NCBI GenBank assembly: GCA_035506535.1
Contig: DATJPE010000035.1
Span: 1 to 52,895 of the forward strand
Reading direction: 5' to 3'
DNA: 52,895 nucleotides
From: Actinomycetes bacterium
GTDB taxonomy: Bacteria; Actinomycetota; Actinomycetes; DATJPE01
Shown here: piece after piece, positions 1 to 52,895 of the stretch
How the letters are laid out: the number at the start of each line of letters is the position of its first letter
Position numbering within the stretch: the stretch's first letter is position 1
Translations under genes and position numbers: made by a program
Notes under the pieces: model-generated
Database searches by the model: none
The model's input: the letters and a program-made list of their open reading frames with translations, nothing else
Told to the model about the DNA's origin: nothing

Positions 1-229
1 TGCGGCCCGGCCAGGCTGTGGGCTAGGTGGCCGGCGGATCGCTCTCGAAGTGCCTGCCGCTATCGGGCGGTTCGACCGGTGGGCCCGGAGTGACGCTCGC
101 CGGGCTGTAGGGCCGACCAGTTCGGAAGAGGGTCAGCCGGATAGCGATTCGGACCAGCCCGACGATCGGGTCGGAGGAACGGATGGCAACGCGATCCACG
201 TGAGATCCAGAGGGATTGCTTCCAGTCCA

Positions 230-1411
230 TCAGTTCTGGGCGGCCGGTCGCTCGCCGGATGGCCGCGCAACTCGCTGAATGGCCATGTAAACCTCCATCC
301 GCTCGCGGCCCTCTTGGAAGCGTTCTCGCATGAGGTGTGTGTAGATCTCGGCAGTCAGCGTCGGGCTCTTGTGCCCCAGGCGCTGCTGGACCTCGAAGAT
401 CGTCAGCCCGGCGTCGAACATGAGCGAGGCGGCCGTGTGTCGCAGTGTCAGCCAGGTGATCCTGCGTCCCTGGGGTCCGGCGCGCTTGACCGCCTTTGCG
501 AGGACGTCACGCGAGAAGGTGCCGCGCAGGATGTGTGTGCCCCGGTTGCTCGTGAAGAGAAAGTCCTCTCTGTCGGCGCCTGCGCAGTACAGCCGCTGGT
601 GCCGGATGAGGCGGTCCATGACCTCCGAGGGCACGGGTACCGTCCGGGAGTCTTCCGTCTTCGACAGGGCCTCGACATAGGTGTGCGAGCCGTTCTGATT
701 GACGACCACGCGCCCCAGCGTGAGCTCCTTGCGCAGCGGGTTCACGTCGCATATGCGAAGGCCTATGGCTTCGTTCCATCTCGGTCCGAGCCAGGCGCCC
801 ATGAAGATGAGCGCCTCGTAGCGGCCGTTCGTCCGCAGGGCGGCGTAGCGAGGGTCCGGGTCGACGAGCGCGGCCACCAGGCGGTCGACCTCTTGGGCGG
901 TCAGGACGTCGTCGAAGCTCTTGCGCAGACTTGGAAGCTTGGGGAGGCCGATGTCGATACAAGGATCGTCGATCACGCGATCCTTTACGGCCCGCCGAAG
1001 CGGGCCGCGGAGCAGTCCGTAGCACGCGCGCACTGACTGCGGTCCCATGGAGCGCGACAACGCGGCGACCCAGTCGTCGATGTCCGACGGCTTGATGTCG
1101 CAGATCGGCCACTGACCCCAGTACGGGATCACGTGCTTGGCTGCGCGTTGGTCGTCAGTGAAGCGCCGGCTCCTGCTGATCTGGCGAGCGGCCGCCCACG
1201 GGAGGTAGTAGTCGGCGAAGGCGACCTCTCGCCTCTCGCGCGGGACGTATCGGCCCCGTCGAAGCTCCAGCTCGACCTCGGCCTTGCGATCGAGCGCCGC
1301 CTCGGGTGGCGTCCTCGCCGTTCCCCCTTGGAAGCGCTCGGTCCGCTGACGTCCGCTGCGCTCGCGGTAGCGCAGGTCCCAGCCGCCCGCCCGCCGCCGA
1401 AGGCTCGCCAC
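230..1411 (-). CDS. Tyrosine site-specific integrase (phage/ICE type)
   Basis: This is a tyrosine recombinase of about 393 residues that would integrate and excise the element. The N-terminal part (SLRRRAGGWDLRYRER) looks like an arm-binding domain. A SAM-like core-binding domain follows at roughly 70-170, then the catalytic domain. Visible catalytic positions are Arg in PRWNEAIGL, Lys in LSKTEDSR, Arg324 in LRHTAAS, His347 in LGHKS and Tyr357 in IYTHL. The first His of the usual HxxR box appears to be Leu321. I chose GTG at 1411 because GGAGGG stands just upstream and homology-like sequence begins there; the reading frame stays open up to 1528. The gene ends next to the tRNA fragment, as expected for an integrase beside its attachment site. 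Confidence 0.9.
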   Translation of the reverse strand: MASLRRRAGGWDLRYRERSGRQRTERFQGGTARTPPEAALDRKAEVELELRRGRYVPRERREVAFADYYLPWAAARQISRSRRFTDDQRAAKHVIPYWGQWPICDIKPSDIDDWVAALSRSMGPQSVRACYGLLRGPLRRAVKDRVIDDPCIDIGLPKLPSLRKSFDDVLTAQEVDRLVAALVDPDPRYAALRTNGRYEALIFMGAWLGPRWNEAIGLRICDVNPLRKELTLGRVVVNQNGSHTYVEALSKTEDSRTVPVPSEVMDRLIRHQRLYCAGADREDFLFTSNRGTHILRGTFSRDVLAKAVKRAGPQGRRITWLTLRHTAASLMFDAGLTIFEVQQRLGHKSPTLTAEIYTHLMRERFQEGRERMEVYMAIQRVARPSGERPAAQN

Positions 1412-1548
1412 ATGCCCTCCAAGATGATCTTGACCACACTTTGACCACAGCCGAAGCGATACTGGCCAGTAACCAACAACACCGACCAACACGAATAACC
1501 GCAGGTCAGAGGCCATTTTGTCACACATCGAGGACGGCGACGAGAGGG

Positions 1549-1603
1549 CTCAGAATGCACTCTCAAGGCGGTAGCGCGGGTTCGAATCCCGTCGGGGCTA
1601 CCA
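1549..1603 (+). other. Displaced 3' tRNA fragment (att site)
   Basis: The T-arm GCGGG-TTCGAAT-CCCGT lies at 1576-1592. The acceptor strand CGGGGCT, discriminator A and CCA follow at 1593-1603. No matching 5' acceptor strand (AGCCCCG) or D-arm lies upstream, so this is not a working tRNA gene. An anticodon-loop-like CTCAGAA at 1549-1555 followed by a long variable-type segment hints at tRNA-Leu(CAG). The flanking stem pairs poorly, so the isotype is tentative. Confidence 0.75.
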
Positions 1604-1677
1604 CTGTCGCGCCGGTCCGGACGGCGCGCCCAGCGGGTCATCGACCGGGTCAGCGACTTCTCAGGGCACGTGACCGG

Positions 1678-2451
1678 TCACCCCGACACCTCGGCCGTCC
1701 AGAGCACCAGTCGTGTGCGGTCCGCGCGGAAGAGGTCCCGGGCGAACTCCACCGGCGTCCCGGTCGCGTCGAGCGCGACCCGGGTCACGAGCATGAGCGG
1801 GGCTCCCGGCGGTGTGCCGAGCAGCGCGCAGTCGGCGTCGCCGGCGATGACCGGTTCGAGCGTCTCGCGCAGGCGGACAGGGTGACGGCCCCAGTCCGAT
1901 GCGAGCAACGCGTAGAGCGAGCCCTCGAGGTCGCGGTCGAGGAGGTCCGGGAACAGCCGGCCGGGGAACCAGGACTCCTCGAGGGCAACGGGCTCCCCGT
2001 CCGCGGAACGCACCCGGCGTACGCGCAGGGTCGAGGTGCCGGTGGACAGACCCAGGGCCTGGGCGACCTCACGCGGCGCGCGTACCCGCTCCGCCGCCAG
2101 GACCCGGGCACCGGGCGCCATGCCGCTGCGGCGCATCTGCTCGCTGAACCCGGTCACCGACGCGAGGTCGCACTCGACGACCCGGGGCGACCCGACGTAG
2201 GTGCCTCCCGCGCGGCCGAGCCGGCGGACGACCAGCCCCCTGCCCTCGAGGGAGGCCAGCGCCTGGCGCAGCGTCATCCGCGACACGCCCAGGTGCGCAG
2301 CAAGCTCTCGTTCCGGCGGCAGCCGGTCGCCGGACCGGAACGCGCCGGTCGCGAAGGCGTCGTGGAACCAGCGCTCGATCTGCTCGTGCACGGGCGCCCC
2401 GTCGCGGCTGTCGAACCGGGGCGGTGTCACCGTGCGCTGCGCCGAGCTCAT
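1678..2451 (-). CDS. GntR-family (HutC/DasR subfamily) transcriptional regulator
   Basis: This 257-residue regulator has an N-terminal winged helix (about residues 15-85, with PPERELAAHLGVSRMTLRQAL as the helix-turn-helix) and a C-terminal UTRA effector domain of the chorismate-lyase fold (about 105-250). That arrangement defines the HutC subfamily. It is divergent from the amine operon at 2494 and most likely represses it, with the amine or a phosphorylated or glutamylated derivative as inducer. The DasR-type half-site palindrome GGTCTAGACC lies 2 bases before its own start, so autoregulation is expected. The ATG at 2451 fits the family N-terminus; the longer open frame upstream runs into the divergent gene and is a shadow. 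The effector is not known. Confidence 0.88.
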   Translation of the reverse strand: MSSAQRTVTPPRFDSRDGAPVHEQIERWFHDAFATGAFRSGDRLPPERELAAHLGVSRMTLRQALASLEGRGLVVRRLGRAGGTYVGSPRVVECDLASVTGFSEQMRRSGMAPGARVLAAERVRAPREVAQALGLSTGTSTLRVRRVRSADGEPVALEESWFPGRLFPDLLDRDLEGSLYALLASDWGRHPVRLRETLEPVIAGDADCALLGTPPGAPLMLVTRVALDATGTPVEFARDLFRADRTRLVLWTAEVSG

Positions 2452-2453
2452 TG

Positions 2454-2463
2454 GGTCTAGACC
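2454..2463. promoter_or_regulatory. Putative GntR/HutC operator, GGTCTAGACC
   Basis: This perfect 10-bp palindrome lies between the divergent regulator (start 2451) and the amine operon (start 2494). It is identical to the core of the DasR-responsive element known from Streptomyces, and HutC-type regulators commonly bind GGTnTAnACC-like sites. It covers the expected transcription start of the regulator and overlaps the -35 region of the operon, so one dimer could repress both. Confidence 0.65.
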
Positions 2464-2486
2464 GTAGTGGGACTCCCCGCTACCTT
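2458..2486 (+). promoter_or_regulatory. Candidate promoter of the amine operon
   Basis: TACCTT at 2481-2486 fits the actinobacterial -10 pattern TAnnnT. TAGACC at 2458-2463, 17 bases upstream, matches TTGACA in four positions. The ATG at 2494 is 7 bases after the -10, so the transcript is probably leaderless. On the other strand TACGGT (2466-2461) is 9 bases before the regulator's ATG. Confidence 0.5.
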
Positions 2487-2493
2487 GCGACCC

Positions 2494-3399
2494 ATGGCAG
2501 CGCTGCCGCTCGACGCGGTCCTCGACCGCGTCGACGTGCTGTCCGGCCGCCCCCGCACGATCAGCGACCTCGGAGGGGGACTGACCAACACCAACCTGCG
2601 GGTCACGACGGATGACGGTGACTACGTCGTGCGGCTGTCCGCCAACACGACCGGCCTGCTCGGCATCGACCGTGACGCCGAGTACGCCAACTCGGTGCGG
2701 GCCCACGCCGCCGGCGTCGGGGCGGAGGTCGTGGCCTACCTGCCCGAGGAGCACGTCCTCGTGATCCGCTTCCTGCCCGGCCGCACGCTGGACGCCGCCG
2801 ACGTCGCGCCGCGCACCGCTCGTATCGCCGCGGCGCTGCGCGCGTTGCACGCGGGGCCGTCCTTCGTGTCGGACTTCGACATGCGGACCATCCGTCGCCG
2901 CTACCTCGACGTGGTCCTGGCCGAGGGGTTCCCGATCCCGGCGGACTACCTGGACCTCGCCCCGGCGTACGAGCGTCTCGAGGACGCCCTCGCGCTGGAG
3001 CCGGAGTCGTTCGTCCCGTGCAACAACGACCTGCTCGCCGCCAACTTCATCGACGACGGCGAGCGGATCTGGATCATCGACTACGAGTACGCCGGGCAGA
3101 ACGAGCCCTCCTTCGAGCTCGGCAACCTGGCGAGCGAGAACGGACTCGACGAGGCGCAGACGGCTGCGCTCGTCACGGCCTACTGGGGTGCCCCCGACGA
3201 CCGGAAGGTGGCACGGGCCCTCGCCTGGGCCCTCCTCGCGCGCTACGGGTGGACGCTGTGGGCGGCCATCCAGACCGCCGTCTCGGAGATCGACTTCGAC
3301 TTCGCGTCCTGGGGCATGGAGAAGTACGCCGTCGCACGCGAGGCCGGGCTCGACGGCACGCTGGACACCCTGCGGGTCCGGCTCGGAGCCCCCCGATGA
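2494..3399 (+). CDS. Choline/ethanolamine-kinase-like phosphotransferase (APH fold)
   Basis: This is a 301-residue protein of the choline kinase/aminoglycoside phosphotransferase fold. The N-lobe has GGGLTNTNLRV as the nucleotide loop and DYVVRLSA as the ATP-lysine region (Arg replaces the usual Lys). The C-lobe has the catalytic-loop motif NNDLLAANF, in which Asn stands where many relatives have His, and the metal-binding segment IIDYEYAG. The substrate is probably a small amino alcohol or amine rather than a drug, because the gene opens an amine-catabolic operon. I prefer ATG 2494 over GTG 2467 because a -10 sequence ends 7 bases before it. Its stop overlaps the next start as ATGA. Confidence 0.75.
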   Translation: MAALPLDAVLDRVDVLSGRPRTISDLGGGLTNTNLRVTTDDGDYVVRLSANTTGLLGIDRDAEYANSVRAHAAGVGAEVVAYLPEEHVLVIRFLPGRTLDAADVAPRTARIAAALRALHAGPSFVSDFDMRTIRRRYLDVVLAEGFPIPADYLDLAPAYERLEDALALEPESFVPCNNDLLAANFIDDGERIWIIDYEYAGQNEPSFELGNLASENGLDEAQTAALVTAYWGAPDDRKVARALAWALLARYGWTLWAAIQTAVSEIDFDFASWGMEKYAVAREAGLDGTLDTLRVRLGAPR

Positions 3400-5834
3400 G
3401 CAGCGACCTGCCCCAGCGGGCCCGCATCGTCGTCGTTGGCGGCGGTGTGGGCGGAGCGAGCATCGCCTACCACCTCGCCCAGCGCGGGGAGACCGACGTC
3501 CTCGTGCTCGAGCGCTCCGAGCTCACGTCCGGCTCCACGTTCCACTCCGCGGGCCTCGTGGGCCAGCTGCGCGGCTCTGTCGTGCTGACCCGGATGATGA
3601 TGGACAGCGCCGAGCTCTACCGAAAGCTCGCCGGGGATCCCGACACCGACCCCGGCTGGATCGAGTGCGGCGGGATCCGGCTCGCCTGCAGCCCGGAGCG
3701 CATGGAGGAGCTGGAGCGTCAGGTCGGCTGGGCGGAGTCCTTCGGGCTGCCGCTGCAGCGCATCACCGCCGCCGAGGCCGAGGCCCTCTTCCCCCCGATG
3801 TCCACCGAGCGCGTCCTCGGTGCCACCTACCTCGCGACGGACGGCTACCTTGACCCGTCACGGCTCACCTACGTCCTCGCGGCCGAGGCCCGCCGGGCCG
3901 GCGTACGCATCGCGGAGCGCACGCGACTGCTCGGCATCGACGTCGTCCGCGGTGCCGTTCGGGGGGTGCGCACCGACAGGGGAGACGTGGAGTGCGAGCT
4001 CGTCGTCGATGCAGCCGGGATGTACGCGGCCGAGGTCGCCCGCCTGGTCGGCGTGCGCGTCCCCATCGTCCCGATGAGTCATCAGTACGTCGTCACGATG
4101 CCCTTCCGCGACCTGGAGCCGGGCGCACCGCGTCTCCCGACCCTGCGCGACCCTGACCTATTGGTGTACTTCCGTGAGGAGGGCGCCGGGCTGGTCATGG
4201 GCGGCTACGAGCGCGACCCCAGCCCGTTCGCCCTCGGCTCCGACGGCTTCGACGCGGTGCCGGCCGACTTCAACGGCCGGCTGCTCGCCGAAGACTGGCC
4301 TCGGCTGGAGGAGATCACCACGAACTCGGTGGTGCGGGTGCCGGCGATGGCCGACGTCGAGCTGCGTCAGGTCGTCAACGGCCCGGAGGGGTTCACCCCC
4401 GACAACGAGTTCTGTCTCGGGCCGAGCGAGGTGACGGGCTTCTGGGTCGCGGCCGGCTTCTGCGCCCATGGCATCGCCGGCGCCGGCGGGATGGGCAAGG
4501 TCATGGCCGACTGGCTGGTCGACGGCGACCCGGGGATGGATCTCTGGGAGATGGACGTGCGCCGCTTCGGGGCGCACTACGGCTCGCCGACGTACACGCT
4601 GGCCCGCGTCCTGGAGAACTACTCGACCTACTACGACATCCGCTACCCGGGTCAGGAACGTACCTCCGGACGGCCCCTTCGGATGTCCCCCGCCTATCCG
4701 TGGCACGAGGCGCACGGCGCGGTCTTCGGCGAGAAGGGCGGCTGGGAGCGGGTCAACTACTACGCCCCCCACGAGCGTCTCGGGGACGCCGGGCGCCGAC
4801 CGCTGGGCTGGGCCGGTCACCTGTGGTCGCCGGCGATCGAGGCGGAGCATCGGGCGACTCGCGAGCACGTGGGGCTGTTCGACGAGACGTCGTTCGCGAA
4901 GATCGAGGTGTCCGGTCCGGACGCCGCGACGCTGCTCGAACGACTCTGCGATAACCGGGTGGCGGGCGCGGTCGGCCGTGTGACGTACACGCAGATGCTG
5001 AACCGGCGCGGTGGGGTGGAGTGCGACTTCACCGTGGCCCGACTGGGGGAGCAGGTCTTCCACATCGTCACGGGCACCGCCTTCGGCGGCCACGACCTGT
5101 CGTGGATCCGCCGGCACGCAGTCGGGGACGTCACCGTGCGCGACGTCACCTCGGCCTGGGCCTGCTACGGGATCTGGGGCCCGATGGCTCGCGACGTGCT
5201 CCAGCCACTCACTCCCCAGAGCCTGGACAACGAGGCCTTCCCCTACATGTCCGCGCGGCTGACCACGGTCGGGGGTGCGCCGGCGCGACTGCTTCGGGTC
5301 ACCTTCGTCGGCGAGCTCGGCTGGGAGGTGTACGTCCCCATGGAGCACGGCGCCGCGGTCTGGCGGCTGCTCGCCGATGCCACCGACGCGGCCGGCGGCA
5401 TGCCCTGCGGCTATAAGGCCATCGACTCGTTGCGCGCCGAGAAGGGGTACCGGTACTGGGGCAGCGACGTGACCGGCGACGAGACGCCGTACGAGGCCGG
5501 ACTCGGCTTCTGCGTGCGCGCCGACAAGTCCTTCGTGGGCTCCGACACCCTCGACCCGGAGCCGTTGCGGCGATTGGTCTGCTTGACCCTCGACGACCCG
5601 CAGCGAGCCGTCCTCGGCAACGAGCCGGTCCGTGTCGAGGGGCGCACTGTTGGGAGGGTCACCAGCGGAGCCATCGGCCATACCGTGGACGCCTCGATCG
5701 CCTTCGCCTATCTCCCTCGGTCCGCGACCGTCCCCGGCACCCGCACCGAGGTGCTGGTGTTCGGCGAGTGGGTCGGCGCGACGGTGCGCCAGGAGCCCTT
5801 GTACGACCCGTCCGGCGAGAGGGTTCGCTCATGA
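3396..5834 (+). CDS. FAD-dependent amine oxidoreductase fused to GcvT folate domain (sarcosine/dimethylglycine dehydrogenase type)
   Basis: This 812-residue fusion begins with a DAO-type FAD domain: GGGVGGAS at 15-22 binds the dinucleotide, and SGSTFHSAG contains His50, which aligns with the His that carries covalent FAD in mammalian dimethylglycine dehydrogenase. A linker domain follows at roughly 375-430. An aminomethyltransferase (GcvT) domain starts near 470, with ECDFTV and GELGWEVYVP, and a GcvT C-terminal barrel lies near 710-800. Such enzymes oxidise secondary or tertiary N-methyl amines and pass the one-carbon unit to tetrahydrofolate. The gene overlaps the kinase gene by ATGA. Next to a glutamine-synthetase-like ligase it may oxidise a gamma-glutamyl amine, as PuuB does, but PuuB has no folate domain. 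The substrate is unproven. Confidence 0.88.
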   Translation: MSSDLPQRARIVVVGGGVGGASIAYHLAQRGETDVLVLERSELTSGSTFHSAGLVGQLRGSVVLTRMMMDSAELYRKLAGDPDTDPGWIECGGIRLACSPERMEELERQVGWAESFGLPLQRITAAEAEALFPPMSTERVLGATYLATDGYLDPSRLTYVLAAEARRAGVRIAERTRLLGIDVVRGAVRGVRTDRGDVECELVVDAAGMYAAEVARLVGVRVPIVPMSHQYVVTMPFRDLEPGAPRLPTLRDPDLLVYFREEGAGLVMGGYERDPSPFALGSDGFDAVPADFNGRLLAEDWPRLEEITTNSVVRVPAMADVELRQVVNGPEGFTPDNEFCLGPSEVTGFWVAAGFCAHGIAGAGGMGKVMADWLVDGDPGMDLWEMDVRRFGAHYGSPTYTLARVLENYSTYYDIRYPGQERTSGRPLRMSPAYPWHEAHGAVFGEKGGWERVNYYAPHERLGDAGRRPLGWAGHLWSPAIEAEHRATREHVGLFDETSFAKIEVSGPDAATLLERLCDNRVAGAVGRVTYTQMLNRRGGVECDFTVARLGEQVFHIVTGTAFGGHDLSWIRRHAVGDVTVRDVTSAWACYGIWGPMARDVLQPLTPQSLDNEAFPYMSARLTTVGGAPARLLRVTFVGELGWEVYVPMEHGAAVWRLLADATDAAGGMPCGYKAIDSLRAEKGYRYWGSDVTGDETPYEAGLGFCVRADKSFVGSDTLDPEPLRRLVCLTLDDPQRAVLGNEPVRVEGRTVGRVTSGAIGHTVDASIAFAYLPRSATVPGTRTEVLVFGEWVGATVRQEPLYDPSGERVRS

Positions 5835-5956
5835 GGGAGTCGACGATCTCCTCCGATCGAGCCCTGGGACACGACGAATTCCGTAGCCTCGTTGCGCCGT
5901 TCGCGTCACCCACGCAGCGGATCATGAGGCCCGTGACGACCCGGAAGGCGACGTGA
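5831..5956 (+). CDS. Small ORF (41 residues) between oxidase and ligase genes
   Basis: This small frame starts with an ATG that overlaps the oxidase stop (ATGA) and ends with a TGA that overlaps the ligase start (GTGATGA). It encodes a basic, Ser/Thr/Arg-rich peptide (MRESTISSDRALGHDEF...) with no membrane segment, signal peptide or motif that I recognise. It could be a real small protein, or a device that carries ribosomes from the oxidase gene to the ligase gene. If it is not translated, the oxidase and ligase genes are separated by about 120 bases without an obvious Shine-Dalgarno sequence. Confidence 0.4.
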   Translation: MRESTISSDRALGHDEFRSLVAPFASPTQRIMRPVTTRKAT

Positions 5957-7326
5957 TGAGCATGTCGACGGCCACCCTCGACCTCGAAGGGCTGCGAACG
6001 CGCGTCGACCGCGGGGAGATCCACACCGTGGTGCTCGCGATCGTGGACATGCAGGGCCGCCTGCAGGGCAAGCGCCTGCATGCCGCCTACTTCCTCGAGG
6101 ACGTCGTCGCGCACGGCACGGAGGGGTGCAACTACCTGCTCGCCGTGGACGTGGACATGAACACGGTGGACGGGTACCGGATGTCCTCGTGGGACAAGGG
6201 CTACGGGGACTTCGTCATGCATCCGGACTTCAGCACGCTGCGGGTGCTGCCCTGGCACGAGGGCACCGCCTTCCTCTTCGCCGACCTGTCCTGGGAGGAC
6301 GGCAGCGACGTCCTCGCCTCGCCGCGGCAGATCCTTCGCCGGCAGACCGCCCGACTCGCCGAGCAGGGCATGGTCGCCCTCGTGGGGACCGAGCTGGAGT
6401 TCATCGTCTTCGACGACACCTACGAGTCGTTGTGGGCGACCGGCTATCGCGACCCGCACCCGTCCAACCTCTACAACGTCGACTACTCGATCCTGGGCAC
6501 GTCGCGCATCGAGCCCTTGCTGCGTCGCATCCGGCTCGGCATGTCCGGTGCCGGCATGCAGGTCGAGTCGGCCAAGGGCGAGTGCAACCTGGGCCAGCAC
6601 GAGATCGCCTTCAAGTACGCCGAGGCGCTGCGAACCTGCGACAACCACTCGCTGTACAAGACCGGGTCGAAGGAGATCGCCGCCCAGGAGGGCCAGGCAA
6701 TCACCTTCATGGCGAAGTTCAACGAGCGCGAGGGCAACTCCTGCCACATCCATCTCTCGTTCCGCTCCGGCGATGGTGACCCCGTCCTCGCCGGCGAGGG
6801 CCACCACGACGAAGGGCTGTCCTCGGTCGGGAAGGCGTTCGTCGCCGGACAGCTCGCTCACCTCGAGGAGCTGACCCTCTTCCTCGCCCCCAACATCAAC
6901 TCCTACAAGCGCTACGTCGAGGGATCCTTCGCCCCGACCGCGGTGAAGTGGGGCCGCGACAACCGCACCTGCGCGTTCCGCCTGGTCGGCCACGGACCGT
7001 CGCTGCGACTGGAGTGCCGGGTGCCTGGTGGCGACGTGAACCCTTACCTCGCGGTAGCGGGTCTCGTCGCCGCAGGGTTGGACGGCATCGAGCGCGACCT
7101 CGAGCTCGAGGCGCCATACTCCGGCAACGCCTACCTCGCCGGCGAGCGTCGCGTCCCCGAGTCCCTGTCAGATGCGCTCGCCCTGTGGGAGGGCAGCACG
7201 TGGGTACGCGAGGTCTTCGGCGAGGAGGTCCACGAGCACTACGCCAACATGGCGCGGGTCGAGCTCGCCGCCTTCAACCGTGCAGTCACCGACTGGGAGC
7301 GATTGCGGGGGTTCGAGCGGCTGTGA
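5956..7326 (+). CDS. Glutamine-synthetase-like gamma-glutamyl-amine ligase (PuuA/GlnA4 type)
   Basis: This 456-residue protein has the full glutamine synthetase layout. The N-terminal beta-grasp has VDMQGRLQGKRL at about 28-39. The catalytic barrel has the metal-binding GTELEF, CHIHLSF, NINSYKRY in the glutamate-binding region, RTCAFR, and RLECRVPGGDVNPYLA. Divergent relatives (PuuA for putrescine, Streptomyces GlnA3 and GlnA4 for polyamines and ethanolamine) join glutamate to an amine with ATP. Neighbouring aldehyde dehydrogenase, permease and gamma-glutamyl hydrolase genes favour this over ammonia assimilation. Possible starts are GTG 5953, ATG 5956 and ATG 5962. I chose 5956; the preceding small ORF stop overlaps it. 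The gene shares a GTGA overlap with the next gene. Confidence 0.85.
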   Translation: MSMSTATLDLEGLRTRVDRGEIHTVVLAIVDMQGRLQGKRLHAAYFLEDVVAHGTEGCNYLLAVDVDMNTVDGYRMSSWDKGYGDFVMHPDFSTLRVLPWHEGTAFLFADLSWEDGSDVLASPRQILRRQTARLAEQGMVALVGTELEFIVFDDTYESLWATGYRDPHPSNLYNVDYSILGTSRIEPLLRRIRLGMSGAGMQVESAKGECNLGQHEIAFKYAEALRTCDNHSLYKTGSKEIAAQEGQAITFMAKFNEREGNSCHIHLSFRSGDGDPVLAGEGHHDEGLSSVGKAFVAGQLAHLEELTLFLAPNINSYKRYVEGSFAPTAVKWGRDNRTCAFRLVGHGPSLRLECRVPGGDVNPYLAVAGLVAAGLDGIERDLELEAPYSGNAYLAGERRVPESLSDALALWEGSTWVREVFGEEVHEHYANMARVELAAFNRAVTDWERLRGFERL

Positions 7327-8690
7327 CGACCACCCACGACGTGCTCAACCCGGCGACCGAGGAGGTCGTCGCCACCGTCCATCTCGCGGACGTCGAGGAG
7401 ACCGACCACGCCATCGGGCGGGCGAGCCGAGCGTTCCAGACCTGGCGCGCGGTGGCACCCGCTGACCGCGGGCGCCTGCTGCGCCGCTTCGCCGAGGCGG
7501 TCGACGCCGCTCGCGAGGAGCTCGCGTGGCTCGAGGTCCGCGGCGCGGGCCACACCGTCGGCAACGCTCGCTGGGAGGCCGGCAACGTCCGCGACGTGCT
7601 CGCCTACTACAGCGCGGCGCCCGAGCGCCTGTTCGGACGCCAGATCCCGGTGGGCGGGGGGGTCGACCTGACCTTCAAGGAACCGCTCGGCGTGGTCGGC
7701 GTCATCGTGCCCTGGAACTTCCCGATGCCCATCGCGGGCTGGGGGTTCGCCCCCGCCCTGGCCGCGGGCAACACCGTGGTCCTCAAGCCCGCCGAGCTCA
7801 CGCCGCTGACCGCGGTGCGACTCGGGGAGCTCGCCCTCGAGGCCGGCCTCCCGGAGGACGTCTTCACCGTGCTGCCGGGCAAGGGCTCGGTCGTCGGCGA
7901 ACGCTTCGTGACGCACCCCGACGTACGCAAGATCGTCTTCACCGGGTCGACCAAGGTCGGCAAGCGCGTCATGCGCGGCTGCGCGGACCGCGTGAAGCGC
8001 GTGACGCTGGAGCTCGGCGGCAAGAGCGCCAACATCGTGTTCGCGGACGCCGACCTCGAGCGGGCGGCCGCGACCGCGCCCTCGGCGGTGTTCGACAACG
8101 CCGGGCAGGACTGCTGCGCCCGCTCACGCATCCTCGTCCAGGCATCCGTCTACGACCGCTTCCTCGAGCTGCTCGAACCCGCCGTCGCGGCCGTCCGCGT
8201 CGAGGACCCGTCCCGGGAGACCGCCGAGATGGGACCGCTGATCTCCGCCGAGCAGCGGGAGGTCGTCGCGTCGTTCGTACCGGCGCACGCCCCGGTGGCC
8301 TTTCGTGGCAGCGCCCCCGACGGTCCCGGTTTCTGGTACCCCCCGACGGTGCTGGCGCCGGTGTCCCCCGCCGACCGGGCTTACCGCGAGGAGATCTTCG
8401 GACCAGTCGTGGTGGTCCTTCCCTTCGAGGACGAGGCCGAAGCCGTGCGCCTGGCCAACGACACCGAGTACGGCCTCTCCGGATCGCTGTGGACGCGCGA
8501 CCTGGGCCGGGCGCTTCGCCTGGCCAGGGCGGTCGAGACCGGGACGCTGTCGGTGAACAGCCACTCCTCGGTGCGCTACAGCACCCCCTTCGGCGGGGTG
8601 AAGCAGTCCGGTCTGGGTCGTGAGCTCGGGCCGGACGCCCTGGACGCCTTCACCGACACCAAGAACGTCTTCATCGCGACGGAGGACTGA
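7323..8690 (+). CDS. NAD(P)-dependent aldehyde dehydrogenase
   Basis: This 455-residue aldehyde dehydrogenase oxidises an aldehyde to the acid. Visible landmarks are PWNFPMPIAGW in the cofactor site, FTGSTKVGKRV, the general base Glu230 in ELGGKSANIVF, the nucleophile Cys264 in GQDCCARSR, and EIFGPVVVV near the C-terminus. In this operon it would act as PuuC does, on the aldehyde made by the preceding amine oxidase. The start is the GTG at 7323 in a GTGA overlap with the ligase gene; the open frame upstream is a shadow. It is somewhat shorter than the usual 475-500 residues because the N-terminus is short. Confidence 0.9.
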   Translation: MTTTHDVLNPATEEVVATVHLADVEETDHAIGRASRAFQTWRAVAPADRGRLLRRFAEAVDAAREELAWLEVRGAGHTVGNARWEAGNVRDVLAYYSAAPERLFGRQIPVGGGVDLTFKEPLGVVGVIVPWNFPMPIAGWGFAPALAAGNTVVLKPAELTPLTAVRLGELALEAGLPEDVFTVLPGKGSVVGERFVTHPDVRKIVFTGSTKVGKRVMRGCADRVKRVTLELGGKSANIVFADADLERAAATAPSAVFDNAGQDCCARSRILVQASVYDRFLELLEPAVAAVRVEDPSRETAEMGPLISAEQREVVASFVPAHAPVAFRGSAPDGPGFWYPPTVLAPVSPADRAYREEIFGPVVVVLPFEDEAEAVRLANDTEYGLSGSLWTRDLGRALRLARAVETGTLSVNSHSSVRYSTPFGGVKQSGLGRELGPDALDAFTDTKNVFIATED

Positions 8691-8694
8691 ACGC

Positions 8695-9459
8695 ATGGAC
8701 CGTCTGCAGGACCGCGTGGCCGTGGTGACCGGGGGTGGCGGCGGCATCGGCGCCGCCACCGCCCGCCGCTTCGCCAGCGAGGGCGCGAAGGTCGTCGTCG
8801 TGGACCTGGCCGACGACGCCGGGAGTGCTGTCGCGGGCGACATCGGCGGGACCTACGTCCATGCGGACGTCACCTCGGCCGAGGACGTGGAGCGGGTCTT
8901 CGCGACGGCGTACGAGACCTACGGCTCGGTCGACATCGCCTTCAACAACGCCGGCATCTCCCCACCGGACGACGACTCGATCCTGGTGACCGGACTCGAC
9001 GCCTGGGAGCGGGTGATCCGGGTCAACACCACGTCGGTCTACCTGTGCTGCAAGGCGGTGCTGCCCTACATGCAGCGGCAGGGAAAGGGATCGATCATCA
9101 ACACAGCCTCCTTCGTGGCCGTGATGGGCGCCGCCACCTCCCAGATCGCCTACACCGCGAGCAAGGGCGGCGTGCTGGCGATGAGCCGCGAGCTGGGGGT
9201 GCAGTTCGCCCGCGAGGGCATCAGGGTCAACGCCTTGTGCCCCGGGCCGGTCGATACCCCGCTGCTGCGGGAGCTGTTCGCCAAGGACCCCGAACGGGCC
9301 GCCCGGCGGCTCGTGCACGTCCCGATGGGGCGCTTCGCCGATGCCGAGGAGATCGCCGCCGCGGTGGCCTTCCTGGCCAGCGACGACGCCTCCTTCGTGA
9401 CGGCGTCGACCTTCCTCGTCGACGGCGGCATCTCGGGGGCCTACGTCACACCGCTCTAG
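8695..9459 (+). CDS. Short-chain dehydrogenase/reductase
   Basis: This 254-residue classical SDR has the cofactor motif TGGGGGIG at about 12-19, NNAG near 83, the catalytic Ser in INTAS and YTASK as the Tyr-Lys pair. The C-terminal DGG motif and FLASDDASFVTAS are typical of the FabG-like group. Asp at the end of the second strand (VVVVDLAD) favours NAD(H). GGAGGA at 8681-8686 is 8 bases before the ATG. It may interconvert an alcohol and an aldehyde or ketone in the amine pathway, for example if the substrate is an amino alcohol. The exact substrate cannot be read from the sequence. Confidence 0.85.
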   Translation: MDRLQDRVAVVTGGGGGIGAATARRFASEGAKVVVVDLADDAGSAVAGDIGGTYVHADVTSAEDVERVFATAYETYGSVDIAFNNAGISPPDDDSILVTGLDAWERVIRVNTTSVYLCCKAVLPYMQRQGKGSIINTASFVAVMGAATSQIAYTASKGGVLAMSRELGVQFAREGIRVNALCPGPVDTPLLRELFAKDPERAARRLVHVPMGRFADAEEIAAAVAFLASDDASFVTASTFLVDGGISGAYVTPL

Positions 9460-9514
9460 TCCGCACCACCATTGAATCCCAGCAGCAACGGGGACTTCCT
9501 AGGAGGGAACGTCA

Positions 9515-11080
9515 GTGCCAGAAGGATTCATCCTGAACGAGGACGAGCAGCGGCTCGCCGAACTCGGGTACAAGCAGGAACTCAACCGAACCTGGTCCGG
9601 GTTCTCCAACTTCGCCATCTCCTTCTCGATCATCTCCATCCTCGCCGGCTGCTTCACCACGTTCGCCGTCGGATGGAACAACGGCGGTCCTGCGGCCATC
9701 GCGATCGGCTGGCCCATCATCGCGGCCTTCATCCTGGTCATCGGGCTCTGCATGTCCGAGCTGGTCTCCGCCTTCCCGACCTCGGGGGGCATCTACTGGT
9801 GGGCGTCCAGGCTCGGGGGCGCACGAGCCGGGTTCTACACCGGCTGGCTCAACCTGATCGGGCTGCTGGCCATCGAGGCGTCCGTCGCCTATGGCGTCGC
9901 GACCTTCTTCGACCTCACCCTGGACACCTACAGCAAGTCGTGGGCAGCCCACTACTCACTGACCAGGGTCTTCGTGATCTTCATCGTCGTGCTCATCCTG
10001 GTGTCGCTGGTGAACATCTTCAGCAGTCATCTGCTGGCGATCTTCAACAACATCTCGGTGTGGTGGCACGTCCTGGGAGCTTCGGCGGTCGTCCTGATCC
10101 TCCTGTTCATCCCCAACCACCACCAGAGCGTCCACGACGTCTTCACGACCACGGTGAACAACACCGGGTTCTTCGGAGGGAGCACGTCGGGCTGGGGCTT
10201 CGTCTTCTACGTGCTGCCACTCAGCGTGATCCTCACGCAGTACACGATCACTGGGTACGACGCATCTGCCCACCTTTCCGAGGAGACGCACAGCGCCGCG
10301 GACTCTGCAGCGAAGGGCATCTGGCGGTCGATCTTCTACTCGGCGATCGGTGGCTGGATCCTGTTGCTGGCATTCCTCTTCGCCGTGCAGGACGTCGACG
10401 GCGTCACCAAGGCTGGTGGAGGCGTCGTCACGATCTTCACACAGGCCCTCAGCACCAACTGGGCGAGCACGGTTCTGGCGATCTCGACGATCGGACAGTT
10501 CTTCTGCACCGTCGCGTGCATGACCAGCTGCACGCGGATGATGTTCGCGTTCAGCCGGGACGGGGCGGTGCCGGGCCACCGGCACTGGCGCAAGCTCAAC
10601 GCGGCGAAGGTGCCGTTCAACGCGGTCATCCTCACGGCCATCATCTCCGTGATCATCACCGCCCCGGCCCTGCTGAAGGTCGACATCAACGGGGCGCCCG
10701 TTCCGGTCGCCTTCTTCGCGGTCGTGACCATCGGCGTCGTCGGCCTGTACGTGGCGTTCGCGATCCCGATCTACTACCGCTGGCGCGCGGGTGACAGCTT
10801 TGTGCAAGGCTCGTGGAACTTGGGCAACAAGTGGAAGTGGATGGCGCCCATCGCCGTGGCTGAGATCCTGATCTCGAGCATCATCGCGCTTCTCCCGGGG
10901 TCTCCGGCAGCGGTGCCGTGGAACTCGTCCTTCGCCTGGCGCTACGTGAACTACACCCCGATCGTCGTCTTCGGGGTTCTCATCGCCATCACCATCTGGT
11001 GGCAGGTGTCGGCGAAGAACTGGTTCAGCGGACCCAAGTCCACGATCGACCTACCCGAAGGAGTGGTCGACGCGGAGTAG
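9515..11080 (+). CDS. APC-superfamily amino acid/amine permease
   Basis: This 521-residue permease has about 12 hydrophobic segments. It resembles the amino acid/choline transporter group, with GYDASAHLSEETHSA in the conserved cytoplasmic loop near residue 248 and FPTSGGIYWW near residue 88. It most likely imports the amine that the preceding enzymes degrade, in the role of PuuP. AGGAGG at 9501-9506 is 8 bases before the GTG start, one of the clearest ribosome sites in the operon. The gene is the last of the operon and is followed by a hairpin. Confidence 0.9.
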   Translation: MPEGFILNEDEQRLAELGYKQELNRTWSGFSNFAISFSIISILAGCFTTFAVGWNNGGPAAIAIGWPIIAAFILVIGLCMSELVSAFPTSGGIYWWASRLGGARAGFYTGWLNLIGLLAIEASVAYGVATFFDLTLDTYSKSWAAHYSLTRVFVIFIVVLILVSLVNIFSSHLLAIFNNISVWWHVLGASAVVLILLFIPNHHQSVHDVFTTTVNNTGFFGGSTSGWGFVFYVLPLSVILTQYTITGYDASAHLSEETHSAADSAAKGIWRSIFYSAIGGWILLLAFLFAVQDVDGVTKAGGGVVTIFTQALSTNWASTVLAISTIGQFFCTVACMTSCTRMMFAFSRDGAVPGHRHWRKLNAAKVPFNAVILTAIISVIITAPALLKVDINGAPVPVAFFAVVTIGVVGLYVAFAIPIYYRWRAGDSFVQGSWNLGNKWKWMAPIAVAEILISSIIALLPGSPAAVPWNSSFAWRYVNYTPIVVFGVLIAITIWWQVSAKNWFSGPKSTIDLPEGVVDAE

Positions 11081-11099
11081 TGCTCCGTGCAACGTGTCG

Positions 11100-11143
11100 C
11101 CCGGCCGTCCTGCCTCTTCCCTCCTGAGGTCAGGACGGCCGGG
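11100..11143. terminator. Terminator-like hairpin after the permease gene
   Basis: CCCGGCCGTCCTG (11100-11112) and CAGGACGGCCGGG (11131-11143) form a perfect 13-bp stem, and CCTC/GAGG can extend it inward. There is no U-run. It lies between convergent genes and could stop transcription from both sides. Confidence 0.7.
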
Positions 11144-11214
11144 ACGCTGGCGTCCGCCGCCCCACCCCGTTCTTCTCCCAGAAGTGGGGCGGGAGCCGTC
11201 AGGACCTCCCGGGG

Positions 11215-11907
11215 CTACCGGGTGGCTGCGTCGACGAGCGCCTCGAACAGGCGCGGGTCGTCCCTGACCTCGGGATGCCAGAGCACCCCGAGGGCGAAGC
11301 ACCGGTTCGGGTCCTCGACCGCCTCGACCGAGCCGTCGTCGGCGTGGCCGCTGATGGTCAGTCGGCCCGCATCGTCGACCCCCTGGTGGTGCGACGAGCT
11401 GACCACGACGCGGTCACCCAGAACCTGATGGAGGCGGGTGCCCGGGGTGAGGGACACGCAGTGCTCTCCGTAGGTCCCAGGAGCTGGGCGGTGCTCCTCG
11501 TGACCGACCAGGTCCGGCAGGTGCTGGTGCAGCCGTCCGCCTGAGGCGACGACCATCACTTGGAGCCCGCGGCAGATGCCCAGCGTCGGCAGATCGCGAT
11601 GTGCTGAGGCCTCGGCGAGCCGGAGCTCGCTGGCGTCGCGGTCGGGGCGCAGCCCCGTCGTCTCGGGCCGGATCTCCGCGCCGTAGCGAGCTGGGTCGAT
11701 GTCGGCGCCTCCCGCGAGGATCAGTCCGTCGAGCCGGTCGAGCACCTCGTCCGCGTACGCGAGGCCGGGCGGGATGAGGACCGGGAGCGCCCCGGCCCGT
11801 ACGACGTGCTGCACGTAAGCGTCGGGGACGAGGACGGCGTCGACGTCCCACGGCCCCCACCGGGCGCGCTCACGATAGGCGGAGATCCCGATGACCGGCC
11901 GGCTCAT
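11215..11907 (-). CDS. Gamma-glutamyl hydrolase-like class I amidotransferase (PuuD type, peptidase C26)
   Basis: This 230-residue protein has the class I glutamine amidotransferase triad: Cys112 in LGICRGLQ, His211 and Glu213 in LWHPEV. LILAGGADIDPARYG near 62-76 is typical of the gamma-glutamyl-GABA hydrolase group. It should cleave the gamma-glutamyl product at the end of the neighbouring pathway and release glutamate and the acid. The gene is convergent to the operon and does not belong to its transcript. Its ATG overlaps the stop of the IclR regulator gene by four bases, so the two are probably co-transcribed. Confidence 0.88.
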   Translation of the reverse strand: MSRPVIGISAYRERARWGPWDVDAVLVPDAYVQHVVRAGALPVLIPPGLAYADEVLDRLDGLILAGGADIDPARYGAEIRPETTGLRPDRDASELRLAEASAHRDLPTLGICRGLQVMVVASGGRLHQHLPDLVGHEEHRPAPGTYGEHCVSLTPGTRLHQVLGDRVVVSSSHHQGVDDAGRLTISGHADDGSVEAVEDPNRCFALGVLWHPEVRDDPRLFEALVDAATR

Positions 11908-12617
11908 GGGCGCTTCAGCGCCTCGGTCAGCTTGGCCGCGGCCGCCATCACGGCGGGCGCGTGCAGCCTGCCGGGAGTTCGCGTAAGTCGTTCGATCGGG
12001 CCGCTCACGCTGACCGCGGCGACGACCCGGCCGCCCGGGCCGCGCACCGGCGCTGACACCGACGCGACCCCGGGCTCGCGCTCGGCGACGCTCTGCGCCC
12101 ATCCACGTCGCCGTACGCCCGCGAGGATGGTGGCCGTGAAGCGGGCCCCGCGCAGCCCTCGGTGCAGGCGCTCCGGCTCCTCCCAGGCGAGCAGCACCTG
12201 CGCGGCCGACCCGGCGCCCATCGAGAGCACCGATCCCACCGGCACCGTGTCGCGCAGACCGCTCAGGCGCTCGGCGGCGGCGACGCAGATCCGCTCGTCG
12301 CCCTGGCGACGGTAGAGCTGAGCGCTCTCGCCGGTGAGGTCGCGCAGGGTGGCGAGCACCGGCCCCGCCGCGGCCTGCAGACGATCCTCCCCGGCGGCGG
12401 CGGCGAGCTCGGCGAGCCGGGGACCGAGGACGAAGCGGCCTTGCAGGTCACGCCCCACCAGGCGGTGGTACTCCAGCGCGACCGCGAGCCGGTGCGCGGT
12501 GGGCCGGGCGAGCCCGGTCGCCTGCACCAGGCCGGCGAGGGTGAGCGGGCCGCTCTCGAGCGCCGACAGGACGGCCGCCGCCTTGTCCAGGACGCCGACT
12601 CCGCTAGAGTTGTCCAT
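11904..12617 (-). CDS. ndgR: IclR-family regulator of leucine synthesis, NdgR/LtbR type
   Basis: This 237-residue IclR protein has an N-terminal winged helix ([20 protein letters not shown]..., helix-turn-helix around [19 protein letters not shown]) and a C-terminal effector domain. The N-terminus matches my memory of Streptomyces NdgR and corynebacterial LtbR, which control leuCD and other amino acid genes. Its place, divergent from leuC with 59 bases between the starts, is the conserved one. The overlapping gamma-glutamyl hydrolase gene downstream is not part of the arrangement I know. The ATG at 12617 is supported by the family N-terminus. Confidence 0.9.
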
Positions 12618-12630
12618 GGTCTGATATTGC

Positions 12631-12649
12631 CGTCTCGACATACGAGACG
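12631..12649. promoter_or_regulatory. Candidate NdgR operator, inverted repeat CGTCTCG-N5-CGAGACG
   Basis: Two perfect 7-base arms with a 5-base spacer (ACATA) lie midway between the divergent ndgR and leuC starts. Size and symmetry fit an IclR-family site, and NdgR/LtbR is known to bind this intergenic region in relatives. Confidence 0.55.
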
Positions 12650-12676
12650 CAAGAGTCCGCGGGGAACGAGGCAGCC

Positions 12677-14077
12677 ATGGGACGCACGCTCGCCGAGAAG
12701 GTATGGGACGCACACGTCGTACGGCACGCGGAGGGCGAGCCCGACCTGCTCTACATCGACCTCCACCTCGTGCACGAGGTGACCAGCCCGCAGGCCTTCG
12801 ACGGCCTTCGCGCGGCGGGTCGGCCGGTCCGCCGCCCCGACCTCACGCTCGCGACGGAGGACCACAACGTCCCCACGGTCGACATCGACCAGCCCATCGC
12901 GGACCCGGTCTCACGGGCACAGGTGGACGCCCTGCGGGCGAACTGCGCGCAGTTCGGTGTCCCGATCTACTCGCTGGGCAGTCCCGAGCAGGGCATCGTT
13001 CATGTGGTCGGCCCGCAGCTCGGGCTGACCCAGCCGGGGATGACAGTCGTCTGCGGCGACAGCCACACCTCGACCCACGGTGCCTTCGGCGCCCTGGCCT
13101 TCGGGATCGGCACCAGCGAGGTCGAGCACGTCCTCGCCACCCAGACCCTGCCGCTGCAGCCGTTCAAGACCATGGCGGTGACCGTCCGGGGTCGACTGCC
13201 GCTCGGGGTCGCGGCCAAGGACCTGATCCTGGCCGTCATCGCTCGCATCGGCACCGGTGGCGGGCAGGGGCACGTCATCGAGTATCGGGGCGAAGCCATC
13301 CGGGCCCTGTCCATGGAGGCCCGGATGACGATCTGCAACATGTCGATCGAGGCGGGTGCACGGGCCGGGATGATCGCGCCCGACGAGACGACCTTCGCCT
13401 ACCTCGAGGGCCGCCCGCATGCGCCGCACGGGGAGGACTGGGACGCGGCGCTGTCGTACTGGCGCAGCCTCGCGACCGACGCGGACGCCGACTTCGACAC
13501 CGAGGTCGTCATCGACGCCGAGGAGCTCTCGCCGTTCGTCACCTGGGGTACCAACCCAGGCCAGGGGGTCCCCCTGTCCGGCAGCGTGCCCGCGCCCGAT
13601 GAGTTCCACGACCCGGGGGCGCGCGCTGCCGCCGAGCGTGCCCTCGCCTACATGGACCTCACGCCGGGCACGAAGATGCGTGACATCGCGGTCGACACCG
13701 TGTTCCTCGGGTCGTGCACCAACGGCCGTCTCGAGGACCTGCGCTCGGCCGCCGAGGTGCTCCGCGGGCGGCACGTCGCCGCCGGGGTGCGGATGCTCGT
13801 CGTCCCGGGCTCGGTGCGGGTCCGCCTGGCGGCCGAGGCGGAGGGCCTGGACCGGGTCTTCACCGCGGCTGGGGCCGAGTGGCGGCAGGCGGGGTGCTCG
13901 ATGTGTCTTGGCATGAACCCCGACCAGCTCGCCCCCGGTGAGCGGAGCGCGTCGACGTCGAACCGCAACTTCGAGGGGCGCCAGGGCAAGGGCGGGCGGA
14001 CCCATCTCGTGTCGCCACAGGTGGCCGCGGCGACCGCCGTGGTCGGCCGGCTGGCCTCGCCTGCCGACCTGAGCTGA
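12677..14077 (+). CDS. leuC: 3-isopropylmalate dehydratase, large subunit
   Basis: This 466-residue aconitase-family subunit, with LeuD, isomerises 2- to 3-isopropylmalate in leucine synthesis. The three [4Fe-4S] cysteines are visible in FLGSCTNGR and [17 protein letters not shown] near 57 and [12 protein letters not shown] near 130 are family signatures. The length is normal. It is the first gene of leuCD and is divergent from ndgR, its likely regulator. The ATG at 12677 begins [11 protein letters not shown], as in relatives. Confidence 0.98.
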
Positions 14078-14090
14078 GGACACGGACAAC

Positions 14091-14126
14091 ACGAGACGGA
14101 AGACGAGACGGAAGACGAGGCGGACG
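14091..14126 (+). repeat. 12-bp tandem repeat between leuC and leuD
   Basis: ACGAGACGGAAG occurs twice in a row, followed by the degenerate ACGAGGCGGACG. The array ends directly at the leuD ATG. The GGAAG and GGACG parts may act as the ribosome site. The core CGAGACG is the same as the half-site of the inverted repeat in front of leuC. Confidence 0.75.
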
Positions 14127-14720
14127 ATGGAAGCCTTCACCCAGCACACCGGCACGGCGTTGCCGCTGCGTCGCAGCGACGTCGACACCGACCAGATCAT
14201 CCCGGCGGTCTACCTCAAGCGCATCACCCGTCACGGATTCGAGGACGCGTTGTTCGCGGCCTGGCGGCAGGACCCGGCCTTCGTCCTCAACGATCCCGCC
14301 TACGCGGGCGCCTCGATCCTCATCGCCGGACCCAACTTCGGGACCGGATCGTCGCGCGAGCACGCGGTGTGGGCGCTGTCCGACTACGGCTTCCGCGTCG
14401 TCCTCTCCCCACGCTTCGCGGACATCTTCCGGGGAAACTCGGGCAAGAACGGTCTGCTCACCGCTGTCCTTCCCCAGCCGGCGGTGGAGCGGCTGTGGGA
14501 CCTGGTCGAGGCGGAGCCGTCCCTCCCGGTCACCGTCGACCTGCAGGCGCGAGAGGTCCGCGCCGGTGACCTGGTCAGTGCTTTCGACGTCGACGACTAC
14601 ACCCGTTGGCGGCTGCTCGAGGGCCTCGACGACATCGGTATCACCTTGCAGGCGGCCGACGCGATCGACGCCTTCGAGGGCCGCCGACCGGCCTTCCTGC
14701 CGACCACGCAAGGGGTCTGA
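14127..14720 (+). CDS. leuD: 3-isopropylmalate dehydratase, small subunit
   Basis: This 197-residue partner of LeuC carries the swivelling aconitase domain. [17 protein letters not shown] near 16-32 and [13 protein letters not shown] near 70-82 are the substrate-binding signatures. The length is normal. It lies 49 bases after leuC, in the same operon. The ATG at 14127 follows the 12-bp repeats. Confidence 0.98.
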
Positions 14721-14776
14721 GCCGTTCACAAGCCAGAAATGCTTGCGACACAACAGACTTCGTGTGCTCTTGGTCA

Positions 14777-14834
14777 TTGCTACCGGCCCGCGATGCGTCT
14801 AACGTCCGTTGCCGAGTCGAGCGAGGGGCTCGAC
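14777..14834 (+). promoter_or_regulatory. hup promoter and leader hairpin
   Basis: TTGCTA (14777-14782) and TAACGT (14800-14805) are separated by 17 bases, which makes a good primary-sigma promoter. The 5' leader of about 50 bases can form the hairpin GTCGAGC/GCTCGAC (14816-14822 with 14828-14834). Confidence 0.6.
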
Positions 14835-14860
14835 GACTCGAACTCCTCGAAGGGGACGTT

Positions 14861-15373
14861 GTGAACAAGAGCGATCTGATCGACAGTCTCGCCGACAAGC
14901 TCGGCGGACGTAAGGCCGCACAGGAGGCCGTGGACGGAGTCGTCGACACGATCACCCGCGCGGTGGCCGCCGGCGAGCGCGTCGTCATCACCGGTTTCGG
15001 CGCCTTCGAGAAGGTCGAGCGGGCGGCCCGTACCGCGCGCAACCCGCGCACCGGTGCTGTGGTCAAGGTGAAGAAGTCTTTCGCCCCCCGGTTCAAGCCG
15101 GGCGCCGAGCTGAAGGCCTACGTCTCCGGCGCCAAGAAGTTCGCCAAGGAGGCGCCGGCCAAGGCCGCCTCCGCTGCGTCGAAGGCCGCCGCCCCGGCCA
15201 AGAAGGCCACGACCCGCGCCGCATCGGCGACCAAGGCCGCCGCCAAGAAGGCGCCGGCGGCCGCGAAGAAGGCGCCGGCCAAGAAGGCCCCCGCGGCCAA
15301 GAAGGCGCCCGCCAAGAAGGCCCCCGCGGCCAAGAAGGCGCCGGCAAAGAAGGCCCCCGCCAAGAAGGCCTGA
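14861..15373 (+). CDS. hup: HU-family nucleoid protein with Lys/Ala tail (HupB/HupS type)
   Basis: This 170-residue protein bends and compacts DNA. Residues 1-90 are the HU fold: [26 protein letters not shown], and the arm RNPRTG. The remaining 80 residues form a histone-H1-like tail of repeated PAKKA and AAKKA units, as in mycobacterial HupB and Streptomyces HupS. The start is the GTG at 14861 with AGGGG just upstream; the frame that is open further upstream is a shadow. A strong terminator follows. The GC-rich tail repeats could change length by slippage. Confidence 0.95.
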
Positions 15374-15383
15374 CACCAGCGAC

Positions 15384-15422
15384 GCTGACGAGGCCCCGAG
15401 CACGGCTCGGGGCCTCGTCAGC
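15384..15422. terminator. Strong hairpin terminator after hup
   Basis: GCTGACGAGGCCCCGAGC and its exact complement form an 18-bp stem with the loop ACG. It lies between convergent hup and cofC, directly beside the cofC stop codon, so it can serve both. Confidence 0.9.
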
Positions 15423-15423
15423 A

Positions 15424-16068
15424 TCATGGGCCCGTGCCCTGCGCTTCCTCTGCGTGGTCGATGGCGCGCAGCACGTTCGCGGTCGCTTCGCCGACGCCGA
15501 GCCGTCGGGCGTCCGCGAGATCCACGACCGTGTCCACGTCTCGTCGCAGGCTCGGCCAGCCCCCGTCGAGCTCGACCGCACCTGAGGCCCGGTGGGCCGC
15601 CCGCGACCGGGGCCCGAACCGCGGGTCGAGGGTCGACCCCGGGCCGGCGGTCACCAGCGTCGTGCCCGTCCCCGAGGTGTCGCACACGAACGCCCGGCGG
15701 TGACCCGACGCCTCGGCGAGGGCATCGGCGAGCTCCCCGGTGCGAAGGGCTGGCAGGTCGCCGGCCAGGGCGGCGACCGCGAACCCGCGGTGGGACTCGG
15801 CGAGCAGGGACGCCGCGTGTCGAAGCGCTGGGTTGATGCCGGCCTCCGGGGCGTCGTCGATCGGAATGGCGCCGTCGCCTGCCAGCGTCGTTGCCACGTC
15901 CGGATCGCCGGTGACGACCCCGACCGCGCCCACGGTGTCGCAGGCCAGTGCGGCCGCGACCGTGTCCCTCAGGAACGCGAGCGCCAGCTCGCGGCGTCGG
16001 GTCCCCGCACCCAGCCGGGACTTCGCGTGGATGAGCCGTTTGACCGGCACGACGACCACCCACCGCAC
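15424..16068 (-). CDS. cofC: 2-phospho-L-lactate/phosphoenolpyruvate guanylyltransferase (CofC/FbiD)
   Basis: This 214-residue nucleotidyltransferase activates the 2-phospholactate or PEP precursor for coenzyme F420 synthesis. The N-terminus [16 protein letters not shown] is the family signature for binding GTP, and [14 protein letters not shown] carries the metal-binding Asp. The GTG at 16068 is chosen because it gives the normal length. CAGGAT lies 6 bases before it, which suggests a leaderless transcript. The gene sits between hup and plsC, as in other actinobacteria. Confidence 0.88.
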
Positions 16069-16182
16069 CGTGCGATCCTGCCAGTGCGTGCACCGCGCCT
16101 CGACACGGGACGGGGCCGCGGGATTGGATGACCCGCACCGTGTCGCGAGACGGGCGGGACGAGCGAGACGAGGAGGAAGCGC

Positions 16183-16947
16183 GTGGCACAGGCCCGGCTC
16201 GGTTTCTGGTTCCGCCTGGCCGTGGCGGTCCTCAAGCCGCTGTCGACCGCGGTGAGCCGCAGGGAGTGGCTGCATCTCGAACGGCTGCCCGCCGAGGGCG
16301 GCATCGTCGTCGCGCCCAACCACATCTCCTACTACGACCCGATCGTGGTCTCGCGCGTCCTGTGGGACGCGGGCAGAGCGCCGCGCTTTCTCGCCAAGGC
16401 GTCGATCTTCGATGTCCCCTTCGTCGGGCGCGTGCTGCGCGGTGCCGACCAGATTCCCGTCTACCGGCAGTCGGCCGAGGCGGCGACCGCGATGCGCGAC
16501 GCCGTTGCCGCGGTTCGGCGAGGGGAAGCCGTCGTCGTCTATCCCGAGGGCACCCTCACCAGAGACCCTGCACTGTGGCCCATGACGGGCAAGACGGGGG
16601 CGGCCCGGATCGCCCTGGCCACCGGGTGCCCCGTGATCCCGCTCGCCCACTGGGGGGCCCAGCAGATCCTGCCGCCCTACGCCAAGCGCGTGCACATCGG
16701 CGTGTTCCACCGCAAGACGATCCGCGCCCTGGTCGGAGAACCGGTCGACCTCTCCGACCTGGCCGACCGGGAGCCCACCGTGGAGGTGCTGCGCATCGCC
16801 ACCGATCGGATCACCGCGGCCCTCACCGCGGGGGTCGCCGAGCTGCGTGGCGAGCGGCCGCCGGTCTCCCCGGTCGACCGGCACCGGACCGGGCTGCCGG
16901 AGACGGGGGACGCCGGTGTCCGCTACGACCCGGACGTGGCCGGATGA
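16183..16947 (+). CDS. plsC: 1-acyl-sn-glycerol-3-phosphate acyltransferase family protein
   Basis: This 254-residue membrane-associated acyltransferase adds the second acyl chain in phospholipid synthesis. NHISYYDP at about 46-53 is the catalytic NHxxxxD box, and YPEGTL is the glycerol-phosphate site. The N-terminal hydrophobic stretch suggests membrane contact. GAGGAGG stands before the GTG at 16183. The stop overlaps gpsA by ATGA, so the two phospholipid genes are translated together. The last 35 residues are poorly conserved and Pro/Arg-rich. Confidence 0.9.
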   Translation: MAQARLGFWFRLAVAVLKPLSTAVSRREWLHLERLPAEGGIVVAPNHISYYDPIVVSRVLWDAGRAPRFLAKASIFDVPFVGRVLRGADQIPVYRQSAEAATAMRDAVAAVRRGEAVVVYPEGTLTRDPALWPMTGKTGAARIALATGCPVIPLAHWGAQQILPPYAKRVHIGVFHRKTIRALVGEPVDLSDLADREPTVEVLRIATDRITAALTAGVAELRGERPPVSPVDRHRTGLPETGDAGVRYDPDVAG

Positions 16948-17948
16948 GCCGCGTCGCGGTCATGGGCAGCGGCTCTTGGGGGACGGCGTTCTCCCAGGTG
17001 CTGACCGATGCGGGCAACGAGGTCGTGGTCTGGGGCAAGGACCCCGACGTTGCCGAGTCCATCAACACCAGGCACGAGAACCCCACCTATCACCCGGGGA
17101 TCAGCCTGCCGGAGAGCATCCGCGCCACGCTCGACGTCGACGAGGCGCTCGGCCAGGCCGAGATCGTGGTGCTCGCGCTGCCGGCGCAGGTGGTGCGCGA
17201 GAACCTGGCCGAATGGCGCCACCGGCTCACCTGGGACTGCCTCCTGGTCAGCCTCGCCAAGGGCATCGAGCTCGGCTCGAAGCTTCGCATGAGCGAGGTC
17301 GTCGCCCAGACCGCCGGAGTGCCCGCCGAGCGGGTGGCCGTGGTGTCCGGGCCCAACCTGGCCAGGGAGATCGCGGAGCGCCAGCCGGCCGCGACGGTGG
17401 CAGCCTGCCTGAGCGAGACCAACGCCCGCCGCCTCCAGCAGGCGTGCGCCACCTCGTACTTTCGTCCCTACACCAATACCGACGTGATCGGGGTGGAGAT
17501 CGGCGGGGCGGTCAAGAACGTCATCGCCCTCGCCAACGGGATGGCTTCGGGGATGGGCTTCGGTGAGAACGCCCAGGCCTCGCTCATGACTCGCGGGCTC
17601 GCGGAGATGACCCGGCTGGGCGTCGCCCTCGGCGCCAACCCGATGACCTTCCTGGGGCTGGCCGGGGTCGGCGACCTCATCGCGACCTGCCAGTCGCCGT
17701 TGTCGCGCAACCGGACGTTCGGGGAGCACCTCGGCCGAGGGCTGTCGGTCGAGGAGACCATCGCGGTCTCGAAGCAGACGTGCGAGGCGGTCAAGTCCTG
17801 CCGCCCGATCCTCGAGCTGGCCCAGGGGGCGAGCGTGGACATGCCCATCGGCGAGCAGGTCGTCGAGGTGGTGTGGAACGGCGCGGCCACCTCCACGATC
17901 GTCGAGCGGCTGATGTCGCGGGTGCCCCGCCCAGAGATCCGCACCTGA
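16944..17948 (+). CDS. gpsA: Glycerol-3-phosphate dehydrogenase [NAD(P)+]
   Basis: This 334-residue enzyme makes sn-glycerol-3-phosphate from dihydroxyacetone phosphate for phospholipids. The Rossmann motif GSGSWGTAF is at 7-15. GPNLAREIA and GGAVKNVIALA (with the catalytic Lys) are typical. The length is normal. It is coupled to plsC and ends 4 bases from the stop of the convergent PLP-enzyme gene. Confidence 0.97.
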   Translation: MSRVAVMGSGSWGTAFSQVLTDAGNEVVVWGKDPDVAESINTRHENPTYHPGISLPESIRATLDVDEALGQAEIVVLALPAQVVRENLAEWRHRLTWDCLLVSLAKGIELGSKLRMSEVVAQTAGVPAERVAVVSGPNLAREIAERQPAATVAACLSETNARRLQQACATSYFRPYTNTDVIGVEIGGAVKNVIALANGMASGMGFGENAQASLMTRGLAEMTRLGVALGANPMTFLGLAGVGDLIATCQSPLSRNRTFGEHLGRGLSVEETIAVSKQTCEAVKSCRPILELAQGASVDMPIGEQVVEVVWNGAATSTIVERLMSRVPRPEIRT

Positions 17949-17952
17949 GCCC

Positions 17953-19062
17953 TCAGCCGGCAGCCCTACGCAGCGCCGTGTCCAGGTCGGCCCAGAGATC
18001 CTCGACGTCCTCGATGCCGACGGAGAGCCGGATCAAGGCCTCCGGTACGCCCGTCGGCTCCGCGGCCCATCGCCGGCGGCGCTCGAGTGTCGACTCCACC
18101 CCCCCGAGGCTGGTGGCGTGCACCCACAGCCGGGTGCTTGACGCGACCCGTTCGGCCACCACGGCCCCTCCGGCCACCTCCACGCCCACCAGCGAGACCG
18201 TGCCGTGCCAGTCCCGTAAGGCGACGTCGTGGCCGAGATGTCCGGCCAGGCCGGGGTGGCGTACGCGCTCGACCGCGGGGTGCCCGGCGAGGCGGTGCGC
18301 CAGCTCGACGGCGTTGGCCGAGGAGCGGTCGAGCCGCACCGCGAGGGTGCGCAGCCCGCGCAGGGCCAGCCAGGTCTCGAACGGTCCCGGGATCGCGCCG
18401 CGGTCGTGGCGGGCGGCCGACAGCCGCTGCGCGAGCTCCTCGTCGCGGGTCACCGTCGCACCGAGCAGCAGGTCGGAGTGTCCGGCGATGTACTTCGTGG
18501 CGCTGTGCACGACCAGGTCGGCACCCAGGTCGAGCGGTCGCTGGACCAGCGGGGTCACCAGGGTGGCGTCAACGGCCACCAGGGCCCCCGCCGCCCGGGC
18601 GGCCGCGCCCACGGCCGGTACGTCGGCCACGTCCAGCAGCGGGTTGGTCACCGACTCCAGCCACACCAGGTCGGTCCCGGGCACCCCGCGAAGCAGGCCC
18701 GTGAGGTCCGACGGGTCGTACCAGCGCACACGGAGCCGGCCCGAGGCGTCCAGCTGGCGCAGCAGCCCGACCGTCCCCGAGTAGGCGAGGGAGGGCGCGA
18801 GCACCACCGCCGACGGACCGACGGTCTCCAGCGCCGCCACGATCGCCGCGATCCCGCTGGCGAAGGCGACCGCCCGCCCGCCCTCGAGGGCTCCCAGCGC
18901 CTCCTCGAAGGCCGTCCAGGTCGGGTTGCCCGCTCGCGCGTAGGACAGCTCGCCCTCGGCGTGGAAGGTGGAGGACAAGGTCACGGGCGCGTTCACCGGC
19001 GCACCCGGCGCGGCGGGCGGCCGGCCCGCGGTCACCGCGAGCGTCGCGGGGGAGAGGTCCAC
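17953..19062 (-). CDS. Cys/Met-metabolism PLP enzyme (cystathionine gamma-lyase/synthase family)
   Basis: This 369-residue PLP enzyme has YARAGNPTWTAFEEALGALEGG near the N-terminus, VDATLVTPL (with the PLP-binding Asp) and the cofactor lysine in SATKYIAGHSD. It acts in trans-sulfuration, as either a lyase or a synthase; the two cannot be told apart by eye. I chose GTG 19062 because it begins the family N-terminus and TATCCT lies 6 bases before it. It is divergent from ddl with only 24 bases between start codons. The frame is open further upstream, over ddl, but that is a shadow. Confidence 0.85.
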   Translation of the reverse strand: MDLSPATLAVTAGRPPAAPGAPVNAPVTLSSTFHAEGELSYARAGNPTWTAFEEALGALEGGRAVAFASGIAAIVAALETVGPSAVVLAPSLAYSGTVGLLRQLDASGRLRVRWYDPSDLTGLLRGVPGTDLVWLESVTNPLLDVADVPAVGAAARAAGALVAVDATLVTPLVQRPLDLGADLVVHSATKYIAGHSDLLLGATVTRDEELAQRLSAARHDRGAIPGPFETWLALRGLRTLAVRLDRSSANAVELAHRLAGHPAVERVRHPGLAGHLGHDVALRDWHGTVSLVGVEVAGGAVVAERVASSTRLWVHATSLGGVESTLERRRRWAAEPTGVPEALIRLSVGIEDVEDLWADLDTALRRAAG

Positions 19063-19068
19063 CGGCGA

Positions 19069-19078
19069 AGGATAGGGT
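19069..19078. promoter_or_regulatory. Overlapping divergent -10 elements
   Basis: TATCCT (minus strand, 19074-19069) and TAGGGT (plus strand, 19073-19078) overlap by two bases. They stand 6 and 8 bases from the GTG starts at 19062 and 19087. Both transcripts should be leaderless, and the two promoters cannot be occupied at once. Confidence 0.55.
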
Positions 19079-19086
19079 CCGTTCGC

Positions 19087-20202
19087 GTGGGCTCCGGCAA
19101 GCGGCGGGTGGCGGTCGTCTTCGGCGGCCGCAGCAGCGAGCACGCCATCTCGTGCGTGAGCGCCGGCAGCGTGCTGCGAGCGATCGATCGCGAGGTCTGG
19201 GAGGTCGTCCCGGTCGGCATCACCCGCGAAGGCCGCTGGGTGCTGGCGGCCGACGATCCCGACTCCCTCGCGATCCACGGGTCGACGCTGCCCGAGGTCG
19301 ACGCCGGCGGCTCCGGTGTGGTGCTGGCCGGCGACCCCACCGCCCGGGACCTCGTGGTGGGCGAACCGGGGGAGACCCCGCGGATCCTCGGCGCGGTCGA
19401 CGTGGTCTTCCCGCTGCTGCACGGCCCCTACGGCGAGGACGGCACGCTGCAGGGCCTGCTCGAGCTGGCGGGAGTGCCCTACGTCGGATCCGGAGTGCTC
19501 GCCTCCGCCGCCGCCATGGACAAGGCCGTGATGAAGGTCCTGCTGGCCGGCGCGGGACTGCCGGTCGGCCCGTACGTCGTCGTCCCGGCTCCGCGCCCCG
19601 CCACGAAGGACGCCGCCGAGCTGGCGCTGTCCGAGGCGCGGGAACGGCTCGCGCTGCCGGTGTACGTCAAGCCCGCCCGGGCCGGGTCGAGCGTGGGCAT
19701 CACGAAGGTGACCGACTGGTCGCAGCTGGACCAGGCGATCGCCGCGGCGCGCGAGCACGACCCGAAGGTCCTCCTCGAGGAAGGGATCCTCGGGCGCGAG
19801 GTGGAGTGCGGGGTGCTGCAGGAGGAGTCCGGGGCCGTGGACGTCAGCGTCTGCGCGGAGATCCGGGTGGTCGGCGGGCAGCCCTTCTACGACTTCGCGG
19901 CGAAGTACCTCAGCGACGCCACCGAGTTCGACGTACCCGCCGACCTTCCCGAGCCGGTCAGCGAGCGCATCCGCGGGCTGGCCCGTGACGCCTTCACGGC
20001 GCTCGGCTGCGAGGGGCTGGCCCGGGTGGACTTCTTCGTGACCGCTTCCGGGGAGGTGCTCGTCAACGAGGTGAACACCATGCCGGGCTTCACGCCGGTG
20101 TCGATGTTCCCCCGGATGTGGGCGGCCAGCGGGGTCGCCTACCCCGAGCTCGTCGACCGGCTCCTGCGCGCCGCGATGGCGCGTCCGACCGGTCTGCGCT
20201 GA
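19087..20202 (+). CDS. ddl: D-alanine--D-alanine ligase
   Basis: This 371-residue ATP-grasp ligase makes D-Ala-D-Ala for peptidoglycan. VVFGGRSSEHAISCVSA near 8-24 and LLHGPYGEDGTLQG near 107 are signatures. YVKPARAGSSVGITKV binds ATP, and VNEVNTMPGFTP carries metal ligands. The length is normal. The GTG at 19087 is the first codon after a -10 element, and the protein begins in the usual way. It is convergent with the DUF3515 gene, with only 3 bases between stops. Confidence 0.97.
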   Translation: MGSGKRRVAVVFGGRSSEHAISCVSAGSVLRAIDREVWEVVPVGITREGRWVLAADDPDSLAIHGSTLPEVDAGGSGVVLAGDPTARDLVVGEPGETPRILGAVDVVFPLLHGPYGEDGTLQGLLELAGVPYVGSGVLASAAAMDKAVMKVLLAGAGLPVGPYVVVPAPRPATKDAAELALSEARERLALPVYVKPARAGSSVGITKVTDWSQLDQAIAAAREHDPKVLLEEGILGREVECGVLQEESGAVDVSVCAEIRVVGGQPFYDFAAKYLSDATEFDVPADLPEPVSERIRGLARDAFTALGCEGLARVDFFVTASGEVLVNEVNTMPGFTPVSMFPRMWAASGVAYPELVDRLLRAAMARPTGLR

Positions 20203-20205
20203 GGC

Positions 20206-20667
20206 TCAGCCGACCGGGACGGCCCTCACCGCCTCGGTGAGATCGGCGAGCGCGTCCGTCGGTGAGGTGTAGTCCTCCGGCACGTCGACCTGCACGTAGG
20301 CGACCCGCCCCGTCGTCGTGAAGCGCGTGCCGCGCGTGAGGTTCTGGGCGAACCAGTCCACCCCGTTCACGCTCAGCACCGTGCTGTCGGCCCGAAGCGC
20401 CGCCGGTCTCGGCACACCGCACCGAAGCACGATCGGCGGGTCTCCCCAGGCCGCGGTGAGCGGCGAGGGCGGCGTCACCTCCCGGCGGGAGAGCGCGTGC
20501 ACCCGGTCCGGGAGGTGGGTGGCCAGGTCGGCGCAGGCCGCTGCCGGGGTGGGACCCGGCGACGGCGGGGCGACCGCCACCCGTCCCGGGCCCGCGCAAC
20601 CGCCGAGGGCCAGCGCAGCCAGCAGGGCTGCGGCCGCTTGGGTGCTCAGAGGTGGACGACGGGGCAG
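20206..20667 (-). CDS. DUF3515 lipoprotein
   Basis: This is a secreted DUF3515 protein with WGDPPIVLRCGVPRP and VNGVDWFAQNL as family signatures; its role is unknown. The first in-frame GTG (20580) would cut off a clear lipoprotein signal (hydrophobic AAAALLAALALGGC, where Cys is the lipidation site). Upstream of that signal there is no ATG, GTG or TTG in frame, only CTG at 20649 and 20667. CTG 20649 forms a CTGA overlap with the upstream stop. CTG 20667 adds the basic PRRPP stretch and gives a better signal peptide, so I used it. The start is uncertain. It lies downstream of the Lrp-like gene in one operon. Confidence 0.75.
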   Translation of the reverse strand: MPRRPPLSTQAAAALLAALALGGCAGPGRVAVAPPSPGPTPAAACADLATHLPDRVHALSRREVTPPSPLTAAWGDPPIVLRCGVPRPAALRADSTVLSVNGVDWFAQNLTRGTRFTTTGRVAYVQVDVPEDYTSPTDALADLTEAVRAVPVG

Positions 20668-20882
20668 GTCAGCGTCCTGGTGATGCCGTCGACCCCCTGC
20701 ACCTTGGCCACGACCAGCTTCCCGAGCTCATCGACGCTCTCGGCTTCGGCGCGGACGATGACGTCATAGGGTCCGGTCACGTCCTCCGCGAGGGTGACCC
20801 CGGGGATGTCGGCGATCTCGCGGGCCACGCTCGCCGCCTTGCCGACCTCGGTCTGGATCAGGATGTACGCCTGCACGCTCAT
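20646..20882 (-). CDS. Lrp/AsnC ligand-binding-domain protein (no DNA-binding domain)
   Basis: This 78-residue protein is only the RAM (AsnC_trans_reg) domain: VQAYILIQTEVGKA..., GPYDVIVRAE and ITRTLTCPVV. It lacks a helix-turn-helix. Such stand-alone domains form dimers or octamers that bind amino acids and may tune a larger Lrp protein. GGAGGT precedes the ATG at 20882. It is divergent from thiL and is followed by the DUF3515 gene, an arrangement seen in other actinobacteria. Confidence 0.9.
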   Translation of the reverse strand: MSVQAYILIQTEVGKAASVAREIADIPGVTLAEDVTGPYDVIVRAEAESVDELGKLVVAKVQGVDGITRTLTCPVVHL

Positions 20883-20959
20883 GGCACCTCCCAGGGGTGT
20901 GGCGGACGGGTCGCGTGTGTGCACTGCAACCTACCGCCTCCCCCGGAAAGGACGAATCG

Positions 20960-21928
20960 GTGGATGCGCGCCCCGAAGTTCCCAGCGTCGCGGGGGTCGG
21001 CGAGTTCGGCCTGATCACCCAGGTGACCGCGCACCTGCGCCAGGGACCCTCCGTGCTGCTCGGTCCGGGGGACGACGCGGCCGTGGTCGCCGTCCCTGAC
21101 GGGCGGGTGGTGGTGACGACCGACGTCCTCGTCGAGGGGCGCCACTTCCGTCGCGACTTCTCCTCGGCGGGAGACGTCGGCCACCGGGCGGCCGCTCAGG
21201 GGCTGGCCGACGTCGCGGCGATGGGCGCCGAGGCGACCGCGTTGGTCGTCGGCCTGGCGGTCCCCGGCTCGCTCGAGGCGGCTTGGGTGCTTGAGCTCGC
21301 GGAGGGGATGGCGGCCGAGTGCGACCTCGTCGGGGCGAGCATCGTCGGCGGCGACGTGGTGGGCGCGGACACGGTGGTGGTCAGCGTGACCGCCCTCGGG
21401 GACCTCGTGGGCCGCACCCCGGTGACCCGGGCCGGTGCCCGCCCCGGCGACGTCGTGGCCGTCGCCGGCCGCCTCGGCTGGGCCGCCGGCGGCCTCGCCG
21501 TGCTGCAGCGGGGGTTTCGGATGCCGCGCGCCCTGGTGGAGGCGCACCGGCGTCCGCTGCCGCCCTACGCCGCCGGTCCGCGCGCCGCCCTCGCGGGCGC
21601 GCACGCGATGTGCGACGTGAGCGACGGCCTCCTGGCCGACCTCGGGCACGTCGCCGAGGCCTCCGGGGTCTGCGTCGACGTGGACCCGGGTCGCCTCGAG
21701 ATCGCCCAGCCGCTGCGCGACGCCGGTGCGGCCCTGGGGATCGACCCGTTGGCATGGGTGCTCACCGGGGGCGACGACCACGCCCTCGTCGCGTGCTTCC
21801 CGGTGGACGAGCAGCTGCCCGAGGGTTACGCGCCGGTCGGCCGTGTCCTGGCGACGGGTGAGCCCGGCGAGGTCCTCGTCGCGGGGGCCGCGTGGACGGG
21901 CGAACGGGGGCACGCCCACTTCCGGTGA
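20960..21928 (+). CDS. thiL: Thiamine-monophosphate kinase
   Basis: This 322-residue kinase of the PurM/SelD fold converts thiamine phosphate to the diphosphate. GEFGLI near the N-terminus, GPGDDAAVV, TTDVLVEGRHFRRDF and AMCDVSDGLLADLGH are the metal- and ATP-binding signatures. The GTG at 20960 has AAGGA 7 bases upstream; the frame further upstream is not conserved. The length is normal. Confidence 0.95.
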   Translation: MDARPEVPSVAGVGEFGLITQVTAHLRQGPSVLLGPGDDAAVVAVPDGRVVVTTDVLVEGRHFRRDFSSAGDVGHRAAAQGLADVAAMGAEATALVVGLAVPGSLEAAWVLELAEGMAAECDLVGASIVGGDVVGADTVVVSVTALGDLVGRTPVTRAGARPGDVVAVAGRLGWAAGGLAVLQRGFRMPRALVEAHRRPLPPYAAGPRAALAGAHAMCDVSDGLLADLGHVAEASGVCVDVDPGRLEIAQPLRDAGAALGIDPLAWVLTGGDDHALVACFPVDEQLPEGYAPVGRVLATGEPGEVLVAGAAWTGERGHAHFR

Positions 21929-21945
21929 GCGGCCCGGTCAGTGCG

Positions 21946-22131
21946 TCAGCGGGTGACCTTGCCGGCCTTGATGCACGACGTGCACACCGAGATCCGCTTC
22001 GGCGTGCCGCCCACCCGCACGCGCAGGGACTGGATGTTGGGGTTCCAGCGCCGCCGGGTGCGCCGGTGCGAGTGGGAGATGCTGTTGCCGAAGCTCGGCC
22101 CCTTGCCGCAGATCTCGCAGGTGGCAGCCAC
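21946..22131 (-). CDS. rpmB: 50S ribosomal protein L28
   Basis: This 61-residue ribosomal protein has CEICGKGPSFGNSISHSHRR and CTSCIKAGKV, so both zinc-binding CxxC pairs are kept and this is the zinc-containing (C+) form. Zinc-free paralogues are used by many actinobacteria under zinc starvation, so this is probably the housekeeping copy. The start is GTG 22131 with GGGAG at 22145-22141. Confidence 0.96.
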   Translation of the reverse strand: MAATCEICGKGPSFGNSISHSHRRTRRRWNPNIQSLRVRVGGTPKRISVCTSCIKAGKVTR

Positions 22132-22228
22132 GGTGCACAACTCCCAGTCGTCGGTGGTGGGGATGGGTCCCGCGCGATCGCGTCGAGTCTCGCCGGGCCG
22201 CCCAGGCCGGACCTTCGGCCGGTCTCGC

Positions 22229-22278
22229 AGGATACCCGAGCGGCGTCGGGACGGTCCAACGCGTCGGACCGCTACCCT
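22229..22278. promoter_or_regulatory. Divergent promoter region of rpmB and the DAK-family gene
   Basis: On the minus strand TTGGAC (22259-22254) and TATCCT (22234-22229), 19 bases apart, can serve rpmB with a leader of about 90 bases. On the plus strand TACCCT (22273-22278) is a possible -10 for the gene at 22393. The rest of the gap 22132-22392 shows nothing else. Confidence 0.4.
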
Positions 22279-22392
22279 CCGCCCCACCTGTCGCCGCCAC
22301 CAGGTGCATGCTCGGGGATGGGCTGCGCGAGCGGTGCGCACGCCGGTGAGCGGATGACCAGGCGCCGGACGATCAGCGGAGGAGGCGACGCG

Positions 22393-24024
22393 ATGACCTC
22401 GGTGTTGCCCTTCCGGGCCGCCGACGTCCGCCGCGCAGCTGAGGCTGCCCTCGCCGCCTTGGGCCGGACCCGCGCCGAGATCGACTCCCTCAACGTCTAC
22501 CCGGTCCCCGATCGGGACACCGGGACCAACCTCTACCTGACGGCGGAGGCCGTGCTCGCCGCCCTCCCGGAGGGGGCCGAGACGGTCGATGCCGCGGAGG
22601 CCCTGCGGGCGGCCGTCCGCGGGGCCCTCCTCGGTGCCCGCGGCAGCTCCGGCGTGATCGTGTCCCAGCTGCTGCGCGGTGCCGTGGAGGGACTCAGCGA
22701 AGGCGGCCCGGCCGTCGAGGCGGTGCGCCGCGCCCTGCGAAGGGCATCGGACGCGGCGTGGGCGGCCGTCGCCGCCCCGGTCGAGGGCACGGTGCTGTCC
22801 GTCGCGGCCGCCGTCGCCAAGGCGGCAGAGTCGGTCCAGGCCGACGACCCCCTGCGGGTACTGGCGGAGGCGGTCCGGGAGGCGCACGAGGCACTGGCCC
22901 GCACACCGGAGCAGATGGAGCTGCTGCGGGCCGCCGGCGTCGTCGACTCCGGCGCCAGGGGCCTGGTCGTGCTGCTGGACAGCCTCCTCGAGACCGTCTC
23001 CGGCGTCGCCCCGCCGCCGGTGAGCGCCCGCGAGGAGGCCCGCCCCCCCGCGCTGCCCCGGCCCGCCCATGACCTGCTGCCCGAGGGCGGGCCGGCGTTC
23101 GAGGTCATGTACCTGCTGGAGGCCGACGACGACGCGGTGGAGGCGCTGCGCGAGCAGCTGGCCGGCCTCGGCGACTCCCTGCTGGTCGTCGGCGGCGAGG
23201 GGCTGTGGAACGTCCACATCCATGTCGACGACGTTGGCGCCGCCGTCGAGGCGGGCATCCGGGCCGGACGGCCGTACCGGATCGCCGTCACGCACTTCGG
23301 CGACCAGCGAGCCCGGGCCGCGGTGCGCCCGGCGGGCGGCCATCGCGTCGTGGCGATCTCCGCCGGTCCCGGCATGACGTCGCTGCTGGAGCGGGCCGGC
23401 GCCGTGGTCGTCCCCGCGCCGCCCGGGCGGCGCCCCTCCAGCGCGGAGATGCTCGAGGCGGTACGCCGTACCGGAGCGGCCGACGTCATCCTGCTGCCGC
23501 ACCACCGCGACCTCCTGCCGGTCGCCGAGGCGGCCGCGGTCGAGGCGCGGGCGGACGGCATCCGCGTGGCCGTCGTCCCGACCACCGCGGCCGTCCAGGT
23601 GCTCTCGGCGCTCGCCGTGCACGACCCGGGACGCGCCTTCGGCGAGGACGTCGTGGCGATGACCGCCGCGGCGAGGGCGACCCGCCACGGCGGGGTGACG
23701 GTCTCGACGCGCGAGGCGCTCACCATGGCGGGGGTGTGCCGACCCGGAGACGTCCTCGGCCTGCTCGGCGGCGACATCGGCGAGGTTCGGCCCGCCGCCG
23801 ACGCGACGGAGCGAGAGGAGGCGGTGGCCCTGGTGGCCCAGGACGTGCTGGACCGGCTGCTCGGCCCGGGCGGGGAGCTGGTCACCCTCGTCCTGGGGGA
23901 GGAGGCGGAGGCCTCGCTCGGGTCCCGGCTGCAGGGCTACCTCGCCGCCCGGCATCCCGAGGTCGATGTCACCGTCGTCGAGGGTGGTCAGCCGCTCTAC
24001 CTGCTTCTGGTGGGCGTCGAATGA
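22393..24024 (+). CDS. DAK2 (DhaL-like) plus DegV-like domain protein, FakA/YloV family
   Basis: This 543-residue protein has an N-terminal DhaL-type kinase domain (LNVYPVPDRDTGTNLYLT near 36-53, ARGSSGVIVSQLLRG near 83-97) and a C-terminal DegV-like region (from about 225). In Firmicutes such proteins (FakA) phosphorylate fatty acids bound to FakB. In actinobacteria they are conserved beside recG, but no FakB gene is visible here. GGAGG precedes the ATG at 22393. recG follows after 10 bases. Confidence 0.88.
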   Translation: MTSVLPFRAADVRRAAEAALAALGRTRAEIDSLNVYPVPDRDTGTNLYLTAEAVLAALPEGAETVDAAEALRAAVRGALLGARGSSGVIVSQLLRGAVEGLSEGGPAVEAVRRALRRASDAAWAAVAAPVEGTVLSVAAAVAKAAESVQADDPLRVLAEAVREAHEALARTPEQMELLRAAGVVDSGARGLVVLLDSLLETVSGVAPPPVSAREEARPPALPRPAHDLLPEGGPAFEVMYLLEADDDAVEALREQLAGLGDSLLVVGGEGLWNVHIHVDDVGAAVEAGIRAGRPYRIAVTHFGDQRARAAVRPAGGHRVVAISAGPGMTSLLERAGAVVVPAPPGRRPSSAEMLEAVRRTGAADVILLPHHRDLLPVAEAAAVEARADGIRVAVVPTTAAVQVLSALAVHDPGRAFGEDVVAMTAAARATRHGGVTVSTREALTMAGVCRPGDVLGLLGGDIGEVRPAADATEREEAVALVAQDVLDRLLGPGGELVTLVLGEEAEASLGSRLQGYLAARHPEVDVTVVEGGQPLYLLLVGVE

Positions 24025-24034
24025 GGACCTGCGC

Positions 24035-26212
24035 GTGTCGATGACCGCCCCGGTGGGCCTGGACATGCCACTGCGGGAGGTCCTCGACGCACGCACCGCG
24101 AAGGCGCTCGCGGCCGGCCTCGGCCTGCACGACGTCGAGGACCTGCTGCGCCACTACCCGCGCCGCTACCAGGTCAGGGGCGAGCTCACCCCGATCCGCG
24201 AGCTGGCCGTCGGTGAGGTCGCGGCCGTCGAGGCCGAGGTCGTGTCGGCGACCAGTCGGAGGCTCGGCGACGCGCATCGCGGCCGTCGGTCGCGGACCCT
24301 GCAGCGGGTCGTCGTGACCGACGGGGTGGACACCCTCGAGCTGGTCTTCTTCAACCAGGCGTTCCGGCTCGACAAGGAGTTCCAGGCGGGTCAGCACGCG
24401 TACTTCGAGGGCAAGGTGGTCGAGCGCCTCTATCGCGGCCACCGCAGCATCCAGTTGCTGCACCCGAAGATCCTCACCCAGGCCGACGACGTGGACGGCG
24501 GGATCACGCCGGTCTACCCGGCGGTGTCCGCGATCGGCTCGGACGCGATCGGAAAGGCGGTGCAGGCCGTCCTCGACCAGCTGGGGCCGCTCGAGGACCC
24601 GCTGGGCGAGGACCTCCTCCGCACGCACGGCTTCCCGCCGCTGGGGGAGGCGTTCCGGCTGGTGCACCGTCCCCACGCGGAGGCAGACGCCGCGCGGGCC
24701 CGGCGCCGCTTCCGCTTCGAGGAGGCCTACGTCCTGCAGGTGATCCTGGCCCGGCGGCGAAGCAGCGCCCGCGGCCTGCCCGCGACGTCGCGTCGGCCCA
24801 GGCCGGGCGGGCTGCTCGACGCCTTCGACGCCCGCCTGCCCTTCGAGCTCACGAAGGGGCAGCGGGAGGTCGGCGACCTGCTGCTGCGCGAGCTCGCTGA
24901 GGAGCACCCGATGCACCGCCTGCTGCAGGGGGAGGTCGGCTCCGGCAAGACCGTGGTCGCGGTGCGCGCCATGCTGGCGGTGGTCGACGCGGGCGGGCAG
25001 GCGGTGCTGCTCGCCCCCACCGAGGTCCTCGCCCAGCAGCACGCCCGATCGGTCGCCGACCTGCTCGGCCCGCTCGCGCAGCGCGGGATGCTCGGCGGTG
25101 CCGAGAACGCGACTCGGATCGCCGTGCTCACCGGCTCGATGGGCAGCGCGGCCCGCCGGCAGGCCCTGCTCGAGGTCGCGTCCGGGGACGCCGGCATCGT
25201 CATCGGGACGCACGCCTTGCTCGAGGAGCACGTCCAGTTCTTCGACCTCGGCCTCGTGGTCGTCGACGAGCAGCATCGCTTCGGGGTCGAACAGCGCGCG
25301 GTCCTGGCCACTCGCGGCGCTCAGGGCCGCGCGCCGCACGTCTTGGTCATGACCGCCACTCCCATCCCGCGCACCGTCGCGATGACCGTGTTCGGCGACC
25401 TCGAGACGTCCACCCTCACCGAGCTGCCGCAGGGGAGGGCGGGGATCGAGACCTTCGTGGTCCCCGCGGGCGACGAGCGGTTCATGCGCCGCGTGTGGGA
25501 GCGGATCCGCGAGGAGGTGGCCGCCGGACGGCAGGCCTACGTGGTGTGCCCCAGGATCAGCTCCGCCGACGACTCCCCCGACCGCGAGCGCGGCGGCGGT
25601 CGACGGCCGCCGACGGCCGTCGAGGACCTGGCGGCGCAGCTGTCGGCAGGGCCATTGGCCGGTCTGCGCCTCGAGGTGCTGCACGGCCAGCTGCCGCCGG
25701 AGGCCAAGGAGGACGTCATGCGCCGCTTCGGGGCCGGGGTGGTCGACGTGCTCGTGGCGACCACGGTCGTCGAGGTCGGCGTGGACGTCCCCAACGCCTC
25801 CGTCATGGTGGTGGTCGACGCCGAGGCCTTCGGGGTCAGCCAGCTGCACCAGCTGCGCGGCCGGATCGGGCGCGGCGAGCACCCCTCGTTGTGCCTGCTC
25901 GTGACCGACTACGAGGGGGGGCCGGTCCGGGACCGCCTCGACGCCGTGGCGGGGACGCTGGACGGCTTCGCCCTCTCCGAGGTGGACCTGCGCCAGCGTC
26001 GCGAGGGCGACCTGCTGGGGGCGGCCCAGTCCGGCCGTCGCCGCTCGCTGCTGCTGTCGGTCCTCGACGACGTCGACGTCATCGAGGACGCGCGGTCGGC
26101 CGCCCGGGAGGTCGTCGACGCCGACCCCGACCTCGCCGACCGCCCCGGGCTGCGGCGGGCGGTCGCGAGGACCGAGGCCGAGGAGCGCAGCGAGTTCCTT
26201 GACCGGTCCTGA
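24035..26212 (+). CDS. recG: ATP-dependent DNA helicase RecG
   Basis: This 725-residue superfamily 2 helicase regresses stalled replication forks and branch-migrates Holliday junctions. The N-terminal wedge domain (OB fold) covers about 60-150. GEVGSGKTVV is the Walker A motif, DEQHRFG is the DExH box, MTATPIPRT is motif III, and QLHQLRGRIGRG is motif VI. GTG 24035 has AGGA 6 bases upstream; ATG 24041 is the alternative. The length is typical. Confidence 0.96.
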   Translation: MSMTAPVGLDMPLREVLDARTAKALAAGLGLHDVEDLLRHYPRRYQVRGELTPIRELAVGEVAAVEAEVVSATSRRLGDAHRGRRSRTLQRVVVTDGVDTLELVFFNQAFRLDKEFQAGQHAYFEGKVVERLYRGHRSIQLLHPKILTQADDVDGGITPVYPAVSAIGSDAIGKAVQAVLDQLGPLEDPLGEDLLRTHGFPPLGEAFRLVHRPHAEADAARARRRFRFEEAYVLQVILARRRSSARGLPATSRRPRPGGLLDAFDARLPFELTKGQREVGDLLLRELAEEHPMHRLLQGEVGSGKTVVAVRAMLAVVDAGGQAVLLAPTEVLAQQHARSVADLLGPLAQRGMLGGAENATRIAVLTGSMGSAARRQALLEVASGDAGIVIGTHALLEEHVQFFDLGLVVVDEQHRFGVEQRAVLATRGAQGRAPHVLVMTATPIPRTVAMTVFGDLETSTLTELPQGRAGIETFVVPAGDERFMRRVWERIREEVAAGRQAYVVCPRISSADDSPDRERGGGRRPPTAVEDLAAQLSAGPLAGLRLEVLHGQLPPEAKEDVMRRFGAGVVDVLVATTVVEVGVDVPNASVMVVVDAEAFGVSQLHQLRGRIGRGEHPSLCLLVTDYEGGPVRDRLDAVAGTLDGFALSEVDLRQRREGDLLGAAQSGRRRSLLLSVLDDVDVIEDARSAAREVVDADPDLADRPGLRRAVARTEAEERSEFLDRS

Positions 26213-26243
26213 GCTCGGTCGACCGACCGGGCAGGATGCCGCC

Positions 26244-27149
26244 ATGAGCTTCCCGACCCCCGAGGACCGGACCGTCGTGGGTCCGGACGGCGCCGTCATC
26301 TCCTACACCGTGAGCGGGCCCGAGGGCGCCCTCCCGGTGGTGGTCCACCACGGCACCCCGGGCAGCGCCAGTCCGTCACGGGAGTGGCTGCGCTCGACCG
26401 CCGAGCACGGGCTGCGCCTGGTGACCTACGAGCGCGGCGGCTACGGCGGCTCCTCGCGCCGGCCGGGACGGCGAGTCGTGGACTGCGCCGGCGACGTGGT
26501 CGCCCTGCTCGACGCGATCGGCGCCGAGGTCTGCCTGACCTACGGCCGCTCCGGCGGCGGCCCGCACGCGCTCGCCACAGCGGCCCTGCTGCCGGAGCGC
26601 GTGCTCGCTGCGGCGTCGGTCGCCGGCGTCGCCCCGTTCGGTGGTCCCGGGATGTCCCGGGAGGAGTGGCTGGCCGGGATGGGGGAGGACAACGTCGAAG
26701 AGTTCGACGCCGCCCTGGCCGGCGAGGACGTGCTGCGGCCGTGGCTCGAGGCGCAGCGCCCCGCCATGCTCAGCCTCGACCAGGACGCGGTGACGGCCGC
26801 CATGCACAGCCTGCTTCCCCAGGTCGACCTGGCCGTGTTCACGGGCGAGTTCGCCGAGGACACCCTGCGCTCCTTCGCCCGGGCACTCGCACCTGGTGTG
26901 GACGGCTGGCTGGACGACGACCTGGAATTCACGCGCGACTGGGGGTTCGACCTCACGAGCATCGAGCCTCCGGTCGCCCTGTGGCAGGGCTCGGCGGACC
27001 TCATGGTGCCCTTCGCCCACGGCCAGTGGCTCGCCGATCACGTGTCGGGCGCCGAGGTGCACCTGGTCGAGGGCGAGGGGCACTGGTCGATCCCGGTCGC
27101 GGGGCCCGACGGGGTGCTCGCCGGACTCCTGCGCCTGGCGGGGCGCTGA
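26244..27149 (+). CDS. Alpha/beta hydrolase
   Basis: This 301-residue alpha/beta hydrolase has an oxyanion-loop HHGTPGS near 34-40, the nucleophile elbow GRSGGG (near 100-105) and the catalytic His in GEGHWSIP. The acid is likely Asp in ADLMVPFAHG. The substrate is unknown. CAGGAT lies 6 bases before the ATG at 26244, so it may have its own leaderless transcript. Its stop lies inside the CTGA that starts rsmD. Confidence 0.85.
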   Translation: MSFPTPEDRTVVGPDGAVISYTVSGPEGALPVVVHHGTPGSASPSREWLRSTAEHGLRLVTYERGGYGGSSRRPGRRVVDCAGDVVALLDAIGAEVCLTYGRSGGGPHALATAALLPERVLAAASVAGVAPFGGPGMSREEWLAGMGEDNVEEFDAALAGEDVLRPWLEAQRPAMLSLDQDAVTAAMHSLLPQVDLAVFTGEFAEDTLRSFARALAPGVDGWLDDDLEFTRDWGFDLTSIEPPVALWQGSADLMVPFAHGQWLADHVSGAEVHLVEGEGHWSIPVAGPDGVLAGLLRLAGR

Positions 27150-27724
27150 CCCGCGTCGTCGGCGGCCACGCCCGCGGCCGGCGCCTGCGTGTCCCCGGCG
27201 GTGGGACCCGCCCCACGTCCGACCGGGCGCGCGAGGGCCTGTTCTCGGCCCTCGAGGCGGCGCTCGGCCCCCTCACCGGGCGGCGGGTGCTCGACCTCTA
27301 CGCCGGGTCGGGTGCCGTCGCCATCGAGGCCCTGTCGCGGGGCGCGTCCCACGCGCTCCTCGTCGAACGAGACGCGGGGGCGGTCGCCGTGGTGCGCCAC
27401 AACCTCGACGAAGCCGGGCTGCCAGGGGGTCAGGTCATCCGACTGGCCGTGGAGCGGCTGGTCGCCGAGCCGGCTCCTGGTCCGCCGTACGACGTGGTGT
27501 TCGCGGACCCGCCGTACTCGCTGCCTTCCGATGCCCTGCGGGCCGTTCTCTCGGACCTGCTCGACCACGGCTGGCTCGCCCCTGGGGCGGTCGTCGTCGT
27601 CGAACGCGCCAGTCGGGACCCCGCCTGGGGCTGGCCCGACGGCTTCACCGCCGACCGTGACCGTCGGTACGGGGAGGCGACGCTTTGGTACGGTCACGCC
27701 GCCGGCGGGCGTGCCGGAGCGTGA
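27146..27724 (+). CDS. rsmD: 16S rRNA (guanine(966)-N(2))-methyltransferase
   Basis: This 192-residue methyltransferase modifies G966 of 16S rRNA. The family N-terminus (M)[26 protein letters not shown], the AdoMet motif [20 protein letters not shown] and the catalytic DPPYSLP are clear. The only start that fits is CTG 27146 in a CTGA overlap with the hydrolase stop. No ATG, GTG or TTG is in frame for at least 40 bases upstream, and the homologous sequence begins precisely there. CTG initiation is therefore likely. Confidence 0.92.
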
Positions 27725-27764
27725 GCGTGAGGGTGGTGCCGTGACCAGGGCAGGACCAGGGCGC

Positions 27765-28247
27765 GTGCGGCGGGCCGTGTGTCCGGGCTCGTTCGACCCC
27801 GTGACCAACGGGCACCTGGACGTGATCGCCCGCGCCGCTGCCCTGCACGACGAGGTGGTCGTCGCCGTGCTCGTCAACCCCGCCAAGCAGACCCTCTTCG
27901 ACGTCGACGAGCGGATCGCGATGCTCGAGGAGCTCGTCGCCGCGATGCCGGGGGTTCGCGTGGACTCCTGGCACGGGCTGCTGGTCGACTACTGCGGGCA
28001 CCACGACATCCCCGCCATCGTGAAGGGCCTGCGCGCGGTCAGCGACTTCGACTACGAGCTCCAGATGGCTCAGATGAACTACCGGCTGGCCGGCGTGGAG
28101 ACTTTGTTCGTCTCGACGAACCCGCTCTACAGTTACCTGTCCTCCAGCCTGGTCAAGGAGGTCGCCCGCCACGGCGGGGACGTCTCGGGACTGGTTCCCG
28201 ACTCCGTCCTGTCCCGCTTGGCCGCGCGCCTGCGGGCCACGGGCTGA
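27765..28247 (+). CDS. coaD: Phosphopantetheine adenylyltransferase
   Basis: This 160-residue enzyme transfers AMP to 4'-phosphopantetheine in coenzyme A synthesis. [20 protein letters not shown] carries the TxGH-type nucleotide motif (TNGH here), and [19 protein letters not shown] is the C-terminal signature. GTG 27765 gives the normal length and N-terminus; GTG 27741 would add eight residues. It follows rsmD, as is usual. Confidence 0.95.
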
Positions 28248-28275
28248 GCCCACCGCCGAGCGAAAGGCCTGCCTC

Positions 28276-28761
28276 GTGTCCGTCCACGACACCCTCGACG
28301 AGCTCGTCGCGCTCGTCGAGGGGGCCCGTTCGATGCCCATGTCGTCGTCGTGCGTGGTCAACCGGGCGGAGGTCCTTTCCCTGCTCGACGAGCTGCGGGC
28401 CCAGCTACCCGAGGAGATCGACGCCGCCGCCAACGTGCTGCGCCGACGCGAGCAGGTCGTGGACTCGGGCCGGGCCGAGGCCGACGAGATCATCGCCGCC
28501 GCCCACGAGGAGCGGATGCGGCTGGTGTCCCAGACCGAGGTCTACACGCAGGCGCAGCACGAGGCGTCGAGACTGCGCGCCGAGGCCGAGGAGGAGACCC
28601 GCCGGCGGCGCGACGAGACCGACGCCTACATCGACGGCAAGCTGGCGACCTTCGAGATCACCCTCAGCAAGACCCTGGCCGCGGTCACGCGGGGGCGCGA
28701 GCGCCTGCGCGACGAGCACTCCGACGACCCGGTCGACGACCGGCCCCTCCCCGGGGACTGA
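28276..28761 (+). CDS. sepIVA: SepIVA-like coiled-coil septation protein
   Basis: This 161-residue soluble protein is mostly alpha-helical, with a long charged coiled coil (about 50-140: LRRREQVVDSGRAEADEIIAA...). It belongs to the DivIVA-like family of mycobacterial Rv2927c (SepIVA), which works in septation. The position directly before the DUF177-rpmF-rnc-mutM-smc genes matches the mycobacterial order. The C-terminus is acidic and unstructured. The start is GTG 28276. The assignment rests on sequence character plus gene order. Confidence 0.75.
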   Translation: MSVHDTLDELVALVEGARSMPMSSSCVVNRAEVLSLLDELRAQLPEEIDAAANVLRRREQVVDSGRAEADEIIAAAHEERMRLVSQTEVYTQAQHEASRLRAEAEEETRRRRDETDAYIDGKLATFEITLSKTLAAVTRGRERLRDEHSDDPVDDRPLPGD

Positions 28762-28768
28762 GCCACGG

Positions 28769-28799
28769 TTTGGGGCTGCGACACGGGCTCGACTACCCT
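28769..28799 (+). promoter_or_regulatory. Candidate promoter of the DUF177-rpmF operon
   Basis: TACCCT (28794-28799) fits a -10 element. TTTGGG (28769-28774) lies 19 bases upstream. The leader to the GTG at 28886 would be about 80 bases. Confidence 0.4.
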
Positions 28800-28885
28800 C
28801 GGACGCTGGTCGTCCCGCCCGGGGCGGCCCTTCACCGTGCCCGTCGGCTTCGTCGAGGGGCACCTGAGGGTGTGAGGGTCCCATC

Positions 28886-29575
28886 GTGCACCGCCTCGAC
28901 GCGCGTGCCCCGCTCGTGCTCGACACCAGGGAGCTGGGGCGGCGGGCCGGGACCATGCGCGAGATGGTCCTCACCGTTTCGGCCCCGCCGGACCTCGGGC
29001 TGGCCGTCATCGCCGTGCCCGAGGGCTCACCCCTCAAGCTGGACCTGCGGCTCGAGGCGGTGGTCGACGGGGTGCTCGTGACGGGGACGGCGCGAGCCGG
29101 TCTCGTCGGGGAGTGCGTGCGCTGCCTGGACCCCCTGACCTCGCGGGTGGAGGTCAGTTTCCAGGAGCTGTACGTCTACCCCGGCGAGCACGTACCGCCC
29201 GGGGCCGACGGCGAGGACGAGGAGGGCGCCGCCCAGCTCGTCGGCGACCTGCTCGACCTCGAGCCGGTCGTGCGGGACGCGCTGGTGCTGGCCCTGCCGT
29301 TCCAGCCGGTCTGCGAGCCCGACTGCCCGGGGCTGTGCGCCGAGTGCGGCACGCGGCTGGCCGACGACCCGCTGCACCGCCACGCGTCTGCCGACCACCG
29401 CTGGGACGCGCTGCGGGACCTGCTGGGGCCGACCGAGGCGGGGACCGGCATCGTGAGCACCAGTCAGATCATGAACACACGTCAGCTCGCCCACACGAGT
29501 GACATCGAGAACAGCGACATCGAGAACATCAGCGACATCGAGAACATCTGCGACATCGAGAAGGAAGAGGGCTGA
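28886..29575 (+). CDS. DUF177/YceD-family protein with repeat extension
   Basis: This 229-residue YceD-family protein is linked in bacteria to 23S rRNA accumulation and is almost always next to rpmF, as here. The family core ends at WDALRDLL near residue 182. CVRCLDPL and [13 protein letters not shown] contain conserved cysteines that may bind metal. The last 45 residues are unusual: four copies of (S/C)DIEN/K, encoded by repeats of AGCGACATCGAGAAC at 29498-29563. I know of no such tail in the family. The start is GTG 28886. Confidence 0.85.
29498..29563 (+). repeat. 15-bp near-perfect repeats in the DUF177 gene
   Basis: Four copies of AGYGACATCGAGAAC begin at 29498, 29513, 29531 and 29549 (the last with TG and AAG changes). 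The spacing is 15, 18 and 18 bases, with an extra ATC after copies two and three. All distances are multiples of three, so copy gain or loss keeps the frame. Confidence 0.9.
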
Positions 29576-29578
29576 CCA

Positions 29579-29752
29579 GTGGCCGTCCCGAAGAGGAAGA
29601 CCTCGCGCAGCAACACCCGCTCGCGACGTGCGCAGTGGAAGGCCGCCCCGCTGACCCTCACCGCCTGCGACCGGTGCCGCCAGCCCAAGCTGCCCCACCG
29701 CGCCTGCGCGAACTGCGGTACCTACGACAAGCGGCAGATCCTCAGCGTCTGA
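29579..29752 (+). CDS. rpmF: 50S ribosomal protein L32
   Basis: This 57-residue ribosomal protein begins [21 protein letters not shown] and has the zinc-ribbon pairs CDRC and CANC, so it is the zinc-containing form. It starts with GTG, 3 bases after the DUF177 stop, in the conserved pairing. The stop codon lies at the junction of a 14-bp tandem duplication. Confidence 0.95.
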
Positions 29753-29764
29753 TCCTCAGCGTCT
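29737..29764 (+). repeat. 14-bp tandem duplication at the rpmF stop
   Basis: GATCCTCAGCGTCT occurs twice with no spacer. The stop TGA straddles the junction. Confidence 0.9.
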
Positions 29765-29773
29765 CATCTTCAT

Positions 29774-29791
29774 GGCGCCCTAGAGGGCGCC
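29774..29791 (+). terminator. Hairpin between rpmF and rnc
   Basis: GGCGCCC-TAGA-GGGCGCC forms a 7-bp GC stem with a 4-base loop. There is no U-run. It could attenuate read-through or be the target of RNase III, whose gene follows. Confidence 0.45.
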
Positions 29792-29814
29792 CTGACCCGC
29801 AGGAGCGGCAGCAC

Positions 29815-30564
29815 GTGGCTGAACCGGCGAGCGTGACCCGGACCTCCTCGTATGCGTCCCTCGAGACGCGGCTGGGCGTGCCGGTCGACCACGACCTGCT
29901 CGTCCGAGCGCTGACCCACCGCTCCTACGCCTACGAGAACGGTGGGCTGCCCACCAACGAGCGTCTCGAGTTCCTGGGCGACTCGGTGCTCGGCCTGGTG
30001 GTGACCGACACGTTGTTCCGTGCCCACCCGGACCTGCCGGAAGGCCAGCTGGCCAAGCTGCGGGCCGCCGTGGTGAACATGCGCGCCCTCGCCGACGTCG
30101 CCCGTGGGCTGGGCCTCGGCTCCTTCGTCCGCCTCGGCAGGGGCGAGGAAGCGACCGGCGGGCGCGACAAGTCCTCGATCCTGGCGGACACCGTCGAGGC
30201 GGTCATCGGCGCCGTCTACCTCGACCGCGGCCTCGATGCCGCCGCCGACCTGGTGCACCGCCTCTTCGACGAGCTCGTCGAGGAGGCCTCCGGCCGGGGG
30301 GCCGGACTTGACTGGAAGACCTCGTTGCAGGAGCTGACCGCCACCCTCGGCCTCGGTGTCCCCGACTACCAGGTGAGCGAGGAGGGTCCTGACCACGAGA
30401 AGACGTTCACCGCGGTGGTCCGAGTCGCCGGGCTCGATCGGGGCAGCGGGATCGGGCGCAACAAGAAGGAGGCCGAGCAGGGGGCCGCGGAGGCCGCCTG
30501 GACCGCCTTGCGCCGACTCGTGCCGGACCAGCCCTCCGGCGACGCCGGCACAGCGCCCGGCTGA
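29815..30564 (+). CDS. rnc: Ribonuclease III
   Basis: This 249-residue enzyme cuts double-stranded RNA, including rRNA precursors. [15 protein letters not shown] is the signature with the catalytic Glu and Asp, [13 protein letters not shown] carries the second metal site, and DWKTSLQEL begins the dsRNA-binding domain (about 165-235). AGGAG at 29801-29805 is 9 bases before the GTG at 29815. mutM starts 3 bases after its stop. Confidence 0.97.
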
Positions 30565-30567
30565 GGC

Positions 30568-31455
30568 GTGCCCGAGCTCCCCGAGGTCGAGGTCGTGCGT
30601 CGCGGCCTCGACCGCTGGGTCACCGGCCGGACCATCCGGCACGTCGAGGTCCTGCACCCACGAGCCGTACGCCGCCACGTGGCGGGCGCCCCAGACCTCG
30701 TCGCGCGCCTGGAGGGCCGCCGCGTCCTGGGTGCGTCGCGACGGGGCAAGTACCTCTGGTTGCCGCTCGCCGAGCGGCCCCCCGCTGCTCCCGCAGAGGC
30801 GCTGGTGGCCCACCTCGGCATGAGCGGCCAGCTGCTGGTCGAGCCACCCGAGGCGCGACCGGAGGCTCACCTGCGCGTGTGTGTCGACTTCACCGACGGC
30901 GGGCCGCAGCTGCGCTTCGTCGACCAGCGGACCTTCGGCGGGCTCGCCCTCCAGGCACTCGTCGACGACGGGAACGGCGGCCGGGTCCCGGCCGGGGTCG
31001 TCCACATCGCGCGTGACCCGCTCGACCCGGCGTTCGACGACGACGCCTTCGTCGCTGCGCTTCGCGCCCGGCGGACGGGGCTCAAGCGCGCCCTGCTCGA
31101 CCAGGGCCTCGTCTCCGGCGTCGGGAACATCTACGCCGACGAGGCGCTCTGGCGCGCCCGCCTGAATGGCACCCGCGCGACGGCCTCGTTGCGTCCCACC
31201 GAGGTGCGCCGGCTGCTCGCCGCGGTCCGGGAGGTGATGACCGAGGCGCTCGCGCAGGGCGGGACCTCCTTCGACTCCCTCTACGTCAACGTCAACGGGG
31301 AGAGCGGGTGGTTCGACCGCTCCCTGGCGGTGTACGGGCGCCGCGACCAGCCCTGCCCGCGCTGCGGCACTCCGGTGCGCCGGCAGGCGTTCATGAACCG
31401 CTCCTCGTACTGGTGCCCGACCTGCCAACCGCGCCCCCGCCACCCTCATCCGTGA
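30568..31455 (+). CDS. mutM: Formamidopyrimidine-DNA glycosylase
   Basis: This 295-residue glycosylase/lyase removes 8-oxoguanine and other oxidised purines. (M)[13 protein letters not shown] gives Pro2 and Glu3 as the catalytic residues, with GKYLWLPL as a conserved Lys strand. [15 protein letters not shown] is the helix-two-turn-helix, and [10 protein letters not shown] plus CPTCQ form the zinc finger. The start is GTG. It is the last of the rnc-mutM pair. Confidence 0.97.
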
Positions 31456-31648
31456 GGTCCCCCGCGACACACCCGTTCGGGGGATCCGGCGGTTGACCAC
31501 CTGCCGTCCCGAATGTCACTCTGAGGTCACGGCCGTCGCAGCACGCCCAGATCGACGCTGCTCGGCCGGGCGGCGGCCCGCCCGCCCAGCATCTCGACAC
31601 CTGTCCGCATCGGCGCACGCCCTGACCCCTCGTCCTGGAGGCCCTTCA

Positions 31649-31849
31649 ATGGCGAAGGCCCTGTTCGGCCACCTCGGCCCTGCCAACTCCTCTGCGGTCG
31701 AGCTGGCGCTGTTGCGCCGGCGAGTACGCGAGCTCGAGGACGAGGTGGCGAGGCTGAGCGCTGCGAACAGCGCTCTCACGAGCCTGATCACCGAGGAGCA
31801 TCTCGACCTCGACGCCGCGCACGACGTCCGTGTCGGCGCCCCCGCCTGA
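31649..31849 (+). CDS. Small coiled-coil protein (66 residues)
   Basis: This short protein begins MAKALFGHLGPANSS and then forms one amphipathic coiled coil (LRRRVRELEDEVARLSAANSAL), a leucine-zipper-like helix. Similar small proteins of unknown role occur in many actinobacteria. CTGGAGG lies 8-9 bases before the ATG. The 193 bases between mutM and this gene hold only a GC hairpin (GGGCGG-CGGC-CCGCCC at 31568-31583). Confidence 0.7.
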   Translation: MAKALFGHLGPANSSAVELALLRRRVRELEDEVARLSAANSALTSLITEEHLDLDAAHDVRVGAPA

Positions 31850-31911
31850 CCCTCCGCACCACCCGCCCCACCGACCTCGGCGCCTGCTCGCCGGGTCGCC
31901 GTAGCGGCCAT

Positions 31912-32000
31912 CTGGCGCTTCCCTCCGGGGAGCGCGAGCCACCGGGCGCCCCCCTCCGGGGAGCGCGAGCCACCGGGCGCCCCCCTCCGGGGAGCGCCGT
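31912..32000. repeat. 31-bp tandem hairpin repeats upstream of smc
   Basis: About 2.8 copies of a 31-bp unit (CCTCCGGGGAGCGCGAGCC followed by ACCGGGCGCCCC). Each copy can fold as GCGCnnCCC-TCC-GGGGAGCGC (stems at 31915-31935, 31946-31966, 31977-31997). The first stem is fully paired with one G-U; the others have one mismatch. The array lies between a small gene and smc, just before the likely smc promoter (TAGGCT at 32030-32035). Confidence 0.85.
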
Positions 32001-32080
32001 GTCGCGTCGGGCACCTCCCGCGGGCCGCGTAGGCTCGGCTGTCGGCTTCCCCGCCACGCTCGGCCCAGGAGAACCGCTCC

Positions 32081-35000
32081 GTGCATCTGAAGAGCCTCAC
32101 CCTGCGGGGCTTCAAGTCCTTCGCGGCCTCGACGACTCTTCGCTTCGAGCCCGGCATCACCTGCGTCGTCGGGCCGAACGGCTCCGGCAAGTCCAACGTC
32201 GTCGACGCGCTCTCCTGGGTGCTCGGCGAGCAGGGCGCCAAGACGCTGCGCGGCGCCAAGATGGAGGACGTCATCTTCGCCGGCACCTCCGGGCGTGCCC
32301 CCCTGGGCCGAGCCGAGGTGCTGGTCACCATCGACAACTCCGACGGGGCCCTGCCCATCGACTACTCCGAGGTCACGATCTCGCGGATCATGTTCCGCGG
32401 CGGCGGCTCGGAGTACGCCATCAACGGCGAGGCCTGCCGGCTGCTGGACGTCCAGGAGCTGCTGTCCGACTCGGGCATCGGCCGGGAGATGCACGTCATC
32501 GTCGGACAGGGCCAGCTGGACGCCGTCCTGACCGCCACGCCGGAGGAGCGCCGGGGCTTCATCGAGGAGGCGGCCGGGGTCCTCAAGCATCGCAAGCGCA
32601 AGGAGAAAGCGCTGCGCAAGCTCGAGGCGATGAGCGCGAACCTCACCCGGCTGCAGGACCTGACGGCCGAGCTGCGTCGCCAGCTCAAACCCTTGGGCCG
32701 GCAGGTGGAGGTGGCGCGCCGCGCTGCGGTGATCCAGGCGGACGTGCGGGACGCGCGGTTGCGCCTCCTCGCCGACGACCTCCTCGCCATGACTCGTTCG
32801 CTCGAAGCGGAGATCGCTGACGAGACGGCCCTTCGCGAGCGCCGCCAGGCGGTCGAGCAGGAACACTCCCGCCTGCGCGAGCGGGAGGCGGCGCTGGAGG
32901 AGGCCGCTCGCTCGGACGTGACGGCGCTAGCCGCCGTGCAGGAGACCTACTTCCGGCTGGCGTCCCTCCGCGAGCGGCTGCACGGCACGGCCGCCCTGGC
33001 GGCCGAGCGCTCCCGCCGACTCGCGGAGGAGCCGGAGCGTGCCGTCGCAGGTGACCCGGACCAGCTGGAGGCGGAGGCCGCCTCCGTCCAGGCCGAGGCG
33101 GGCCGGCTCCGCCAGCGGCTCGAGGCGGACACCGCCCAGCTGATGACCGCCCAAGAGCTGCTGGGCGTCGCCGAGCAGGACCTGCGCGCCGAGGACCAGC
33201 GGCTGGCCGCTCTCCAGCGCGCCGAGGCCGACCGCCGGGAGGGTCTGGCTCGCCTCTCCGGCGACGAGCGCACCGCCCGGGGGCGGGTCGAGACCCGCTC
33301 CGCCGAGATCGAGCGCCTCGGCTCGGCCCTGGCGCAGGCCCGCACCAGGGCCGAGGAGGCGCAGCGGGCGTTCACCGCCCTCGAAACCCAGGTCGCCGGC
33401 ATCGACGAGGGTGAGGTCGATCTCGACGCCGAGCACGGGGCGGCTGCAGCCGAGCTGGCGGCCGCCGACACCGCCCTCGCCGCCGCCCGCACCGAGGCGG
33501 CCGACGCCGAGCGGGAGCGGGCCGCCGCCCAGGCCCGCGCCGAGGCGCTGCGCAGCGCCCTCGCGCCCAAGGACGGCGCCGCGGCGCTCCTGGCGGCCTC
33601 GGCGGAGGTCTCGGGACTGCTCGGCTCCATCGCCGCCCTCGTCTCCGTGGAGCCGGGGTGGGAGACGGCGGTCGCCTCGGCCCTCGGCGGCGCGGCGGAC
33701 GCCGTCGCCGTCCGTGACCTGCCCTCCGCGGTGGCGGCGCTCAGCGTGCTCCGGGAGCGCGACCAGGGGCGGGCGACCCTGCTCGTGGCTGCACTCGACG
33801 AGACCTCCCCGGAGCCGGTCGTCGCGGGTGGCCCGCGTCCGGTTCTCTCCGCGGTGCAGGCGCCGGCGACGCTGCGCCCCGCCCTGGCCCGGCTGCTCGA
33901 GGGCATCGTCCTCGTGGCCGACCTCCCAGCCGCCGAGGACCTGCTCCGGCGCCACCCTGACCTCACCGCGGTCACGCGTGAGGGCGACTTCGTGGGTCGA
34001 CACACCGCTCGCGGCGGCTCGGCGGCGGCCCCCTCGCTGCTGGAGCTGCAGGCGGCGGTCGAGGAGGCCACCGCCGCCTTCGCCGCCGCCGGCCACCGGC
34101 TCGAGCGCGCCCGCTTCGAGCTGGCCCGGGCCGAGGACCGCCAGCGAGCGGCCGCCGACCGCGTGGAGGCGGCCCTCGAGCGCCTCCACGAGTCCGACGC
34201 CCGCCTGGCCGCGGTCGAGGAGCAGCTGGCCCACCTCGGGGCGACGGCGCGGGCAGCCGGCGGGGAGGCGGAGCGCCTCGTCGTCGCCCTCGCCGCCGCT
34301 GAACAGGCGCGGGCAGAGGACCAGCGACGACTCGACGAGCTGACCTCCCGGCTCGCCGCGGCCTCGGCCGAGCCGGTGGCCGGCGAGGAGATCGACCTGC
34401 GCCCGTCCCTGGTCGACCGGGTCGCCGACGCGCGGCAGACCGAGCTCGACGCCCGGCTGGCGGTCCGGACCGGCGAGGAGCGGGTGCGGGCGCTCGGCGA
34501 GCGCGCGGAGGCGCTTCGGTCGGCCGCCGTGGCCGCCCGCGAGGAGCAGGCCCGCGCAGCGGCGCGTCGGGAACGAGCCAAGGTCCAGGGGCAGGTCGCC
34601 GCGGCGGTCGCCGCCGGGGCTCGAGTCGCCCTCGGCGCCCTCGAGGGTTCGCTCACGCGCGCAGCGAGCGAGCGGGGCGCTGTCGAGCGCGACGGCGCGG
34701 CGCACGCCGAGGAGCTGCGCGAAGCCCGTACCCGGCTTCGTGAACTGGCCGAGGAGCTGGAGCGACTCACTGACTCCGTCCACGCCGACGAGGTCGCTCG
34801 GGCCGAGCAGCGGCTGCGGATCGAGGTGCTGCAGACCCGGGCCGTGGAGGAGCTGGGGGTCGACCCCGAGACCCTGGTCGCCGAGTACGGCCCCGACCAG
34901 CCGGTCCCCGTCACCGAAGCCCAGACCGGTGACGGCACCGAGGAATCGCGGACCGAGGAGCCGGTCGTGGCGAAGACCCGGCCGTACGTCCGCGCGGAGC

Positions 35001-35650
35001 AGGAGAAGCGCCTGCGCACCGCCGAGCGCGAGCTGGCCGTCCTCGGCAAGGTGAACCCGCTGGCCCTGGAGGAGTACGCCGCGCTCGAGGAGCGGCACGT
35101 GTTCCTCACCGAGCAGCTCGAGGACCTGCGCAAGACCAGGCGGGACCTGCTCGACATCATCCGCGAGGTCGACGAGCGGGTCGAGGCGGTCTTCGCCGCC
35201 GCCTGGGAGGACACCGCGCGCGAGTTCGAGCAGGTCTTCGCCCGCCTCTTCCCGGGCGGGGAGGGCCGCCTGGTGCTGACCGACCCCTCGGACCTGCTGA
35301 CGACCGGTATCGAGGTGGAGGCCCGCCCGCCCGGCAAGAAGGTCAAGCGGCTGTCGTTGCTGTCCGGCGGCGAGCGGTCTCTGACCGCCGTCGCCCTGCT
35401 CGTCGCGATCTTCAAGGCCAGGCCCAGCCCCTTCTACGTCATGGACGAGGTCGAGGCAGCCCTGGACGACACCAACCTGGGGCGGCTCATCACCTTGCTC
35501 GAGGAGCTGCGCGAGTCCTCCCAGCTCATCGTGGTCACCCACCAGAAGCGGACGATGGAGATCGCCGACGCGCTCTACGGCGTGACGATGAAGGGCGACG
35601 GGGTCACCGAGGTGATCAGCCACAGGCTCCGGGAACCGGAGCTCGTGTGA
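32081..35650 (+). CDS. smc: Chromosome segregation ATPase Smc
   Basis: This 1189-residue SMC protein organises and segregates the chromosome with ScpA/B. The N-terminal head has Walker A GPNGSGKSN (31-39). Coiled coils (about 160-500 and 670-1020) flank the hinge at about 500-660. The C-terminal head has LSGGERS (from 1094) and Walker B FYVMDEVEAALDD (from 1118). AGGAGA precedes the GTG at 32081. The last residues (RLREPELV) are encoded inside the first copy of a 29-bp repeat, so the C-terminus has been shaped by that array. Confidence 0.98.
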   Translation: MHLKSLTLRGFKSFAASTTLRFEPGITCVVGPNGSGKSNVVDALSWVLGEQGAKTLRGAKMEDVIFAGTSGRAPLGRAEVLVTIDNSDGALPIDYSEVTISRIMFRGGGSEYAINGEACRLLDVQELLSDSGIGREMHVIVGQGQLDAVLTATPEERRGFIEEAAGVLKHRKRKEKALRKLEAMSANLTRLQDLTAELRRQLKPLGRQVEVARRAAVIQADVRDARLRLLADDLLAMTRSLEAEIADETALRERRQAVEQEHSRLREREAALEEAARSDVTALAAVQETYFRLASLRERLHGTAALAAERSRRLAEEPERAVAGDPDQLEAEAASVQAEAGRLRQRLEADTAQLMTAQELLGVAEQDLRAEDQRLAALQRAEADRREGLARLSGDERTARGRVETRSAEIERLGSALAQARTRAEEAQRAFTALETQVAGIDEGEVDLDAEHGAAAAELAAADTALAAARTEAADAERERAAAQARAEALRSALAPKDGAAALLAASAEVSGLLGSIAALVSVEPGWETAVASALGGAADAVAVRDLPSAVAALSVLRERDQGRATLLVAALDETSPEPVVAGGPRPVLSAVQAPATLRPALARLLEGIVLVADLPAAEDLLRRHPDLTAVTREGDFVGRHTARGGSAAAPSLLELQAAVEEATAAFAAAGHRLERARFELARAEDRQRAAADRVEAALERLHESDARLAAVEEQLAHLGATARAAGGEAERLVVALAAAEQARAEDQRRLDELTSRLAAASAEPVAGEEIDLRPSLVDRVADARQTELDARLAVRTGEERVRALGERAEALRSAAVAAREEQARAAARRERAKVQGQVAAAVAAGARVALGALEGSLTRAASERGAVERDGAAHAEELREARTRLRELAEELERLTDSVHADEVARAEQRLRIEVLQTRAVEELGVDPETLVAEYGPDQPVPVTEAQTGDGTEESRTEEPVVAKTRPYVRAEQEKRLRTAERELAVLGKVNPLALEEYAALEERHVFLTEQLEDLRKTRRDLLDIIREVDERVEAVFAAAWEDTAREFEQVFARLFPGGEGRLVLTDPSDLLTTGIEVEARPPGKKVKRLSLLSGGERSLTAVALLVAIFKARPSPFYVMDEVEAALDDTNLGRLITLLEELRESSQLIVVTHQKRTMEIADALYGVTMKGDGVTEVISHRLREPELV

Positions 35651-35731
35651 GCAGGCTCCGGGAACCGGAGCTCGTGTGAGCAGGCTCCGGGAACCGGAGC
35701 TCGTGTGAGCAGGCTGCGGGAACCGCAGCTC
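35624..35731. repeat. 29-bp tandem hairpin repeats at the smc 3' end
   Basis: Four units with exactly 29-bp spacing start at 35624, 35653, 35682 and 35711. The core is GCTCCGG-GAA-CCGGAGC, a 7-bp stem with a GAA loop, followed by TCGTGTGAGC. The fourth unit reads GCTGCGG-GAA-CCGCAGC: both arms changed so that pairing is kept. The first unit encodes the smc C-terminus and stop codon. Confidence 0.92.
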
Positions 35732-35801
35732 CGGTAGCCGACCCTGGCTCGTCGCCGGCCGGCGGGCGCGGCGGTCGCCTCGGTCCTGAGAGGATCCGCG
35801 C

Positions 35802-36932
35802 GTGGAGTTCGTCGTCATCGCCCTCGTGATCCTCGCCATCCTCGTGCTGCTCGGCATCGGGCTGGTCACCTCGCGACGGCGACGGGAGCTGACGCGTGAG
35901 GCACCGCCCCCGGTGGTCGCACCGCCGGCCGAGCCGCGTGCCCCGGCTGCCGCGACGAGCGCCGGAGGTCTGGCCGAGGCCCCGCCCGCGCCTGTCCTGG
36001 AGGTCCCCGAGGCGCCCGCCAGCCGGCTGGTCCGGCTGCGTGCCCGTCTGGCTCGCTCGGGCTCGTCCCTGGGCCTGGGGCTGCTGACCCTGCTTTCGCG
36101 CGACCATCTCGACCAGGCCACCTGGGACGAGGTCGAGGAGACCCTGCTCCTGTCCGACCTCGGGGTCGGCCCGACGGCCCAGCTCGTGGAGCGGCTGCGC
36201 ACCACGGTTCGTGTGGACGGGGTGAAGGACCCGGCCGAGGTACGGGCGCTGCTTCGTGAGGAGCTGCTCGCGCTCGTGGACCCGTCGATGGACCGCGCCC
36301 TGCACCTCGACCCGCAGGAGTCGGGGCCGGCCGTGGCGCTGGTCGTGGGGGTGAACGGCACGGGCAAGACCACGACGACCGGGAAGCTGGCGAGGCTCCT
36401 GGTCGCCGAGGGCCGCAGCGTCCTGCTCGGCGCGGCCGACACCTTCCGCGCCGCGGCCAGCGAGCAGCTGCAGACCTGGGGCGAGCGCGTCGGGGCCGAG
36501 GTGGTCCGCGGCCCGGAGGGCGGCGACCCGGCGAGCGTCGCCTTCGATGCGGTGCGGACCGCCACCGACGATCACCTCGACGTGGTCATCGTCGATACCG
36601 CTGGGCGCCTGCACACCAAGACCGGTCTCATGGACGAGCTGGGCAAGGTCAAGCGGGTGCTCGAGCGTCAGCGCCCGGTCGCGGAGGTGCTCCTCGTCCT
36701 CGACGCGACCACCGGGCAGAACGGTCTGGTCCAGGCGCGTGTCTTCGCCGAGGTGGTCGACGTGACCGGGGTGGTGCTCACCAAGCTCGACGGCACCGCC
36801 CGGGGCGGGATCGTCGTACAGGTCCAGCGTGACCTCGCGGTGCCTGTGAAGCTCGTCGGACTCGGCGAGGGGCCGGACGACCTGGCCCCCTTCGACGCCG
36901 AGACGTTCGTGGACGCGCTGCTGGGCGGCTGA
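35802..36932 (+). CDS. ftsY: Signal recognition particle receptor FtsY
   Basis: This 376-residue SRP receptor GTPase begins with a transmembrane helix (VVIALVILAILVLLGIGLV), then a Pro/Ala-rich linker (30-75). The N domain (80-165) is followed by the G domain with GVNGTGKTTTTGKLA (from about 184), DTFRAAASEQL, DTAGRLHTK and TKLDGTARGG. GAGGAT lies 6 bases before GTG 35802, which suggests a leaderless transcript. The upstream spacer holds the 29-bp repeats. Confidence 0.97.
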   Translation: MEFVVIALVILAILVLLGIGLVTSRRRRELTREAPPPVVAPPAEPRAPAAATSAGGLAEAPPAPVLEVPEAPASRLVRLRARLARSGSSLGLGLLTLLSRDHLDQATWDEVEETLLLSDLGVGPTAQLVERLRTTVRVDGVKDPAEVRALLREELLALVDPSMDRALHLDPQESGPAVALVVGVNGTGKTTTTGKLARLLVAEGRSVLLGAADTFRAAASEQLQTWGERVGAEVVRGPEGGDPASVAFDAVRTATDDHLDVVIVDTAGRLHTKTGLMDELGKVKRVLERQRPVAEVLLVLDATTGQNGLVQARVFAEVVDVTGVVLTKLDGTARGGIVVQVQRDLAVPVKLVGLGEGPDDLAPFDAETFVDALLGG

Positions 36933-36942
36933 CCGGCCGATC

Positions 36943-37012
36943 GTTCACACGACGTTCACAGAAGTCAGGGCAACGACATCTCCCGGTAACAGCCGACACT
37001 CCGACGGGAAAC
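36943..37012. promoter_or_regulatory. PHO-box-like direct repeat and GlnR-type half-sites before amt
   Basis: GTTCAC occurs at 36943 and 36954, an 11-bp direct repeat typical of a PhoP (PHO) box. GTAAC at 36986 and GAAAC at 37008, 22 bases apart, resemble the GTnAC and GAAAC elements of GlnR boxes. In Streptomyces, PhoP and GlnR both act on the amtB-glnK-glnD promoter. The match here is by eye only. Confidence 0.5.
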
Positions 37013-37069
37013 GCGCCGACGCCAGTCTTCCCCCACGTTCGGGCGAAGGGCCCGTGAGGGGAGACATCG

Positions 37070-38766
<1,697 letters not shown>

Positions 38767-38788
38767 GGCCGGCGACCCGATCCATCGC

Positions 38789-41134
38789 ATGACCGTCGAG
38801 GCCTCGCCGTACTCCCAGCGCCGTCAGGAGCTGCTGGCCCGCTCCGGGCTGACCGGGGCGGACCGGCGCAAGGCGCTGGCCGATCTCACCGACGCCTGGC
38901 TCGCCGGCCTTTTCACCGAGGCCGGCGGGCCGGTCGGCGGCGCGGCCCTCGTCGCCGTCGGCGGGTACGGCCGCCGGGAGCTGTCCCCGGGCAGCGACCT
39001 CGACGTGCTGCTGCTGCGCGGGCCCCACCTCCGCGACACCGACGCCGCCGAGCTGGCCGACCGCATCTGGTACCCGGTGTGGGACTCCGGAGTCCGTCTC
39101 GACCACGCCGTCCGGACACCCTCGGAGGCCCGCCGGGTCGCCGCCGAGGACCTCCGGGCGCTGCTGGGCCTGCTGGACGTGCGGCACGTCGCGGGGGACG
39201 TGGGCCTGACCGAGGGGCTACGGGCGAGCGTGCTCGCCGACTGGCGGGGCTTCTCCAGCAAGCGCCTTCCGGAGCTGCTCGACTCCTGTCGCGAGCGTGC
39301 CGAACGATCCGGCGAGCTCGCCTTCACCCTCGAACCTGACCTCAAGGAGTCGCGGGGTGGCCTACGGGACCTCGTGGTGCTGCGGGCCGTGGCCGCCTCG
39401 TGGGTCACCGACGCCCCTCACGCCGGGCTGGAGCAGGCGCACGAGACGCTGCTCGACGTCCGCGACGCTCTGCACACGGTGACCGGCCGCGCGAGCGACC
39501 GGCTGGCCCTGCAGGAGCAGGACGCGGTCGCGCATCAGGTCGGCCTGCTCGACGCGGACCAGCTGCTGCGCCAGGTCGCGTCCGCGGGGCGGACGGTCGC
39601 CTACGCCCTCGACGTGACGGCGCATCGCGTGGAGCACGCCGTGCTCACCCGCCGCGGCCGCAGCCGGTTCGTCACCGGCCCCCTCCGCCACTCCGCGGTC
39701 CGGCTCCGGGCGCCGCTCGCCGAGGGCGTCGTCGAGCAGGAGGGCGACGTCGTCCTCGCCCGTGACGCCAGACCCGCCGAGGATCCCGTCCTCGTGCTGC
39801 GCGCGGCCGCGGCGGCCGCGCAGGCGGCGATGCGGCTGTCCCCGCACACCGTCGACCGGCTCGCCGCCGAGTCGGCGCCGCTGCCTCAGCCGTGGCCCTA
39901 CGAGGCCCGCGACGCCCTCGTCTCGCTGCTGGGCGCCGGCGCTCCCGCGATCCCGGTGTGGGAGGCCCTGGACCAGGCCGGGATCACCACCCGGCTCATC
40001 CCCGACTGGGAGCGGGTGCGCAGCCGCCCCCAGCGCAACCCGGTGCACCGCTTCACCGTCGACCGGCACCTGGTGGAGACCGCCACCACGGCGGCCGCCT
40101 TCAGCCGCCGGGTGTCGCGGCCCGACCTGCTGCTCGTCGGAGCCCTGCTGCACGACATCGGGAAGGGCTGGCCGGGGGACCACACCGAGGCCGGCGTCGC
40201 CGTGGTGGCCGACATCGCACCGCGCCTGGGCTTCGACCCCGCGGAGGCCGAGGTCCTGGTCTCCCTGGTCCGCTACCACCTGCTGCTTCCGGACACCGCG
40301 ACGCGCCGGGACCTCGACGACCCCGCGACGGTGACCGCCGTCGCGGCTGCGGTGGAGACCCCGGAGAACCTCGACCTGCTGCACGCCCTCACCGAGGCAG
40401 ACGCGCTGGCCACCGGGCCCGCCGCCTGGGGGGAGTGGAAGGCCGCGCTTGTCGCGGACCTGGTGGCTCGGACCCACTCGGTGCTGCGCGGCCACGTCGT
40501 CGTGCCGCCCGAGCCCCTGACCCCCGAGCAGCAGCAGCTCGCCCGTCGTGGCGACCTCGCGGTCACGCTGCTCGAGGCGGCGTACGGCCTCGAGGTGACC
40601 GTCGCGGCCCCCGACCGGCTCGGCCTGCTCGCCACCGTCGCGGGCGTCCTGAGCCTCCACCGTCTGGCCGTGCGCTCGGCGACGGCGACCTCGGAGGGGT
40701 CGATGGCCGTCCAGGTGTGGACGGTCCTGCCCGAGTTCGGTTCGGCACCGGACGCCCGCGCGCTGCGGGAGGACGTGCGCCGGGCGCTCGAGGGGCGCCT
40801 CGACGTCGCCGACCGGCTCCGCCGGCGCGAGGAGTCCTACCCCGACCAGGGCCATCGCCTCGGACGGGCCGTCCCCCCGGCACGGGTGGACGTCGTCCCC
40901 GGGGCGTCGGAGTCGGCGACCGTGATCGAGGTCCGAGCCCACGACCGGCCTGGGCTGCTCCACCGCATCGGGGCGTCGCTCGCCGCCGCCGGCGTCAACG
41001 TGCTCTCGGCCCGGGTCAGCACGCTCGGCAGCGACGCGGTCGACGTCTTCTATGTCGTGGGGTCCGACGGCCGGCCGCTGGGGCCGGAGCAGGCCCGTGA
41101 GGTGGCCCTCGCCGTTCGTGGCGCGTTGCGCTGA
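38789..41134 (+). CDS. glnD: PII uridylyl/adenylyltransferase GlnD
   Basis: This 781-residue sensor modifies GlnK. The nucleotidyltransferase domain has VGGYGRRELSPGSDLDVLLL (about 50-70). The HD domain, with ALLHDIGKGWPGDHT (about 450), removes the nucleotide. Two ACT domains (about 600-680 and 710-780) sense glutamine. The family is linked to adenylylation in Streptomyces and Corynebacterium. It is the third gene of the amt-glnK-glnD set. The start is ATG 38789. Confidence 0.95.
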   Translation: MTVEASPYSQRRQELLARSGLTGADRRKALADLTDAWLAGLFTEAGGPVGGAALVAVGGYGRRELSPGSDLDVLLLRGPHLRDTDAAELADRIWYPVWDSGVRLDHAVRTPSEARRVAAEDLRALLGLLDVRHVAGDVGLTEGLRASVLADWRGFSSKRLPELLDSCRERAERSGELAFTLEPDLKESRGGLRDLVVLRAVAASWVTDAPHAGLEQAHETLLDVRDALHTVTGRASDRLALQEQDAVAHQVGLLDADQLLRQVASAGRTVAYALDVTAHRVEHAVLTRRGRSRFVTGPLRHSAVRLRAPLAEGVVEQEGDVVLARDARPAEDPVLVLRAAAAAAQAAMRLSPHTVDRLAAESAPLPQPWPYEARDALVSLLGAGAPAIPVWEALDQAGITTRLIPDWERVRSRPQRNPVHRFTVDRHLVETATTAAAFSRRVSRPDLLLVGALLHDIGKGWPGDHTEAGVAVVADIAPRLGFDPAEAEVLVSLVRYHLLLPDTATRRDLDDPATVTAVAAAVETPENLDLLHALTEADALATGPAAWGEWKAALVADLVARTHSVLRGHVVVPPEPLTPEQQQLARRGDLAVTLLEAAYGLEVTVAAPDRLGLLATVAGVLSLHRLAVRSATATSEGSMAVQVWTVLPEFGSAPDARALREDVRRALEGRLDVADRLRRREESYPDQGHRLGRAVPPARVDVVPGASESATVIEVRAHDRPGLLHRIGASLAAAGVNVLSARVSTLGSDAVDVFYVVGSDGRPLGPEQAREVALAVRGALR

Positions 41135-41145
41135 GCTCGCGCGGA

Positions 41146-41151
41146 TACCCT
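41146..41151 (+). promoter_or_regulatory. Candidate -10 of ffh
   Basis: TACCCT ends 7 bases before the GTG at 41159, so ffh is probably transcribed without a leader and apart from glnD. Confidence 0.5.
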
Positions 41152-41158
41152 GGGGCCT

Positions 41159-42682
41159 GTGTTCGCGACGCTCTCCGACCGGCTGTCCGCCACCCTGAAG
41201 AACCTGCGGGGCAAGGGACGCCTCTCCGAGGCCGACATCGACGCCACCTGTGCCGAGATCCGGGTGGCGCTGCTGGAGGCCGACGTCGCCCTCCCCGTGG
41301 TCCGCGACTTCGTCGCGAGCGTCAAGCGGCGCGCGCTCACCGCCGAGGTCTCCCAGGCGCTGAACCCGGCCCAACAGGTCATCAAGATCGTCGATGAGGA
41401 GCTCGTCCGCATCCTCGGCGGGGAGACCCGCCGGCTGCGCATGGCGAAGACCCCGCCCACGGTCATCCTGCTCGCGGGTCTCCAGGGCTCCGGCAAGACG
41501 ACCCTGGCCGGCAAGCTCGCGGTGCACCTGCGCGAGCAGGGCCACACGCCGATCCTCGTCGCCGCGGACCTGCAGCGCCCCAACGCCGTCACCCAGCTGC
41601 AGGTCGTCGGCGAGCGGGCCGGAGTCCCCGTGTTCGCGCCGCAGCCGGGCAACGGGGTGGGTGACCCGGTGCAGGTCGCGCGCGACTCCCTCGTCGAGGC
41701 CCGGGCCAAGGTCCACGACGTGGTCATCGTCGACACGGCGGGGCGCCTCGGCCTGGACGACGAGCTGATGCGCCAGGCGGCGGACATCCGTGACGCGGTC
41801 CAGCCGGACGAGATCGTCTTCGTCGTCGACGCGATGATCGGCCAGGACGCGGTCACCACCGCGCAGGCCTTCCTGGACGGGGTCGGCTTCGACGGGGTCG
41901 CGCTCACCAAGCTCGACGGAGACGCCCGCGGCGGCGCGGCGCTGTCCATCGCGTCGGTGACCGGGCGGCCGATCCTGTTCGCCTCCAACGGCGAGAAGCT
42001 CGAGGACTTCGACGTCTTCCACCCCGAGCGGATGGCCTCGCGCATCCTCGGCATGGGCGACCTGCTGACCCTCATCGAGCAGGCCGAACGCGCGTTCGAC
42101 GAGGAGCAGAAGGCCAAGCTCGCCGCCCAGGCCGCCAAGCCCGGCGAGATGACCCTCGAGGACTTCCTGGGCCAGATGCAGGCGATCCGGTCGATGGGGC
42201 CGATGTCGAAGCTGCTCGGGATGCTGCCCGGCATGGGTGAGCTGCGCTCGCAGATCGAGAACATCGACGAGCGTGAGATCGATCGCGTGACCGCGATCAT
42301 CCAGTCGATGACCCCGGCCGAGCGGCGGGACGTCAAGCTGCTCAACGGCTCTCGCAGGGCACGGATCGCGCGCGGGTCGGGGACCGAGGTGGCCGACGTC
42401 AACCGGCTGGTGGAGCGCTTCCTCGAGGCCCGCACGATGATGGCGCAGATGTCCCGCGGGGGCGGCCTGCCCGGGCTCCCGGGCATGGGCGGAGCCCGCC
42501 GTGCCAAGCAGGGCAAGAACACCGCCCGCAAGGCCAAGGCGGGGCGCTCCGGCAACCCGGCCAAGCGCGCCGAGCAGGAGCGGCTGGCGGCCGCCGCGGC
42601 CACCGGTGCCGGTGCGCAGGGTGCGCCCGCGCTGCCGCCCGACTTCGAGCTCCCCGACGAGTTCAAGGGCCTGCTCAACTGA
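41159..42682 (+). CDS. ffh: Signal recognition particle protein Ffh
   Basis: This 507-residue GTPase binds signal sequences and SRP RNA and targets membrane proteins to FtsY. The N domain is at 1-90. The G domain has [16 protein letters not shown] (near 105), [18 protein letters not shown] and [10 protein letters not shown]. The Met-rich M domain is at 300-430, with [14 protein letters not shown]. The C-terminal 80 residues are a basic, Ala/Gly-rich tail, as in other actinobacteria. The SRP RNA gene is not in this window. Confidence 0.98.
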
Positions 42683-42695
42683 CCTCACTTCCCCG

Positions 42696-42755
42696 ACTTG
42701 TGGCGGGTTGTACGTCATTCCGGGGAGGCGGAGTGACGCAAAGCCCGCCGCAAGT
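42696..42755. terminator. Long imperfect hairpin between ffh and rpsP
   Basis: ACTTGTGGCGGG (42696-42707) pairs with CCCGCCGCAAGT (42744-42755) with one G-U pair. The inner parts TTG/CAA, CGTCA/TGACG and TTCC/GGAG extend it to about 24 pairs with small bulges. No U-run follows. It lies 14 bases after the ffh stop and may end transcription, or be a mobile palindromic repeat or small RNA. Confidence 0.6.
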
Positions 42756-42821
42756 GCGGGTGCGACGGGGCTCGGCGTGGGTGGGGACGTTGCGGTCGGT
42801 TTCCACGGGGCGGACGGCCTC

Positions 42822-42832
42822 TGGCACACTGG
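42822..42832 (+). promoter_or_regulatory. Candidate extended -10 of the rpsP operon
   Basis: TGGCACACTGG occurs here and, identically, in front of rplS (45191-45201). TG one base before CACACT fits an extended -10. TTCCAC at 42801-42806 is a possible -35, 18 bases upstream. The leader to rpsP would be about 125 bases. Confidence 0.45.
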
Positions 42833-42963
42833 GACGGCCCGGCCGTGGCCGGGCACGGCGCTGCGGCGGCCCTCTCACCGCCCGCGTCACCCCCGTCGAG
42901 CAGGGACTGGACCCCACCCGGGCCGATGCTCGCCCCCGTCCGACACCCAGGAGCCCGTACCCC

Positions 42964-43596
42964 GTGGCAGTCAAGATCAAGCTCAAGCGCATGGGCAAGA
43001 TGCGCAACGCGCAGTACCGGATCGTCGTCGCCGACGCCCGCACCAAGCGGGACGGACGGGCGATCGAGGAGATCGGGACCTACCAGCCCAAGCAGGACCC
43101 CTCGCTCATCGTCGTCGACTCGGAGCGCGCGCAGTACTGGCTCGGCGTCGGCGCGCAGCCGACCGAGGCCGTGGCCGCGATCCTTCGGGTGACCGGCGAC
43201 TGGCAGCGCTTCACCGGTGCCGAGGGCGCCGAGGGCAGCCTGCAGGTGGCCGCGCCCAAGCCCGACAAGGTGGCCGTCTTCGAGGCCGCCGCCAAGGAGA
43301 CCTTCGTCGAGGCCAAGCCGGCCGCGCGCGCCAAGCCGAAGGCCGAGCCGGTCGCCGAGCCTGCCGATGCGGCGGCCCAGGCCGCCGCCGATACTCACGA
43401 TGCGGCGGCCCAGGCCCCGTCGGAGGAGACCCCCACGGCCGAGGTCGCTGAGGCGACGCAGGTCGAGGTCGCCGCCGAGGACGGCCCGGCCGAGGCCGGC
43501 ACCGAGCCGGCGAAGCCGCAGGAGAGCGCGGCCGAGGCGACGATCTCCGAGGACGAGACCGCGGCGGCCGGCCAGGCCGACCAGCCCGAGGCCTGA
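42964..43596 (+). CDS. rpsP: 30S ribosomal protein S16 with long acidic extension
   Basis: Residues 1-85 are a complete S16 ([25 protein letters not shown]..., [22 protein letters not shown]). Residues 86-210 are an Ala/Glu/Pro-rich extension without predicted structure. Actinobacterial S16 proteins often have a tail, but 125 residues is long. The tail has a repeated block (GATGCGGCGGCCCAGGCC at 43367 and 43399). The start is GTG 42964. khpA follows with its ATG on the stop codon. Confidence 0.96.
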
Positions 43597-43838
43597 TGCT
43601 CGAGGAAGCGCTGGAGCACCTCGTCCGGGGGATCGTCGACCATCCGGACGAGGTCTCGGTACGCGATCGCCAGCTGCGTCGCGGTCGGGTCCTCGAGGTC
43701 CGGGTCCACCCTGAGGACATGGGCAAGGTGATCGGCCGGTCCGGGCGTACCGCCAAGGCGCTGCGCACGGTCCTCGGCGCACTGGCGCCGGGGCGGCCCG
43801 TCCGGGTGGACTTCCTCGACGCCGACGAGGTGCGCTGA
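43596..43838 (+). CDS. khpA: KH-domain RNA-binding protein KhpA
   Basis: This 80-residue KH protein has HPEDMGKVIGRSGRTAKALRTVL, with the GxxG loop (GRSG). KhpA binds RNA with KhpB and affects cell division and envelope genes in other bacteria. The place between rpsP and rimM is conserved. The ATG uses the last base of the rpsP stop (TGATG). Confidence 0.95.
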   Translation: MLEEALEHLVRGIVDHPDEVSVRDRQLRRGRVLEVRVHPEDMGKVIGRSGRTAKALRTVLGALAPGRPVRVDFLDADEVR

Positions 43839-43841
43839 GGC

Positions 43842-44363
43842 GTGCGGGTGGTCGTCGGGCGCCTCGGCCGTGCCCACGGCCTGGCCGGCGACGTCGCCGT
43901 CGACGTGCGCACCGACGAACCGGACCGCCGGTTCGCCCCCGGGACGGTGTTGCACACCGACCCCGAGGCGGACGGGCCGCTGACCGTCGCGTCCTCGCGC
44001 ACCCAGGGTGGTCGTCTGCTGGTGCGCTTCGTCGGGATCAGCGACCGGGCGGCCGCGGAGGCGCTGCGCGGGGCTCTGCTGGTGGTGGACGTCGATCCCG
44101 ACGAGCGGCCGGAGGACGAGGAGGAGTGGTACGACTTCCAGCTGGTCGGACTGCGTGCGCTCGACCAGCACGGCGGGCTCCTCGGTGAGGTGACCCAGGT
44201 GGTGCACCTGCCGAGCCAGGACCTGCTGGCCCTGCGCACGACCGACGGGCGCGAGGCGCTGGTGCCCTTCGTCGCGGCGATCGTGCCCGTCGTCGACGTG
44301 GCGGGGGGTCGAGTCGTCCTCGACCCACCGCCGGGCCTGCTGGACCTCGGCGAGGCGAGATGA
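43842..44363 (+). CDS. rimM: 16S rRNA processing protein RimM
   Basis: This 173-residue factor matures the 30S head. VVVGRLGRAHGLAGDVAVDV begins the N-terminal RimM domain. EEWYDFQLVGLRALDQHG starts the PRC-barrel, and LVPFVAAIVPVVDV is the C-terminal signature. GTG 43842 is 3 bases after khpA. The stop overlaps trmD by ATGA. Confidence 0.96.
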   Translation: MRVVVGRLGRAHGLAGDVAVDVRTDEPDRRFAPGTVLHTDPEADGPLTVASSRTQGGRLLVRFVGISDRAAAEALRGALLVVDVDPDERPEDEEEWYDFQLVGLRALDQHGGLLGEVTQVVHLPSQDLLALRTTDGREALVPFVAAIVPVVDVAGGRVVLDPPPGLLDLGEAR

Positions 44364-45163
44364 GCCCGGCGGCACGGCTTCGGGTCGACATCGTGACGAT
44401 CTTCCCCGACTACCTCGCCCCGCTGCGCCTGTCGGTGATCGGTCGCGCGATCGACGCCGGGATCGTTGCGCTCGACGTCCACGACCTGCGGGCGTACACG
44501 ACCGATCGGCACCGCACGGTCGACGACACGCCCTACGGGGGCGGGGCCGGCATGCTCATGCGTCCCGAGCCGTGGGGAGCCGCGCTGGACTCCCTCGCCG
44601 GTGCCGGCGCCGGCGAGGGGCCTGGCCCGAGGCCGGTCCTCGTGGTCCCGACCCCGGCCGGCGAGCCGTTCACGCAGCGTCTAGCCGAGCAGCTCGCGGG
44701 CGAGGCCCGGCTGGTCATCGCCTGCGGACGCTACGAGGGCATCGACGGCCGTGTCCTGGTGGACGCGGCGAAGCGCTATCGGATCCGTGAGCTCTCGATC
44801 GGCGACTATGTCCTCGCGGGCGGCGAGGCCGCCGCCCTCGTGATCGTCGAGGCCGTGGCGCGCCTGCTCCCGGGGGTTCTGGGCAACGCCGACTCCCTCG
44901 CGGAGGAGAGCCACGGCGGGGGCGGGCTGCTCGAGGGGCCGGCCTTCACCAAGCCGCCCACGTGGCGGGGGTTGGCGGTTCCCGAGGTGCTGCTGTCGGG
45001 CGATCACGCGCGGATCGCGCGGTGGCGCCGCGACCAGGCGCTGCGTCGTACCGCGTCCCGCCGCCCCGACCTCGTGGCCGCCCTCGACCCGGCCGCGCTG
45101 GACGAGGCCGATCTCGAGGCGCTCGCCGACGGCGGGACCGACGGCGCGACCGGCGGTGGTTGA
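44360..45163 (+). CDS. trmD: tRNA (guanine(37)-N(1))-methyltransferase
   Basis: This 267-residue SPOUT enzyme methylates G37 of tRNA and prevents frameshifting. RVDIVTIFPDYLAPL at the start, DDTPYGGGAGMLMRPEPW, CGRYEGIDGRV and LSIGDYVLAGGEAAA form the trefoil-knot AdoMet site. The C-terminal 50 residues are the tRNA-binding helical domain followed by a Gly/Asp tail. It is coupled to rimM by ATGA. Confidence 0.97.
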   Translation: MSPAARLRVDIVTIFPDYLAPLRLSVIGRAIDAGIVALDVHDLRAYTTDRHRTVDDTPYGGGAGMLMRPEPWGAALDSLAGAGAGEGPGPRPVLVVPTPAGEPFTQRLAEQLAGEARLVIACGRYEGIDGRVLVDAAKRYRIRELSIGDYVLAGGEAAALVIVEAVARLLPGVLGNADSLAEESHGGGGLLEGPAFTKPPTWRGLAVPEVLLSGDHARIARWRRDQALRRTASRRPDLVAALDPAALDEADLEALADGGTDGATGGG

Positions 45164-45190
45164 CGCGATTCGGGCGGTACGCACCCGCTG

Positions 45191-45201
45191 TGGCACACTG
45201 G
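45191..45201 (+). promoter_or_regulatory. Candidate extended -10 of rplS
   Basis: The 11 bases TGGCACACTGG are identical to the site before rpsP. The leader to the rplS ATG would be about 145 bases and could carry L19 feedback control. No stable hairpin stood out in it. Confidence 0.45.
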
Positions 45202-45349
45202 TCGATCGGCCCGGAGAGCTCGCTCCCCGGCCGCGTCACCCTCGCCCGCGCCCCTGCCACAGGGGGAGCGTGCGGTGGACGAGGTGGCGAGCTGGGCAAC
45301 CGAACGTCCCCCGACCGTGGGTGACCTGTGGCACCGACGAGGAGACCTG

Positions 45350-45709
45350 ATGAACACCCTCGACCCCGTCGACGCCGCCTCGCTGCGCAGCGACATCCCG
45401 GACTTCCGACCCGGGGACACCCTCAAGGTCCACGTCCGGGTCGTCGAGGGCAACAAGTCCCGCATCCAGGTCTTCCAGGGCGTGGTCATCCGCCGTCAAG
45501 GATCGGGGGTCCGGGAGACCTTCACGGTCCGCAAGGTGAGCTACGGCGTGGGCGTCGAGCGCACCTTCCCGGTGCACACCCCGGTGATCGCGCAGATCGA
45601 GGTGGTCAGCCGGGGCGACGTCCGGCGCGCGAAGCTGTACTACCTGCGCGACTTGCGCGGCAAGGCTGCCAAGATCAAGGAGAAGCGGGAGACGCCGACG
45701 GCCCGGTAG
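45350..45709 (+). CDS. rplS: 50S ribosomal protein L19
   Basis: This 119-residue ribosomal protein has [55 protein letters not shown] in the conserved core, and [19 protein letters not shown] at the end. GAGGAGA lies just before ATG 45350. An in-frame GTG at 45275 is open but not conserved. Confidence 0.98.
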
Positions 45710-45751
45710 GCCGGACCCGACGCTCGCCCACCGCAACGAGGGGCCCTCCCG

Positions 45752-46465
45752 ATGACCGAGCAGGCGACGACCGACGCGCCGCAGCACGCGCACCGCAGCC
45801 CCTGGGCGGCCATGCGCGAGGGCGTCGTGCTCGTCGCACTGGCGCTCGCCCTCGCAGTGCTCATCCGCTCCTTCCTCGTGCAGGCGTTCTTCGTGCCCTC
45901 CGAGTCGATGGAGCCCACCCTCGACGTCAACGACCGGATCCTCGTCAGCAAGATCACGACAGACGTCCACGGGGTGAAGCGTGGGCAGGTCGTCGTGTTC
46001 AAGGACCCCGGTGGGTGGCTGGAGCCACAGCCGGACACCTCGCCGACGTGGCAGCGCACTCTGCGCAACGCGATGACCTTCATCGGCCTCCTCCCCGCCG
46101 ACCGCGGCGACGACCTCGTCAAGCGGGTGATCGGGGTGGGCGGCGACCATGTCGTGTGCTGCGACGCGCAGGGCCGCATCACCGTCAACGGCAAGCCGCT
46201 CGACGAGCCGTACATCGCCAAGGGGGCGGCACCCAGCGACACCCGCTTCGACGTGCACGTCCCGCCGGGCCACCTCTGGGTGATGGGGGACAACCGGCCC
46301 TTCAGCGAGGACTCCCGGCCCCACGAGCAGCAGCGCCCCGGCGGGGGCATGGTCCCGGTGGGCGACGTCGTGGGGCGCGTCGTCCTCATCGTGTACCCGA
46401 TCTCTCGGTGGGCGACGGTGCCCGTCCCGGCCACCTTCCACGACATCCCGCCCGGTAGCTCCTGA
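45752..46465 (+). CDS. lepB: Signal peptidase I
   Basis: This 237-residue membrane peptidase removes signal peptides. A transmembrane helix at about 23-42 is followed by [12 protein letters not shown] with the nucleophile Ser, KRVIGVGGD with the catalytic Lys, and [14 protein letters not shown]. Streptomyces has a cluster of such genes at this site; here only one is seen. GAGGGG lies before ATG 45752. Confidence 0.96.
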
Positions 46466-46530
46466 CCCAGCGCGGGGGACATGCCCTGCCGGTACGTGCG
46501 TCGCCGCGGCACCGACGTACGCTTCGACCC

Positions 46531-47013
46531 ATGGCGGACGGCTCGCAGCGAGAGGCCGCCAGGGTCCTCCTCCTGGACGAGCAGGACCGCCTGCTGCTCT
46601 TCCGTGGGGCCGACCCGGCACGCCCCGACCTGGGTTCCTGGTGGTTCACGCCGGGCGGGGGGTTGCACCCCGGCGAGACCCCCGAGGGCGGCGCGCGGCG
46701 CGAGCTGTTCGAGGAGACCGGCCTCGCGGCGGACACCCTCGAGGGCCCCGTCTGGCACCGGGTCGCGGAGTTCGACTTCGCGGGCGAGCACTACCGGCAG
46801 TCCGAGCTGTTCTTCGTGGTCCGCGTGGCGACGCACGAGGTCGACACCAGCGGCTTCCAGCCCCTGGAGGCGTCGGCGATCGACGGGCACCGCTGGTGGA
46901 GCCTCGAGGAGCTGCGGACCACGGCGGAGCGCGTCTACCCGGCGGCACTGGCCGCCGAGCTCGACCGCCTGCTGGCCGGGCGGGCCCCGGCGACGCCGTA
47001 CGAGGTGGCGTGA
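46531..47013 (+). CDS. Nudix hydrolase
   Basis: This 160-residue protein has a complete Nudix box, [24 protein letters not shown] in spaced form (Gly-x5-Glu-x7-Arg-Glu-x2-Glu-Glu-x-Gly), near 43-66. It hydrolyses a nucleoside diphosphate linked to another group; the substrate is unknown. TACGCT (46518-46523) ends 7 bases before ATG 46531, which suggests a leaderless transcript. The sequence between them, TCGACCC, is almost the same as before the kinase gene at 2494. Confidence 0.93.
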
Positions 47014-47804
47014 TGGCGGCCACCACGGCCCGTGCCCGGCGCAGCACCGTCCCGACCCTGCGCGTCGAGCGCGCCCTGCTGCGCGAGAGGGGCATGCGCC
47101 TCGCGGCGGTCGACGAGGTCGGCCGGGGGGCGCTCGCGGGTCCGGTCAGCGTCGGCGTCGTGCTCGTGGACCTCGCGGTGAGCACGGCACCGAAGGGGCT
47201 GCGGGACTCCAAGCTGCTGACCCCCGAGGCGCGGACCACTCTCGCACCCCGGCTCCGCCGCTGGGCCCCGGCCCACGCGGTCGGTCATGCGAGTGCCCGC
47301 GAGATCGACACGATCGGGATCCTGCGCGCCCTGCGACTGGCCGGCGAGCGCGCTTTCGCCCAGCTCCCCGAGGAGCCCGACGTGGTGCTCCTGGACGGCT
47401 CCTACGACTGGCTGACCCGTCCCGGGTCGGGCGAGCAGCCCACCCTGTTCGACGATCCCGCAATCCTCGAGGCGCCACCCGGTCCCGAGCGGGACGTCCG
47501 CACGCTCGTCAAGGCGGACCTGCGCTGCGCCGGTGTCGCCGCGGCGAGCGTTCTCGCGAAGACGGAGCGCGACGCCCTGATGGTGTCGTTGGCGTCCCGG
47601 TTCCCGGCGTACGGCTGGGAGGTCAACAAGGGCTACGCGACGCCCGACCACCGCGCCGCGCTGCGCGAGCACGGGGCGAGCGAGGAGCACCGCCGGTCGT
47701 GGAACCTCTGGGGCGAGGACCGCGACGACCTCGGCGAGGAGGAGGATCGCGAGCCGGACGACGGCATGCTGGACGAGGGCGAGCAGGAGGAGGACCGCTG
47801 GTGA
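47013..47804 (+). CDS. rnhB: Ribonuclease HII with acidic tail
   Basis: This 263-residue enzyme removes ribonucleotides from DNA and RNA from hybrids. The catalytic acids are in [15 protein letters not shown] (Asp-Glu), LLDGSYDWL and [18 protein letters not shown]. The length is above the usual 200-240 because the last 30 residues are a strongly acidic tail ([17 protein letters not shown]...). ATG 47013 uses the last base of the Nudix stop. The stop overlaps the next gene by GTGA. Confidence 0.95.
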
Positions 47805-48109
47805 GCGCCGAGGACCTCGAGCGGTACGAGACCGAGATGGAGCTGCAGCTCTATCGCGAGTACCGCGACGTCGTGGGCCTGTTCACCTACGTGGTGGAGA
47901 CCGAACGGCGCTTCTACCTGACCAACCACGTCGACCTGCAGGTGCGCACCGCAGACGGGGAGACCTACTTCGAGGTCACCATGAGCGACGCCTGGGTGTG
48001 GGACATGTACCGGCCGGCCCGTTTCGTGAAGAACGTCAAGGTCCTGACCTTCAAGGACGTCAACGTCGAGGAGCTCGCGAAGCCGGACCTGCAGGTCCCC
48101 GAGGAGTGA
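47801..48109 (+). CDS. DUF2469 protein
   Basis: This 102-residue protein belongs to an actinobacteria-specific family ([39 protein letters not shown] in spaced form). Its role is unknown. The place after rnhB is conserved in mycobacteria and Streptomyces. The start is GTG 47801 in a GTGA overlap with rnhB. Confidence 0.95.
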
Positions 48110-48192
48110 GGACCCGCGGATCGCGCGCGGCGGCGCCGGTCGGTCGGGGTCACGCACCCGCCTGGTGATCGCCGCAACCCGGCGACCCACCC

Positions 48193-48244
48193 GCGGCTCC
48201 AGCCGCCGTCCACACCGGCGGCTCCAGCGGCCGTCGTCCACACC
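48193..48244. repeat. Imperfect 24-27 bp direct repeat before yraN
   Basis: GCGGCTCCAGCCGCCGTCCA (48193 on) recurs at 48218 with one base change and a three-base insertion. Both copies end in TCCACACC. The gap 48110-48306 holds nothing else I can name. Confidence 0.7.
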
Positions 48245-48306
48245 TTCCGGCGCGGACCTGATCCCTCCCCGCGACTTCGACACGCTGTCGGCGGAGGTGG
48301 TTCGGG

Positions 48307-48663
48307 GTGCGGGCCAAGGACGCGCTGGGTCGTTACGGGGAGGACCTCGCCGCACGGCATCTGAGCGAGGCGGGGCTCGTCGTGCTGGAGCGCAACTGGC
48401 GCTGCCGCGAGGGCGAGATCGACATCGTCGCGCGTGACGGCGACGTGCTCGTGGTGTGCGAGGTGAAGACGCGCCGGAGCACGGCGTACGGCTCCCCCCT
48501 GGAGGCGGTGACCGACGGCAAGGCGGCCCGCCAGCGCGTGCTCGCGGCTCGCTGGATCGCCGAGCGCGGCATCCACCCACGGGCCGTCCGCTTCGACGTC
48601 GTCGCGGTGCTCGCCCCGAGTCGGGGGCAGCCGGTCCTCCGCCACGTCAAGGGGGTGATCTGA
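48307..48663 (+). CDS. UPF0102 nuclease-like protein YraN
   Basis: This 118-residue protein has the restriction-endonuclease-like fold: [24 protein letters not shown] and [10 protein letters not shown], with Asp, Glu and Lys of a PD-(D/E)xK-type site. It is probably a Holliday-junction or DNA-processing nuclease linked to the comM and dprA genes that follow. The start is GTG 48307. Confidence 0.93.
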
Positions 48664-48666
48664 GCG

Positions 48667-50190
48667 GTGGCGCTGGCTCGGACCCGGGCCGTCGCGCTGA
48701 CCGGTGTGCACGGCCAAGTGGTCGACGTCGAGGTCGACCTGGCCCAGGGGCTGCCCAGGACCACCATCGTGGGTCTCCCCGACACCTCGCTCAACGAGGC
48801 GCGGGAGCGCGTCCGCGCGGCGATGGCCAACTCGGGCCAGGCCTGGCCGGACACCAGGGTCACGATCAACCTCTCGCCGGCCTCGCTGCACAAACACGGC
48901 AGCGCCTTCGACGTCGCGGTCGCCGTGGGGCTGCTCGCGGCCACCGAGGTGGTACCCGCCGAGCAGGTCGCGTCCCTGGTATGCATCGGGGAGCTCGGGC
49001 TCGACGGGGCGGTCAGGGCGGTCCGCGGTGTCCTGCCGTGCGTGCTGGCGGCCCGGTCGGCCGGCTTTCGCCGCGTGGTGGTGCCCGCCGGCAATGCCGC
49101 CGAGGCCGGGCTCGTCCCGGACGTCCGCGTCCTGCCGTTCGGGACCCTGCGCGAGCTCGTCGAGGTGCTCACCGGTGTCGCCGCCGAGCCGGTGACGGCC
49201 GTGCCCTCCGACGTGGCGCTCCCGCCGGGGGAGGAGGACCTCAGCGACGTCCTCGGCCAGCAGGAGGGCCGCTGGGCGTTGGAGGTCGCGGCGGCGGGCG
49301 GCCACCACCTGCTGCTGCACGGCCCGCCCGGCGCGGGCAAGACGCTCCTGGCGGAGCGGCTGCCGACCATCCTGCCGCCGCTCGAGCCCGACGAGGCGCT
49401 GGAGGTGACCGCCGTGCACTCCGTCGCCGGGACGCTGCCCCCCGGTCACCCGCTGCTCACCCGAGCCCCCTTCCAGGCGCCGCACCACTCCGCCTCGGCG
49501 GCGGCCCTGGTCGGCGGCGGCTCGGGCACGGCGCGCCCGGGTGCGGTGTCGCTCGCCCACCGCGGGGTGCTCTTCCTCGACGAGGCGCCGGAGTTCGCCT
49601 CCGAGGCGCTCGAGGCGCTGCGCGGTCCGCTCGAGACGGGGACGGTCGTGCTGGCGCGCTCCAGGGCGACCGTGCGGCTGCCTGCCCGCTTCCAGTTGGT
49701 GCTCGCCGCGAACCCCTGCCCCTGCGGGCAGGCGTACGGCTCGGGCGCGTCCTGCCGGTGCACCCCCCTGCAGGTGCGCCGCTACTTCGGGCGGCTGTCC
49801 GGTCCGCTGCTCGATCGCGTCGACCTCCAGGTGGGTGTCCGCGACGTGCCCCAGGCGGTGCTGCTCGACGGGTCCCGCGGCGAGTCCTCCGCCGAGGTGG
49901 CGCAGCGGGTCCAGGCTGCCCGGGAGCGGTCGGCCGCCCGGCTGTCGGGCACGCCCTGGCGGCTCAACGCAGAGGTCCCCGGCTCCTACCTTCGTGACCA
50001 TCTCCCGCTGGACGAGCAGTCGCGTCAGGTCCTGCACCGAGCCGGCGGGCGGCTCTCGGCACGCGGCCTGGACCGCGTGCTGCGTGTGGCGTGGACCGTC
50101 GCGGACCTCGCGGGGCGCGACCGGCCGCGTCCGGCCGACGTCCTGAGCGCCCTGACCCTGCGGCTCGGGCAGCTGCGCGGTGCGGCGTGA
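48667..50190 (+). CDS. comM: Mg-chelatase-like AAA+ ATPase ComM (YifB)
   Basis: This 507-residue ATPase has an N-terminal LonC-like domain (1-170), then the AAA+ core with LLLHGPPGAGKTLLAERLP (near 217), HRGVLFLDEAPEFA as Walker B, and a C-terminal helical domain. ANPCPCGQAYGSGASCRC contains conserved cysteines. ComM is a branch-migration helicase that helps integrate single-stranded DNA in natural transformation. It overlaps dprA by GTGA. Confidence 0.95.
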   Translation: MALARTRAVALTGVHGQVVDVEVDLAQGLPRTTIVGLPDTSLNEARERVRAAMANSGQAWPDTRVTINLSPASLHKHGSAFDVAVAVGLLAATEVVPAEQVASLVCIGELGLDGAVRAVRGVLPCVLAARSAGFRRVVVPAGNAAEAGLVPDVRVLPFGTLRELVEVLTGVAAEPVTAVPSDVALPPGEEDLSDVLGQQEGRWALEVAAAGGHHLLLHGPPGAGKTLLAERLPTILPPLEPDEALEVTAVHSVAGTLPPGHPLLTRAPFQAPHHSASAAALVGGGSGTARPGAVSLAHRGVLFLDEAPEFASEALEALRGPLETGTVVLARSRATVRLPARFQLVLAANPCPCGQAYGSGASCRCTPLQVRRYFGRLSGPLLDRVDLQVGVRDVPQAVLLDGSRGESSAEVAQRVQAARERSAARLSGTPWRLNAEVPGSYLRDHLPLDEQSRQVLHRAGGRLSARGLDRVLRVAWTVADLAGRDRPRPADVLSALTLRLGQLRGAA

Positions 50191-51293
50191 CCCTCGATAC
50201 CGAGCGGGTCGCCCGTGCGGTGTGCCTGCGCATCGCCGAGCCGGGCGATCACCGCCTGGCCTCGCTGGTGGAGACCCACGGCGCGGCCGGGGCCCTCGAG
50301 CAGATCCGAGCCGGACGCGGCGTCGCCGAGCGCTGGCTGGTCCGCCTCCCGTCGGCGGACGGCCGGGCGGATCTGGACGCCGCCGCCGCAGCCGGCGCGC
50401 GGCTCGTGGTGCCCGGCGACCTCGAGTGGCCGACGGATCGCGTCGAGGGACTGCTCGCGCCACCGCTGGGCCTGTACGTGCGCGGCAGCGCGAGCCTGCG
50501 CTCGTTCCTGGAGCGCTCGGTGGCCGTGGTCGGCTCGCGCGCGTCGACGGCGTACGGCGAGCACGTGGCGGCCGAGATCGCCGCCGACCTCGCCGCGGCC
50601 GGGTGGACCGTGGTCTCCGGCGGGGCGTACGGCATCGACGGAGCCGCCCATCGAGCCGCCCTCGCCGTCGGGGGCCGCAGCGTCGCCATCCTCGCCAACG
50701 GGATCGACCAGTCCTATCCCCGCGGCCACGTCGCGCTGCTCTCGCGGATCGCCGCCACCGGACTGCTGGTCACCGAGCTGCCGCCCGGCGAGCACCCGAG
50801 CCGCTCACGCTTCCTCGAGCGCAACCGGCTCATCGCGGCACTGACCCTGGGCACGGTGGCGGTCGAGATGGCGCTGCGCAGCGGGGCCGCGACCACTGTC
50901 GACCGGGCGCACGAGCTCGGCCGGGTGCACATGGCCGTGCCCGGTCCGGTCACCTCGCCGATGTCCGCCGGGTGCCACCACTGGATCAGCAGCCGCAATG
51001 CCTCTCTGGTCACCTCGGCCGCGGACGTCCTCGCGCTCGTCGCCCCGTACGGCGAGGCCGCCGAGGCGGACCCGCGTGGGGAGGTTCGTCCCACCGACGC
51101 CCTGGCCCCCGAGGAGCTGCGGCTCTTCGACGCGCTGCCGGTCGCGGGGTCCCGGCCCCTCGCCGAGCTGGCGGGTGCCGCCGGTATCGCGCCTCGTGAC
51201 CTGGCCGAACGGCTGGACGTCCTGCTCAGGCTGGGCCTGGCCACCTGCGACGGCACCCACGTCTCGCGCACGACGCGCGGGCGTGGTGCTTGA
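50187..51293 (+). CDS. dprA: DNA processing protein DprA
   Basis: This 368-residue protein loads RecA on incoming single-stranded DNA. The Rossmann-like domain has [46 protein letters not shown] and [13 protein letters not shown]-terminal winged-helix domain covers 300-365. With ComM and YraN it forms a DNA-uptake or recombination set. The start is GTG 50187. Confidence 0.96.
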
Positions 51294-51324
51294 TCGGACG
51301 GGCGCGCCCCTTGACGCTAGGAAC

Positions 51325-52281
51325 ATGGCAACGGGGGCGGCGCTCGGCTCGTCGGGGGTTGCCCAGCCCCTGCCCGAGGAGTTGCAGGCGGCGCTCGACC
51401 GTTACGACGACCACGTCCGCCTGGTGGCGTCGCGCTCGGAGCACACCCGCCGGGCGTACGTGGGCGACGCCTCGTCGCTGCTCGCCTACGCCGCCGCCCG
51501 CGGTGTGGCGCGGGTCGCGGACCTCGACGTCGCGGTGCTGCGTGGCTGGCTGGCCCTGCAGGCCCGGCACGGCGCCGCGCGGGCCAGCCTCGCCCGACGG
51601 GCCGCCGCCGCACGTGCCCTGACCCACTGGGCCACCCGGGAGGGGTTGCTCGCGAGCGACCCCGGCGTCCTGCTCGGCACCCCGAAGGCGGTCCGGGTCC
51701 TGCCCGAGGTGTTGCGGCAGGACCAGGCCGCCGTGCTCATGCACGTGGCGGAGGTGGGCGCCGATGACGGCTCGGCCGCGGGGCTGCGGGACCGCGCCGT
51801 GCTGGAGGTCCTCTACGCGGGCGGCCTTCGGGTGGCCGAGCTCGTGGGGCTCGACGTCGACGACGTCGACCGTGCCCGGGGGACGGTTCGGGTGCTGGGC
51901 AAGGGGGACAAGCAGCGGACGGTGCCGCTGGGCCGACCCGCGCTGCACGCGCTGGAGGAGTGGCTGGCCCGAGGGCGGCCGCGGCTGTGGACCGCCGAGT
52001 CGGGGCCCGCCCTCCTGCTGGGGGCGAGGGGGCGACGCCTGGGCGTACGGGCCGTCCGCGAGCTCGTGCACCGGGCCCTGCGAGACGTCCCCGGCGCGCC
52101 CGACCTCGGTCCGCACGGTCTGCGCCACACGGCGGCGACGCACCTGTTGGAGGGGGGCGCGGACCTCCGTAGCGTCCAGGAGCTTCTCGGCCACGCTACG
52201 CTCGCCACGACACAGATCTATACGCATGTCTCCGTCGAGAGGCTGAAGGCCACGTATGAGCAGGCGCACCCCCGAGCCTGA
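51325..52281 (+). CDS. xerC: Tyrosine recombinase XerC
   Basis: This 318-residue recombinase resolves chromosome dimers at dif with XerD. A SAM-like N-domain (20-110) is followed by the catalytic domain with Arg in [10 protein letters not shown], Lys in GKGDKQR, His and Arg in [11 protein letters not shown], His in [11 protein letters not shown] and Tyr in IYTHVS. All six catalytic positions are present, unlike the integrase at the left end. The conserved position between dprA and whiG supports a housekeeping role. The start is ATG 51325. Confidence 0.92.
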
Positions 52282-52895
52282 CGCCGCCGGCGTCGAGGCC
52301 GAGGCCCCGCTCGACGAGGTCGAGGACGAGGTCGAGGACGACGTCGACGCTGGCCTCGACGAGGACCTCGAGCTCCCCGACCCGGAGGACGCCGAGGCGG
52401 CGCTGCGCCAGCTGTGGGGGGAGTTCAAGGAGACCGGTGACCAGCAGCTGCGCGAGCGGCTGATCCTGCACTACAGCCCACTCGTGAAGTACGTCGCGGG
52501 TCGCGTGGGGGTCGGCCTGCCGCCCAACATCGAGCAGGCGGACCTGGTCTCCTACGGGATCTTCGGGCTGATCGACGCCATCGAGAAGTTCGACCTCGAG
52601 CGGGCGATCAAGTTCGAGACCTACGCGATCAGTCGTATCCGCGGGGCCATCATCGACGAGCTGCGCGCCATCGACTGGATCCCGCGGTCGGTTCGCTACA
52701 AGGCGCGCGAGGTCGAGCGGGCCTACGCCCAGCTCGAGGCCACGCTGCACCGGTCCCCGACCGAGCCGGAAGTCGCCGCGGAGCTGGGCATCGGCCTGGA
52801 CGACCTGCATGCGATCTTCGGTCAGGTCTCGTTCGTCAACGTCCTTGCCCTCGACGAGCTGCTCAACGTCAACGGCGAGAAGGGCGACAAGGTCA
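52255..52895 (+). CDS. whiG: WhiG/FliA-type RNA polymerase sigma factor (partial)
   Basis: This sigma-28-family factor runs off the right edge. After an acidic N-terminus (about residues 15-45, Glu/Asp-rich), region 1.2-2 has [63 protein letters not shown]. Region 3 begins at [14 protein letters not shown]. In Streptomyces WhiG starts sporulation; in motile actinobacteria the same family controls flagella. The ATG at 52255 overlaps xerC by 27 bases, and no later in-frame start precedes the conserved part. Confidence 0.93.

Follow-up and report, generated by a model that had tools for sequence, protein, structure and literature searches.

The window, by which we mean the whole stretch of 52,895 nucleotides analysed here, carries near its start a row of predicted amine-catabolic genes flanked by two regulators (Table 1). 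Every gene named in the original prediction is present at about its expected position, and an NCBIfam scan added an SDR dehydrogenase between ALDH and permease that had been overlooked. The same prediction had taken the kinase, oxidase, small ORF, ligase and ALDH for one unit. The overlaps behind this are real: ATGA is shared at the kinase/DAO and DAO/small ORF junctions, TGATG at the small ORF/ligase junction and GTGA at the ligase/ALDH junction. The 41-aa ORF, however, found no support as a member. In 175 loci, a tblastn search at the permissive threshold of E up to 1 returned only the window's own copies (L004 and L006), so that it may be a mere spacer; with 0 relatives in those loci we rejected it as a conserved component, and it is probably either a spacer or lineage-specific.

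Table 1. Predicted genes at the locus, with positions in the window and the basis of each assignment.
Feature	Position	Strand	Basis
GntR/UTRA transcriptional regulator	1678-2451	-	Pfam GntR + UTRA; divergent, upstream of operon
Choline/ethanolamine-kinase-family kinase	2494-3399	+	PF01633, 70.4 bits vs cut-off 29
DAO-FAO_M-GCV_T-GCV_T_C fusion, dimethylglycine-dehydrogenase family (DAO-GcvT)	3396-5834	+	Pfam domains
41-aa small ORF between DAO and ligase	5831-5956	+	Reading frame
GlnA4-type gamma-glutamylethanolamide synthetase-like ligase	5956-7326	+	Gln-synt_C
Aldehyde dehydrogenase (ALDH)	7323-8690	+	Aldedh, 527 bits
SDR dehydrogenase	8695-9459	+	NF004713, 481.5 bits vs cut-off 404
APC-family amine/amino-acid permease	9515-11080	+	AA_permease_2
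Peptidase_C26 (PuuD-like) hydrolase	11215-11907	-	PF07722, 195.8 bits
IclR-family regulator	11904-12617	-	IclR domains

The two regulators appear to belong to different systems. The IclR gene, which we take to be NdgR with its tie to leuCD, is followed by a leuC-like reading frame and an Aconitase_C protein; we rejected it as a cluster member because leuC is the likelier partner, with which it probably goes. The GntR/UTRA regulator is, by analogy, probably an EpuRI-like repressor. The gene content of relatives was read by searching their loci with the window proteins in tblastn; many of these loci have a GntR match, in some cases partial, close to the DAO or the ligase.

A predicted ethanolamine route of the glnA4 type

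The ligase, ALDH, SDR, APC permease, Peptidase_C26 hydrolase and GntR regulator (half A) match, as judged by sequence, the published Streptomyces glnA4 ethanolamine cluster with its divergent repressor EpuRI/SCO1614 (PMC6529630). It is the SDR, together with ligase and ALDH, that identifies half A as this pathway. Features common to the window and to the route described for Streptomyces coelicolor and other streptomycetes, in the sections of that paper drawn on here, are a GS-like ligase, an ALDH, an SDR, an oppositely oriented regulator, a permease (in several species) and a glutamine-amidotransferase-type hydrolase; the kinase and the DAO-GcvT are present in the window but absent from the published cluster as given there (PMC6529630). 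According to the same sections, S. coelicolor GlnA4 showed specificity for ethanolamine within the set of compounds assayed, and a cluster permease of S. pristinaespiralis improved growth on ethanolamine; the GlnA4 step is known for relatives, while the steps that follow it are proposals (PMC6529630). By analogy with these, we propose that the SDR is a gamma-glutamylethanolamide alcohol dehydrogenase, the ALDH a gamma-glutamyl-aminoacetaldehyde dehydrogenase and the Peptidase_C26 enzyme a gamma-glutamylglycine hydrolase.

The ligase, whose nearest solved structures are 5dm3 and 11zs, is 66–67% identical to the ligases of four genomes (f19) in which it sits with SDR, ALDH, GntR and Peptidase_C26, like the published cluster; the 18 kb fetched around these ligases held no kinase, no DAO and no APC permease of the window type. 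In the fetched relatives the ligase is followed by ALDH and, in most of them, by an SDR after that, mostly at 74–83% identity (L140 has no SDR, and L143 a match of only 35%). The APC permease, for its part, is also found beside the kinase in loci where the ligase is elsewhere. An ethanolamine gamma-glutamylase operon from marine Phaeobacter and Chromohalobacter has the same chemistry (ligase, aldehyde and alcohol dehydrogenases, amidohydrolase), but relies on a TRAP transporter, and its gene list, in the part of the paper considered, names neither a kinase nor a DAO-GcvT (PMC10132767). A Paracoccus example of this operon type also differs from the window in its Fe-type ADH and its N-formylglutamate-amidohydrolase-type hydrolase.

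The original prediction had described the cluster as Puu-like. The superfamilies of ligase, ALDH, hydrolase and permease are indeed those of the Puu putrescine pathway, but the SDR and the GcvT-fused oxidase are foreign to it, and the three enzymes score well below the NCBIfam equivalog cut-offs (PuuA 204.5 of 650, PuuC 351.8 of 850 and PuuD 104.8 of 266 bits). Because the cut-offs are missed and an SDR is present, we replaced this framing by the glnA4 ethanolamine route. PuuB is a DAO-fold oxidase too, and the window's oxidase might stand in for it on a glutamylated amine. We rejected this as less likely, since the SDR already provides for oxidation of the alcohol, the GcvT part keeps its residues and the kinase-DAO pair is found where the ligase is elsewhere.

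The kinase and its DAO-GcvT partner

The kinase belongs to the choline/ethanolamine kinase family by its PF01633 match and its motifs, and its best solved relatives are 3dxq, a 'choline/ethanolamine kinase family protein', and the choline kinase 4r77. D179 and N184, which we take to be the catalytic Asp and Asn, are kept in 55/55 aligned homologues; the presumed second Asp (D196) is present in all 54 homologues with a letter there, and the presumed W-x-x-W in 45/53 (W253) and 53/53 (W256). From its sequence and setting we propose that it is an N-methylethanolamine kinase; it could instead act on ethanolamine or choline.

The DAO-GcvT matches dimethylglycine dehydrogenase (DMGDH, 4pab) and oxidase (DMGO, 1pj5) over its full length, with their domain order DAO-FAO_M-GCV_T-GCV_T_C. 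Among 59 aligned rows, H50, H229 and Y258 are kept in all and D544 in 58, this last being Glu in DMGDH; we take these to be the FAD-linking His, the equivalents of DMGO His225 and Tyr259, and the T-domain Asp. With all four kept, transfer of a one-carbon unit to tetrahydrofolate, as originally predicted, is likely. The kinase-linked DAOs differ from DMGDH and DMGO in having a kinase partner and in Arg59, Gly270, Phe339 and Lys/Arg447, which are fixed among them and different in both reference enzymes. A search of the aligned sequences for convergent phosphate-binding residues in the kinase-linked groups listed R59, G270, F339 and K447, among others, as candidate positions; R59 is also common to several DAO-GcvTs without a kinase. 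We know of no activity established for any kinase-linked DAO-GcvT, and propose from its sequence and its gene context, which points away from dimethylglycine and sarcosine as substrates, that the window's enzyme is a folate-linked phospho-methylethanolamine demethylase.

The kinase was found in 41 of 246 genomes of the class, and a DAO-GcvT lies within 10 kb of it in 36 of the 41 (35 by place, 31 of them within 1 kb; the 36th, G126, counts a DAO fragment at a contig edge). The Salipiger kinase matches 20 records of a plasmid collection, 19 proteobacterial and one from Nonomuraea, several of them near-copies, and a DAO lies within 200 bases of the kinase in 20/20. Furthermore, the coupling recurs across separate clades of the DAO tree (L049, of 696 aa, and L070, of 555 aa, were left out of its 59 extracted rows), and the kinases paired with third-clade DAOs are nested within those paired with main-clade DAOs; the kinase lineage thus apparently changed its DAO partner. 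The pairing is a conserved partnership, beyond chance. It is less regular further out in the kinase family, whose remoter members often have no tie to a DAO-GcvT: four of the eight distant matches first viewed (H3, H6, H10 and H13) had no DAO in the stretch shown. In two of the class's genomes (G016 and G160) the kinase adjoins the permease, and the surrounding 10 kb or so hold no DAO. Carriers of the module include Actinomycetota (small genomes of 1.2–2.2 Mb among them), Proteobacteria and one Bacteroidota strain.

The original prediction expected the DAO-GcvT and ligase genes to occur together in related genomes, and they do. A glnA4-type ligase is present in 25/27 genomes with a DAO match of at least 670 bits and in 39/41 kinase genomes, versus 73/205 others (raw counts, in which shared ancestry is ignored), and the whole set is together in seven further loci. 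The ligase lies within 10 kb of the kinase in only 12/41, and the two halves of the set occur separately in many genomes. Two kinase genomes, G059 (78% complete) and G211, have no ligase and the kinase-DAO module of Flavihumibacter comes with a ligase match of only 34%, so that the module can exist without the ethanolamine route.

The neighbours of the pair vary among relatives. Nitratireductor has kinase, DAO and EutH in a row. The Salipiger row runs from a betaine/choline-type ABC transporter through kinase, DAO, EtfB, an FAD-binding protein, FolD and PurU to an N-formylglutamate amidohydrolase, ligase, ALDH, Fe-ADH, GlyA and serine ammonia-lyase. Transporters of the same ABC type precede the pair in two Ruegeria, Shinella HZN7 and R. 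rosettiformans, and in Aminobacter two DAO-GcvTs are accompanied by a Rieske oxygenase and a reductase. An IMPase lies beside the pair in Salipiger, two Ruegeria and Flavihumibacter, and a HAD protein in L041 and three f4 genomes; in all, IMPase/HAD homologues occur within about 1 kb in 6/37 actinomycete-type and Flavihumibacter kinase-DAO loci and in 3/14 proteobacterial ones, some of these contigs being short.

A proposed pathway and its alternatives

We think it fairly probable that the cluster degrades N-methyl- and/or N,N-dimethylethanolamine, plus ethanolamine, in two stages. The genes, their intact catalytic residues and their conserved linkage are observed; the substrate, phosphorylation ahead of demethylation and the phosphatase step we infer as follows. 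In the initial stage (B), the amino alcohol would be imported by the APC permease and phosphorylated on its hydroxyl by the choline-kinase-like enzyme, which would give the molecule a negative charge at the end opposite the nitrogen, a feature of dimethylglycine too. The DAO half would then oxidise an N-methyl group with its covalent FAD, and the GcvT half would trap the one-carbon unit as 5,10-methylene-tetrahydrofolate, so that phosphoethanolamine remains. Ethanolamine would be freed from this by a phosphatase, such as the IMPase or HAD protein that adjoins the pair in some relatives. IMPase and HAD queries found no match in the whole window, so this step would fall to a housekeeping enzyme or to back-transfer of phosphate through the kinase. 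In stage A the ligase would make gamma-glutamylethanolamide, SDR and ALDH would oxidise its alcohol end to give gamma-glutamylglycine, and the Peptidase_C26 enzyme would split this into glutamate and glycine; glycine and methylene-THF could then give serine. Ethanolamine as the product of stage B would fit the frequency of the ligase in kinase genomes, the EutH of Nitratireductor and the Salipiger gene row.

The comparative evidence thus points, as first supposed, to an N-methylated amino alcohol that receives both a phosphate and a glutamyl group. The original prediction had it glutamylated or phosphorylated before oxidation; both steps are retained, but the order is probably phosphorylation first and glutamylation later. 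The reverse, which we consider unlikely, would have the ligase take N-methylethanolamine, SDR and ALDH convert the product to gamma-glutamylsarcosine and the hydrolase free sarcosine for the DAO-GcvT, acting as an ordinary sarcosine dehydrogenase that yields glycine and methylene-THF, with the kinase serving some secondary purpose, for instance ethanolamine salvage. Overall products would be identical, the FolD, PurU and GlyA of Salipiger fit equally, and Arg59, given its occurrence in kinase-less enzymes, might serve a sarcosine-like carboxylate site. This order leaves unexplained, however, why the kinase is a near-constant partner of the DAO even with the ligase distant or not found, and why an IMPase or HAD lies beside the pair in several lineages; the reported ethanolamine specificity of S. 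coelicolor GlnA4 also speaks against it. The kinase-DAO module might also handle a different N-methylated compound, either an amino alcohol or a phospho-base, whose product enters the ethanolamine route only in part; a methylated serinol, a phospho-base derived from choline and a substrate that also requires a Rieske demethylase are examples. The ABC transporters before the pair, the Aminobacter Rieske genes and the Flavihumibacter module with its distant ligase are in keeping with this, but EutH in Nitratireductor and the genome-wide link to a glnA4-type ligase point to ethanolamine, and quaternary ammonium compounds such as phosphocholine should be resistant to a flavin amine dehydrogenase; we regard such a substrate as rather improbable. 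Finally, a glnA4 operon might simply lie next to a choline kinase and DMGDH of lipid or cell-envelope metabolism and ordinary betaine breakdown. That the halves are separate in many genomes would agree with two unrelated neighbours, but we give this very little credence in view of the gene overlaps in the window, the pairing repeated in separate DAO clades, the partner switching, the seven further whole-set loci and the ligase in nearly all kinase genomes.

Phosphorylation ahead of demethylation, as we favour it, has a precedent in Eubacterium limosum, where MthK phosphorylates choline, MthB then demethylates it and the methyl group passes to THF (PMC12155760). The MthK-MthB-MthC-MthA system, in the parts of that paper drawn on here, resembles our proposal in that a choline kinase phosphorylates the amino alcohol before demethylation and the one-carbon unit goes to THF; it is distinct in employing a corrinoid methyltransferase on a quaternary amine, in being anaerobic and in ending at dimethylaminoethanol phosphate, and those parts describe neither a flavoenzyme nor an ethanolamine route, both of which figure in our proposal (PMC12155760). 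No MttB-type corrinoid methyltransferase was found among the cluster proteins in the Pfam scan. E. limosum is also reported there to release dimethylaminoethanol from choline (PMC12155760), and choline and methylated phospholipids could plausibly give rise to N-methylated ethanolamines when broken down.

The joining of a kinase and DAO-GcvT front end to the known ethanolamine route is apparently undescribed. We found in the open-access literature (open-licence papers) no description of a kinase and DAO-GcvT acting on methylated ethanolamine, nor of an enzyme set taking N-methylated ethanolamines to central metabolism via a phosphate intermediate. The original claim that no described pathway has this gene set therefore stands within that literature for the front end, but not for half A. 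The proposed pathway gives the recurring kinase-DAO pair a testable function and connects choline-type phospho-bases with folate and the ethanolamine nitrogen route. If it is true, dimethylglycine-dehydrogenase-type enzymes gain a new substrate class, and the DAO-GcvT would be, to our knowledge, the first of them with a phospho-base rather than an amino acid as its substrate. More tentatively, the phosphate may be a removable handle with which N-substituted ethanolamines are processed generally: a choline-family kinase would add it, a class-specific enzyme would strip the N-substituent (for N-methyl the DAO-GcvT, with folate as acceptor; for N-acyl perhaps an amidase or a Zn-dependent hydrolase), and an IMPase or HAD enzyme would remove it, passing ethanolamine to the GlnA4 route or EutBC. 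The N-acyl variant is suggested by loci in Arthrobacter U41 and Paracoccus yeei.

The ethanolamine half of the cluster

The genome is 3.35 Mb in size, and its contig C35 carries the cluster. The original prediction, a hybrid Puu-like amine-degradation system, named its genes correctly but left out the SDR. Across all 175 loci compared, the only matches to the 41-aa ORF were copies of the window itself.

Features of the cluster and its left flank
Feature	Position	Strand	Remark
Tyrosine-recombinase/integrase	230-1528	-	adjoins tRNA-like part
Apparent tRNA 3' part	about 1567-1602	+	read by eye
GntR/UTRA regulator	1678-2451	-	faces operon
Choline/ethanolamine-kinase-family kinase	2494-3399		operon gene
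DAO-FAO_M-GCV_T-GCV_T_C fusion (DAO-GcvT)	3396-5834		operon gene
41-aa ORF	5831-5956		operon
Glutamine-synthetase-family ligase	5956-7326		operon gene
ALDH	7323-8690		operon gene
SDR	8695-9459		operon gene
APC permease	9515-11080		operon gene
Peptidase_C26 hydrolase	11215-11907	opposite to operon	

The integrase gene and the tRNA-like stretch, where ARAGORN called no tRNA, probably belong to the margin of an integrated element immediately to the left of the cluster.

The ligase, ALDH, SDR, permease, hydrolase and GntR genes represent a known pathway. According to the published account, the Streptomyces coelicolor cluster consists of SDR, ALDH, glnA4, the divergent repressor EpuRI and a glutamine amidotransferase, with a permease in the glnA4 cluster of several species; GlnA4 forms gamma-glutamylethanolamide with reported specificity for ethanolamine, and the onward conversion to glycine and glutamate is a proposal of that study (PMC6529630, mBio 2019). 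The same chemistry is described for marine bacteria (PMC10132767). For comparison we used 18 kb ligase loci from four genomes of family f19 of the class (6.4-9.2 Mb). Each of the four has SDR-ALDH-ligase, Peptidase_C26 and a partial GntR match in divergent orientation; their ligases are 66-67% identical to that of the window, and none has a match to kinase, DAO or APC permease within 18 kb. Because the ligase, ALDH and hydrolase all score below the Puu equivalog cut-offs, the cluster cannot be counted as a Puu system, and that part of the earlier assignment falls. Near glnA4-type clusters of four f17 genomes (L144-L147), an extra DAO-like protein (about 34% over 330 aa) lies 0.4-2.4 kb past the hydrolase gene.

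The kinase and DAO-GcvT pair

The kinase and DAO-GcvT form a conserved partnership. Among 246 genomes of the class, relatives of DAO-GcvT (E <= 1e-100), kinase (E <= 1e-15) and ligase (E <= 1e-110) were found in 86, 45 and 112, respectively. The 41 genomes with kinase matches of at least 150 bits span 13 family codes; judged by match places, DAO lies within 1 kb of the kinase in 31 of them and within 10 kb in 35, or 36 once a DAO fragment at a contig edge in G126 is counted. The kinase adjoins the ligase instead of DAO in G156, G202 and G237, and the permease, with no DAO nearby, in G016 and G160. Ligase is present anywhere in the genome in 39/41 with kinase versus 73/205 without (Fisher odds ratio 35, p 2e-13, kinship ignored), and within 10 kb of the kinase in 12/41. 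Kinase, DAO, ligase, ALDH, SDR, permease and hydrolase occur all together at seven further loci (L053, L057, L059, L074, L079, L162, L163).

Some local features were also seen. Seven f26 genomes of 1.2-2.2 Mb (L060-L066) keep a divergent kinase-DAO pair, with a dnaB-like helicase gene nearby in six and the ligase elsewhere in all seven. A LipB-like gene, read by eye, adjoins the permease-kinase-DAO run at five f17 loci (L067, L068, L071, L072, L076). The DAO-GcvT frame of G096 (L020/L057) contains one in-frame TGA, either a sequencing error or a pseudogene.

The pairing extends outside the class. The window kinase matched 105 plasmid-collection records, and DAO-GcvT lay beside or near the kinase in four of the first eight viewed; in the stretches viewed of the others (H3, H6, H10, H13) it was not found, and the genes around the kinase encoded hydrolases, a second phosphotransferase and, at one locus, EutBC. 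A narrower query with the Salipiger kinase (E <= 1e-20) matched 20 records, several of them near-copies (19 proteobacterial, one Nonomuraea), all with DAO-GcvT within 200 bases of the kinase (14 from fetched regions, six from comparing match places). The Salipiger abyssi plasmid carries a near-complete route in a single run: betaine/choline-type ABC transporter, kinase, DAO-GcvT, EtfB, a FAD-binding protein (probably EtfA), FolD, PurU, N-formylglutamate amidohydrolase, ligase, ALDH, Fe-ADH, GlyA and serine ammonia-lyase, with IMPase and a HAD protein at its ends. Other layouts are DeoR-kinase-DAO-EutH in Nitratireductor, choline-type ABC-kinase-DAO-IMPase in two Ruegeria and permease-kinase-DAO-IMPase in Flavihumibacter profundi (Bacteroidota; L040 7514-13170), whose permease, kinase and DAO are 52-59% identical to the window's, likely reflecting transfer between phyla.

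In a 57-row DAO tree the kinase-linked rows fall into separate clades: a main clade of 29 rows (actinomycetes, including the window, and Flavihumibacter), a second of eight proteobacterial rows, and a third of four linked rows plus three without a link on the fetched contig. Among these three, the kinase adjoins the ligase elsewhere in G202 and G237, and the survey found no kinase in G075, a 73% complete genome. A second DAO, from R. rosettiformans, is placed outside these clades, and DAO-GcvTs fetched from outside them had no kinase in the stretch covered. The link label needs six changes on this tree, whereas shuffled labels need 13.4 on average. In the kinase tree, which has SH-aLRT support only and several open forks, kinases with third-clade DAOs nest among those with main-clade DAOs. 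The kinase thus seems to have switched to another DAO on one or more occasions, an argument for a shared pathway of the two proteins.

A putative route through phosphorylated amino alcohols

DAO-GcvT aligns with DMGDH and DMGO over its whole length. The FAD-linking His and the equivalents of DMGO His225 and Tyr259 are kept in 59/59 rows and the T-domain Asp in 58/59; these residues, which we take to have catalytic and folate-related roles, make oxidative N-demethylation with transfer to THF likely. The window kinase has the family catalytic residues and a W-x-x-W motif.

A phosphatase homologue adjoins the pair in several lineages. It is an IMPase in Salipiger, both Ruegeria, Flavihumibacter and, at a distance of up to about 1 kb, L066; it is a HAD protein in L041 and in the three f4 genomes of L078, L081 and L165. 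Such homologues are near the pair at 6/37 actinomycete-type and Flavihumibacter loci and 3/14 proteobacterial loci, several contigs being short; in L067 a further, distant match to IMPase lies some 5 kb away from DAO. IMPase and HAD queries found no phosphatase in the window.

Taken together, the folate-linked N-demethylating enzyme, the ethanolamine-type kinase, the phosphatase and the ethanolamine route would be explained most simply by N-methyl- or N,N-dimethylethanolamine as the substrate, handled in phosphorylated form. Sarcosine might instead be freed first and then oxidised by DAO-GcvT, with the same products; it is mainly the kinase and phosphatases that set this order apart from demethylation of the phosphate. 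From one N-methylethanolamine, one glycine and one methylene-THF would arise, enough for one serine, in keeping with the presence of GlyA and serine ammonia-lyase in the Salipiger run. PMC12155760 provides a precedent for phosphorylation before demethylation: in E. limosum, MthK phosphorylates choline and MthB demethylates phosphocholine, the methyl group passing to THF, and MthK can also transfer phosphate from dimethylaminoethanol phosphate to choline. One may speculate that, by a transfer of this kind, the window organism could do without a phosphatase dedicated to the route.

Two related layouts occur without DAO: a choline-family kinase, amidase, IMPase and glnA4-type ligase set in Arthrobacter U41 (L166 4542-14263), and IMPase, a Zn-dependent hydrolase, two phosphotransferases and EutBC in Paracoccus yeei (L120 1-12031). 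Their gene content suggests that N-acyl or similar ethanolamines are handled as phosphates. Other DAO-GcvTs, namely the two found with a Rieske oxygenase, reductase and DeoR regulator in Aminobacter (L129) and the one paired with DeoR between taurine and 2-aminoethylphosphonate genes in S. meliloti (L128), are perhaps demethylases for other N-methylated anions.

Follow-up and report, generated by a model that had tools for sequence, protein, structure and literature searches.

A tandem array of 29-bp hairpin units across the smc stop codon of an actinobacterial draft genome, probably a lineage-specific minisatellite

The 3′ end of smc in this genome continues into a tandem array of 29-bp units, each of which can fold into a perfect hairpin. 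The array is probably a lineage-specific minisatellite, VNTR-like and known here from one genome, a reading to which we give a probability of roughly 0.6; most likely it is real, somewhat unusual, and otherwise an ordinary local repeat expansion. This reading is supported by the uniqueness of the unit in its genome, by the absence of the array from 393 other genomes of the class, and by a smc-ftsY gap whose excess over directly adjoining relatives is about three units. Furthermore, independent stop-spanning duplications at other smc ends, array-rich noncoding DNA, and a coding hairpin that is not conserved point in the same direction. Two properties are mildly unexpected for a randomly duplicated stretch: its unit has the strongest hairpin tendency among 98 arrays, and it holds the sole compensated stem difference seen, although the array was singled out for its hairpin and compensated change, the very features counted here against chance.

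Organization of the array

The window, that is, the whole stretch of 52,895 nucleotides analysed, is one entire contig of a 3.35-Mb draft genome in 102 contigs. TRF reports a tandem repeat at 35623-35731 with period 29, 3.8 copies, 97% matches, no indels, and a score of 204, the top score in the window. The features are as follows.

32081-35650, + strand: smc, 1189 aa, C-terminus ...VISHRLREPELV and stop; Pfam SMC_N and SMC_hinge
35623-35651, + strand: unit 1, in which smc ends (codons for RLREPELV, then TGA)
35626-35642, no strand assigned: hairpin of unit 1, GCTCCGG-GAA-CCGGAGC, again at 35655 and 35684
35652-35680, + strand: unit 2, sequence as unit 1
35681-35709, + strand: unit 3, sequence as unit 1
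35710-35731, + strand: unit 4, partial (22 of 29 positions), one stem pair swapped from C-G to G-C; CGGTAG comes next
35713-35729: hairpin of unit 4, GCTGCGG-GAA-CCGCAGC
35732-35801, + strand: remainder of the smc-ftsY gap, in which GAGAGGA precedes the GTG of ftsY
35802-36932, + strand: ftsY, downstream of smc; Pfam SRP54 GTPase

The earlier note, made from the sequence alone, had described four 29-bp units. The array itself is confirmed by TRF, with its start placed at 35623 and with a fourth copy that is partial, giving 3.76 direct head-to-tail copies over 109 bp. Such copies of 10-100 bp are what defines a minisatellite, and here they are 29 bp × 3.76 with 97% matches. The 7-bp stem with a GAA loop that had been noticed in each unit is perfect in every copy, and each copy alone is predicted to fold with seven Watson-Crick pairs plus one G·U around GAA at about -13.8 kcal/mol. 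Likewise, the first unit does encode the Smc C-terminus: RLREPELV is followed by TGA at 35648-35650, within copy 1. ftsY is probably co-transcribed with smc, and the gap between them is 151 bp, or 64 + 3 × 29.

An artefact of assembly would also yield such a repeat, and the draft state of the genome, with its 102 contigs and another repeat array lying at a contig end, gives some reason to consider it. A typical 150-base read can, however, span the 109-bp array, which sits well inside the 52.9-kb contig and has a distinct fourth copy, so that an artefact is the least probable of the explanations considered here.

Comparison with relatives

The comparison set comprised 393 other genomes of the class, and the genome of the window is the only one of its genus, family, and order among those available for comparison. 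The array was not found in these 393 genomes, where the sole match was a 22-bp stretch, nor at any of about 109 inspected smc 3′ ends, nearly all of which are from other orders. A plasmid search gave one Nonomuraea match, confined to the smc coding part, and a literature search found no report of a tandem repeat between smc and ftsY in mycobacteria. The Smc of the window is 68% identical to that of Prado026.

In relatives with ftsY directly adjoining, the smc-ftsY gap is mostly about 17-88 bp, and it is 47 bp in G059, which FtsY identity (78%) places among the nearest genomes. Given these shorter gaps and the 151 bp observed here, the simplest history is that three copies were added to a compact operon junction.

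Unrelated duplications, made of other units, also span the stop codon at smc 3′ ends of L016 (20-21 bp × 2.7), L040 (20 bp × 2.7), L041, L047, L065, L069 (20 bp × 2), and L131 (21 bp × 2.4). Stop-including tandem duplications recur at gene ends of high-GC actinobacteria, one of two cautions that the array illustrates. Prauserella species (L060 and L064) carry 21-bp tandem units (GCGAGTTCCCCGC...) immediately 3′ of the smc stop.

The hairpin within the smc codons was followed in 100 orthologues, none of which keeps all seven pairs; the mean is 2.97 of 7 pairs vs 2.4-3.0 for slid controls. Among the 20 orthologues ending in RLRE the mean is 3.5 pairs vs 1.6-3.2 in controls, again with none complete. 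A conserved coding hairpin was therefore rejected, its pairing being at control level. The earlier note had proposed selection for the structure and had held that restriction to one strain as a recent duplication, or arms that change independently in relatives, would speak against it. This is largely what was found: the array occurs in one genome only, and the arms change independently in smc orthologues (0/100 with 7/7 pairs). In this genome, perfect hairpins of at least 7 bp occur at about 1.7% of gene ends vs 1.5% inside genes, and with equal rates at the two kinds of position the hairpin of unit 1 is a modest coincidence.

Taken as a minisatellite, the array may have begun as a chance hairpin in the RLREPEL codons, which slippage during replication, or unequal exchange, then duplicated. 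The duplication would have been tolerated because Smc still stops at the first TGA and the ribosome-binding site of ftsY is untouched. Copies 1-3 would be recent or homogenised.

The matched base change in the fourth copy

The sole difference inside the hairpin between copy 4 and copies 1-3 is a matched swap of C-G to G-C. One base in each arm has changed and pairing is kept (GCTGCGG/CCGCAGC), exactly as had been read from the sequence. Two random substitutions in copy 4 would hit the same pair and leave it matched with a probability of 1.0%, and two independent hits are thus unlikely. The change also stands out among tandem hairpins: of 33 stem differences between copies, 28 are broken, four are G·U, and one is compensated, which is that of copy 4. 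This survey covered 1.64 Mb with 173 tandem arrays free of indels, of which 24 have a hairpin of at least 6 bp. It is biased towards broken pairs by the choice of the best hairpin per array; many of the arrays are coding.

There is, however, another route to a matched change. Sequence evidence has led to the proposal that a template switch from one hairpin arm to the other yields compensatory changes and perfect stems in one mutation, and hairpins can be created and maintained in this way (PMC8794818). The second caution is that one matched change in a duplicated hairpin is not proof of selection, since copying between arms can produce it. Most likely, one mutation in copy 4 was copied to the other arm by template switching, or two changes occurred. 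Both pair states are plain codons: Leu with Glu in CTC..GAG, Leu with Gln in CTG..CAG. Relatives without the array have CTG..CAG (L006, L117, and L126), CTG..GAG (L005), or CTC..GAG (L021). As both states occur in such relatives, the change may have gone in either direction. Of the claim of selection for the structure, then, the coordinated change stands, being real and improbable as two hits, while its weight as evidence is reduced by its being a single event of a type that template switching also makes; the matched pair hints at selection for the hairpin but does not prove it.

Folding and possible effects on the smc-ftsY mRNA

The array region folds more stably than dinucleotide shuffles, with a z-score of -4.2 as RNA and -4.8 as DNA, partly because any repeated self-complementary unit does so. 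For the 29-bp unit itself the z-score is -3.3, the most extreme among 98 tandem arrays (period 15-60) in 655 kb of the genome. Rfam gave no matches at the gathering score in the window. A promoter and terminator scan found neither; there is no terminator-like site in 31000-38600 and no T-run at the array, which thus lacks the GC-rich stem followed by a T run of an intrinsic (rho-independent) terminator.

Clusters of hairpins that follow a stop codon may, according to a published proposal, terminate transcription with no U-tract, and two tandem hairpins downstream of gyrA in M. smegmatis were reported to terminate better than one (PMC8355165). The array resembles these clusters in that a stop codon is immediately followed by several short hairpins and no U-tract is present; it differs in its position, which is internal to a probable smc-ftsY operon and not at the end of one, and in not being conserved. 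By analogy, it might act as a functional intercistronic hairpin cluster that causes partial termination after smc, or that forms a stable 3′ end of processed smc mRNA, leading to unequal levels of smc and ftsY. Four stable predicted hairpins right at the stop codon would suit this role, for which tandem-hairpin terminators without a U-tract offer a precedent (PMC8355165), and the compensated change of copy 4 fits conservation of structure. On the other hand, there is no T-run, the array is in one genome only, and relatives with a tight smc-ftsY junction without it (47 bp in G059) indicate that the element is not generally needed. ftsY is normally an essential gene. Strong termination before it would carry a cost if the gene lacked a promoter of its own, and complete termination at the array is improbable should ftsY rely on the promoter of smc. 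Overall a functional cluster is doubtful, yet it is the alternative that we take most seriously.

A more specific proposal is improbable, namely that a coding hairpin at the smc end was multiplied to give an RNA array between the two cistrons, which controls the smc:ftsY ratio and persists because its structure is under selection. Should the array adjust smc relative to ftsY, it would offer a straightforward example of a new RNA element that arose from a coding-sequence end. Under the preferred minisatellite reading, the smc-ftsY mRNA probably still carries folded hairpins to some extent, but these can be explained without a dedicated role, and the effect of the array on this mRNA would be weak or none, mild at most.

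Relation to known repeats and to other arrays in the genome

Mycobacterial MIRU-type arrays consist of short tandem units between genes that overlap start or stop codons. Like these and other minisatellite or VNTR loci, the array has direct tandem units, each tens of bp long, where two genes meet, and the first overlaps the upstream stop. MIRU units are, in contrast, longer and dispersed, with related units at many genomic loci, whereas the smc-end unit is at one locus. Indeed, the genome search that the earlier note had suggested returned the array locus as the sole match, with the 29-bp unit at no other locus of its genome, and a dispersed palindrome family was rejected. REP/BIME elements are intergenic palindromes dispersed in a genome; the array shares with them a palindromic unit and extragenic copies 3′ of a gene, but not the dispersal.

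The units could also be viewed as protein-binding DNA palindromes (GCTCCGGgaaCCGGAGC every 29 bp), serving regulation or chromosome organisation by the neighbouring Smc. They are perfectly palindromic and regularly spaced, and symmetric changes would preserve a dyad-symmetric site. But absence of the unit elsewhere speaks against a family of sites scattered over the genome, the swapped pair of copy 4 changes the very sequence that would be bound, a 29-bp spacing amounts to a non-integer number of helical turns, and unit 1 lies within smc codons. Such binding sites are very improbable, nearly as much so as an assembly artefact.

Array statistics were taken from a 655-kb sample of stretches of this genome with 595 predicted genes, called by a simple codon-usage script and not by a standard gene finder. 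Noncoding DNA is array-rich: 34 of the 116 arrays lie in the about 13% of sequence that is noncoding (87% called coding). Nine arrays span a stop, corresponding to about 1.5% of sampled gene ends, probably a lower bound because the script missed at least one small gene (an ORF ending near 29750). Hairpins in array units are weakly above shuffles, in 8 of 84 arrays of this genome vs 4.1 expected and in 28 of 351 arrays of relatives vs 22.8 expected; with so weak an excess, a genome-wide habit of hairpin arrays was rejected.

A second tandem hairpin array is found in the gap upstream of smc at 31907-31997 (31 bp × 2.9, 3-base loop). Its unit is also unique in the genome. Unrelated hairpin arrays thus stand on both sides of smc, each with a period of about 30 bp. 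Between its copies the stem changes from T-A to C×A and from T·G to C-G, so the arms of that array vary independently. Further upstream, a 14-bp × 2.6 tandem duplication at 29737-29772 crosses the stop of a short ORF (...YDKRQILSV and stop), probably rpmF for ribosomal protein L32, and a GGCGCCC-TAGA-GGGCGCC hairpin comes after it.

There are other cases on other contigs. A 52-bp × 2.9 tandem array (L147:179-330, contig C32) lies near the point where a predicted gene ends; its unit is GC-rich and moderately prone to fold. A different 29-bp hairpin unit (GGCGCCTCAGCCGGCGCC + CGCACCCACCC) occurs in 2.6 copies at L101:117-191 (contig C17) and in 5.6 copies at L154:1-159 (contig C40); its 18-base hairpin is identical in seven of the seven exact copies listed, and the spacer varies. 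The C40 array is at the edge of its contig, and C40 also has a match near 5007-5037 (L160) to the first part of C17, which together make strain variation or a repeat-broken assembly likely at these two loci.
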